In this document: positions 1-37,535 of the stretch, in pieces
Numbering within the stretch: the stretch's first letter is position 1
Layout of the letters: each line of letters begins with the position of its first letter
Virus record (IMG/VR): IMGVR_UViG_3300021961_000263
Coordinates: 1 to 37,535 of that record
DNA from: a virus
DNA length: 37,535 bases
Strand: one strand, 5' to 3'
Notes under the pieces: generated by a model
Databases searched by the model: none
What the model was told of the DNA's origin: nothing
What the model saw: the letters and a program-made list of their open reading frames with translations, nothing else
Program-made: the position numbers and the translations under genes

Positions 1-139
1 ACGACAACGTGCGTATTGGAATTGACAAGGAACTCAGGCGAGAGCTAGGCGCGTTTGTGGTCCGAAACGATGGCAGAGTGGCGGCAGACGACGGAGAATA
101 CGACGATTTGGTCATGTCGACGGCAATCTTCGTATATGT
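1..139. repeat. Terminal overlap, left copy
   Basis: These 139 bases match 37397-37535 except at positions 11 and 13, where the left copy has g and g and the right copy has t and t. The two mismatches lie near the contig edge, so an assembly-end error is likelier than biology. The overlap sits inside the large terminase gene and joins its reading frame, which shows that the contig closes into a circle of 37,396 bp. Confidence 0.95.
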
Positions 140-305
140 TGCCGAACAGAACCTGCCAAAGGCCACATCTGAGCCTATTGATGAGGTAGACACGGTAACC
201 TTCAGCGTTAACCACATCTGGGAAGAGGCAGAGCAGGTGTGGAGGCGTCAGGAAGCAACGTCTCGTAGAGAGACGCGCGATTGGAGACGGTTGGCATGGC
301 GGTAG
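3..305 (+). CDS. terL: Terminase large subunit, C-terminal part (continues from the right end)
   Basis: This is the end of the gene that begins at 35995. Across the junction the full protein would be 568 aa. The segment carries the third metal-binding acid of the RNase H-like packaging nuclease in the motif YDDLVMSTAI, followed by a ~55-aa acidic and charged tail. Met at position 9 is only an internal GTG/ATG-type codon and not a real start. The stop overlaps the start of the portal gene by 10 bases, so the two are translationally coupled. Mismatches 11 and 13 change one codon (Arg here, Leu in the right copy); the right copy is probably correct because it is not at an extreme contig end relative to that codon. 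Confidence 0.93.
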   Translation, partial: DNVRIGIDKELRRELGAFVVRNDGRVAADDGEYDDLVMSTAIFVYVAEQNLPKATSEPIDEVDTVTFSVNHIWEEAEQVWRRQEATSRRETRDWRRLAWR

Positions 306-2161
306 AACTTGAGCCCTACACCCTGACGCAGAAGCAGAACCTTGTGCGCCACGCGGTCGGCGTAATGGACCAGCGCCACCAGCGTTGGCGTTTGCTTGAG
401 AGTATTTACCGAAGCGGAAAGTCTGACTCGTTCCGGCCCGAGGACGCGGGAACAATCAACGACCTGTTCCCGAGCCTCGACGGCCACTCTATTAACCTTA
501 TTCTTCCGCACATCAACATTATGATGGCCTCGGTTGTTTCCCGTGAGCCTCAGTTTCTTGTCACGCCAATTGCCGGTGGCCAGGAAGCTGAGAAGGGTGC
601 CGAGATTGCGCAGGCAATTGTCAATTACTTCTGGCGTCGACTGCGCGTTACCCGCGAGCTTCGCGATGCAACGGCGGACGCAATCAAGCTTGGCTCTGGC
701 TTTGTCAAGGTGGGCTGGACGCACCTTGAGCGCGAAGCGGAGAAGGATGAGCTTGCTTACATGGAGGAAGTTGCGGACGAGTACGAGCGCCGCCGCCTTG
801 ACTCCATGCTTCGGGATGAAGAGTTCAGCGACAACATTGAATACTTGAAGAAGTCTGTTCCGACTTCGTACATGCACGTTATCAAGTCCGAGCCTTTTGT
901 TTCTTACGTTTCTCCGTACGACATCTTCCTGCCTCAGAATGCTCGTCGTATGGAAGACACGCCTTGGATTGTCCAGCGCATCACGCTTCCTGTTGACGAA
1001 GTTCTGGCCAATCCCGAGTTCGACGTTGACGAGAACTCCATCGTCCGCGACGGGTTTGGGGTCAACCCTGGCGACGAGTACCAGGCGGAGTGGCGTCGTC
1101 AGGCAGACGAAGCGTACGGCGAGCACCAGAGCACCGAGGCGCTTGACACTGCAACGTACTGGGAGTTCTACGACATGCGCACGCGCGAGCTGTGCGTGTT
1201 CCAGCTTGAGTCCGCAGAGCCGATGTGGATGGGCGAGCTGCCATGGGCGCACCGCTACCCGCCGTTTGTCCACATTCGCAACTTTACTGCTACAGGTAAC
1301 GACTTCTGGGGATTTGGCGACATTGAGAACGTTGCCAACATCCAATCGCTGTTCAACGAGTTCCTGACGGAGCAGATTGAGAACGCGCGCCGGTCCGGCC
1401 AGAAGTACCTGGTCCGCAAGGACGCAATGACGGACGAGCTGATGGCGGCTCTTGAGTCGTCTGAGGCTGACGTGGTTGCCCCGGTCGACGTTCCGAACGG
1501 TGAGCCGCTTTCGGAGATTATTGTTCCGGTGTTCCGTCAGGCGCTTGCCGGCGACATTTATGGTGCTAAGGCTGAGCTTGAGAACTATATGCGCAGCGTT
1601 ATGGGCATCAACGACTTCCAGGCTGGTGGTCTTGGCGCGGACCGTATGTCCGCTACCGCCGCTGCGGTCGTGGAGGGTGTTGCGACGCTTCGCGCTCAAG
1701 ACAAGATTATGTCTATTGAGGATGCTGCTTCGCAGATTGGCAATCTCATGGTCCTGCTTTGCCAGGAGTACCTTGACGAGCCAACCGCCATTCGAATTTC
1801 TGGGGACGAGGACGCAGTCTGGGCCGAAATTTCCAAGTCTGACATCTTTGGCGAGCACGCCGTTGCCGTAGAGGGCGGTTCGCTCCGCTCGCTGAACCCT
1901 GCAACGCGAGAGCAGCAGGGAATCCGTCTTCTAAACGAGGTCGTGCCCATTCTGACGCAGTTTGGGTACGACCCACAACCTGCAATCCGCAACGCGCTTA
2001 GGGCTCTTGGTTACCGCCCTGACGAAATTCTCATTCTTGCGCCACAACCTGCACCATCTGTGGAAGGTTCAGCTGGCACTGACCCGATGAGCCAGATGGA
2101 GGCACTTGGTGGGCCACCCGCGGCCCAGCAGGCACAGTTTCAAGGAAACATAGGACTCTAG
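296..2161 (+). CDS. Portal protein
   Basis: This 621-aa protein would form the dodecameric ring at the capsid vertex through which DNA is packaged and ejected. It follows the terminase directly and precedes the scaffold and coat genes, the usual place for a portal. The central stretch GFGDIENVANIQSLFNEF and the following helix-rich EQIENARRSGQKYLV region are typical of portal crown and wing segments. The C-terminus is Pro/Gln/Ala rich. I chose ATG 296 with GGAG at 283-286; an in-frame TTG at 281 would add five residues but lies on the ribosome-binding site. Length and position are close to those of podovirus portals. Family identity rests on motif style and synteny. Confidence 0.88.
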   Translation: MAVELEPYTLTQKQNLVRHAVGVMDQRHQRWRLLESIYRSGKSDSFRPEDAGTINDLFPSLDGHSINLILPHINIMMASVVSREPQFLVTPIAGGQEAEKGAEIAQAIVNYFWRRLRVTRELRDATADAIKLGSGFVKVGWTHLEREAEKDELAYMEEVADEYERRRLDSMLRDEEFSDNIEYLKKSVPTSYMHVIKSEPFVSYVSPYDIFLPQNARRMEDTPWIVQRITLPVDEVLANPEFDVDENSIVRDGFGVNPGDEYQAEWRRQADEAYGEHQSTEALDTATYWEFYDMRTRELCVFQLESAEPMWMGELPWAHRYPPFVHIRNFTATGNDFWGFGDIENVANIQSLFNEFLTEQIENARRSGQKYLVRKDAMTDELMAALESSEADVVAPVDVPNGEPLSEIIVPVFRQALAGDIYGAKAELENYMRSVMGINDFQAGGLGADRMSATAAAVVEGVATLRAQDKIMSIEDAASQIGNLMVLLCQEYLDEPTAIRISGDEDAVWAEISKSDIFGEHAVAVEGGSLRSLNPATREQQGIRLLNEVVPILTQFGYDPQPAIRNALRALGYRPDEILILAPQPAPSVEGSAGTDPMSQMEALGGPPAAQQAQFQGNIGL

Positions 2162-2169
2162 GAGCCAAG

Positions 2170-2394
2170 ATGTCAGTTGACCCGATGATGCTTCCGCCTA
2201 CCGGCGGTAATGTTGATGCCATGGCGATGCAAGAAATGATGGGCGGCGACCCCGCGATGGGTGCCGGCGGTGAGGACGAGATGGTCCCCGTCATGGTCCC
2301 CGCGTGGACCGTCCCTGCCGTGGAGGAGCTGATTGACCTCCTGATGGCTTCCGAGGACGCCGAGATGGCCGGCGGTCCCGAGATGATGATGTAG
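2170..2394 (+). CDS. Methionine-rich acidic small protein, unknown function
   Basis: This 74-aa protein starts at ATG 2170 behind a clear AGGAG eight bases after the portal stop. Fifteen of the 74 residues are Met, including the last three. There is no Lys, Arg or His at all, while Asp and Glu are frequent. The composition is Gly/Pro-rich in the first half with one hydrophobic helix-like stretch (VEELIDLLMA) near residue 52. It lies between portal and scaffold and is closed by a strong terminator, so it is probably expressed late with the head genes. I do not recognise the family. A role in head assembly is inference from position only. Confidence 0.75.
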   Translation: MSVDPMMLPPTGGNVDAMAMQEMMGGDPAMGAGGEDEMVPVMVPAWTVPAVEELIDLLMASEDAEMAGGPEMMM

Positions 2395-2408
2395 CATCGC
2401 CAGGAATT

Positions 2409-2432
2409 AGCCCCGCTTCGGCGGGGCTTTTT
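2409..2432 (+). terminator. Intrinsic terminator after portal unit
   Basis: An 8-bp perfect stem (AGCCCCGC / GCGGGGCT) with a TTCG tetraloop is followed by a run of T. This is a classical rho-independent terminator closing the terminase-portal unit before the scaffold gene. Confidence 0.93.
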
Positions 2433-2450
2433 CTGTTATGTCCAACGATT

Positions 2451-2476
2451 GCCACAAATGTCTTTTATAGATGACC
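2451..2476 (+). promoter_or_regulatory. Candidate late element, copy E (before scaffold)
   Basis: GCCAC at 2451 is followed by TATAGAT at 2466 (10-nt gap). This is the loosest of six similar elements found upstream of late genes; the other five have a 9-nt gap. It lies between a terminator and the scaffold gene, where a new promoter is needed. Confidence 0.5.
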
Positions 2477-2544
2477 GAACAAGACCCATAGGAACCGTAA
2501 ATCGCGGCAATCTAAAGGGTCATTCGATGGAGTGAAACAGAATA

Positions 2545-3597
2545 ATGGCTACCGACATTCAGGAAGCGTTCGAGAAGTCAATCGCTGAGCTTGGATTCGA
2601 GTCCCTTCTCGACGACGTCTTGGTCAGTCCCGAGGCAGTCGAGGAACAAGAGCAGTCAGAGGAGCCTGAGACTGAGGCTACCGACGACGATGTCAGTGAG
2701 GATGATGTTGCGTCCGATGACGAGGCTCTGGAAGACGAGGTCGAAGAGAGCGATAACGATGAGGTAGACGCAGACGATGTGCCGTACGTTGAGGTCACTG
2801 AGGGTGCGAAGCTAAAGCTTCCCGATGGGACCGTCGTTGATGCTTCTCAGGCAGTTCTGCTCCAGGCGGATTACACCCGCAAGACGCAGGAGCTGTCCGA
2901 GCAGCGCAAGCAGCTTGAGGCCGATAAGGTTGAGGTCGAGCAGGCTGGTAGGCAATACGAGCAGGCATACGGTCAGATGCGAGAGTGGTACGAGGCTCGC
3001 GCAGCCCGACCGGCTGATTGGCTTGCGGAGATTGCTTCCCAGACTCAGGACCCCACCTCGACGGTTGCTCAGGCGCTTTACGCGATGTCCCAGCAGGGAC
3101 TGCTTGACCCCAAGTTCGTCGAGACTTTTGGAATCGACGCAGGAGAGGTTGCGCAGGTTGCAAAGGGTTCGCAGGTTGAGTCAGAGCTTGAGGAACTGAA
3201 GCGCTGGCGTTACGAGCAGGAGCAGGCAACCAGGCAGCGTCAGGAAGTTCAGAGCCGGGCAGTCGAGTACGAGCGTGAGTGGGAGCAGATTAAGGCTTCT
3301 AACAGTCTCGTGTTTGGGGACCGGATGTCTGAGATTGACGCGAAGAAGGAGCTTCTCCAGTTCGCTCTCCAGAGCAACATGACTCGTTCTCTTGTCGACG
3401 CTTATGACCTTATGACGGTTAGGAAGCCGAAGCCTGTTTCAAAGCAGCCTCAGCCCGATGCTGAGGTCACTGCTAAAAAGCGTGCTTCGCGAGCAGTCGC
3501 TACAAAGTCGGCAGGTGGCACACCCCCGAAGGTGAAGAAGAACCTCACCACTCGGGACGCCATCCTGGCGTCAATGCAGGAGATTGCCGGAGCCTAA
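2545..3597 (+). CDS. Capsid scaffolding protein
   Basis: This 350-aa protein would act as the internal template for procapsid assembly and then leave the head. The N-terminal third is extremely acidic (residues ~15-75 rich in Glu and Asp). The middle, ~110-155 and ~205-250, is Glu/Gln/Arg-rich heptad-like sequence expected to form coiled coils. The C-terminal ~60 residues are basic (KPKPVSKQ, KKRASRA, PPKVKKN), the usual coat-binding end of scaffolds. It sits between portal and coat, the standard scaffold position. ATG 2545 has GGAG 12 bases upstream. No protease signature was seen, so processing is not implied. Confidence 0.87.
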   Translation: MATDIQEAFEKSIAELGFESLLDDVLVSPEAVEEQEQSEEPETEATDDDVSEDDVASDDEALEDEVEESDNDEVDADDVPYVEVTEGAKLKLPDGTVVDASQAVLLQADYTRKTQELSEQRKQLEADKVEVEQAGRQYEQAYGQMREWYEARAARPADWLAEIASQTQDPTSTVAQALYAMSQQGLLDPKFVETFGIDAGEVAQVAKGSQVESELEELKRWRYEQEQATRQRQEVQSRAVEYEREWEQIKASNSLVFGDRMSEIDAKKELLQFALQSNMTRSLVDAYDLMTVRKPKPVSKQPQPDAEVTAKKRASRAVATKSAGGTPPKVKKNLTTRDAILASMQEIAGA

Positions 3598-3613
3598 ACC
3601 CGGAGAGTGACAA

Positions 3614-4606
3614 ATGGCACTTGGAGCAGCAGCTTATACTGAGCTCGTGGCCTCAACCCTTGAAAAGATTGAGCCGCAGCTTATTGACCAGATTTTCACC
3701 AAGCACCCGACGCTTGACATGTTCAAGCAGTACGCGAAGTCGTACACGGGTCGTTCGCTGGTTCTGAACATCGAGGCCGCTGAGGACGACAACACCGTTG
3801 TCACCGACGCGTCCGGAACGTTCGCGACCACCGTTTCGCCCGAAATCATTGGTGCAGCCGAGTTCAACTGGTCCAGCCCGTACGTCTCGAAGATTCGTGT
3901 CCAGTGGGCCGACCTTCAGAAGAACTCGGGTAAGGAAGCCATCGTTGACCGGCTGACCGCCCACATCGAGAACGTCAAGAAGTCGCACGCGAAGCGTATC
4001 GTCACCGGCATCCACAAGGCTGCTGCGTCGGTCGGCGCTGGCGAGTTCAACTCTCTCGACCAGATTGTCGGCACGTCCGCCGACACGGCGACCGTTGGTG
4101 GCATCACCGCGGCCGACGCTACCCACTACTGGAACGCTACGCGTCTCACCATTCCGGTCTCTACGGAGGTTGGCGGTCAGACGATTCGCAAGGCTTTCCG
4201 CACCATGCGCAACGAGCTGATGGTTAGCACCAGCAACGACGCGCAGGTCACGCACATCATCGCGGGCCGCAAGGTCTTCGAGGAGTACGAGGACAGCTTT
4301 GACGACAAGGTCCGTTACCTCGTCACCACTGGTGACGCTGGGCAGGGCCAGTTCCGCATCATCATGGACGGGGACATCGAGGTTCGCCTTGACCCCGACT
4401 GCCCTGAGGACCGCGCCTACTTCCTGGACGTGAACTCGTGGCGCTTCGGTTACCTCAACGGTAACTTCATGAAGGTGCAGCCGGCGCAGACCATCGTCGG
4501 GACCCTGGACTTCGTGACCCCGGTCGCGTCGGTCCTGTCCGTCGGTGTTAACAGCCGTCGCAGCAACGGCCTGCTTATCCGCACGGGTGGCGTTTACGCT
4601 CCGTGA
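3614..4606 (+). CDS. Major capsid protein (HK97-fold type)
   Basis: This 330-aa protein has the size and position of a coat protein: directly after the scaffold, before the adaptor, and followed by a strong terminator. Features typical of HK97-fold coats of this class are an N-terminal helix with LVASTLEKIEP, the stretch FNSLDQIVG followed by TVGGITAADATHYW, and a C-terminal segment (GYLNGNFMKVQPAQTIVGTLDF) ending in a beta-rich region with Arg-rich SRRSNG. It contains no Cys in the core regions and its codon use is the most GC-rich of the window (many GTC and ATC codons), as expected for the most highly expressed gene. GAGAG precedes the ATG at 3614. Confidence 0.9.
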   Translation: MALGAAAYTELVASTLEKIEPQLIDQIFTKHPTLDMFKQYAKSYTGRSLVLNIEAAEDDNTVVTDASGTFATTVSPEIIGAAEFNWSSPYVSKIRVQWADLQKNSGKEAIVDRLTAHIENVKKSHAKRIVTGIHKAAASVGAGEFNSLDQIVGTSADTATVGGITAADATHYWNATRLTIPVSTEVGGQTIRKAFRTMRNELMVSTSNDAQVTHIIAGRKVFEEYEDSFDDKVRYLVTTGDAGQGQFRIIMDGDIEVRLDPDCPEDRAYFLDVNSWRFGYLNGNFMKVQPAQTIVGTLDFVTPVASVLSVGVNSRRSNGLLIRTGGVYAP

Positions 4607-4613
4607 TTTTAGC

Positions 4614-4666
4614 TAGCCATTAGGCTTGGGGGTCGGGGAAAACCCCGGCCCCCTTGCCTTTGGCTA
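4614..4666 (+). terminator. Long terminator hairpin after coat gene
   Basis: The core is an 11-bp stem, 4628-4638 with 4643-4653, one G-T wobble, AAAA loop. It is extended outward by AGGC/GCCT and TAGCCA/TGGCTA, giving about 21 base pairs with two small bulges. The T tract is weak (TTGCCTTT). It probably ends or reduces coat transcription and may also protect the 3' end of the abundant coat mRNA. Confidence 0.85.
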
Positions 4667-4670
4667 AAAT

Positions 4671-4697
4671 GGGCCACAATCCACACTAGAGGTGGAG
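4671..4697 (+). promoter_or_regulatory. Candidate late element, copy A (before adaptor)
   Basis: GGGCCAC, a 9-nt gap, then TAGAGGTGG. It starts five bases after the coat terminator and 50 bases before the adaptor start, where a promoter would be expected. Confidence 0.6.
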
Positions 4698-4726
4698 CGT
4701 AATAGGGCTATCGTGCGAGGTGATTT

Positions 4727-5374
4727 GTGAATCTTTCGGCGCTAAGAGACCGTGCGCGGGCTCTTTCTGGCATTCGCCTTCAAACGCTTCGCTCTGATGA
4801 GCAAGTCGATGTAGTTATTAACGAGGCCTACCAGGAAGTCATTAACCTTTCCCAGTGGCCATTCCTGCGTGCTTCTCAGCAGATTGCGGTTACCTCTGGA
4901 GTCAATAGTTTTGAGACTCCAAGTGGATATTCTGAAATTACGTCAATTTCATATACGAACGATGGTGGGGACAGCATCCGCCTTCAGTCTACGACTGTCG
5001 ACGAGATTGACCGACTCCGCGATGAGGACGGCCCTGAGCCGTTCCTTTACGCCCGAGTCACGGACCGAGAGTTTGTTATATGGCCTACGCCGAACATCAA
5101 TCTGACGCTCCAGATTCGGGGCAAGCAGACGGTTACAACTCTGTCGGCTGATTCCGACGAGCCGGTCTTCGACGACCAGTTCCATCCTATGCTTGCTTAC
5201 CGCGCAGCCTCCCGCATGCTTGCCGAGGAGGGCGATGACTCTGGGCGCGCTGAGTTTTATCAACAGGAGGCAAATACTTTCTTTGCCCGTATGCAGCAGT
5301 TTTATACTCGCACCCCGGATGCTTCCTTCTTTGTGATGGGCGGGCGTCGCAGGCGGCTTGCTGATGGCTATTGA
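4727..5374 (+). CDS. Head-tail adaptor / connector protein
   Basis: This 215-aa protein begins with a GTG at 4727 preceded by GAGGTGA. The N-terminal region is helical (NLSALRDRARAL, VDVVINEAYQEVINLSQWPFLR). It is followed by beta-rich sequence with PSGY and DREFVIWPTP, then a long helix ending in FFARMQQFYTR. This helix - beta insertion - helix plan and the place right after the coat gene match podovirus adaptors (T7 gp11 / P22 gp4-like), which bind the portal ring and carry the nozzle. The family is inferred from architecture and order. Confidence 0.78.
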   Translation: MNLSALRDRARALSGIRLQTLRSDEQVDVVINEAYQEVINLSQWPFLRASQQIAVTSGVNSFETPSGYSEITSISYTNDGGDSIRLQSTTVDEIDRLRDEDGPEPFLYARVTDREFVIWPTPNINLTLQIRGKQTVTTLSADSDEPVFDDQFHPMLAYRAASRMLAEEGDDSGRAEFYQQEANTFFARMQQFYTRTPDASFFVMGGRRRRLADGY

Positions 5375-5543
5375 GCAACGAGTTCTTGCTGACTTCAGCG
5401 GCGGCGAGATTGCGCTGAGGTCTGCGGTTGAGGCGGCTGAGAACCAGTGGCTTCTTCTTGAGGGATTTGTTCTTGACAACAATCGTCGTCTACGGTCCCA
5501 GTGGGCGGGAGCAACCTGGCCGGTTAACCTTGGTGGCGGCTAA
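5364..5543 (+). CDS. Small tail protein, possible N-terminal piece of a split nozzle
   Basis: This 59-aa protein starts at ATG 5364, 11 bases before the adaptor stop. Its stop TAA shares a base with the ATG of the next gene. The sequence contains FSGGE near residue 12 and LDNNRRLRSQW near residue 37, resembling the start of nozzle proteins, which normally open with a short strand and a loop carrying small residues and Arg. Combined with the next gene, the product would be ~530 aa. I cannot tell whether the two chains assemble together or whether a frameshift error separates them. An upstream in-frame TTG at 5358 is possible. Confidence 0.65.
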   Translation: MAIEQRVLADFSGGEIALRSAVEAAENQWLLLEGFVLDNNRRLRSQWAGATWPVNLGGG

Positions 5544-6958
5544 TGTCTTTTAACATTGAAGACTTCGGGATTGTTTCAAACCACATCCTTGCCGTTTCTG
5601 ACGAGCTTGGAACCGCTGGTTGGTACATTGCCGAAATGCCGGACGACTTGACAGCGCCTACTTGGCAGCTGCTGAGCACGCCTGACACTAACGGCCAGCT
5701 TCGTATTATTGGGCAAATGGCTTATCAGGTCGACGATGCCGGCGACGTGTTCTGGGTCGATGCGCTTCTTTGCAATTCGTCAACTATTCTTGCCGTAAAC
5801 CCATTTATTGTTTACATTGACCCACGAACAAATACTCCTACCGTTAAGTCTTGGACAGATAGTTACCCGAACGCAGAGGGGGGAACGTCTAACTCAATGC
5901 CCCACGCAGGTCGATGCACCATGTGGGGAGACTTCCTTGTTCTTGGGGACATCAATTGGAAGGCAGACCCAGACCTTGCTTTTAATTCAGGCAATCAGTC
6001 TCGTTACGGTCACGGTCTTTGGTTTTCAATTCCGGGCAAGACTGACACCTGGGACCCGATTGACACTGTCTTTACTGGGCAGAAGGGCGGAGAGAACGTT
6101 ATTCAAGGGATGTTCCCGCTTGAGCCTGGTCTGCTGACTGTCACCAACACCCTTGTAACTCTGCTCCAGGGCTCTCCCGACGACTTTATCTACCGAGAGC
6201 TGCGAGAAGGAATCAGCAACTGCGGTCGCAACGGGGTCGCAAAGTGGGCCACTAAGGGTGGGATTGTTTTTGGCAACGACGTTGGCGACGTTTGGTTCAC
6301 CAACGGCGAGTCGTTCCAGCGCCTTGATGAAGCAATTGAAATTAATTCCTTCCAGTCTATTGCAGCATACGGCGAATATCTTTTTGTCTCAGAAACTACG
6401 GGAACCAAAATCTTTAGGCTTTACGAAGAGGGCGGTGGCTGGACCAGGCTTACTGGCGTCTCTGGTTTCTCTAAGATGCAGACTACGAGCAGGTTTCTTA
6501 TCGGGATTGAAGCAAGAGATGCTGGTGGTTCGTTTCTTCTTGACGACGCAACCTACGGCCTTCTTGATTCCGAATATCTGCTTTGGTTCCAGGACAGGCG
6601 GCTAACTGCGTTTGATTTTGAAAGCGCAAACCGCGGAATCTTTAACGAAAAGAAGCTGCGTTCTACTATCCGCTCTCGTCCCCTGCCTGGGCTTGGGCAC
6701 GAGGTCCGATTCTGGCATCGGTTCGGGGTCAGGGCGAAGGGCACGGGTGCCGTCGTAAAGGCAATTTCCCGTCCGTCCTCGGACGCAAATGAGCGTGGTT
6801 ACGACACCCGCCTGCGCGGCGATGTGCGCCGCAGGTTTGATTATGTCTTTGATGCGCACGGCCCGTCCCTTGAGGCAACGTTTGATGTCGAGTTCGATGG
6901 CGACGTTTCTGTCGAGCACATGACAGTCTGGGAGCACGGTGGAAGACTCGACAAGTAA
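5543..6958 (+). CDS. Tail nozzle-like / beta-propeller tail protein
   Basis: This 471-aa protein is almost wholly beta-rich, with repeated blocks of the type hydrophobic strand - Gly - Asp - Trp (GDFLVLGDINW, GIVFGNDVGDVWF, GEYLFVSETTGTKIF, GGWTRLTG) that suggest a beta-propeller. T7-type nozzle proteins (tail tubular protein B) have such a fold and the same place after the adaptor. It begins at ATG 5543 inside the TAATG junction and so depends on translation of the 59-aa gene. It shares 20 bases with the next gene. The assignment to the nozzle is inference from order and composition; a minor tail protein is the alternative. Confidence 0.68.
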   Translation: MSFNIEDFGIVSNHILAVSDELGTAGWYIAEMPDDLTAPTWQLLSTPDTNGQLRIIGQMAYQVDDAGDVFWVDALLCNSSTILAVNPFIVYIDPRTNTPTVKSWTDSYPNAEGGTSNSMPHAGRCTMWGDFLVLGDINWKADPDLAFNSGNQSRYGHGLWFSIPGKTDTWDPIDTVFTGQKGGENVIQGMFPLEPGLLTVTNTLVTLLQGSPDDFIYRELREGISNCGRNGVAKWATKGGIVFGNDVGDVWFTNGESFQRLDEAIEINSFQSIAAYGEYLFVSETTGTKIFRLYEEGGGWTRLTGVSGFSKMQTTSRFLIGIEARDAGGSFLLDDATYGLLDSEYLLWFQDRRLTAFDFESANRGIFNEKKLRSTIRSRPLPGLGHEVRFWHRFGVRAKGTGAVVKAISRPSSDANERGYDTRLRGDVRRRFDYVFDAHGPSLEATFDVEFDGDVSVEHMTVWEHGGRLDK

Positions 6959-7505
6959 GCCGCTAAGTAGGACTTACGGCATCCCGGCTTCCCGCTCAGG
7001 TTCTGTAAAGAACAATGAGTCGGAAATTCTTTTGCTGAAGAAGCGTATCCGCATTCTTGAAGAGCGCTTTCAAGGGTACGTTTACACCGAGACCGCCGCA
7101 ACCATTGACATCATCAACACGTCCGAATGGGTAGACCTGCCCTACACGGGCACGCTGGACGACACGAGCGTCGGGCTAGAAGCGCTGACCGGGAAATTGG
7201 GGCTAAAGAATATTTCCTCGAAAAATTATCTAGTTCGCGTACAGGCCACCTTCGACGGGGTGAGCCTTGGCCCGAACGAGGAAATGGCTCTCCGTCTGGT
7301 CTTGAATGGTACGAAGATTAACGGGGCCGAATGTCACGCAACGGGTACGGCGAACGGGGTGATTGCGAAGTTGAATTCGTACGCGCTCGTGTGGATGGAG
7401 CCGAACGACGAGATTTGGATGCAGGCCGCAAACTTTACGAACAGCGGGGATATTGACTTTGAACGTGGCAAGATGGTTATTTACCGCCTTGCGGGGGTCA
7501 ACTAG
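6939..7505 (+). CDS. Trimeric tail protein with coiled coil and jelly-roll-like tip
   Basis: This 188-aa protein starts at GTG 6939 inside the end of the previous gene, with GGAG at 6931-6934. Residues ~25-47 (SEILLLKKRIRILEERFQ) form a short heptad stretch. The remainder is beta-rich, ending with VWMEPNDEIWMQAANFTNSG and a final strand, which resembles C1q/TNF-like head domains (the pattern L..GDEI.L.A.N). Such short coiled coil plus jelly roll proteins form trimers at phage tail tips. Receptor binding or appendage attachment is an inference; no exact family is recognised. Confidence 0.6.
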   Translation: MEDSTSKPLSRTYGIPASRSGSVKNNESEILLLKKRIRILEERFQGYVYTETAATIDIINTSEWVDLPYTGTLDDTSVGLEALTGKLGLKNISSKNYLVRVQATFDGVSLGPNEEMALRLVLNGTKINGAECHATGTANGVIAKLNSYALVWMEPNDEIWMQAANFTNSGDIDFERGKMVIYRLAGVN

Positions 7506-7540
7506 GCCACGGCCCGCCATATGGGTAGAGGAATAAGGAG
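7504..7540 (+). promoter_or_regulatory. Candidate late element, copy B, plus ribosome-binding site
   Basis: AGGCCAC at 7504 is followed after 9 nt by TATGGGTAG at 7520. AAGGAG at 7535-7540 is the ribosome-binding site that selects GTG 7547 over TTG 7541. Confidence 0.62.
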
Positions 7541-7546
7541 TTGCCC

Positions 7547-7894
7547 GTGAGTACGTTTGCTGACTATTCTGCCGCCGTCTACGACGTGCGCATGACTCAG
7601 GGCGACACCTTTTCTGAGGAAGTTCTTATGGAGGATGGCGACGGGGACGCTATCGACTTGACCGGGTACACGTTCCGGTCCCAGCTGCGCCGCACTACTG
7701 ACGGCACCGTAATAGCTGAGTTCGCTATGTCTACGAACCTGGCCACTTCTACCGTTACCCGGACTTTAAGCGCAGCAACCACCGCTGGCCTTAGCGGAAC
7801 TTACGTCCACGATTTCCAGTGGACCGACCCGTCTGCCAGGGTCCGAACCCTGTTCTCGGGCGAGTTTGAGATTGAGCTTGAGGTCACGCGGTGA
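7547..7894 (+). CDS. BppU-N-terminal-like / Ig-like baseplate or fibre attachment protein
   Basis: This 115-aa protein has the pattern MTQGDTF - [21 protein letters not shown] - [11 protein letters not shown] - [15 protein letters not shown]. The DLTG and Y-x-x-D-x-Q-W-T-D signatures and the closing VTR are typical of the small beta-sandwich seen at the N-terminus of BppU-like baseplate proteins and in many phage appendage genes. I chose GTG 7547 because AAGGAG lies six bases before it. Its GTGA overlap with the collagen-like gene suggests that the two are made together, perhaps to attach the fibre to the tail. Confidence 0.66.
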
Positions 7895-8691
7895 GTAACG
7901 TTCGTACGCTTATCACGGTTATCAAGACGACTACGTCGTCTGGGGTTAGCCAGCCGCGTTCGGTGGTCGTCAAGATTCCCGGCCCGCAGGGTTTTAAGGG
8001 AGACACGGGCGACACGGGTGCTCAGGGTCCGCAGGGTATTCAGGGACCGGTGGGCGCTACGGGTGCAACTGGCGCTACAGGTCCGCAGGGTCTTAAGGGT
8101 GACACCGGCGACATTGGCCCTCAGGGTATCCAAGGTATTCAGGGAGAGACTGGTGCTACCGGCCCTCAGGGGCCTCAGGGCATTCAGGGTGAGACTGGAG
8201 CTACTGGCCCGCAGGGAGAGACTGGCCCGCAAGGCGAGCAGGGCATTCAGGGTATTCAGGGCATTCAGGGAGATACAGGCGCAACTGGGCCACAAGGCGA
8301 TACTGGCCCGCAGGGTCCGCAGGGAGACCAAGGTCCGCAAGGCATTCAAGGTATCCAAGGCGAGACTGGCGCGACGGGTCCTCAGGGCGACACAGGTCCG
8401 CAAGGCCCGCAGGGCATTCAGGGCGACCCCGGCGAGGGCGTACCGCCCGGAGGCACCACCGGTCAGGCGCTTGTCAAGGTAGACGGAACCGATTACAACA
8501 CGACGTGGACCGAACCGGCAGCCGGAGCAAAGGGCGGCGGCACCGACAAGGTTTTTTGGGAGAACGACACGACCATCGACACCAACTACACGATTACGAC
8601 GGGGCAGAACGCGGGAACATTTGGTCCTGTAACTGTGCAATCGGGCGTTACGGTGACGGTGCCGGTCGGCTCGGAATGGACAATTGTATGA
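7891..8691 (+). CDS. Collagen-like tail fibre protein
   Basis: This 266-aa protein starts at GTG 7891 in a GTGA overlap. Residues ~1-28 form a short non-repetitive head. Residues ~29-183 are near-perfect Gly-X-Y triplets, dominated by [12 protein letters not shown] and GAT units, and should form a rigid collagen triple helix. Residues ~184-266 are a beta-rich tip containing YNTTWTEP and a valine/threonine repeat near the end. Collagen-like shafts are common in phage fibres and imply a trimer. It is followed by four related fibre-tip genes, so it may be the shaft on which they sit. Confidence 0.87.
7975..8440 (+). repeat. Collagen-type Gly-X-Y coding repeats
   Basis: A 9-nt periodic repeat at the DNA level (ggNccNcaN and variants) encodes about 50 Gly-X-Y triplets with recurring sub-blocks of the form GPQGIQG and GETGATG. 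Such internal repeats can expand or contract by recombination, which would alter fibre length. Confidence 0.9.
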
Positions 8692-9233
8692 GTAAGGTTC
8701 GCTTGTATGGGTCTACGTCGGGGTACATCGAACTTGCGGCTCCGGCTGTCGCGGACGATGGGACGCTGACGTTGCCGACTGCTGCGGCAGGGTTCGGCAA
8801 GATTCTTCAGATTGTTTCCGCAACAGACACAACTAATCGAACGACGACATCGGCAACCTCCGTGGATGCCGACATCTCCGTCTCTATTACGCCGCTGGAC
8901 GCAAGTTCTACGATTTACGTTATTTGGAACGCCGAGTTTGGCGCATCACGCACGGCCTCATACGACGGCACCGAAGCGTCGATTACAGACTCATCCAACG
9001 TCGAACTGACCGGAGCCGAGTCGACGCCGGTCGTCCTCCGCCACGACAATAGTAACTGGAACCCGGCCTATCAGGTTGCCACGCTTATCGGCTCGGTTTC
9101 CGCAGGCTCAACTTCGGCCCGAACGTACAAGGGCCGTTATCGGCTGTCTTTTACCACAACCGGAGGCCCGACCTCGTACATCGCCAACGCCGCCAAGACT
9201 GGTTTGATGATTGCTATTGAGGTTGCTGCCTAA
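8688..9233 (+). CDS. Fibre-tip protein 1 of four paralogues
   Basis: This 181-aa protein starts at ATG 8688 in an ATGA overlap with the collagen gene. The opening [19 protein letters not shown], followed by [10 protein letters not shown], is an N-terminal module frequent in actinophage fibres. The rest is beta-rich with [11 protein letters not shown] in the centre and the ending MIAIEVAA. The central ITP motif and the IAIEVA end recur in the genes at 9602 and 10132 and, diverged, at 10733. Receptor binding is inferred from position and family resemblance. Confidence 0.72.
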
Positions 9234-9272
9234 CCGGCGGAAAAACAAACACACTAAACAAAGGAAACAGCA

Positions 9273-9602
9273 ATGGACATCCCAGCAATCCTTACCCACC
9301 TGCACCCCGGTGCCGAGTGGTCCCTGAACGGCGACTCGTACGACGGTCTTGACTGGCTGGCCGACAGCCCGAAGCCAACGCTCGACGAGTTGGAGGCGGC
9401 GTGGCCGGCCGTGCGTGACGCCCGTGCGTGGGCGGAGGTGCGTGCTGAGCGTGACGCGCTGCTTGCTGCGTGTGATTGGACGCAGGTTACCGACGCTCCG
9501 GTGGACGCGCAGGTGTGGGCTGGTTACCGTCAGGCGTTGCGGGATGTTCCGCAGTCTGCTGGGTCTCCGGCTGATGTGGTGTGGCCGGTGGAGCCTGCCT
9601 GA
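9273..9602 (+). CDS. Tail fibre assembly chaperone-like protein
   Basis: This 109-aa protein has an N-terminal HPGAEWSLNGDSYDGLDWL part and a C-terminal helix pair RAERDALLAACDWTQVTDAP - YRQALRDVP ending in WPVEPA. The pattern 'RD-LL-A-DWTQ-DAP-YRQALRD-P-WP' is the hallmark of phage tail-fibre assembly / tail accessory proteins, which help the fibre tip to fold or trimerise. AAAGGAAAC precedes ATG 9273. It lies between fibre-tip genes 1 and 2 and its stop overlaps the next start (TGATG), which supports a chaperone role for these tips. Confidence 0.78.
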   Translation: MDIPAILTHLHPGAEWSLNGDSYDGLDWLADSPKPTLDELEAAWPAVRDARAWAEVRAERDALLAACDWTQVTDAPVDAQVWAGYRQALRDVPQSAGSPADVVWPVEPA

Positions 9603-10135
9603 TGAGTTTGTCGCTGGCGGGTGATGGGACACTGACGGGGGTTGACCCTGCCCTGTCTGGGTTTGGAAAGACTCTTCAAGTTGTGCAGACGGTGAAGACG
9701 GACACGCAGGTCTCATCTACCGCATCGGGGGCCACGGCTACTATTTCCGGGCTTTCTGTCACCATCACGCCAACGGCGTCAGCGTCGAAGGTTCTGCTAA
9801 TTCTAAGCCTTTCGATGAATTGGCAGGGTGCCTCTAACGGCAGCATCAACATTTTGCGAAACGGCACCCCTATCCAAGTTGGCGATGCGAATGGGTCTAG
9901 AAGCCAAATGACTGCCGGTGGTTCTTCCGACGATGCGACTAGGGTTATTAGCGCAGTTAGCGTGACCGTTTTGGATAATCCCGCTACTACGTCCGCAGTC
10001 ACTTACACCGTGGAAACTCGCAACGCTGAAACCGCGACCCGTGTTCTTTACATCAACCGGCCAGAACTGGACGATAACGCCGCTTACAACTCGGCAACAT
10101 CGTCTTCGTTGATTGCTATCGAGGTGGCAGCATGA
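9602..10135 (+). CDS. Fibre-tip protein 2 of four paralogues
   Basis: This 177-aa beta-rich protein starts at ATG 9602 with GGTGGAG at 9587-9593. It contains LSVTITPTASASKVLLI, then NPATTSAVTYTVE, and ends LIAIEVAA. The same three landmarks occur in the gene at 10132, so the two are tandem paralogues. The head region carries a short ADDGTL-like module (AGDGTLTGVDP), shared in style with fibre tip 1. It overlaps the next gene by ATGA. Function as receptor-binding or decoration tip is inferred. Confidence 0.7.
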   Translation: MSLSLAGDGTLTGVDPALSGFGKTLQVVQTVKTDTQVSSTASGATATISGLSVTITPTASASKVLLILSLSMNWQGASNGSINILRNGTPIQVGDANGSRSQMTAGGSSDDATRVISAVSVTVLDNPATTSAVTYTVETRNAETATRVLYINRPELDDNAAYNSATSSSLIAIEVAA

Positions 10136-10671
10136 GTACCCTCAAGACAGTCAACCTTCAGAACCCTAACTCGGCGTCTGTGAACATCGAGTTGGGGTCT
10201 GATGGTTCGGTGGTGTTGCCTGCCGGGTTTAGCGGAGGACTCGGCACCAACGTTGTCCAAGCAACGACACGGACGACATTCACGACCACATCGTCCACGT
10301 TTGTCGACGTTACCGACCTTTCCGTAACCATCACACCGACAAGCGCGACCAGCAAGGTTCTCGTCATCGCTGCGACGAACATGACGGATGACGTCTCTAG
10401 CACGGGCTGGGAGGGCCGTATCGAAGGCGGCAACATTCCGACCGACTACTTTTGGAAGGGTCGGACTCTTGGGCAAAGCGCAGGTGACTACACGGCGTCG
10501 ATGCTTCTCGCTGCTCCGATGATGTATCTCGACAGCCCAGCGACGACATCCGCAACCACTTACAAGGTGCAGGTGCTTGGTGTGAGCGGAGCGACTGTGT
10601 ACGTCAATAAGGCGAAGTACATTGCCACCGCAGGCCGTTCGACGCTCATCGCTATCGAGGTGGCAGGATGA
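10132..10671 (+). CDS. Fibre-tip protein 3 of four paralogues
   Basis: This 179-aa protein starts at ATG 10132 (ATGA overlap). Its N-terminal module begins MSTLKTVNLQNPNSASVN. It shares LSVTITPTSATSKVLVI, YLDSPATTSATTYKVQ and the ending LIAIEVAG with its neighbours. The SPATTSA-TY motif is identical in spacing to that in fibre tips 2 and 4. The gene ends in an ATGA overlap with a 21-codon reading frame. A host-recognition role is inferred. Confidence 0.7.
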   Translation: MSTLKTVNLQNPNSASVNIELGSDGSVVLPAGFSGGLGTNVVQATTRTTFTTTSSTFVDVTDLSVTITPTSATSKVLVIAATNMTDDVSSTGWEGRIEGGNIPTDYFWKGRTLGQSAGDYTASMLLAAPMMYLDSPATTSATTYKVQVLGVSGATVYVNKAKYIATAGRSTLIAIEVAG

Positions 10672-10733
10672 GTACCGCTAAGACGGCGAGTAGGCCACAA
10701 TCACGCCTAACAGTAGGCAAGGAGACTGACTGA
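10668..10733 (+). CDS. 21-aa coupled micro-ORF, possible remnant of a fibre gene start
   Basis: ATG 10668 overlaps the stop of fibre tip 3 (ATGA), and its own stop overlaps the ATG of fibre tip 4 (TGATG). The product begins MSTAKTAS, similar to MSTLKTVN of fibre tip 3. The coding part contains candidate late element C. It could be a coupling leader or the broken 5' end of a lost fibre gene. I see no known peptide family. Confidence 0.4.
   Translation: MSTAKTASRPQSRLTVGKETD
10692..10724 (+). promoter_or_regulatory. Candidate late element, copy C, plus ribosome-binding site
   Basis: AGGCCAC, 9-nt gap, TAACAGT, then GGCAAGGAG. Copy C and copy D share the 12-base block GTAGGCAAGGAG at the same distance from AGGCCAC. 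Confidence 0.65.
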
Positions 10734-11326
10734 TGGCACTTCCTAAGACGTTTACGGGCGGCGAGCGGCTGTTCGCTGCCGACCTGAACGACAACTTTGA
10801 GGCGCTGGATTCTGCTATTGCCGTGGTCCAAGCAGACGTGGACACCAACGAGGCAAACCTTAACGCCTCGAACCTTAACTCTGGCACCGTTGCTACGGCG
10901 CGTATGCCTGCCGGTTCGGTGCTTCAGGTTGTTTACGCCAATACAAACACGACCGTTTCTTCTACGTCTACGACGCTAATTAGCGTTGGGCTGTCCGCGA
11001 CGATTACTCCGTCGTCTGCGTCAAACAAGATTTGGGCAACTTATTCTCTTGAAGTTGAGGGGGATTCTGGAACGGATGATGACAATACAATCCGTGCGGC
11101 GCTTGTAAGAGGTGCGTCTGAGTTTGTTGTGTCCCACATAAGTGACACGGACAACCTTGGACGGGAGCGTGGGACCATCGTGGGAAGTTATTTGGATTCT
11201 CCCGCAACGACTTCTGCTATTACTTACGAGGTTAAGGCGGCGCAGGGCAGCGCTGCGGATAGCAGAAATTGGAAGGCCCAGCCGTTGGGTTATTCCAGCC
11301 TTACGTTGTTTGAGATTGCAGGGTAA
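10733..11326 (+). CDS. Fibre-tip protein 4 of four paralogues
   Basis: This 197-aa protein starts at ATG 10733, eight bases after AAGGAG. The N-terminal FTGGERLFAADLNDNFEALD is a widespread phage fibre attachment motif, followed by a short helical segment (VVQADVDTNEANL). The C-terminal ~130 residues repeat the module of tips 2 and 3: LSATITPSSASNKIW, YLDSPATTSAITYEVK and the ending LTLFEIAG. The attachment domain differs while the tip domain is shared, a mosaic typical of fibre evolution. Its stop overlaps the next start (TAATG). Confidence 0.73.
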   Translation: MALPKTFTGGERLFAADLNDNFEALDSAIAVVQADVDTNEANLNASNLNSGTVATARMPAGSVLQVVYANTNTTVSSTSTTLISVGLSATITPSSASNKIWATYSLEVEGDSGTDDDNTIRAALVRGASEFVVSHISDTDNLGRERGTIVGSYLDSPATTSAITYEVKAAQGSAADSRNWKAQPLGYSSLTLFEIAG

Positions 11327-11577
11327 TGGACCCGCTGGTGATGGTCGGCGCATGGGCCGGTGCTATTCTTGCACTGGCCGGCGTCGGCCGTCTCGCATGG
11401 AGGGCGTTTGTTACGGCGGTAGAGGCGGTGATTGAAAAGGCTATCGGCCGGATATGGACGGATATGGACCAGATTGAATCGAGACTGGACCGGCTGGAGC
11501 AGCAGGTCGCAGACTTGCGTGAGCGACTGCGTGAGTTGCAAGCCATGATGCAGGCGTACATCCAAAGGGAGCAGTAA
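11326..11577 (+). CDS. Membrane protein with coiled coil (lysis cassette, DUF2746-like)
   Basis: This 83-aa protein has one transmembrane segment near residues 4-22 (VMVGAWAGAILALAGVGRL), a short amphipathic stretch, and a C-terminal coiled coil from ~45 to 78 (IESRLDRLEQQVADLRERL). Single-span proteins with a coiled coil occur in actinophage lysis cassettes. It precedes two further membrane proteins and the endolysin. A holin or holin-partner role is inferred from position. Confidence 0.65.
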   Translation: MDPLVMVGAWAGAILALAGVGRLAWRAFVTAVEAVIEKAIGRIWTDMDQIESRLDRLEQQVADLRERLRELQAMMQAYIQREQ

Positions 11578-11582
11578 TACCG

Positions 11583-11819
11583 ATGGTCTGGGAGCGGCCG
11601 AAAGAAGTGGGACGGAGCGGTTTATGGAAGCACCGGCGGAGGCTTATATACAGCACCTTCGTTCTTTGTCTTACGATGATTATTTTTGGGATGGCGACGT
11701 ACCGTTCGGACACGAATGTTGCGAGGGAACTGATTGTCGGTGCAGTTAGTCTCTTGACAATTATTATTACCGCATATACTGGTTTTGCTACTATCGACGA
11801 CAAATGGCACGACGTTTAA
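11583..11819 (+). CDS. Two-span membrane protein, holin candidate
   Basis: This 78-aa protein has a basic N-terminus (ERPKEVGRSGLWKHRRR), a first span near residues 21-39 and a second near 48-66, with a short acidic C-terminal tail (DDKWHDV). Size, topology and the place two genes before the endolysin fit a class II holin. The coding sequence contains a promoter-like element at 11754-11780. Confidence 0.6.
   Translation: MVWERPKEVGRSGLWKHRRRLIYSTFVLCLTMIIFGMATYRSDTNVARELIVGAVSLLTIIITAYTGFATIDDKWHDV
11754..11780 (+). promoter_or_regulatory. Possible internal promoter before holin/endolysin
   Basis: TTGACA at 11754-11759 and TATACT at 11775-11780 with a 15-nt gap, which is shorter than ideal. 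The -10 and following bases TATACTGGTTTT are identical to those of the promoter-like site at 33977. It could give extra transcription of the lysis genes. Confidence 0.4.
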
Positions 11820-11829
11820 AGGACAATAA

Positions 11830-12141
11830 ATGCCTATCAACAAGCACGACCTGTTCCTGTCCATCCGCCGCACCGTCGTCCCGTTCGTTGTCGGGGCGCT
11901 GGGTGCGTCCGTGGCCGGCCCGTACCTGCCTGAGGCCCTCGTAGCCGAGTGGGTGACTGTTGCGCTTGCAACTATCTACTACGTCGCCGTCCGGCTGGTG
12001 GAGTTGAAGGTCCCCGGCGCGGCCATCCTGCTGGGCGGTAAGGGCCAGCCGACCTACGTCGACGCTGAGGCCGAGAAGCGTGCGTTTGAGGACTTCATCC
12101 GGGCGCTGAAGGCTATTGAGGATGCCGGCGAGGACCTGTGA
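11830..12141 (+). CDS. Holin-like membrane protein
   Basis: This 103-aa protein has two hydrophobic segments, near residues 15-32 (VVPFVVGALGASVAGPYL) and 38-56 (AEWVTVALATIYYVAVRLVE), and a charged cytoplasmic tail. The signature RTVVPFVVG - YYVAVRLVE followed by LLGGKGQPTY is characteristic of actinophage holins next to an endolysin. Its stop overlaps the endolysin ATG. It is the best of the three holin candidates; the others may be antiholin or accessory. Confidence 0.74.
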   Translation: MPINKHDLFLSIRRTVVPFVVGALGASVAGPYLPEALVAEWVTVALATIYYVAVRLVELKVPGAAILLGGKGQPTYVDAEAEKRAFEDFIRALKAIEDAGEDL

Positions 12142-12743
12142 TGGAATACTTCACTCGTTCCGAGTGGGGTGCTAAGCCGCCGAAGTCCCGGCGTGCCATG
12201 CCCCCGAAGCAGGTCACGCATTTCTTTCTGCACCACGCTGCCGCCACCTACCCGAACGGGAAGAAGGCGATGCAGGCTATCCAAAAGTTCCATCAGGACT
12301 CCCGCGGTTGGGCAGACTTTGCCTACAACTGGGGGGTTGACGAGAATGGGAACATTTGGGAGGGCCGGGGTTGGGGTGCGCAGGGTGGGCATACCAAGGG
12401 CTGGAACAGCAATTCGGTGGCAGTCTGCTACATGGGAGATGGTAGCAAGCCGGTGTCAAAGGCTGCCTTGAAGGCGATTATGACCGTTGCGAACGAGGCC
12501 GATGCCTATTTTGGGAAAAATCTTATTCGTCAAGGGCATAGGGATGTGGGTCCCACCGCCTGCCCCGGCGACGTGCTGTACGAATGGTGGAAGGCTAACG
12601 CTACGTCCCGTGAGGATGCCTCTCAGAGGCTCTCAGATGCCCCCAGTGAAGAGAAGGTTAAGCGTGAGGGGTACGCCTACCCTGACTTGCGTGACGGCTG
12701 GATACGGCATTTAAAGTTCCTTCGCTCCAAGAGGCCACGATAG
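12141..12743 (+). CDS. Endolysin, N-acetylmuramoyl-L-alanine amidase (PGRP / T7-lysozyme type)
   Basis: This 200-aa enzyme would cleave the amide between muramic acid and the peptide stem. Expected zinc ligands are His31 (in THFFLHHAA), His133 and Cys141 (in GHRDVGPTACPGD). Tyr62 in YNW corresponds to the catalytic Tyr, and Thr139 occupies the position that is Lys in T7 lysozyme, as in many PGRP enzymes. The last ~40 residues are charged and not a recognised wall-binding domain. ATG 12141 is preferred over GTG 12138 because GAGG lies seven bases before it. No signal peptide is seen, so release depends on the holin. Confidence 0.92.
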   Translation: MEYFTRSEWGAKPPKSRRAMPPKQVTHFFLHHAAATYPNGKKAMQAIQKFHQDSRGWADFAYNWGVDENGNIWEGRGWGAQGGHTKGWNSNSVAVCYMGDGSKPVSKAALKAIMTVANEADAYFGKNLIRQGHRDVGPTACPGDVLYEWWKANATSREDASQRLSDAPSEEKVKREGYAYPDLRDGWIRHLKFLRSKRPR

Positions 12744-12764
12744 GCCGTATTGGTAGGCAAGGAG
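12732..12764 (+). promoter_or_regulatory. Candidate late element, copy D, plus ribosome-binding site
   Basis: AGGCCAC at 12732, 9-nt gap, TATTGGTAG at 12748, then AAGGAG at 12759-12764. It overlaps the end of the endolysin gene and precedes the internal virion protein genes. Confidence 0.66.
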
Positions 12765-12771
12765 AATAGAT

Positions 12772-13569
12772 TTGTCGAATGGAACCGACCGAAGGAATGC
12801 CCGAGGGCTTCCTCCTTCGCCAGCTGAGCGAACAGCAGCAGCGCGTGCTGCTAATGCTGCTCGTTACCAGGGGGCTGCCGACCAGTATCGGATGAATCAG
12901 GCCAAGGCTGCGGACATACGGCAGTTTGCTCCCTTTGCAGCCCAAAGAGCAACTCCTGTGCAGCAATCTTCTTGGGAAAGAGCCCTTAGCACAGGGCTTG
13001 GCACCATGCTTCCCAGAACTCCCGATTCTGACGAGCCGCCCGCTGCGCCTCCTAGCTACGTTCCTGGCGGGAACGATGTAACTATTACGACGGACCCTTC
13101 TAACCCCGCTAAGCCCGACCCTTACCCGACTGTTCTTCCTGCGCTTTCTTCCGCCCAGCTTGGAGCACTTGCTGAGCGTCGTCGCATTGTGGACCAGCGC
13201 CTTAAGCAGGCAGAGACTGAGTCTCAGAAGCGGCGCGAGCTTCTTGAGGCAAGCGCCACTCGTTCGCGTACAAGCGCAGAGCGTAAGTCAAAGCGCAGCA
13301 TTGAAGACTTTATGCGAGAAGCGGCTGGGGCAGGACTTGCTCGTAGCCCAATGGTCGCCGGGCGTCAGGTGCGTAGGGCAGGCGAAGACCTTCGTCTTAC
13401 TTATGGAGAAATTGATACCCAACTTTCTACCGAGATTGCTGCGCTTCAGGACCTTGTCTCGCAGGCTGAGCTTGCTCGCTCCGAAGAGATTGCTTCTATC
13501 TCTCAGGACGAGGCAAACATGAGGTCAGACGTTGAGCGACTTCTGCCTGCTGCGCAGACGTACACGTAA
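12772..13569 (+). CDS. Internal virion protein (small ejection protein)
   Basis: This 265-aa protein starts at TTG 12772, seven bases after AAGGAG; no in-frame ATG lies nearby. It is Ala/Arg/Gln-rich, with a Pro-rich linker near residues 80-120 and long helices from ~130 on (RRRIVDQRLKQAETESQKRR). The T7 equivalent of the first internal core protein is a small helical protein, and the two larger genes that follow complete the set. Assignment to the ejection machinery comes from order and composition, not from a recognised domain. Confidence 0.62.
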   Translation: MSNGTDRRNARGLPPSPAERTAAARAANAARYQGAADQYRMNQAKAADIRQFAPFAAQRATPVQQSSWERALSTGLGTMLPRTPDSDEPPAAPPSYVPGGNDVTITTDPSNPAKPDPYPTVLPALSSAQLGALAERRRIVDQRLKQAETESQKRRELLEASATRSRTSAERKSKRSIEDFMREAAGAGLARSPMVAGRQVRRAGEDLRLTYGEIDTQLSTEIAALQDLVSQAELARSEEIASISQDEANMRSDVERLLPAAQTYT

Positions 13570-13580
13570 GGGAGAATTTA

Positions 13581-15341
13581 ATGGACGGAAAAGAGAACTT
13601 CCTTACATCGTTTGCTGCTTACGCCTATGGCTCTGACGCTGATGGAAAGATTATCCTTGATGGCAAGGGTCCAGTTTGGGAGAGTCAGTCCGGCGCGGTT
13701 TGGGTAGAGTCGGCTGTTGCGTTTGACACAGACGAGCCTGCCGGTTACTGGATGGTCAACACAGGTAATCCGACTCGTGATGCAATTGCAACGATTGCAA
13801 TGAATGAGCTTGGCGCTGACAACTTTAAGAGGGCCGCAGATAAGTTTGGAGATGGCAATTACATCTCTGCCGCAAGAGAGGCTTTGTTCGGCGTTGCCGA
13901 GCTTGGCCTTTCGCTCACGGGTATTGGAAAACTTGGTCAGGCAACCGTACGTGCTCCCCGTGCGTTTAAGGCGGCGCGCGCAGTTGCGGGTCAGTCACGC
14001 GGTGCTCGCGGTATGGCAACCGGTAGGTTTGGCGCGGGTGCCGGACGGTTTGGAACAAACCAGCCCGGTGGTTTCCTTAACCGCACTCGCACTGCCTTGT
14101 TCGGTGGTCAGTATGTTGACCCGAAGGTCTTGAACAGGGCCGGCAACGCTGCGTTGCAGACTCGCCCGAATGCTTACAAGGCAGTTGTTAATCGATACAG
14201 GCAGCACGGCCTTGGCATTAGAGGCTCGCAGGGTCTTATCCGCGGTACTGTTCGTTCTACTGCTAAGGCAATTCGTTCGGGCACAAGAGCGGCCTTCCCA
14301 AAGGGCAAGGCTCTTGGGCGTCTTGGTCTGCTTGCCTACCCTGCAACCATTCTTGGCCTTGGTATGTCAAGGTTGATGAACGACGAGCCAGAGGCTGGAT
14401 TGACGCCGGAAGAGCGCGCAGCCCAGGCCGATGATGTTTTTGCAAACGTTAACAACGAGATTGCAAACGCAACTGCTTCTGCTCAGCGAGACACCGCTGG
14501 AATCCAGCAGCAGTACAACAACATTTTCAGAGAACTTCAGAAGATGTACAACCTTTCGGAGACGGAAGAGGAGAAGGACCGACTTCGATTTATGTTGGCC
14601 GACATTGAGGCGCAGCGAGACGCTGGGCTTCAAGCAATCTCTGAAGGTTACTCGAATACCGTTGGTAACATCCAGGCCCGTGCCGTCAAGACCCGCGCCG
14701 AGACGACAGAGCGCGCTAATCGGTACAAGGCTGAGCTTCAGCAAAACAAGGACCAGTCGCTTCAGCGCATGATTGACCAGCAGGCTGCTCAGGTTGCCGG
14801 TGCGCGTGGCCTTGGTAGCGCAGCAGGCCAGAGCCCTGAGAACGAGTGGGTCCAGTTGATGAGCCAGTACCCCGGTATCCAGCAGCGTTACACGCAGCGG
14901 ATGGGCGACATCAGCGCCGAGGGTATTGACTGGCTTGCCGACACCACCGCATCCCAGGGGCTTGCTCAGCAGGCTGACCTTCAGCGCCTTGCGGCTTCTA
15001 CCCGCTCCGCTGTTATCGCTCAGCAGCAGCGGCAGGTTGCTAACCGAATCAACGCAGAGAGAGAAGCGCTGCGTGATTCGTACCTGCGGCTTGGGATGGC
15101 TGGCGCTGCTGCTTCGCAGCAGAACGTCACGCCGCTTATCGATGACCTTGCGCTTCGTGAGCAGATTGGCCAGCTTGGTGGAATTAATTACTCCGACCGT
15201 GCAATTAAGAACTACTTCGAGCCAGTAGTTGGACGGCAGCTTACACCAAGCGAGCTTGCCGTTGGTGCATACGAGCGCGAACAATACCTAGCGAGACAAG
15301 CAGCAGCCGCTGCAAATCAGCCGGTAATTCCAGGACAGTAA
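13581..15341 (+). CDS. Internal virion protein (middle ejection protein)
   Basis: This 586-aa protein has a folded N-terminal part, then a Gly/Arg/Phe-rich basic stretch near residues 135-260, a hydrophobic segment near 250-268 (LGLLAYPATILGLGMSRL) that could insert in a membrane, and a long helical, Gln/Ala/Arg-rich C-terminal half. Basic, helix-rich proteins with one membrane-like stretch are typical of podovirus ejection proteins that form a channel across the cell wall and membrane. GGGAG precedes ATG 13581. Its exact family is not recognised. Confidence 0.62.
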   Translation: MDGKENFLTSFAAYAYGSDADGKIILDGKGPVWESQSGAVWVESAVAFDTDEPAGYWMVNTGNPTRDAIATIAMNELGADNFKRAADKFGDGNYISAAREALFGVAELGLSLTGIGKLGQATVRAPRAFKAARAVAGQSRGARGMATGRFGAGAGRFGTNQPGGFLNRTRTALFGGQYVDPKVLNRAGNAALQTRPNAYKAVVNRYRQHGLGIRGSQGLIRGTVRSTAKAIRSGTRAAFPKGKALGRLGLLAYPATILGLGMSRLMNDEPEAGLTPEERAAQADDVFANVNNEIANATASAQRDTAGIQQQYNNIFRELQKMYNLSETEEEKDRLRFMLADIEAQRDAGLQAISEGYSNTVGNIQARAVKTRAETTERANRYKAELQQNKDQSLQRMIDQQAAQVAGARGLGSAAGQSPENEWVQLMSQYPGIQQRYTQRMGDISAEGIDWLADTTASQGLAQQADLQRLAASTRSAVIAQQQRQVANRINAEREALRDSYLRLGMAGAAASQQNVTPLIDDLALREQIGQLGGINYSDRAIKNYFEPVVGRQLTPSELAVGAYEREQYLARQAAAAANQPVIPGQ

Positions 15342-15342
15342 C

Positions 15343-18300
15343 ATGTCATCTTCTCAAATTCCTCCTGGTAGGAGTCCGTTCGGCCTACCTTCTTTCCGCA
15401 GGGGGCCTGCTTTCCGTGCCTTTGACACAAGGCTTCAGGCCGAGGCTGACCCTGCTACGCAGCAGATTGCAAGCCTTTCTCCGGGCCGGCGCATTGAACT
15501 TGCTGGCGGCACTACGGGCCAGCAGCGACTTGCCCAGAACGCGCCTCGATACGAGGCTTCTACCGCTGCCGCCCAAGCGTACGACCTTCAGCAAGAGCCA
15601 AGCCGGGGTCCGCTTGGCACGTTCATGGATTTCATCACACGCCCCCAAGCCGCAATTACTGGTGCCGTTACGGGGCTTGCCGGCATGGACCGCGAGGGGG
15701 ATGAAAGGCGCTTTGGAAGGGTTGGCACGGCCCTTCAAAGGAGCTACGAAGGTCTTGTCGAGGGGGAAAAGTATCGTTTTAGTGAGTTTACTGAGACCGG
15801 ACGCAGGCTTGCGCGCGACGAGGAAGTTGGTCTGCCTTCACGTGCGTGGAACTCTGCGCTTGGATTCCTTGTTGACACGGCCGTTGACCCGCTGACTTAC
15901 GTTTCGATGGGTGGCTCCATTATGGGGCGGATGCGCGCATCTCAGGTTGTACGCAGTCGTTCGCAAGAGCTGCTTAAGAACGCGCTTGCATCAAAGAACA
16001 CCGACGTTCTTAAAATGCTTGACGATGGCGTAAACGTTCACAACACAATTCGTACCGAGACTCTTGCGGCAAGAATGAACAATGTTGCAAAAAGACTTTC
16101 CAAGAAGAATGATTACTTCAAGTCCGTAAACTTTGACGAGACCTCAAGTCTTTCAAACCTTCTTAATCAGTCTGATGCAATCCTTTCAAGCACAGGGCGC
16201 GACATTGCGCGAGAGGTTGCGCTCGACACCGCTCCCGAGATTGCCGGTATGGTTTATGCGCGCGGAGGTAACGGCGGGCTTCGCGCCTGGGCTACTAGCA
16301 ACTTTGGTGAAGACCTGGGCGAGGCGTACTTCCGTTCTCTTCCAAAGGATATTCAGGGTGGAATTCGCATCCGACTTCCGTTTGTACGCGACGCAGACAA
16401 CATGCCTATTTCTTTTGGAATCGAAGGCATTGGTGCCGGTCGTCTTAGCGAAAAATCGCAGCTTGTAAACAAGCTGAACTCAATGACGCAGGCTGGGCGC
16501 GACATTGTTCGTGCCAAGATGCAGGCTCCGCTCAGCTGGTTTGGTGGTAGGTCTGGCGAGATTTACTACGACGCAGTTGTTGCTGCGTCTGGGCGCAAGG
16601 GAAAAATCGGGAAGGCCTCAACGTACGTTGACTTCGAGGGCTCCGAGTATGCAGCGGCGCGAATGCGTGAGCTGCGCACGCTGTTCGACCAGGACATCTT
16701 GCGTACGCATCAGATTGCTTCACGCCTTTACGAACAGTCCGTCAAAGCATTTGGTGTCAAGTATGAGGATTCGTTCTTTGAGTTTATGTACAACACCGAT
16801 GCGCTTGAGGCCGCTGGTCGCAACTTCAAGAACCTAAAGGAGCATCAGAAGTCTGCCTACAACACCGCAAAGACCTGGCGTGAAATGCTCGACAAGCTTG
16901 GGCGGGAGGCAGTCGAGGTATTTGGCGAGGCCGGTCAGACAATGTACTTCCTTCAGAACTACGTCCCGCGTGTCACTACTGCTGCCGAGATTTCATCTCG
17001 TCAGCTGAGTAAGTCGACCGGAATTGGCAAGGGCTCGACGCCTGACTGGACGAAGCACCGCGCTCAATGGCCTTCCGATTGGGAGGTTGACGAAACTGGT
17101 GTTGCAAAGGTTGTGCGCTGGCGTCCGAACCACGACATCAATCGTCTTCGGGCCGGCGAGTTTGAAGGCGTTTATGAAAAAGACCCGCGCATGTGGATGG
17201 GTACGTATCTCACCGAGATGCGTCACGCCCTGAACGACCAGATTGTTGTCAACGAGCTGGTAAACAAGGGTCTTGTAACAACCGCCGTACGCGAGCGTGT
17301 TCGCAAGTTGGACGACGCAGAGATTCGTCGTCGCGTTGTGGAACTTATGGCAGACCAGAAGCCTGAAGATGCCAGCGGTCGAGTGGTTCCTGACACCGTC
17401 AAAGAGATTAAAAGCAAGCTGGATGAGGCTTCCGCCTGGATTTCTTCAGACAAGGCGAAGGTAAACGCGCGTGCCCTTAGTGCTTACCTTAACGACCAGG
17501 GCGTTGATTTCCTTAATGTGAATGAAGTAAACACCTACGTCTTTGATGATGCAAATAATATCTATCGAAGTGTCATGCTTGATACGGACGGCAACAGCCT
17601 TGGCATGATTGAGCGTGCACGTGGTGGGCGCTGGCAAGCGCTTGATGGCGAAGGTAACACGCTTCAGTTCCCTGCTACTCAGACCGACGCCGTGTTCGAC
17701 GACCTTCGTGAGGCACAGGCATGGCTTGACGACCTTATGGAAAATCTTCGGGTCGATTCTTACTACAAGAACTACCTCCCTACCGAGCGAGAGCTGCTGC
17801 ACAAGGAGACCCTCGACCTTCTTTCTAACCCAAACTTTGCGCTTCAAACCCTTCGAGACCTTGACACCAAGACGCCTCAGCAGCAGCAGGCCCTTATTGA
17901 CGCATGGATGAATGCGCTGCGTAGGTTTGGGCGCTACGAGCCGCAGGTTACGGTCACAAAGTCTGGGCAGCCGACGTTCTTTTCTGGCCCAGGCATGCAG
18001 CCCATTGACGTTGAGGTCGAAAAGGTTTCCGAAGAGTTCAGGACTTGGCTCCAGAACAAGGAGTACATGAACGTCAGTGGTATTGCCTTTGACCCCGATG
18101 GGCGGCTAACGGCAGAGTCGCAGGCGCTGGTCAAGGAAAGGATTGCCCAACGTCTTGGCAACACTTATGCACCAGCCAAGGTGATGAAGTCTCTCCAGCG
18201 AATGTTTGAGGTGCAGCAGAACCCACAGAATCTTGGGTCAAGAATTTACAATGAATACTACAAGCCTTTCTTCCAGGCGCAGAAGGCTTGGATGACGCTT

Positions 18301-20253
18301 GGTCGTGGACCTGGCTTCGTTGCTCGAAACATTCTTGGTGGTACCTGGAACAACTTCATCAATGATGTTGGTTACCAGAACATGCTGAAGTCTTCTCGAC
18401 TTCTCAGCGCTCGCAAAGCTGCGCAGATGGAGACGCAACGCTTCATGAAGTCGCAGGGTACGGCGGTCAACCCAGCCGAACTCGGTGAGTATTACCGTAC
18501 AAAAGTTCAGAAGAATCTGTCGCAACACTACAGTGGCGACGAGCTTGACGAAATCATGGACGCATGGGATTCGTTCTCTCGCCAAGGACTTGGCGGTAAC
18601 CGCGAGACCTCACGCCTTTACGGCGAGGTGCTGCGCTCTGTTGCCGGACGCACTGGCGGCCGTACGCCCACCCCGCTGGGCGACGTGGCCTTTGGGCCAC
18701 GCGCCATCGGGCAGCGCACGCAGTCTTCTCGTTCGTCGCAGTTCCGAGTTGCACCTACGTCGGGCACTACTAAGCAGCCGGTGCTTATTACAACCGGTGA
18801 TGACCTGAGCTGGGCCGACAAGATTTTGGAGTATGCAGCCGGCGACAACTACTGGATTCGCGACGTGATGTCTCCAATGGTAGAGATGTCAGAAGACTAC
18901 ATGCGATTTGCTGCGTTCATGAAAGGTGTTCGAGAAGTGGGGCTTGAGGACGCCGACACCGGGCTGCGTGGATACGCCGCATCTCTTTGGGTCAGGACTA
19001 CTCAGTTCGACTACACCGACTTGTCAGCTGTTGAAGAGTCCTTCAAGATGCTCATCCCGTTCTATACTTGGACTCGTTACAACGTCCCGCTTCAAGTTCG
19101 AGCAGTTATCCAGAGTCCTGGCAAGGTTGCACAGGCTCTTCGAATCCACGAATCTCTTGGCGAGGCATTTGGCGAGGACGACCCGCTTGAGCCGAACTAC
19201 ATCAGCGACAGGTTTGGCATCACAATCGACGAAGATTCTCCTCTCTTTGCAATGCTTCCAGATTGGGCAAAGCCAAAGGGTGACGTCACTCTTAACCTTA
19301 CATGGGGTGAGCCGCTTGGTGATTTGAATTCAATCTTCCGTGACCCGACCTACGCAGCAGAGCTGGGCCTTGCAAACATAGGGAAGTCTGGTCTGCTGAA
19401 CCTACGAGAGGTTGCTGGCCAGCTCAACCCAGGTATTGCTGCGGCCTCAGAGTTCCAGCGCGCTTTGGCTGAGTCGAGCCAGGAGGGAAGGCGAAACGTC
19501 GAGGATGCTCCGGGCTGGGCAAAGCTGCTTGGTCTTTCGTACGAGGACCCGACCGAGCCTGGAAGGTTCTTGGTCAATCGTTCTATTGCTGAATCTATTC
19601 GTCAGATTATTCCCGTTGCTGGGCAGCTAGAGCGGATGCTTCCGTGGATTGCAGGCGGGGAGCGTGAGCCTGGTCGTTGGACGACGACAATGATTTCTTC
19701 CCTCTTTGGTCTGCCTGTCGCTACGACGGACGATTGGAAGAAGGCGTCGGAGATGAACCGACGCTCTGAGTTTGTCGCTCGTCAGCTCCGTGGAGAGTTC
19801 GGTCCCAACTGGGAATCTCGTATGCAGATGATTCGTAGGCTTACTGACGAAGGTGCGCCTATTGAATTCATCCAGTCCTTGAACCTGAGAGAAAAAGACC
19901 CAGAAGAAATTGACGTGATGCGCGCCGTGCACACCTGGCGCATGCTGCGTCGCATCGAGCTGCTCATGGAGGATGGGACTCCAGAGGATGAGATTATTGC
20001 AGCCCTTTCTGTCTTCATCCCAGAAGGCTCCAAGACTGAGTCGTTAATCCAGGTGCTTTGGGACTACGTCCCCAAGCCGCCTGGCGATTTCGAGCGTGGC
20101 GTCAACCAGTACGGGCTCAAGCCCATCACCCGTCAGGAGATGGAGGAGCTTGAGCTTACGGTTGATGACATTAGAAACATGTCAGATGAGGAGCAGAAAA
20201 ACCTTATCTACTGGGTCAACAGGAATAGAGGATGGACAGGGCCGCAGAGCTAA
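15343..20253 (+). CDS. Very large internal virion / DNA ejection protein
   Basis: At 1636 aa this is the largest gene. The sequence is mostly helical and charged, with no long low-complexity region; Trp/Tyr-rich patches such as FIPFYTWTRYNVPLQVRA lie near residue 1240, and an acidic finishing region follows. A single giant protein after smaller internal proteins is the layout of T7 gp16-like and 'large polyvalent' phage proteins that enter the host with the DNA. I could not see a lytic transglycosylase motif (catalytic Glu with GLMQ-like context) in a first reading. ATG 15343 sits one base after the previous stop, so the two are coupled. Confidence 0.7.
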   Translation: MSSSQIPPGRSPFGLPSFRRGPAFRAFDTRLQAEADPATQQIASLSPGRRIELAGGTTGQQRLAQNAPRYEASTAAAQAYDLQQEPSRGPLGTFMDFITRPQAAITGAVTGLAGMDREGDERRFGRVGTALQRSYEGLVEGEKYRFSEFTETGRRLARDEEVGLPSRAWNSALGFLVDTAVDPLTYVSMGGSIMGRMRASQVVRSRSQELLKNALASKNTDVLKMLDDGVNVHNTIRTETLAARMNNVAKRLSKKNDYFKSVNFDETSSLSNLLNQSDAILSSTGRDIAREVALDTAPEIAGMVYARGGNGGLRAWATSNFGEDLGEAYFRSLPKDIQGGIRIRLPFVRDADNMPISFGIEGIGAGRLSEKSQLVNKLNSMTQAGRDIVRAKMQAPLSWFGGRSGEIYYDAVVAASGRKGKIGKASTYVDFEGSEYAAARMRELRTLFDQDILRTHQIASRLYEQSVKAFGVKYEDSFFEFMYNTDALEAAGRNFKNLKEHQKSAYNTAKTWREMLDKLGREAVEVFGEAGQTMYFLQNYVPRVTTAAEISSRQLSKSTGIGKGSTPDWTKHRAQWPSDWEVDETGVAKVVRWRPNHDINRLRAGEFEGVYEKDPRMWMGTYLTEMRHALNDQIVVNELVNKGLVTTAVRERVRKLDDAEIRRRVVELMADQKPEDASGRVVPDTVKEIKSKLDEASAWISSDKAKVNARALSAYLNDQGVDFLNVNEVNTYVFDDANNIYRSVMLDTDGNSLGMIERARGGRWQALDGEGNTLQFPATQTDAVFDDLREAQAWLDDLMENLRVDSYYKNYLPTERELLHKETLDLLSNPNFALQTLRDLDTKTPQQQQALIDAWMNALRRFGRYEPQVTVTKSGQPTFFSGPGMQPIDVEVEKVSEEFRTWLQNKEYMNVSGIAFDPDGRLTAESQALVKERIAQRLGNTYAPAKVMKSLQRMFEVQQNPQNLGSRIYNEYYKPFFQAQKAWMTLGRGPGFVARNILGGTWNNFINDVGYQNMLKSSRLLSARKAAQMETQRFMKSQGTAVNPAELGEYYRTKVQKNLSQHYSGDELDEIMDAWDSFSRQGLGGNRETSRLYGEVLRSVAGRTGGRTPTPLGDVAFGPRAIGQRTQSSRSSQFRVAPTSGTTKQPVLITTGDDLSWADKILEYAAGDNYWIRDVMSPMVEMSEDYMRFAAFMKGVREVGLEDADTGLRGYAASLWVRTTQFDYTDLSAVEESFKMLIPFYTWTRYNVPLQVRAVIQSPGKVAQALRIHESLGEAFGEDDPLEPNYISDRFGITIDEDSPLFAMLPDWAKPKGDVTLNLTWGEPLGDLNSIFRDPTYAAELGLANIGKSGLLNLREVAGQLNPGIAAASEFQRALAESSQEGRRNVEDAPGWAKLLGLSYEDPTEPGRFLVNRSIAESIRQIIPVAGQLERMLPWIAGGEREPGRWTTTMISSLFGLPVATTDDWKKASEMNRRSEFVARQLRGEFGPNWESRMQMIRRLTDEGAPIEFIQSLNLREKDPEEIDVMRAVHTWRMLRRIELLMEDGTPEDEIIAALSVFIPEGSKTESLIQVLWDYVPKPPGDFERGVNQYGLKPITRQEMEELELTVDDIRNMSDEEQKNLIYWVNRNRGWTGPQS

Positions 20254-20408
20254 AGATTCTTGCTAGACAGAGACGCGAAAAAAAGCTTAGAGACATGCAG
20301 GATGGCCTCGCATGGGGAGATAGAACCATCCCTTCTGGCTCCAAATACTCCAGAAGCATGAAGCACAGGCCACAAACCGCAGATGAGTGGGAAGAGTTGG
20401 AAGGGTAA
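20232..20408 (+). CDS. 58-aa charged small protein, unknown
   Basis: ATG 20232 lies 22 bases before the stop of the 1636-aa gene with AGGA seven bases upstream. The product begins MDRAAELKILARQRREKKL and ends DEWEELEG: a basic helical first half, a Ser/Gly middle and an acidic end. It has no known motif. The stop is two bases before the next ATG and the coupling on both sides supports it as a real gene. Confidence 0.6.
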   Translation: MDRAAELKILARQRREKKLRDMQDGLAWGDRTIPSGSKYSRSMKHRPQTADEWEELEG

Positions 20409-20410
20409 TC

Positions 20411-22615
20411 ATGGCTATTGGACCGGCCGCGCGCGGTCTTGGAAGGGTCTTTAGGCTTACGCCTGATGTCCCGCAGCAGCTGCCTTTTCCTGGCTTGCGG
20501 AGAATGCCAGAGGTTGTTCCCCAGGTTTTCAACAGAGTTCTTCCTCCTCGTCGTTCGACTCCGCTTCCCCCGCTTCCTGAAGATATTGCGGTTCGTCGCA
20601 CCCCAATGTTTGAGCCGCAAGAGCGCGTGCGCACGCACACGCTCCCTTACAAAATCCAGGACCCAATTACCGGGGTTGAGTCAAGCCAAGAAGTTCTTCT
20701 TAAGGGTCCAACGGAATCTGCAACAAAACTTCTTCTTGGAGTTGGAGAGAATGCTTCGCCCGAATCTGCTGTAGGATTAATTGTTAATGACCTAAAGAAC
20801 GTCACGACACCCGAAGAGCTTTACACAAATCTTATTAATATTCGCACGCTTCGTAGAGAGTATGGGCCTAGAACCTACAGTACTTCTCGAATTTCACGAG
20901 GCGCTCCTGCAAGCTCAACCGGGGGACCCGGTGGTTCTGTTGTTGAGCTTGCTGGAGAAGAGACGGTAAGCCTAATCCCAGACTACTGGGAAAGCGCTAT
21001 TGATGCAGAAATCTGGCGCGCTGCTCGGAGAGTTGGCATTCCTCCGTCCGAAATTGGAGATGTTAGTGAGCTTGCCGACCAGACCCTTGAAGCCGCAAAG
21101 GCTCAGGCTCGGATTAAGAGTGAATTTGAAATTGACTACAAGGGAATTGGTGCTATTGCTACAAAGGTGACAAAGAACAAGGATGCCTCCCCTTCTCTTG
21201 TTAGTGACGTAATCAAGGAGATTGAAAACCACGTTAATAGCCTAGTGATGAAAGAGTATTCGCAGGGTGAGCTTGATAGAATTTTTAGTCAGGCTGGTTA
21301 TTGGATTGGCGAGCTTCAGAAAAGAATTGGTATTGACCAAATCTTTGAGCTGAAACAAGTTGAAAAGGCTATTGCGGAAGGTCTTTCGGAAGACAAGCTT
21401 CATTCTGTTTTTCTTGCGGCCGTTGCAGGGATTACAAAGACTGACGAGCTTCAGGCTATTGGACCCCTTGCGCGTTCTGCTATTAAGTCAGAAACTTTTC
21501 TTGACGACATTGACAATGCTGTTCTTGAAAAGATAAGCGATATTGCCCTGACGGCTAGGGAACGAGCAACAAACATTAGTCTTTCTAGGGAAGGGCTTCG
21601 CCCACCCACTCAGCTTCCCGAAATGGCAAGACGCCCTACTCCGTTTAGCTTACGTTCTACTCCGCCAATCAATCCTTATGGTAATGATTTCCAAGGGGCT
21701 ATGCCCTACGCGTTGAGCGACCTTGCAGATATGAAGAAGGACTGGGCCAACTTTGGAGCAAGCAACCTTGACCAGTGGGGAAGAAAAGGCAATCGTTTCC
21801 GTTCCAGGGAAGTCTATGACCCAGAGACTGGTGGTTTCGCTTTTGAGTTGAGCAAGTGGAATAGTGAGACAGAACAGTTTGAGCTTGTCGCAAGAGACCC
21901 AAAGAATCCAAACCTTCGTCGGCCTTCTGTTCCAGAGTACGAATGGATTGGTGACCCAGAAACTGGCAGGGCTGTAAGAGTTCCGCTTACCGAATTCCAG
22001 AACTTTTTTCATAGGATTGCAGAGCCGTCTAGTCCTACGGTTCGCAAACTTACGCCCATTGAGCGGATTCGAGAATCGCTTGAAACACAAGCCGCTGCTT
22101 ATGGAATTGATTCAAAGACGGCGGTTGGTGTTGCAAACAAGGTCGAAGAGATTCTTAATCAAACTATTTCTTCTGGCAAGGTCGTAGAAGGAACTCCTGA
22201 GTACGCCTGGATGCACACCGTCTTTGGCAGGCTTGCTCTTGACGTTTCCGGTCCTGGCTATTTGGCTGGCACGAAGCGCACGGCTGGGCTTGTGTCACAC
22301 GATGCAAATCACACACGCAGGCTTGCTGCGTTAATCGCTCTTGACAAGGTTGAGCAGACTGGCATTGTTCCAGCCGAGGTGCTCATTTACATCAGGGCCG
22401 AGGCCAAGCGCGCTGAGGATGCTTACAAGCTGGCAATTAAGAACAAGCCAGCTCGCCCAAAGCTTAAGCGCAAGATGAGCAAGGCAGAGCGTGAGGCTAT
22501 TACTACTCCCAGTATGACCGAGGAGACCGAAGCAGCTTCCATTCGCCAGCTCATGAAGGAGTCAGAAAAGGCTCAGGAAAGATTGCGTAAGGCTGCCAAA
22601 AGAGAGTCTAAGTAG
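20411..22615 (+). CDS. Large virion-associated protein, unknown
   Basis: This 734-aa protein starts at ATG 20411 behind GGAAGGG. The first ~80 residues are Arg/Pro-rich (RRSTPLPPLPEDIAV), the middle is mixed alpha/beta, and the C-terminal ~90 residues are strongly helical and Lys/Glu-rich. A short region near 610-640 (GPGYLAGTKRTAGLVSHDANHTRR) is conserved-looking but not recognised. It ends the late arm, after the ejection proteins, so it is most likely another internal or decoration protein. Its base use is more AT-rich than that of the coat gene. Its N-terminal MAIGPAARGLGR resembles the start of the gene at 34082, which may be chance. Confidence 0.55.
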   Translation: MAIGPAARGLGRVFRLTPDVPQQLPFPGLRRMPEVVPQVFNRVLPPRRSTPLPPLPEDIAVRRTPMFEPQERVRTHTLPYKIQDPITGVESSQEVLLKGPTESATKLLLGVGENASPESAVGLIVNDLKNVTTPEELYTNLINIRTLRREYGPRTYSTSRISRGAPASSTGGPGGSVVELAGEETVSLIPDYWESAIDAEIWRAARRVGIPPSEIGDVSELADQTLEAAKAQARIKSEFEIDYKGIGAIATKVTKNKDASPSLVSDVIKEIENHVNSLVMKEYSQGELDRIFSQAGYWIGELQKRIGIDQIFELKQVEKAIAEGLSEDKLHSVFLAAVAGITKTDELQAIGPLARSAIKSETFLDDIDNAVLEKISDIALTARERATNISLSREGLRPPTQLPEMARRPTPFSLRSTPPINPYGNDFQGAMPYALSDLADMKKDWANFGASNLDQWGRKGNRFRSREVYDPETGGFAFELSKWNSETEQFELVARDPKNPNLRRPSVPEYEWIGDPETGRAVRVPLTEFQNFFHRIAEPSSPTVRKLTPIERIRESLETQAAAYGIDSKTAVGVANKVEEILNQTISSGKVVEGTPEYAWMHTVFGRLALDVSGPGYLAGTKRTAGLVSHDANHTRRLAALIALDKVEQTGIVPAEVLIYIRAEAKRAEDAYKLAIKNKPARPKLKRKMSKAEREAITTPSMTEETEAASIRQLMKESEKAQERLRKAAKRESK

Positions 22616-22907
22616 TCAATGCAAGCATTAGCTTTGGGTTGTCTCGCATCACCTGAAGCAGCATAGGCGCAAGCAATCTGACAAGGTCCTCGTCGTCCTT
22701 GTCATACATAATGAGGATTGCGTGGAGGACTTCATGGAGGATGCTGTCTCGGACCACTTCGGGGGATGCATCGACATCAAGGTTAATCGTGCAGGCACGC
22801 TCGTCGACCTCTCCGTAGACCCGGATGTCGTCCTTGTTCCAGTAGCCGTCGTGCATCTCTACCGTGTAAGTGAAGGGACCGATTCTTAGATACCTAGGGA
22901 TGTCCAT
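22608..22907 (-). CDS. HExxH putative metallopeptidase (SprT/ImmA-like)
   Basis: This 99-aa protein contains HEVLHAIL at residues 58-65, a zinc-peptidase HExxH helix, after a beta-rich N-terminal half (GPFTYTVEMHD, ERACTINLDV). Small proteins of this layout are common in actinophages. No third zinc ligand can be named with confidence. The gene is the last of the early arm and its stop overlaps the end of the late-arm 734-aa gene by 8 bases, so the two arms converge head-on without a visible terminator. Target unknown. Confidence 0.72.
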   Translation of the reverse strand: MDIPRYLRIGPFTYTVEMHDGYWNKDDIRVYGEVDERACTINLDVDASPEVVRDSILHEVLHAILIMYDKDDEDLVRLLAPMLLQVMRDNPKLMLALTT

Positions 22908-23077
22908 TTCTTTCCCTTCTGTTTTTTCTTTTCGTCGGCAATCTGCTTATCAAACTTTTCCATGGCCTTGCGGCGTGCGTTATCGCGCACGTTATCGTTC
23001 CACAGTTTAATCTTGTGGAAGCCATAGTGAAGCGGGTCTTCTAATGCAAGCCCGCAACTGCACCATCCGTCAGACAA
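22886..23077 (-). CDS. Small Cys-containing basic protein, unknown
   Basis: From TTG 23077 the product is 63 aa, with WCSCGL near residue 6 and a lysine-rich end (EKKKQKGKKW). The start is uncertain: TTG 23107 or 23098 would add 7-10 residues, and none has a strong ribosome-binding site. The end overlaps the next gene by 22 bases. A nucleic-acid-binding role is possible from composition but unproven. Confidence 0.5.
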   Translation of the reverse strand: MSDGWCSCGLALEDPLHYGFHKIKLWNDNVRDNARRKAMEKFDKQIADEKKKQKGKKWTSLGI

Positions 23078-23492
23078 AGGTACGCATTTCCGTAGCAAGC
23101 CGAGCAACCGGCAACTTTATTCCCCTAGTTGCGTTCGAGTTTTCGTTGCCGGGTCGATAACCCACGTTTCGTTCCCTATCTTCGAGATAAACATCTCGGC
23201 ATATTTGTCTAAGTCTTTCGAGCGTAATGAAGATAACGCCGTCTTGGAATGCAAAGGCCCAGTACTCGGCTTCAGATGCTGCGATTCCGGACGATACCCA
23301 AGCGCCTTGGCGCGTCTCCTGCTCGTACTCCACAAATAGATTGCCTGTTCGATTGGTACCATAATCAGTCTTAACTTCAATTGAATCCGACGCAATCTTT
23401 TCCAAAATTGTGCCAACATAATCCTCGCCTACCTTTCCGCGCCGTACATCAAAATCAAACCTGGGCTCATAGCCAGTCACTGTCGTTGTCAT
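23070..23492 (-). CDS. PD-(D/E)XK-type nuclease-like protein
   Basis: This 140-aa protein contains the core IEVKTD at residues 38-43 (E-x-K active-site pair), preceded by a helix with GEDYVGTILE and a strand. It is followed by RTGNLFVEYEQE and a second region EYWAFAFQDGVIFITLERLR. This layout recurs in phage proteins related to resolvases and restriction-like nucleases. ATG 23492 is chosen because AGGAGAG lies five bases before it; ATG 23495 is too close. Role in recombination or DNA degradation is inferred from the neighbouring nucleases. Confidence 0.66.
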   Translation of the reverse strand: MTTTVTGYEPRFDFDVRRGKVGEDYVGTILEKIASDSIEVKTDYGTNRTGNLFVEYEQETRQGAWVSSGIAASEAEYWAFAFQDGVIFITLERLRQICRDVYLEDRERNVGYRPGNENSNATRGIKLPVARLATEMRTFV

Positions 23493-23589
23493 CATCTCTC
23501 CTATAGTCCTGCCAGAAGATACCAAAGACAAACCCGCCGACCAAGCAGGCTACCCCGTACAGGTAGAAAGCAAAGAGTTCGTTATGCAT
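23467..23589 (-). CDS. 40-aa single-span membrane peptide
   Basis: ATG 23589 has GAGG four bases upstream and overlaps the stop of the HNH gene. Residues 5-26 are hydrophobic (LFAFYLYGVACLVGGFVFGI) and the tail is acidic (DDDNDSDW). It overlaps the start of the next gene by 26 bases. The tight coupling and clear membrane span argue for a real gene despite its size. Function unknown. Confidence 0.55.
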   Translation of the reverse strand: MHNELFAFYLYGVACLVGGFVFGIFWQDYRRDDDNDSDWL

Positions 23590-23878
23590 TTCGCCTCAGC
23601 ATCCATCCACGGTCATACGCCAACGCTGGGTTACGTCCGATGAAGTCGTGACATCGATGGCAGATACCCACCATCTTGTCAAGGTCGGTGATGCGGTCGC
23701 CTTGCCGGCCCTGCTTGTGGTGCACCTGCTCGCATTGGCCCGTGCAGTCAGGCGTCGCATTGATTTCGCATAAGCCTCGCGCTCTTTCATACACCGCCTC
23801 CCTTAGTTTTAGGTACTCCCTCTGCCGGGCAGAACCCTTGCGGCTCGCACGGCGCATCTCAGAGCGTCTCAGCGCCAT
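23582..23878 (-). CDS. HNH endonuclease
   Basis: This 98-aa protein has a basic N-terminus, then Cys pairs around GLCEINATPDCTG, the core VHHKQGR (first His pair of HNH), DLDKMVGICHRCHDFIGRNP (Asn-equivalent region and zinc Cys-x2-Cys/His), and a short basic end. This is the standard small free-standing HNH nuclease of phages, here within the early operon and not next to the terminase, where cos-type phages usually keep it. It may serve in packaging, host DNA degradation or recombination. Confidence 0.83.
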   Translation of the reverse strand: MALRRSEMRRASRKGSARQREYLKLREAVYERARGLCEINATPDCTGQCEQVHHKQGRQGDRITDLDKMVGICHRCHDFIGRNPALAYDRGWMLRRNA

Positions 23879-24021
23879 TGTCTAGTAGACCCTGGACCCT
23901 TGCCAAGCTTCCAATCTGAAGGCTTCTGAGACGGCGTGCCTCGAACAGACTGGCGAATCTGCTCCGAGGACCTTTGAAGGTCCTTCCTAGCCGCTTCCTC
24001 CATCTTTCTCCACTTTTTCAT
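23869..24021 (-). CDS. 50-aa basic helical protein, unknown
   Basis: ATG 24021 overlaps the stop of the upstream gene (ATGA), and its TGA overlaps the start of the HNH gene. The first 27 residues (MKKWRKMEEAARKDLQRSS) are helical and basic; the rest is Gly/Pro/Ser-rich and ends QWR. No known motif. The tight packing on both sides supports it as a gene. Confidence 0.55.
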   Translation of the reverse strand: MKKWRKMEEAARKDLQRSSEQIRQSVRGTPSQKPSDWKLGKGPGSTRQWR

Positions 24022-24350
24022 GTCAGCTCTGCCTCGGCACGGTAAGCGGCCATGATGCTTTGAAGAGCGCTCAGCTGTGCGCGCCTACTGCGCACCGCCT
24101 CTAGCGAGTTATATCGCTCGGACTCAGCCAGGTCTAGGGCCAGCTTCTCATCCGCCGTCTTGGACTCTACCCACGCTTCCTTAAAGGGAACAGTGCCAGA
24201 TGGTGCCTCAGCCCATGCCACAGCTGTCGCCACCCGAAGCGCGTGCTCAGCGTGCGCCATGTCTTTCGAAGCACGGACCAACGTGTTAATCCCTGAATCG
24301 ATGAGCCCGGAAAGTCTTTCTGATTCACGAATCATCTCCGTCAAATTCAT
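24018..24350 (-). CDS. Helical protein of unknown function
   Basis: This 110-aa protein is almost entirely helical and Ala/Glu/Arg-rich (ASKDMAHAEHALRVATAVAWAEA, RSRRAQLSALQSIMAAY). I placed the start at ATG 24350, nine bases after GAGGA; ATG 24356 is nearer and would add two residues. It overlaps the upstream resolvase-like gene by 26 bases. I do not recognise its family; it has the look of small phage proteins found next to recombination nucleases. Confidence 0.62.
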   Translation of the reverse strand: MNLTEMIRESERLSGLIDSGINTLVRASKDMAHAEHALRVATAVAWAEAPSGTVPFKEAWVESKTADEKLALDLAESERYNSLEAVRSRRAQLSALQSIMAAYRAEAELT

Positions 24351-24684
24351 TTGCATACTTCCTCACCATGTCGAGAAGCTTGCGCAGCTCCTGGCCTTCC
24401 ATCGTAACATACCAATGCTCGGGGTTTGACTCCCCCCGTTTCTTGTGCCAAACTACTGGAATCTTATCTAGCGCGTTCTCTGCCGCCTGCCTTGTCCATG
24501 CTGATAGGTCGAGACGCACTTGGTTCTTGACTTCAATTGCAAGGGGGCAATCTGAGATAACGTCCATCCCATCTTGAGTCCCGTTGCTGGAACGAGAGGT
24601 GACGGCTTCCCATCCCCATTCTCGAAGCGTGTGAACCACTGACCGCTCTGCATCGTTACCCTTCCTGCGTTCTTTAGACCCCAT
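24325..24684 (-). CDS. Holliday-junction resolvase-like PD-(D/E)XK protein
   Basis: This 119-aa protein has the resolvase order: helix with Glu13 (GNDAERSVVHTL), basic GWEAVTSRSSNGTQDGMDVI with Asp41, the strand LAIEVKNQ with Glu51 and Lys53, then a helix WTRQAAENA and VVWHKKRG. This matches Hjc/VRR-like junction-cutting nucleases. ATG 24684 follows GGGAGGAAG. It lies directly after the sigma-like gene and before other nucleases and is likely used to resolve recombination intermediates before packaging. Confidence 0.78.
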   Translation of the reverse strand: MGSKERRKGNDAERSVVHTLREWGWEAVTSRSSNGTQDGMDVISDCPLAIEVKNQVRLDLSAWTRQAAENALDKIPVVWHKKRGESNPEHWYVTMEGQELRKLLDMVRKYANEFDGDDS

Positions 24685-25093
24685 CTTCTTCCTCCCATGG
24701 TGGTAGGCCAACAGGAATTGCAGTGTCAAGAAGGTCAACAGGAATCTTACCTTGCGTTACTGCCGCAACCCAAGGAGAATCAATCAGCCATTGCTTAAGT
24801 TCTTCGAGGGCAGACTTGGTCCATCTCCACACAGTTTTCTTGTCGGTAGTGACGCCTCTCATCAAGGTGATTTCCTTTGCAGCGTCTTCGTATGTCATCT
24901 TTGACATGATACACATCTCGACTGCTGCCCTTTGAATGGGTGGCAGTTGCTTGATGAAGTTGTCAAGGACCATTCGAACAACATCTTCTACATTGTTATT
25001 AAAGTATTCGTCTTCATCTGCCGTCTGACGGCCAATCTCCCCCGAGCCAAATGCGTCGGGGGAGACTGACGAGACAGTGCGTCGTATTACCAT
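24674..25093 (-). CDS. Sigma-factor region 4-like DNA-binding protein
   Basis: This 139-aa protein contains LPPIQRAAVEMCIMSKMTYEDAAKEI followed by KKTVWRWTKSALEELKQWL. The leading 'LPPxQR-V' helix and the later helix-turn-helix with a recognition helix ending WRWTKSALEEL are the pattern of sigma-70 family region 4, which contacts -35 elements. No region 2 (-10 binding) is seen in this chain, so it could be a stand-alone regulator or an anti-/appropriator-type protein. The ATG sits in the end of the ATPase gene. It is a possible partner of the late elements. Confidence 0.66.
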   Translation of the reverse strand: MVIRRTVSSVSPDAFGSGEIGRQTADEDEYFNNNVEDVVRMVLDNFIKQLPPIQRAAVEMCIMSKMTYEDAAKEITLMRGVTTDKKTVWRWTKSALEELKQWLIDSPWVAAVTQGKIPVDLLDTAIPVGLPPWEEEDGV

Positions 25094-25815
25094 GCAGATG
25101 GATACAAGACTGCTGATTCATCAAAGGGTCTCAGCTGCCCCTGTACCGGACGAGGCGGCTCGGAGTCCTTCATCTTCCGGCAGATTGCTTGGAGGGCTGT
25201 AAGGCCGGAGTGATTGTAATCTGGAACGACTTCCCATGTCGCATCAGCTGCGCCTCGAATGGCTCCACTGCCTCGCTCTCCGCTTCCACCCTTGTTGGAG
25301 TGGTGGACCACAATGCTTGAACAATCGTGGACACGGTAGATGGTGTCAAGAACCGAGATAGCTCGACCCACATCCTTCGCTGAGTTCTCATCGCCGCCAA
25401 CGGCAGCTCGAGCGAAAGTGTCAATGACAATGAGTCTTGGCTCATACTTCTTAATCACCTCGTTAAACGCCTCAACCGACTGGCGGTCAAGAAGTTGGGG
25501 AGTCATTGGGACAACAAAGAAATTCGAAACATCAGCCGTATCGTGCGCTCGCTTCCAGGCGAATACCCGTTTGCTGAACCCCTTGACCCCTTCGCCCACG
25601 AAGTAGATGACGGTGTCGCCCTTCGCTGCAACAGTCGCAGCCCAGTCCAGCACAACAAATGTTTTGCCAACACCAGGCTCGCCGTACACCCAGGTCTGTC
25701 CTTCAGGCAGCCGGTGCTCTAAGACCCACTGTGGCTGCGGCATATTCTCCAGCTCGTCCAGGGAAAAGACGGGCATCGCGTCTTGCTTCGGTTCCTCTAG
25801 GCTCATTTGCAACAT
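25087..25815 (-). CDS. RepA-like / DnaB-fold ATPase (AAA_25 type), probable helicase
   Basis: This 242-aa protein has Walker A GEPGVGKT at 45-52, Walker B LIVIDT at 128-133, then HHSNKGG at 171-177 and RGSGAIRGAAD at 181-191, the order seen in RepA-type hexameric helicases and related single-domain ATPases. No primase domain is attached. AAGGAGAGG precedes ATG 25815. It probably unwinds or remodels DNA during replication or recombination, together with the nuclease at 26648. The phage seems to lack its own polymerase, so it may load host replication enzymes. Confidence 0.85.
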   Translation of the reverse strand: MLQMSLEEPKQDAMPVFSLDELENMPQPQWVLEHRLPEGQTWVYGEPGVGKTFVVLDWAATVAAKGDTVIYFVGEGVKGFSKRVFAWKRAHDTADVSNFFVVPMTPQLLDRQSVEAFNEVIKKYEPRLIVIDTFARAAVGGDENSAKDVGRAISVLDTIYRVHDCSSIVVHHSNKGGSGERGSGAIRGAADATWEVVPDYNHSGLTALQAICRKMKDSEPPRPVQGQLRPFDESAVLYPSAW

Positions 25816-25837
25816 GACCTCTCCTTGAAACGGCGCA

Positions 25838-25869
25838 GGGGGGAGCGGGACTCGGATGCCGCTCCCCCC
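25838..25869 (-). other. Perfect 11-bp GC hairpin between two early genes
   Basis: GGGGGGAGCGG (25838-25848) pairs exactly with CCGCTCCCCCC (25859-25869) around a 10-nt loop. There is no T tract on either strand. It lies in the 66-bp gap between the 212-aa gene and the ATPase gene, so it may be a processing or attenuation site. Confidence 0.7.
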
Positions 25870-25881
25870 TCACCGTTGGTA

Positions 25882-26520
25882 TCAGAACGGGGTGGCCTCA
25901 AGATTAGCCATCTGACCCGCAATTTGGAAGGCACCAAGGGCGGTCTTCCCATCACGAGACAGCGACAGCTTAAGAGTCCCGTCGCGGTTGAAGTCAACGT
26001 TGCCGACAATGAGCTTGCCGTTCATAGCCTTAGCAAGGTTAGAGTCCTGGCGTGCCTTAATCTTGCCGGCGCAGTAGTACTGCTGACCAGCCTCAATTCC
26101 CTTTGCACCGCCACGGTCGTCGAAGACGACGACCTCGGCCTCGGGGATTCCAAGCGAAGGAATCTGAGTCTTGGCCTCGGCAATGAACCTTTCCGTCGAG
26201 TACACCGAGGTCGGCAGGTACTCGAAAGTCCCAGCCCCGTTCGGCTTGTAAGCAATAGCCCACTCAAGAGAACCGTTGCTCTGCGCGCGTGGCGCAGCCT
26301 GCATCACCGGTCGCGCCGGCTCTCCGTCGGTGTGCTTGGTCTTCAGAAAATCAATCTTCTTGAGAGCAAGGTCCTCAAGCTCCGAGTAAACAAGGTCTGC
26401 TTCGAACTTGGCCTCGTCAATCGAGACCGGCTCAGGGAACACAACGCGAGCCGTAAAGCCCACGCTCTGGTAACCCTGTGAAGGGCGAACCTCAACATCA
26501 ATGTGACTTACCTGCGACAT
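25882..26520 (-). CDS. Probable single-strand-DNA-binding or accessory protein, unknown family
   Basis: This 212-aa protein starts at ATG 26520 after AGGAGCAGGTGAT. The N-terminal 60 residues are beta/helix (HIDVEVRPSQGYQSVGFTA, then IDEAKFEADLVYSEL). The central and C-terminal parts have alternating strands (GTFEYLPTSVYSTER, AGQQYYCAGKIKARQD, LIVGNVDFNRDGTLKLSLS). It sits between a Cas4-like nuclease and a helicase, where many phages keep an SSB or annealing protein. I do not see a clear OB or recombinase signature; this is a positional guess. Confidence 0.5.
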   Translation of the reverse strand: MSQVSHIDVEVRPSQGYQSVGFTARVVFPEPVSIDEAKFEADLVYSELEDLALKKIDFLKTKHTDGEPARPVMQAAPRAQSNGSLEWAIAYKPNGAGTFEYLPTSVYSTERFIAEAKTQIPSLGIPEAEVVVFDDRGGAKGIEAGQQYYCAGKIKARQDSNLAKAMNGKLIVGNVDFNRDGTLKLSLSRDGKTALGAFQIAGQMANLEATPF

Positions 26521-26566
26521 ATCACCTGCTCCTGTTATCTAGTTGGATACTGCATTGGAAAGTGTA

Positions 26567-26607
26567 GCAGGCGGGGGGGAAAAAGGGGGGGAAACCCCCC
26601 CGCCTGC
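26567..26607 (-). terminator. Switchable G7/C7 hairpin terminator in the early operon
   Basis: On the minus strand the order is GCAGGC-G7-TTT-C7-TTTTT-C7-GCCTGC. The first G7 can pair with the nearest C7 (loop TTT) and is followed by T5, a compact intrinsic terminator; or it can pair with the farther C7, extended by GCAGGC/GCCTGC to 13 bp, burying the T5 in the loop. It lies between the Cas4-like nuclease gene and the 212-aa gene. The two folds exclude each other. Confidence 0.72.
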
Positions 26608-26647
26608 GAGCGGAGCCAAGGAAGGAGAGAAGACCTCGGCTCGACGC

Positions 26648-27538
26648 TCATCCCTGAACCGGAACCTCCGGGGCGTTGGAGGTGGATGCTTCCGACTCAG
26701 GAACATTTGAAGTTGTTAGTGTGTAAGGCGTAAGTGTACCAGTAACTCTGCAACTTTCGAAGTAGGAGCAGTACTTCCGGCTGCACAGGTTCCAATCTGG
26801 CTTTGGACGGAAGGCTTGCCTGGAACGAATAGCTTCTGCGTCAGTAAGCGCAGCGTGTAAAAGAGCGTATGCGTCTTGGGAATAGCAAGGCATTTCGATG
26901 ATGCGAGACTTGCCTTCCTTTGCGGACATGATGTGATACTGAAAACTCAGTGGCTTGTCCGGCAACTGCCCATCGTTCTGCGCCTTGGTCGCCAGCTCGT
27001 AGTAAAGGGCGACCTCAAGGTTCATCTCTTGGTCGTACTTCCAACGACGCATTGATGATGCTGTCTTGTTGTCGACAATGACAACGTGCTGGTCCGTCTC
27101 GTACACGGTGTCGATGTATCCGTGAATCTGGAAGTCCCCGGTCGGGTAGTTCCAGTACACCTCGGACCCAATCCAGTTGTACTCGCTGACGATTTCACGG
27201 ATGCTTGACCCTCCGCTATTAGAGTATTCCCACCATAGCTCAACAGACTTCTGCGCATACTCAATGACCTGCTCAGGGTCAGTGGAGTGCTCGAACCACT
27301 GCTCCATTGGCAGCAGCTTGCACTCAGCAAACGAAGACTCGGCTGCAATAGTCGCCATCTCTTTCATCGAAAGACTGCGGCCAGACTTTTCCCATTCCTC
27401 GATGGCTTTGTGAACTCCGGTGCCCATGGCTGTTTGAGGTGAGCCGTGGTCGTCGATGTCGTACATCTTGCGAAGTGCCCACTGCCACGAGCATCCTTCG
27501 AGCACAGACTTTAACGAAGACTTACTCCATGGGTACAT
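26648..27538 (-). CDS. Cas4/RecB-type PD-(D/E)XK exonuclease with Fe-S cysteines
   Basis: This 296-aa protein has His43 in MGTGVHKAIEEWE, Asp143 in HGYIDTVYE, Asp156 and Lys158 in VIVDNKTA, and a Gln/Tyr-rich motif near residue 178. Four Cys (16, 252, 257, 263) have the Cys-x4-Cys-x5-Cys C-terminal spacing that holds a 4Fe-4S cluster in Cas4 and AddB-like nucleases. It would resect DNA 5'-3' for recombination or replication restart. The C-terminal ~30 residues are Ser/Pro/Glu-rich and probably disordered. ATG 27538 overlaps the upstream gene. Confidence 0.86.
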   Translation of the reverse strand: MYPWSKSSLKSVLEGCSWQWALRKMYDIDDHGSPQTAMGTGVHKAIEEWEKSGRSLSMKEMATIAAESSFAECKLLPMEQWFEHSTDPEQVIEYAQKSVELWWEYSNSGGSSIREIVSEYNWIGSEVYWNYPTGDFQIHGYIDTVYETDQHVVIVDNKTASSMRRWKYDQEMNLEVALYYELATKAQNDGQLPDKPLSFQYHIMSAKEGKSRIIEMPCYSQDAYALLHAALTDAEAIRSRQAFRPKPDWNLCSRKYCSYFESCRVTGTLTPYTLTTSNVPESEASTSNAPEVPVQG

Positions 27539-27824
27539 CGTCTTCTCCTATCAGGAAGCATGCGCCACCACGCATGTCTGTCCAGTTGCCAGAGACTAGC
27601 ACATTCTCAAGAGTAATTTCGATACCTCTATCGTTCATGAAATCCCAGAGGCACATGCCTTGGCGCTCTGCCTCGTTGATGTCATGGCCTTCGAATTCGG
27701 CAGGTTCTGCTTTCTCTTCGCTCGAAGAAACTCTGTGGACTATGGTCTCGTAGTGCACGGTGCCTGGCTCCACCCTTGGTGATAAGACCAAGAGCGAAGC
27801 CAGGACACCTGCCCAGAACTTCAT
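27522..27824 (-). CDS. Exported small protein with signal peptide
   Basis: This 100-aa protein begins MKFWAGVLASLLVLSPRVEPG, a short basic-hydrophobic signal peptide without a lipobox Cys. The mature part is acidic with two Cys (MCLWDFMN and GGACFLIG) that could form a disulfide outside the cell. It overlaps both neighbours (ATGA with the upstream 49-aa gene). A phage early protein destined for export is unusual; superinfection exclusion or envelope modification are possibilities, without direct evidence. Confidence 0.66.
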   Translation of the reverse strand: MKFWAGVLASLLVLSPRVEPGTVHYETIVHRVSSSEEKAEPAEFEGHDINEAERQGMCLWDFMNDRGIEITLENVLVSGNWTDMRGGACFLIGEDDVPME

Positions 27825-27970
27825 AGTTCCTCTATGTCTGAGATTTTGTCTACAAGATACTCTTCTTCCTCGATGCTTGCTTCTCCATTCCAGACAGCAT
27901 CAAGAGCATCTTGTTCGGATTGTGCAAGTATTACGTAGACAGTCTTCTTGTGAATCTCGTAGTACTTCAT
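27821..27970 (-). CDS. 49-aa acidic small protein, unknown
   Basis: ATG 27970 is coupled to the upstream stop, and the stop overlaps the signal-peptide gene (ATGA). The product (MKYYEIHKKTVYVILAQSEQ ...) has a beta-rich start and an acidic helical end (SIEEEEYLVDKISDIEEL). It resembles the other small early proteins here (strand - strand - acidic helix), as in the 86-, 62- and 61-aa neighbours. Confidence 0.6.
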   Translation of the reverse strand: MKYYEIHKKTVYVILAQSEQDALDAVWNGEASIEEEEYLVDKISDIEEL

Positions 27971-28182
27971 TCCGGCTCCCCTTTATAGTTTAACCCAGCC
28001 TTTACGAACTCAGTGTTCAGTGGGTGCGTGCACTTCCGTACGTTTACGGTGTACCCCGCATCCTCCCACTTCTTTGTCCAGTAAGCAGCTTGTTCCAGCG
28101 TGCCCACCGTCCACTCTGCGATGTTGGACTCTGGGTCTTCCTTGTTAGCCCAGGTCTGTGCAAGAACAACGTACTCATTCAT
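27967..28182 (-). CDS. 71-aa small protein, unknown
   Basis: ATG 28182 has GAGGAGG six bases upstream; earlier in-frame ATG 28188 is too close to it. The product MNEYVVLAQTW ... has the layout beta strand, helix with LEQAAYWTKKWEDAGY, strand TVNVRKC, the same alpha/beta plan as the 61-aa gene at 28547. Such duplicated small folds occur in actinophage early operons; function unknown. Confidence 0.6.
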   Translation of the reverse strand: MNEYVVLAQTWANKEDPESNIAEWTVGTLEQAAYWTKKWEDAGYTVNVRKCTHPLNTEFVKAGLNYKGEPE

Positions 28183-28330
28183 TATCATCCTCCTCTTCCG
28201 TCTCACCAACCTCGGTGATGTCTTCAATGCATTGATATGTTACATCGCCCAGCCCCCACTTTTCCCACACTTCCTCTTCCGTGTCGGCAATAACGTCGTA
28301 AACAGCCATGACTTCCCAGACCTTACTCAT
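28175..28330 (-). CDS. 51-aa acidic small protein, unknown
   Basis: ATG 28330 overlaps the upstream stop. The product begins MSKVWEVMAVYDVIADTEEEV and ends with a run of Glu and Asp. It again shows strand - acidic helix - strand. The longer frame from 28363 would run through the upstream gene and lacks a ribosome-binding site. Confidence 0.55.
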   Translation of the reverse strand: MSKVWEVMAVYDVIADTEEEVWEKWGLGDVTYQCIEDITEVGETEEEDDNE

Positions 28331-28544
28331 AAAGCGCCGCCCTTCTCTCTGCCATGAAGTCATCGAACAACCATTCGTCTTCGAAGCACTCTTCCCAGGT
28401 CATGTGCCTTCCCATGATGCACTGACCCTGCATATCGTAGTGCTCATTAACCCAAAGCTCGAACTCGTTGTAATACCTGTCATAGTCTGTATCTTGAGGC
28501 AGCGCCCAGCGCTGGCTTGGAACTTCAGCATCCATGATTCTCAT
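28323..28544 (-). CDS. 73-aa acidic small protein, unknown
   Basis: ATG 28544 lies seven bases after AAGGAG. It is rich in Asp/Glu and aromatic residues (YDRYYNEFELWVNEHY, MTWEECFEDEWLF), with two Cys. It has no recognised motif. The acidic, aromatic-rich surface is reminiscent of DNA-mimic inhibitors, but this is only a composition resemblance. Confidence 0.6.
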   Translation of the reverse strand: MRIMDAEVPSQRWALPQDTDYDRYYNEFELWVNEHYDMQGQCIMGRHMTWEECFEDEWLFDDFMAERRAALYE

Positions 28545-28546
28545 AA

Positions 28547-28732
28547 TTACTCTCCTTGAATTTGGTGCAAGTACACCTCGTAGAAAGACTCGGCATGTGT
28601 GCCCCAGTTTTCGATATAATGCCGCTTCATGTTGCGAGCAACACGCTGCGCTTCCTCCTTGTCTCCGTACTCTAACACATAGTACGGGTCGTTTGCTTGC
28701 TTGTCGAACACGGTAACCCTGTATCTATCCAT
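28547..28732 (-). CDS. 61-aa small protein, unknown
   Basis: The product MDRYRVTVFDKQANDPYYVL ... has a beta hairpin, a basic helix (KEEAQRVARNMKRHYIE) and a last strand (SFYEVYLHQI). It resembles the layout of the genes at 27967 and 27821. It overlaps the next upstream gene by eight bases, typical of this operon. Confidence 0.58.
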   Translation of the reverse strand: MDRYRVTVFDKQANDPYYVLEYGDKEEAQRVARNMKRHYIENWGTHAESFYEVYLHQIQGE

Positions 28733-29012
28733 TTACAATCTCCCATGCGGCAGCAGCATATCCTGCGATATCTGCGTAGTTATCCTTGACACGCTCATTC
28801 TCAATTATGCGCGCAATCTTGAGAAGAATCATCATGTTGCAAACATCGACTCCATCAAGCGCATCATGCGCAGGAGCTGCAACCTTTAGGTAAGCATTCC
28901 AAAGACTTGCAGTTCGGTAGTCGAGGTTAAGGCTAGGTGGACCGTAGTCCTTGTTCCTTGCACCTGCAACTACTTCCGAAACTTCCTTCAGCAAATCAGA
29001 CTGCGTACTCAT
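28725..29012 (-). CDS. DUF6378-like protein
   Basis: This 95-aa protein contains NKDYGPPSLNLDYRTASLWNAYL, DALDGVDVCNMMILLKIARI and KDNYADIAGYAAAAWEI, the three ordered blocks of a widespread phage family known as DUF6378. Members lie near nucleotide-metabolism genes, and the pattern of an acidic 'DxxGY' end suggests a MazG-like helical fold, but activity is unproven. ATG 29012 is chosen because GGAG lies seven bases before it. Confidence 0.72.
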   Translation of the reverse strand: MSTQSDLLKEVSEVVAGARNKDYGPPSLNLDYRTASLWNAYLKVAAPAHDALDGVDVCNMMILLKIARIIENERVKDNYADIAGYAAAAWEIVNG

Positions 29013-29347
29013 CACTCGCTCCATTCGCTTGGCACCGTCCGCAACCGATTACGGAACCTATTCTCCCAATCATTTTTTCCCATGCCATGAACCACCTGGT
29101 TCTTTTTCCGCCACAACTGCCGCTGCCCCGGCGTCAACCCACCAAACATGCCATGGGTTGTCTGTGTCTCATTCGCATACCAAAGACACTCTTCCCACAC
29201 CGGGCATGTCTGGCACACCTCTCTTACAAACGGGTCATAGGTATTGTCGCTAAAGAACAAATCGGTGTCCATGTTGCGACAGTTTGCTTTCGGCATCCAC
29301 GATTGCGCATCTATAACAGCCTGGAATGTTTTCTGCAAATCACTCAT
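29012..29347 (-). CDS. WhiB-family Fe-S transcription regulator
   Basis: This 111-aa protein has Cys23, Cys45, Cys48 and Cys54 with the WhiB spacing (C - CxxC - C) and GMFGGLTPGQR at 66-76, the G[VIM][WF]GG turn of WhiB. It is an actinobacterial protein class that binds a 4Fe-4S cluster and region 4 of the host sigma factor. Phage WhiB copies can alter host gene expression and block superinfection. The N-terminal ~15 residues and a basic C-terminus extend the core. ATG 29347 follows AGGAG by six bases. Confidence 0.88.
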   Translation of the reverse strand: MSDLQKTFQAVIDAQSWMPKANCRNMDTDLFFSDNTYDPFVREVCQTCPVWEECLWYANETQTTHGMFGGLTPGQRQLWRKKNQVVHGMGKNDWENRFRNRLRTVPSEWSE

Positions 29348-29459
29348 CAATCTCTCCTATCCAATGCATCTGATTCCCGCTCTTTCTCCAGAGCATTTCT
29401 TCTCGGTACACCTCGAAAGCTAGCTCCTCCGCCCAATCATCCGAGAACTCAGCGCCCAT
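29340..29459 (-). CDS. 39-aa acidic peptide upstream of whiB-like gene
   Basis: ATG 29459 lies seven bases after GGAGG. The product begins MGAEFSDDWAEELAFEVYRE and is acidic. It overlaps the WhiB-like start by eight bases and the end of the upstream 82-aa gene by 40 bases, so it is probably a small coupled gene. No motif is recognised. Confidence 0.5.
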   Translation of the reverse strand: MGAEFSDDWAEELAFEVYREEMLWRKSGNQMHWIGEIDE

Positions 29460-29668
29460 TGCGTCACCTCCCTCATCAGCCTGGTACGGGTAAAGGCAAG
29501 AGCCTCATGGCTACCCAGGTAGATATGCCCAGAGCGACCATCAGCAAACACCGGAACCTGCAAAGTCACGCACTTGTTCTCGTCAATCTCGGCAATCGAA
29601 TCCTCTAAGAACACGGAGATTGTCTCTCCATCCTCGGTAGTAACTTGAACGCTATTGATGTAATTCAT
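29420..29668 (-). CDS. 82-aa small protein, unknown
   Basis: The product (MNYINSVQVTTEDGETISVFLED ...) is beta-rich with several strands (CVTLQVPVFADG, GHIYLGSHEALAF) and a basic helical end. It could be a small OB or SH3-like fold. It begins one base after the previous gene's region and precedes the coupled 39-aa frame. Function unknown. Confidence 0.6.
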   Translation of the reverse strand: MNYINSVQVTTEDGETISVFLEDSIAEIDENKCVTLQVPVFADGRSGHIYLGSHEALAFTRTRLMREVTQWALSSRMIGRRS

Positions 29669-29669
29669 C

Positions 29670-30467
29670 TCAATCCTCCATGAACTTAAAGAACTCTTGC
29701 GTGGTCATAGCATGCACAGCTGGTGCAGACTTGCACTGGCACCACTGGTCCTCGAGCCAGCACACCTGGCAGGACTCGCAGTTGTAGCACATGTCGTCAT
29801 ACACGGCTTCCTCGCCGCACAGGTCGCACTTGGCAATGACGAACGTGTCTTCGTCTTCAAACACCTTGGCAGATTCACTCGCTGGATTGAGCGTCGCAAA
29901 TCCACGAGGCTTGGCGCACGAGTATGAGGAGTTGGAGTACCACACATCCTCATGCCAGTGACCAGCATTCTCGTTGAGAATGTACGCGCAATACTCAGCA
30001 TCCGGGTCGTTGGTCATAATGACCAGCTTAGAACCAGAGCAGTACTGCTCGACCATGTCAAACAAATACTCGTTGTCTTGCCAATTGCGAGGCAGAGCAT
30101 TGAGGTAGTACTTCACGAACGCTGCGGTATCAGACATCTTGTCGTCTGGAATCTCGCAGCTGAGAATGCCATTGTGCAGCACTGCAACATTCTCGTTCAT
30201 CTTGAACGGATGAACATTGTCGATGTTCGTGGTGCCGTGCGTCGCCCAGCGGAAGTGAACGCTGAACGGTGAATACTTGCCGTGAAGAGCGTACTGCTTC
30301 TCGTACTCGTCAATGAACTCATCGAACTTCATGGTTCGGAATGTGTGCAGCTCATTGTGCTCATCGAAGTACATGAAGCCCGCACCATGCGGGTTGTTCT
30401 TGAAACCCTCGAACAGATGGCTCTCGGGAATCTGCTTACCTGCGGGCTGATAGATAGCAAGACACAT
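29670..30467 (-). CDS. Class II glutamine amidotransferase with Cys-rich C-terminal domain
   Basis: This 265-aa protein starts MCLAIYQPAGK, so Cys2 becomes the N-terminal nucleophile. HFRWATHG at 71-78 supplies the Arg and His region and LHNG at 97-100 the oxyanion Asn-Gly. It would release ammonia from glutamine. The end (214-245) carries eight Cys in CxxC-like pairs, a double zinc knuckle not found in ordinary GATases. AAAGGAGG before ATG 30467 fixes the start. It shares one base (TAATG) with the amidoligase gene, so the pair should be made together. Confidence 0.86.
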   Translation of the reverse strand: MCLAIYQPAGKQIPESHLFEGFKNNPHGAGFMYFDEHNELHTFRTMKFDEFIDEYEKQYALHGKYSPFSVHFRWATHGTTNIDNVHPFKMNENVAVLHNGILSCEIPDDKMSDTAAFVKYYLNALPRNWQDNEYLFDMVEQYCSGSKLVIMTNDPDAEYCAYILNENAGHWHEDVWYSNSSYSCAKPRGFATLNPASESAKVFEDEDTFVIAKCDLCGEEAVYDDMCYNCESCQVCWLEDQWCQCKSAPAVHAMTTQEFFKFMED

Positions 30468-31606
30468 TAGAAATCCTCCTTTGAACATCCAACTGCAATG
30501 AACGACTTAAGGTTATCGTACTTTTCGGTAGTTAACAACCAATCCTGGTACTTGTCTCTGCTGAGCGCACCATTCATTACATCTCTGACAGATAGATTCT
30601 TGGTGTACTCATACATAGAGTCGACGAACTCCATGTTCTTCATGATTGCGCTCTGAAGAATGTTGCCTTTGAAGTAGCGCAACTCTACAGTGTTCGTGTT
30701 CTGGAAGTTAATGGCAAGATAACGCCTGCCATTCGCTTTCTTACCCTTGACATAGTCCGGAATACTGCTTCTCTCGGACTGGTCAAAGAACCAGCTCGCA
30801 TAGCTAGAGTCCTCACGCTGACCAACGAACTGACACAAGTCAGGATTCTTAAGCTGGAGCTGAACGAACTTCCATAGATGCATCGGAGTAAATGCAGACC
30901 TCGACACATGGATATGGAAACCGCAGCTTTGATACGCAAACGACCGAGCGCCATTGGCTCGGGCTACATTTAGTTGCTCGAAGGGGAACATCTGTTTGAA
31001 GGCATCGAGCGTTGCTGGCATAGTCACCAGCTCGACGCCATTAGGGCCAAGCGAACCATCTTCTTTGAGATACACGAACTCAGACTTGGATTGAGGAATG
31101 CCTTCAATAAACTCCTCGGATACTGGACGCATCCTTTCAATCTCAATCTCTGTGCCCATGTACAACAGACCAGGCTTAGAATAAGGAGAACAAATTGCAA
31201 AATTAGAATCGTTTATTGAGTAATAATAGTACTTTGGCTTATAGCTGTAATACTCGATGTACTCAGAGTCCTCTGGTCCGCAGCACTCAATAGCGCTGTC
31301 TTCCCAGTGGTAGTAGGTCCCGCAACCATCGCAGGGATAAGTGCAATTAATGCAGATGTACTCTCCAGAATCATGCGCATTGATTAGATTCTGGGGATAA
31401 ATCATAGCCCTCCGAAGACGCACATTCTCTGCTTCTCCAAGCAAATCTTCGTCAACAAGAAGTTCACCGCAATTAGCGCACTCGACAACAATATCATTCG
31501 TGCAATCTTCGCAGAGATTATCGTTATATCCTCCTGATTCTATAATGCCTTGATTACAACGGCAGCAAATCAATCCAGTAAATGATTGCTGAATTCCGGT
31601 TGGCAT
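30467..31606 (-). CDS. Amidoligase (COOH-NH2 ligase, glutamine-synthetase-like fold)
   Basis: This 379-aa protein has the amidoligase blocks GTEIEIER (151-158), KEDGSLGPNG - VELVTMP (181-197), SCGFHIHVSR (227-236) and NTVELRYFKG (305-314), which hold the metal-ATP and acceptor. Ahead of them are zinc-knuckle Cys groups at 14/15/17, 32/35, 43/46, 85/88 and 92/95. The family joins an amine or ammonia to a carboxyl group. Its partner GATase could supply ammonia from glutamine. The substrate is unknown: peptide, protein or a modified nucleotide are all possible. Confidence 0.84.
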   Translation of the reverse strand: MPTGIQQSFTGLICCRCNQGIIESGGYNDNLCEDCTNDIVVECANCGELLVDEDLLGEAENVRLRRAMIYPQNLINAHDSGEYICINCTYPCDGCGTYYHWEDSAIECCGPEDSEYIEYYSYKPKYYYYSINDSNFAICSPYSKPGLLYMGTEIEIERMRPVSEEFIEGIPQSKSEFVYLKEDGSLGPNGVELVTMPATLDAFKQMFPFEQLNVARANGARSFAYQSCGFHIHVSRSAFTPMHLWKFVQLQLKNPDLCQFVGQREDSSYASWFFDQSERSSIPDYVKGKKANGRRYLAINFQNTNTVELRYFKGNILQSAIMKNMEFVDSMYEYTKNLSVRDVMNGALSRDKYQDWLLTTEKYDNLKSFIAVGCSKEDF

Positions 31607-31754
31607 TGCACTCTCCTTGGTTGGCGTGCCCCCCCGCCCGGCCGCGCCGGCGTTCTTTGCTGGCGTGGCATATTTGGGGGGCCGCCTACTAGATAGATAG
31701 ATAACTAGTCATGCCATCTCTTCTCTGTCCTAACTTGCAACGAGAGCGGCAGGT
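31607..31754 (-). other. Regulatory gap upstream of the amidoligase gene
   Basis: This 148-bp gap has AAGGAG before the amidoligase ATG, a GC-rich block (~31628-31660), a short GATA tandem (31691-31704), and regulatory repeat copy R1 (31709-31746). A 7-bp hairpin (GGCAGGT / ACCTGCC, 31748-31764) overlaps the end of the upstream gene. I see no clear sigma-70 promoter. Confidence 0.5.
31709..31746 (-). repeat. Regulatory repeat R1
   Basis: On the minus strand it reads CTCTCGTTGCAAGTTAGGAC then AGAGAAGAGATGGCATGA. It aligns with R2 (33044-33080) and R3 (33099-33135) at about two-thirds of positions, with the block GGACxGAGxAGAGxTGGC most conserved. Confidence 0.6.
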
Positions 31755-31916
31755 TCAACCTGCCATCACCTCCTTTGCTCGGTTCCAGGTGAGCACCGAG
31801 TGCTCCATCATATCGTCTGCTTCGTGAAGCATTCGCATCGCTTCGCGCTGCAAACGCTTGGCTTCTGCCAAATAGTAACGAGCTTCGAACTCTAGCTGCT
31901 GATTGTCGCTCACCAT
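31755..31916 (-). CDS. 53-aa helical small protein, unknown
   Basis: ATG 31916 overlaps the upstream stop; a GTG at 31913 is an equally coupled alternative. The product (MVSDNQQLEFEARYYLAEAK ...) is a single long helix rich in Ala, Glu and Met. It has no recognised motif. It precedes the amidoligase unit. Confidence 0.55.
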   Translation of the reverse strand: MVSDNQQLEFEARYYLAEAKRLQREAMRMLHEADDMMEHSVLTWNRAKEVMAG

Positions 31917-32314
31917 ACCTCAAACCCTCCCGAGTCTCGGCAAAACTTAATGAACTCACGAACATGTGCAACATCGGCTGAATACACTGTGCCTCTCGGT
32001 GACACTACTTCGACGCCACCGGCAGACAACTGCCGAAGAACTTCGGCAATAGCACCATCGAGCTCATCCGTAAGCATGAACTCATGGTCGTCGCTCATCC
32101 CATCAATCATCATCTCCAAGGCGTAAGCCAGGAGCTTGGCCTGCTTCTTGTCAGGACCAGCGCCATCGTTGTAAGACATATCTTCCACCATATCCGGGGG
32201 AAGAACATTTGCCTTCTCAATCAACTCATGGATAGGTCGCCAGCTCCAGACGCTGGCACGAAAGTACTCACCATCAGGTGAGGCCGGAGCCTTGCCATAC
32301 ACATCCATACCCAT
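31910..32314 (-). CDS. MGMDVYGK-type phage protein, unknown
   Basis: This 134-aa protein begins MGMDVYGKAPASPDGEYFRA, then WSWRPIHELIEKANVLP and SYNDGAG. This opening is shared by a broad, uncharacterised phage protein family (MGMDVYG - GEYFR - WRP). The C-terminal part is helical and acidic. GGAG six bases before ATG 32314 sets the start; the frame extends far upstream but lacks another site. Function unknown. Confidence 0.72.
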   Translation of the reverse strand: MGMDVYGKAPASPDGEYFRASVWSWRPIHELIEKANVLPPDMVEDMSYNDGAGPDKKQAKLLAYALEMMIDGMSDDHEFMLTDELDGAIAEVLRQLSAGGVEVVSPRGTVYSADVAHVREFIKFCRDSGGFEVW

Positions 32315-32324
32315 CGTTCTCTCC

Positions 32325-32483
32325 TTAGTCGTTTGCAACAATGAGATAAAGCTGTTCCATGACTGGAGCCCAAAAGTTGTGAATCTCTCGGCCCGTTTCA
32401 TCCGCAGAGTCCTCAGCAAGAATGCCAAGAAGCACTTCTGCTTCTAAAGCATTCAAAGATATGCTGTGCTCGTAGCTAGACAT
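32325..32483 (-). CDS. 52-aa acidic small protein, unknown
   Basis: ATG 32483 has AAGGAG five bases upstream. The product (MSSYEHSISLNALEAEVLLG ...) is helical and acidic, ending LYLIVAND. No motif is recognised. Confidence 0.55.
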   Translation of the reverse strand: MSSYEHSISLNALEAEVLLGILAEDSADETGREIHNFWAPVMEQLYLIVAND

Positions 32484-32560
32484 CAGCTCTCCTTGTGTTC
32501 GTGAATAGCCGGGACATAACTACCGTACGCCCAGCACCAATGTACCTGGCAGAAGTTCAT
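32483..32560 (-). CDS. 25-aa Cys/Trp-rich coupled peptide
   Basis: ATG 32560 overlaps the previous stop (ATGA), and its TGA overlaps the next ATG (TGATG). The product MNFCQVHWCWAYGSYV ... has two Cys and two Trp, unusual for so short a frame. It could be a regulatory leader. The double coupling is the main support. Confidence 0.4.
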   Translation of the reverse strand: MNFCQVHWCWAYGSYVPAIHEHKES

Positions 32561-32787
32561 GGCTGCACCCACTCTCCGTTGCTGTAGTACATCTCGAAGT
32601 AGTCATCCATCACATGACCATAGTCACGCTCAACGCCCTCGATGTAAGAATCAAGGAACTCAATAAGCTCATTCTGTCGACGAATCTTTTCAGACATCCA
32701 CCAATATGTAGCTGCCCAGATGGACACCCCCCACATGGCAAGCATCGTCAGTATAGCAGCAGCATTAGTGGTCGCAACCTCAAACAT
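32557..32787 (-). CDS. 76-aa single-span membrane protein
   Basis: ATG 32787 follows GAGGAGG by seven bases. Residues ~9-30 are hydrophobic (AILTMLAMWGVSIWAATYWW). The tail is acidic and aromatic (EKIRRQNELIEFLD, YGHVMDDYFEMYYSNG). It could be an early membrane-acting protein such as a superinfection-exclusion factor, inferred only from topology and position. Confidence 0.6.
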   Translation of the reverse strand: MFEVATTNAAAILTMLAMWGVSIWAATYWWMSEKIRRQNELIEFLDSYIEGVERDYGHVMDDYFEMYYSNGEWVQP

Positions 32788-32918
32788 CACTTAGCCTCCT
32801 CGAACTCGACAATCTCCAGCTCGTCAGCGAACTGAAGGGCTTTGCCAACCAGCGTGCCTGCCTCAATCATGTCGTGGGCAGTAACCTCAAAAGCAATTAC
32901 CAGGCGGTAAGTACGCAT
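32787..32918 (-). CDS. 43-aa small protein, unknown
   Basis: ATG 32918 has GGAG five bases upstream, and the stop overlaps the next start (TGATG). The product (MRTYRLVIAFEVTAHDMIEAG ...) has a strand and two acidic helices and resembles the other early small proteins. Confidence 0.5.
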   Translation of the reverse strand: MRTYRLVIAFEVTAHDMIEAGTLVGKALQFADELEIVEFEEAK

Positions 32919-32961
32919 GCCATCTCCAATGTCCAGGGCCGACCCGGCCGCCGCTTATCTC

Positions 32962-32988
32962 CCAAGCCGGCGTGGTTTGCCGGCTTGG
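32962..32988 (-). other. 10-bp perfect hairpin in early leader
   Basis: CCAAGCCGGC (32962-32971) pairs with GCCGGCTTGG (32979-32988) around a 7-nt loop. No T tract. Lies between repeats R2/R3 and the first short early genes. Confidence 0.65.
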
Positions 32989-33043
32989 TACAACTGAGCG
33001 GCCGGTCGGCTTGGCGACGAATATCTTTTCAGTAACTGCCATA

Positions 33044-33080
33044 CTGACGCCATCTCTCCTCTGTCCCAACTGTACGGGAG
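33044..33080 (-). repeat. Regulatory repeat R2
   Basis: On the minus strand CTCCCGTACAGTTGGGACAG then AGGAGAGATGGCGTCAG. Best aligned to R3 55 bases away and to R1 at 31709. Confidence 0.62.
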
Positions 33081-33098
33081 CTGACTAACAGGGGGGGA

Positions 33099-33135
33099 GT
33101 CACGCCAGCTCTTCTCAGTCCCCACTGTGCGGAGC
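33099..33135 (-). repeat. Regulatory repeat R3
   Basis: On the minus strand GCTCCGCACAGTGGGGACTG then AGAAGAGCTGGCGTGAC. It shares CAGT-GGGAC-GAG-AGAG-TGGCGT with R2. Confidence 0.62.
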
Positions 33136-33168
33136 GCGACGAGAGGGAACGGGCGCGCGTGTGCGGAC

Positions 33169-33192
33169 GGGGGGCAGCCGAAGCTGCCCCCC
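33169..33192 (-). terminator. GC hairpin with TTCG loop after the OB-fold-like gene
   Basis: GGGGGGCAGC (33169-33178) pairs with GCTGCCCCCC (33183-33192) around a four-base loop, read TTCG on the minus strand. It is very stable but has no T run, so it could be a processing or attenuation site ending the first early gene. Confidence 0.6.
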
Positions 33193-33201
33193 GCCGCGCG
33201 G

Positions 33202-33483
33202 TCACGCGACGCCCTGGAGCGTGTACGATGCCCACGCGCCCTTCGCGTTCGAGTACGCGCCGACGCGCACGCGGAGGGTGACAATGTCACCCACCGCGAC
33301 GCGCCGCTCGCCTCCGGCGAGCGACGGCAGCACGACGGCATCGCCGTCGATGCTGGCGTCGTCGAAAGCGGACACGAACGCGTTGCGCTGGTCCTGCCGC
33401 ACCTTGAGCGAGACGAACTCGCCGTTCTTGCTCTCACGGGTCTCGAATGAGACCACGCGCGCTTCGAAAATGTCGACGGTCAT
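33202..33483 (-). CDS. OB-fold-like small protein (possible SSB), intact copy
   Basis: This 93-aa protein starts at ATG 33483 with GGGGG six bases upstream. It has the beta-barrel style FEARVVSFETRESKNGEFVSL, then DGDAVVLPSLAGG, VAVGDIVTLRVRVGAYSN and SYTLQGVA. Strand-rich small proteins of this type often bind single-stranded DNA, and the early position agrees. It is the first gene of the early arm. Its 5' end, leader and 3' end recur as a broken, inverted copy at 33578-33763. OB assignment is from pattern only. Confidence 0.62.
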   Translation of the reverse strand: MTVDIFEARVVSFETRESKNGEFVSLKVRQDQRNAFVSAFDDASIDGDAVVLPSLAGGERRVAVGDIVTLRVRVGAYSNAKGAWASYTLQGVA

Positions 33484-33620
33484 CGTCGACCCCCTTTGCT
33501 TGATGTGCGCTAGCCGGCTGGCTAACACCCGTCATTGAACCAGTGCCCCGCAGTTTGGGGTGCTGGTATCAATGACCAGCCAGCCGGCTGCCATCAACCA
33601 AAGGGGCTCGAGGATGTCGA
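33481..33620. repeat. Large imperfect palindrome between divergent arms
   Basis: Left arm 33481-33523 and right arm 33578-33617 are inverted repeats: AGCCGGCTGGCT/AGCCAGCCGGCT (12 of 12), TTGATG/CATCAA (6 of 6), CCCCTTTG/CAAAGGGG (8 of 8) and CATC-TCGA/TCGA-GATG. The core 33532-33575 nests TCATTGA/TCAATGA and a CCAGTGCCCC/GGGGTGCTGG stem (two wobble pairs, loop GCAGTTT). It could form a long cruciform or a hairpin in the 5' leader of the OB gene. Confidence 0.88.
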
Positions 33621-33763
33621 CACCGCCCGAGGCGCGTGGCTCGTCCCCGAGACCCGCGAGAGCTGGCGAGTCTCGCCAGGTGCGCTGGACGCAGCGCACG
33701 GGCGCGTGGGCATGGACCCGCACGCGGGTTCCCCCAGCGTCGCCAGCTCTCGCTATGTGACCT
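33578..33763 (+). pseudogene. Inverted, internally deleted copy of the OB-fold-like gene
   Basis: Read on the plus strand, the region from ATG 33614 matches the 5' end of the intact gene (GTCGAC, GAGACCCG-GAGAGC, CAAGGTGCG-like) with a net 4-base loss in the first ~54 bases. It then jumps to sequence matching the intact gene's last codons (GGGCGCGTGGGCAT, CGTCGC, TGTGACC). About 165 bases of the middle are missing. Translated pieces VDTARGAWLVPETRES and EARVVSFETRES correspond. It seems to be a dead duplicate created by an inverted duplication. Confidence 0.75.
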
Positions 33764-33794
33764 AGGGCCATGTATTTTACCTCAGAACGGGTTT

Positions 33795-33936
33795 TGGACA
33801 TCCGAGATGATTCCGGCACCACTCCGGCTTGGGGCCAGAAAGCAATCCAATTTTGTCCATAGGCATTTGGACAGACTGACATCCAATTTTCGGGCCACTG
33901 TCTTCAATTAATGGACTACTGTGCGCTGTCCGCACA
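33795..33936. promoter_or_regulatory. Cluster of TGGACA/TGTCCA half-sites (operator-like)
   Basis: TGGACA occurs at 33795 and 33868, TGTCCA at 33854, related TGGAC and TGTCC near 33912 and 33927. The 33854/33868 pair forms a dyad with an 8-nt gap. ATCCAATTTT is repeated at 33845 and 33881. A TGTGCG/CGCACA hairpin lies at 33920-33936. The cluster sits just upstream of a promoter-like sequence at 33952. Confidence 0.5.
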
Positions 33937-33951
33937 AACCGCTTTGCTTAC

Positions 33952-33982
33952 TTGACTTCCTTCTGAAATCTATGGGTATACT
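33952..33982 (+). promoter_or_regulatory. Sigma-70-like promoter for the late arm
   Basis: TTGACT at 33952-33957, TATACT at 33977-33982, 19-nt gap (slightly long). The downstream bases TATACTGGTTTT recur at 11775. Placed about 100 bases before the first late gene. Confidence 0.6.
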
Positions 33983-33994
33983 GGTTTTAGCCGG

Positions 33995-34019
33995 GAGAGC
34001 GACCTTTGGGGTCGCTCTC
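33995..34019 (+). other. 10-bp perfect leader hairpin
   Basis: GAGAGCGACC (33995-34004) pairs exactly with GGTCGCTCTC (34010-34019), loop TTTGG. It begins 13 bases after the TATACT box and would lie at the 5' end of the transcript. No T run follows, so mRNA stabilisation or regulation is more likely than termination. Confidence 0.7.
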
Positions 34020-34020
34020 A

Positions 34021-34034
34021 CCAGCGTACGCTGG
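34021..34034. promoter_or_regulatory. 14-bp perfect palindrome (operator or packaging-site candidate)
   Basis: CCAGCGTACGCTGG reads the same on both strands. It lies two bases after the leader hairpin and before element F. It may bind a dimeric regulator or a terminase; no test is possible from sequence alone. Confidence 0.5.
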
Positions 34035-34040
34035 GAGAAT

Positions 34041-34065
34041 GCCACAGAAGTTGATATTGATAGGC
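34041..34065 (+). promoter_or_regulatory. Candidate late element, copy F
   Basis: GCCAC at 34041, 9-nt gap, TATTGATAGGC at 34055. It lies 17 bases before the first late gene. Confidence 0.55.
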
Positions 34066-34081
34066 GGACAAAGGCTTATCG

Positions 34082-34675
34082 ATGGCAATTGGCGGAGCGC
34101 TACGCGCTGCAATCAGGGCAGGAAAGTTCGGAGTTGCGGCACGTGAGTCGCGCCAGAATGCGCGTGCGCTTCGTACGCTGAACCGCACGGGGGGCGTGGG
34201 GCGCTTCCAGCGCCAGCTTCCTCTTGAGGAGCGTGGGTTCGAACGTATGCTCGGGCGCGGTTACGGCGCTACGCCTCGGGGAAACGCCGTCATTGTTGAC
34301 CCTGCAACGGGAAGCCGGACCGTTCTTAATCAGGGTTTCGATGACTACATGGAAGGCCGTCCGCCTTACCTGAACAGGTTTTACACGAGTCCTTACGGAA
34401 CGCCTCAGATTGAAGCACCTTACGAGGGGTTTAGGGTTCTTCCTGGCAGGGTTGACAGATACGGCGATACTTCGCTTCCTCCAGGGCCATGGCAAGGAAG
34501 GGGTAGAGGAACAGAGTGGGCGGAACTTCCCGTTGACGGCGGTCCTCCGTATGTCAACGGGAGTTACTTTGAGCCCTTTCCTGGAAGAAACCCCGTCTTC
34601 CCCGAACGGTTGCAAACCTTTCCGTGGACAAGGTTTGGTCAGTATCCTGACCCAAATCCTTTCCCGATGCGATAG
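34082..34675 (+). CDS. 197-aa Gly/Pro/Arg-rich protein, unknown
   Basis: This protein starts at ATG 34082 with AAAGG upstream. The N-terminal ~50 residues are basic and helical (AIRAGKFGVAARESRQNARAL). The rest is rich in Gly, Pro, Tyr and Arg (GYGATPRGNAVIVDPATG, PYLNRFYTSPYGTPQ, PPGPWQGRGRG) and may be largely extended. It opens the late arm, ahead of small basic genes and terminase. It may be a virion or DNA-condensing protein, but nothing specific is recognised. Confidence 0.62.
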   Translation: MAIGGALRAAIRAGKFGVAARESRQNARALRTLNRTGGVGRFQRQLPLEERGFERMLGRGYGATPRGNAVIVDPATGSRTVLNQGFDDYMEGRPPYLNRFYTSPYGTPQIEAPYEGFRVLPGRVDRYGDTSLPPGPWQGRGRGTEWAELPVDGGPPYVNGSYFEPFPGRNPVFPERLQTFPWTRFGQYPDPNPFPMR

Positions 34676-34685
34676 GATTTATATA

Positions 34686-34805
34686 ATGATGAATAAGAAG
34701 GCAAAGTTGTCAAAGAACGTTGCGCCGCGCACGAAGAAGAAGTTGACTACTACCCAAAAGCGCACATCGAGTTCTGGGTCTCGCCGCAGCCGTGCTGGAT
34801 ACTGA
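34686..34805 (+). CDS. 39-aa very basic protein
   Basis: The product (MMNKKAKLSKNVAPRTKKKL ...) is Lys/Arg/Ser/Thr-rich and probably binds nucleic acid. A second ATG at 34689 is an alternative. It belongs to a run of small basic proteins before the terminase. Confidence 0.6.
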   Translation: MMNKKAKLSKNVAPRTKKKLTTTQKRTSSSGSRRSRAGY

Positions 34806-34814
34806 GATTTAATC

Positions 34815-34940
34815 ATGCCAACGTACTATCTTAACGGCAAGAAGTACTCAGGCCCAAAGCACAAGATGCCCAACGGCAAGTACCATACCGGTGCTAAGCA
34901 CACGGCTTCGTCAAAGCCCTTGACCGTAAAGAAGAAGTAA
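34815..34940 (+). CDS. 41-aa basic protein with repeated KYxxGxKH motif
   Basis: ATG 34815. The product MPTYYLNGKKYSGPKHKMPN ... contains two similar pieces, NGKKYSGPKHK and NGKYHTGAKHT, an internal duplication. It ends VKKK. Its stop shares a base with the next ATG (TAATG). Confidence 0.6.
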   Translation: MPTYYLNGKKYSGPKHKMPNGKYHTGAKHTASSKPLTVKKK

Positions 34941-35095
34941 TGGCAAGGCCAATTTGGGAAAAGAAGAATCCTAAGAAGAAGTCAAAGAAGCTGACGCCCT
35001 CGCAAAAGGCTCAGGCAAAGGCTCGAGCCAAGAAGGCCGGCCGGAGGTACCCGAACATGGTCGACAACGCAGCGGTGGCCCGACGTGGCCGCTAA
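34940..35095 (+). CDS. 51-aa basic protein (KAxAKARAKKAGRRYPNMVDN type)
   Basis: ATG 34940. The product has a Lys-rich start (KKNPKKKSKKLTPSQKAQ) and the block AKKAGRRYPNMVDN. This block recurs in small genes ahead of the terminase in many actinophages, from memory. It probably binds DNA or the terminase. It overlaps the next gene by 11 bases. Confidence 0.65.
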   Translation: MARPIWEKKNPKKKSKKLTPSQKAQAKARAKKAGRRYPNMVDNAAVARRGR

Positions 35096-35414
35096 GAAGC
35101 CGACGAGCAAGAAGGACCCGCGTCTGGCTCGCGCTGGCGTTTCTGGGTACAACAAGCCGAAGATGACGCCAAAGCACCCGACTAAGAAGGGTATCGTTGT
35201 TGCCAAGGAGGGCGACACGATTAAGACTATTCGGTTCGGCCAGAAGGGGTACGGGCACAATTACTCCGAGGGAGCACGGACTTCCTTCAAGAAGCGTCAC
35301 GCGCAGAACATTAAGAGAGGTAAGCTTTCTGCCGCCTACTGGGCTGATAAGGTTCTGTGGTCTGGGCCATCCGGCCCTCAGAAGACTCCGCCAAAGGGTA
35401 AGAAGAGCGTCTAA
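35085..35414 (+). CDS. 109-aa conserved basic phage protein, unknown
   Basis: This starts at GTG 35085. The order GYNKPKMTPKHPTKKGIVVA, then IRFGQKGYGHN, FKKRHAQNIKRGKLSAAYWA and DKVLW is one that I recall as a small conserved family in marine and actinobacterial phages. It is strongly basic with a central beta part and may bind DNA or RNA. Its stop overlaps the small terminase start, which suggests a role in packaging initiation, but the function is unknown. Confidence 0.66.
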   Translation: MAAKKPTSKKDPRLARAGVSGYNKPKMTPKHPTKKGIVVAKEGDTIKTIRFGQKGYGHNYSEGARTSFKKRHAQNIKRGKLSAAYWADKVLWSGPSGPQKTPPKGKKSV

Positions 35415-35998
35415 TGGCTGTCCAAGCGGACAAAATTAAGATTAGAAAAGAATACATTGCCTGGTGCGCGACGCCTCAGAGGCTTCGCGTCCAGCTTGAT
35501 TTGCCTAAGACAAAGCGCGAGTTTGCTGAACTCAAGGGCATCAACGAAAAGACGCTTCAGCGTTGGGGCAAGTTGTCTGACCACGAGGAACTTGTCGCGC
35601 AGCACAAGAAGAAGTTTGCTGCTAATCTTGACAATTCTTCCATTACCAAGGACATTATGAAGCCCGTGCCAGCAAAGCACGGAAACGCGCTAAAGAAGTT
35701 CGAAGACGCGCCTACTGTTACGCTTGAGGATGACCCGGTATGGCAGCCCGAGCTGTCAAAGGACGAGCTGCGCTACCAGCAGGTCAAGGACACGCTTGTC
35801 CAGCTAGCAACAGATGGACAGTCTCAGGCTATCGACCTTTACCTGAAGCACTGGGGCAAGCCGTTTGTCGAGGCGGAGCAGTCTACGACCGGGATGTTCC
35901 CGAACCTTTCTGACGAGGAACTTCTTGACCGCGTGTGCCGACTTCTTGGCAAGGAGGTCATGACAAGCTTCCTTGCGGCCGAGGCTGCTACTCGATGA
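35414..35998 (+). CDS. terS: Terminase small subunit
   Basis: This 194-aa protein has an N-terminal helix-turn-helix (LPKTKREFAELKGINEKTLQRWGKLSD), then a basic stretch, a linker, and two acidic C-terminal helices (SKDELRYQQVKDTLVQLA, LSDEELLDRVCRLLG). This is the arrangement of phage small terminases: DNA-recognition domain, oligomerisation helices and a large-subunit-binding tail. It lies directly before terL with an ATGA overlap. It would recognise the packaging start. Confidence 0.8.
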   Translation: MAVQADKIKIRKEYIAWCATPQRLRVQLDLPKTKREFAELKGINEKTLQRWGKLSDHEELVAQHKKKFAANLDNSSITKDIMKPVPAKHGNALKKFEDAPTVTLEDDPVWQPELSKDELRYQQVKDTLVQLATDGQSQAIDLYLKHWGKPFVEAEQSTTGMFPNLSDEELLDRVCRLLGKEVMTSFLAAEAATR

Positions 35999-37535
35999 AC
36001 CGTAGGCAGCAACTTGAGCAGGCTTACGCCGAACTTCTTTGGCGTCATTATGCAAACAATCCTGCCGATTTCTTCAGGGACTGCGTGTTTGTGCCGGCCG
36101 GGGAGAAGCTTGGCGGGGCAGAGGGGCGCACAAATTTCGAGTTGTTCGATTACCAGGTTGAGACGCTACAGACGATTCGCGATAATCGTTATGTGATTGT
36201 TCTAAAGGCGCGTCAGCTGGGTCTGACGACCCTTATGATGGCGTATGCGTTCTGGATGTTGCTGTTTCGTCCGGGTTCTAACATCGTCCTAGTGTCAAGA
36301 AGCCAGAGCGCAGCAAACTCTGCACTTGAAATCATGGACTTTATGTACAACTTCCTGCCGGAGTGGGCGAAGAACAGGGGTCCTGGGGTAGAGTCTGACG
36401 CTGCAACCCACCATTCGTACCGCTTCAACAATGGAATTGTTTCAAAGATTACGTCTTACGCCGCCACAAAGACGGTGGCAGCCGGTCAGACGGCGACTCT
36501 GGTGCTTTGGGACGAGGCCGCACTGGCCGAATACCAGGAGGATGCGTTCAGAACCCTGCTCCCGACGACCGACGCAGGCGGTTCGATGGTGGTATTCAGC
36601 ACCGCGCGTGGTGGTTACAACCAGTTCGCCCGCATTTACAGGGACGCGGAGCGTGGCGAGTCGCAGTTCAAGCCCATTTTTCATCCTTGGTACGCATCAA
36701 GATTTATGAATCCGCTTGCTGATATCGGAAAAGTCGACAATTCTCTATACGAATTAAAGCGTCGGGACATGTCGAATGAGCCTTGGCGCTTCTTTGCGGA
36801 GTATCCAAGCAGTTCCGAGGAAGCATTTCGTCAGTCTGGGCGCGCTAGGTTTGCAAACCTGCCAGATTTGGAAAAATTTGAGGCGCTGCCCTACCAGGGA
36901 AGCATCAACGTTGATATTAATGGCGCTCCAATGCTTGAAGCGAAGGGCGAAGGGCCGCTCCAATGGTCCGACTACGCTCTTTATGGGACGCCAAGGGGGT
37001 GTCGAGCCGTCATTGCTGTCGACCCATCGGGCGGAACGGGTGGTGACTACACCGTAATTACCTGCGGATGGGTGAATCACGACGGAATTCCAGTCCGCGC
37101 GGCCGTTTGGCGCTCGAATGAGTTCGAAGCGCAGGAGATTGCTGAGGAATCTTTCCTTCTTGGTAAGTATTTTGCCGACGAGACGGGCCGAGACGCCCTT
37201 ATTGTGGTTGAAAGGCAGGGTGGGTACGGAGAAACCACCGTCCACGGCCTTCGTCAGATGGGCTACCGTAATCTTTACGTCCACAGGTACACCGGGCACC
37301 GTAAGTACAAGCAGGACACGTCCTATGGCTTCCCAATGACCATGACCAGGCGTCCGTTGGTGGTCGATGCGCTTGCTGGGTGGCTGGATTTTGAGAACGA
37401 CAACGTTCTTATTGGAATTGACAAGGAACTCAGGCGAGAGCTAGGCGCGTTTGTGGTCCGAAACGATGGCAGAGTGGCGGCAGACGACGGAGAATACGAC
37501 GATTTGGTCATGTCGACGGCAATCTTCGTATATGT
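35995..37535 (+). CDS. terL: Terminase large subunit (runs off the right end; continues at 3-305)
   Basis: The full chain across the junction is 568 aa. Residues 71-79 KARQLGLTT form the deviant Walker A, and LVLWDEA at 169-175 the Walker B with catalytic Glu. The RNase H-like nuclease has Asp343 (AVDPSGGTGGDY), Glu406 (VVERQGGYGE) and Asp503 (YDDL, in the left-end part). ATG 35995 is in an ATGA overlap with terS. It powers packaging and cuts the concatemer. Circular closure with the overlap inside this gene agrees with a permuted headful type, but cos or short terminal repeats cannot be excluded. Confidence 0.94.
   Translation, partial: MNRRQQLEQAYAELLWRHYANNPADFFRDCVFVPAGEKLGGAEGRTNFELFDYQVETLQTIRDNRYVIVLKARQLGLTTLMMAYAFWMLLFRPGSNIVLVSRSQSAANSALEIMDFMYNFLPEWAKNRGPGVESDAATHHSYRFNNGIVSKITSYAATKTVAAGQTATLVLWDEAALAEYQEDAFRTLLPTTDAGGSMVVFSTARGGYNQFARIYRDAERGESQFKPIFHPWYASRFMNPLADIGKVDNSLYELKRRDMSNEPWRFFAEYPSSSEEAFRQSGRARFANLPDLEKFEALPYQGSINVDINGAPMLEAKGEGPLQWSDYALYGTPRGCRAVIAVDPSGGTGGDYTVITCGWVNHDGIPVRAAVWRSNEFEAQEIAEESFLLGKYFADETGRDALIVVERQGGYGETTVHGLRQMGYRNLYVHRYTGHRKYKQDTSYGFPMTMTRRPLVVDALAGWLDFENDNVLIGIDKELRRELGAFVVRNDGRVAADDGEYDDLVMSTAIFVY
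37397..37535. repeat. Terminal overlap, right copy
   Basis: Same 139 bases as 1-139, differing only at two positions (37407 and 37409). See left copy. Confidence 0.95.

Follow-up and report, generated by a model that had tools for sequence, protein, structure and literature searches.

The window, that is, the whole 37,535-nucleotide stretch analysed here (IMG/VR record IMGVR_UViG_3300021961_000263), carries its early genes on the minus strand and its late genes, including the terminase from 35935, on the plus strand. Its two ends (1-139 and 37397-37535) overlap by 139 bases and another locus, L003, spans the joint. Since L003 joins the end to the start, we take the window to be a complete genome of about 37.4 kb with a circular map, although the record is classed as linear. 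The early and late genes diverge at only one place in this genome, and that junction is filled by an imperfect palindrome, the strongest of the whole window, which scores 87 in a palindrome scan against 27 for the runner-up. It is held in a G+C-rich island (33000-33760) that reaches 72% in a surrounding genome of about 50%. The early genes include one for a WhiB-like transcription factor (29012-29350, minus strand), from which we infer a probable actinobacterial host, with signals of a different kind.

The coding arm of the palindrome is a small, intact early gene (33202-33483, minus strand), encoding a 93-residue protein. It has no match in Pfam or PHROG, and no relatives were recovered from the viral contigs, phages or plasmids searched. 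Its single-sequence AlphaFold model is all-beta, with every match to the PDB at E > 0.1, and at a pLDDT of 58.7 it is too weak to settle the identity of the protein, which is possibly an OB-fold. The gene leader (33484-33530, minus strand) holds a ribosome-binding-site-like stretch, AAAGGGGG, and is paired with 33577-33613. The apex of the palindrome is a central nested hairpin (33531-33576) with its loop at 33550-33556, and the fold around this centre (about 33480-33640) has a z-score of -9.6. Beyond it lies the mirror arm (33557-33763, plus strand), a noncoding, gap-riddled inverted copy of the leader and gene. Directly past the stop codon of the gene stands a perfect hairpin, GGGGGGCAGC-TTCG-GCTGCCCCCC (33169-33192, minus strand), which is terminator-like but has no T run, and is accordingly omitted by a terminator scan requiring one. 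On the strength of the fold, the leader, mirror complement, apex, gene and hairpin are presumed to form one early transcription unit (33151-33900, minus strand). Between the mirror arm and the late genes, two 29-base direct repeats (72% alike; 33826-33890) end in ATCCAATTTT and might be an operator pair, while TTGACT and TATACT with a 19-base spacer (33952-33982), ahead of the late genes, might be a late promoter.

The sequence-only reading had claimed that the intact gene faces an inverted, degraded copy of itself, and this copy proved to be real. Local alignment of the reverse complement of 33202-33523 with 33578-33763 scores 81, far better than 1000 dinucleotide-preserving shuffles of the same arms, none of which exceeds 34. 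Taken by themselves, the leader part scores 44 (shuffles at most 25) and the gene part 47 (shuffles at most 34). The best contiguous alignment couples 33557-33707 with 33378-33549. The blocks said to be shared by the leaders are present (AGCCAGCCGGCT, CATCAA and AAAGGGG), as is the one matching the last codons of the gene, where 33228-33241 and 33700-33713 agree at 14/14 positions. The middle of the gene is indeed missing from the copy, but the gap comes to about 140 bases (33242-33383) and not the ~165 proposed, because gapped homology with many small gaps runs on to 33384/33698; within this gapped stretch, 16-nt arms at 33430-33445 and 33648-33663 match at 94%. Likewise, the axis does lie inside a nested hairpin, though near 33553 instead of ~33550. 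The gapped arms total 127 matches and 14 mismatches, with 12 gaps in the mirror and five in the gene arm, and the longest perfect pairing run is 12. Frame-breaking gaps occur throughout the mirror arm and it retains no ORF. The centre, which had been put forward as a potential control site, is a strong hairpin sited at the early/late junction.

The window palindrome itself is known from one assembly. At the same junction, two loci whose terminase is 65% identical to that of the window (L005 and L006) carry another small gene, again facing an inverted, gapped copy of that gene (score 103 against at most 43 in shuffles). They come from separate samples and show seven differences over 10,421 bases, while a third sample (L007) repeats the outer part of their arrangement. 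An assembly artefact is unlikely, as these separate samples agree and each arm differs considerably from the other. The lowest-energy fold of L005 has many local hairpins within the mirror arm rather than a pure rod. This locus also has a second imperfect palindrome (2162-2301; score 58; arms of about 70 nt) just upstream of an amidoligase-like gene. In a further relative of the window, L013, the G+C-rich island holds other genes and the palindrome is absent; the fold there is a shallow nest with a z-score of -5.0. Short gapped inverted repeats at the early/late divergent junctions of other phages (L018, 664-756, score 39; L034, near 4080, score 33) are perhaps small forms of the mirror element.

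The same kind of arrangement was met in L092, an AT-rich marine phage unrelated to the window, which came up among loci sampled for a different purpose. Its arms of 618 and 471 nt have 411 matches and 35 mismatches, with 44 gaps in the mirror and 12 in the gene arm, and a longest perfect pairing run of 17. A search of IMG/VR with a profile of its gene2 recovered 42 loci (L133-L174, including L092 itself and several near duplicates), all of which have the palindrome, scoring 228-504 when extended; several of these relatives have more matched bases than L092. Their mirror arms, of about 300-900 nt, face two genes in a constant order: TerS, mirror arm, apex, gene1, gene2. The elements sit beside terminase genes in DNA virus contigs of up to about 55 kb. 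A gap-friendly palindrome scan was also tried and was too noisy. In every element described here we observe arms that are complementary, and the arrangement recurs at the same junction with different genes.

The TerS of the marine family is related to those of HMO-2011-type phages. The family is absent from the cultured phage records searched, and the cultured HMO-2011, HTVC033P and CRP-207 tested negative for the palindrome. Two cultured pelagiphages with a related TerS, HTVC103P and HTVC115P, looked positive by a wobble-tolerant score, but their folds showed no rod and they were rejected as carriers. As these two phages and L013 are without it, the element is dispensable in some lineages. 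None of the genes of the marine family has a Pfam or PHROG match above the cut-off, the gene2 profile has no match in the bacterial genomes searched, and at E below 0.001 no PDB fold matches the gene2 model (pLDDT 93). In most pairs gene2 shows purifying selection, with pN/pS of 0-0.2 in seven out of 10. A conserved block, GGGTRGGCAGGAGACCAtaCCCtCtaCCC, occurs on the late strand 270-370 nt ahead of TerS, next to the mirror arm or within it; candidate roles are an operator, a pac site or an RNA element.

Transcription signals frame the element in the marine family. Two back-to-back sigma-70 promoters with 17-base spacers lie between the mirror and TerS: in all 20 representatives one of them (TTGACA, 17 bases, TATAAT-like) aims through the mirror to the genes while its partner reads TerS, and the far side has no comparable promoter directed the other way. 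The -10 box of the TerS promoter ends about 7-10 bases before the ATG, such that the TerS mRNA looks nearly leaderless. A terminator, comprising a hairpin and then seven or more T, follows gene2 in each of the nine loci read. Given this placement of promoter and terminator, the simplest reading of the mirror is as the 5' leader of an early transcript that spans the two arms. No promoter of sigma-70 type could be recognised in the window, and the signals of its probably actinobacterial host may differ. The presumed window unit has a predicted RNA fold with a minimum free energy of -466 kcal/mol (z-score -19.3) and 153 pairs round one centre, against at most 124 in shuffles. The marine locus L144 gives an unbranched fold (z-score -19.1) with 347 nested pairs round one centre, against at most 207 in shuffles, and L131 an unbranched rod with 502 pairs.

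We then tested nine separate close pairs from the marine family for paired positions that had changed on the two arms together. Such double changes occurred at 126 sites, compared with 34.3 expected from the single rates. The substitution was identical on the two arms at 82 sites in register, as opposed to 1-9 when the mirror was slid by 1-6 bases. Such a pattern is what single-base compensation would look like. Independent decay cannot produce such coordinated change of the noncoding and coding arms and is ruled out for the marine family; because gene2 is under purifying selection while the arms co-change, both the protein and the pairing are kept.

These results bear directly on the account of the sequence-only reading, namely a plain inverted duplication of which one half decayed. 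Under this explanation small deletions would have broken up a palindrome that replication does not tolerate, and the window mirror would be functionless. A shortened inverted copy of the gene and leader does face the intact gene, and the excess of gaps in the mirror over the gene arm, both in the window and in L092, agrees with decay, as does the absence of the palindrome from L013. The loss of any reading frame from the mirror is likewise a property of pseudogenes. A pseudogene, however, changes independently of its gene, and the marine arms do the opposite. Moreover, the palindrome persists in all the marine loci, and the arrangement returns at the same junction with unrelated genes. Decay is not supported as the whole story, and we regard it as a possible but less likely explanation of the window mirror.

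An alternative is that the palindrome acts as DNA, with a one-strand hairpin or cruciform serving as a replication origin or as a packaging site by the small terminase gene. Its position is suggestive in this respect, being near the cumulative GC-skew minimum in the window genome and beside TerS in the marine family; yet gene orientation alone could equally give that minimum, and neither an origin protein nor an iteron was identified. A further consideration is the strand asymmetry of the mismatches. In five marine clades these are mostly G.U on the opposite strand and A.C on the presumed transcript, at 43:6 (L136), 45:5 (L142), 44:8 (L148), 47:5 (L150) and 36:6 (L172), with 48:6 also among the clade tallies; in L131 the antisense strand folds better than the presumed transcript (-581 against -455 kcal/mol). 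No such asymmetry is seen in the window (6:9) or in L092. The asymmetry, which counts against a rod in the early RNA, favours selection on the opposite strand or a strand-biased mutation process, and its source could be an antisense RNA, a single-strand DNA hairpin, strand-biased mutation of the mirror or mismatches favoured on the transcript. As proof of an antisense RNA it is contradicted by the direction of the promoter. It does sit well with hairpins of the late strand, where G.T would be the milder mismatch, but the promoter and terminator on either side of the marine element mark it as a transcription unit, and we consider a DNA role rather improbable. The least probable explanation is that recurrent template switching between the arms, for which palindromes are known substrates, keeps them alike by quasi-palindrome correction rather than by selection for pairing: this would account for likeness within a phage alongside divergence between phages, but the identical substitutions are mostly isolated, with an unchanged mismatch or bulge surviving within 8 nt of 69 of the 82, which disfavours conversion tracts, as these would have erased such neighbours.

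We therefore return to the mirror as a working part, probably not just a dead gene and most likely one side of a long hairpin in early RNA. For the window, we put at roughly one in two the probability that its right half is a maintained mirror arm, forming part of an early-RNA rod that would act in cis and bury the point where the first early gene begins. That the arms co-change, which way the promoter points and where the terminator lies are observations on the marine family; in the window, which has neither a close relative nor a recognised promoter, the leader and rod role is suggested by the anatomy, and we infer that it works like the marine elements, that the RNA is made and that translation is affected. 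Transcription would start beyond the mirror, read the mirror complement, pass the apex and only then enter the gene. The RNA could then fold back into a long, interrupted rod, hiding the ribosome-binding site and the gene start. As pairing would begin at the apex, beside the first ribosome-binding site, occlusion may be immediate, and translation of the first early gene or genes would be lowered, or would depend on timing, processing or the action of a melting factor. Interrupted helices would make poor substrates of RNase III, and the small bulges, by keeping perfect duplex short (at most 12-17 bp), may have this effect. More tentatively, the early mRNA of some dsDNA phages may be a rod, encoded by a dedicated transcription unit in which the long 5' leader is a mirror complement that evolves with the one or two small genes behind it, held to them by single-base compensation. 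Such an mRNA might have arisen with unrelated genes, in phages of different hosts, at the early/late junction, and control either the start of infection or the encounter with host dsRNA-sensing or RNases.

Several known systems resemble this element in part. Obelisks, which are viroid-like circular RNAs encoding Oblin proteins, are self-complementary RNA rods of about 1 kb with one or more ORFs along one arm and are common in the sea (PMC11922315). The rod shape with ORFs on one arm is alike; however, obelisks are RNA-only replicons with no DNA counterpart, whereas the phage rod is encoded in dsDNA genomes with terminase genes and is framed by a promoter and terminator. The same DNA-encoded, framed unit distinguishes it from the hepatitis delta virus, which has a similar outline, and neither the window nor five relatives matched an Rfam family at the gathering score, so none shows the self-cleaving ribozyme that some obelisks carry. 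In the eukaryotic inverted-duplication hairpin genes (hpRNA and young miRNA loci), an inverted partial copy stands opposite a coding gene, and the RNA is likewise a long imperfect hairpin, but the phage hairpin includes the gene itself, and no Dicer or Argonaute pathway is known in the phage case. GOLLD, ROOL and other large phage-associated RNAs are also large and structured; unlike the rod, which has no Rfam match, they are noncoding with multibranched folds. Known long-range 5'-leader structures pair tens of bases, while the phage rod pairs hundreds, across one or two whole genes and the terminator. They are alike in pairing the leader with the initiation region, by which bacterial and phage mRNAs conceal their ribosome-binding sites (compare PMC3014915, on T4). 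As a search of the open-licence literature found no description of a counterpart, we rate this kind of element, a putative RNA, as new.

Base-by-base tracking of a gene by its mirror copy is unlike the behaviour of a pseudogene. If the RNA is made, it would represent a new way of building a regulatory or protective phage RNA, in which a gene is wrapped in its own imprecise complement. Such elements are recognisable in genomes without experiment, and whether bacteria sense or exploit a long phage hairpin RNA thereby becomes a directly testable question.
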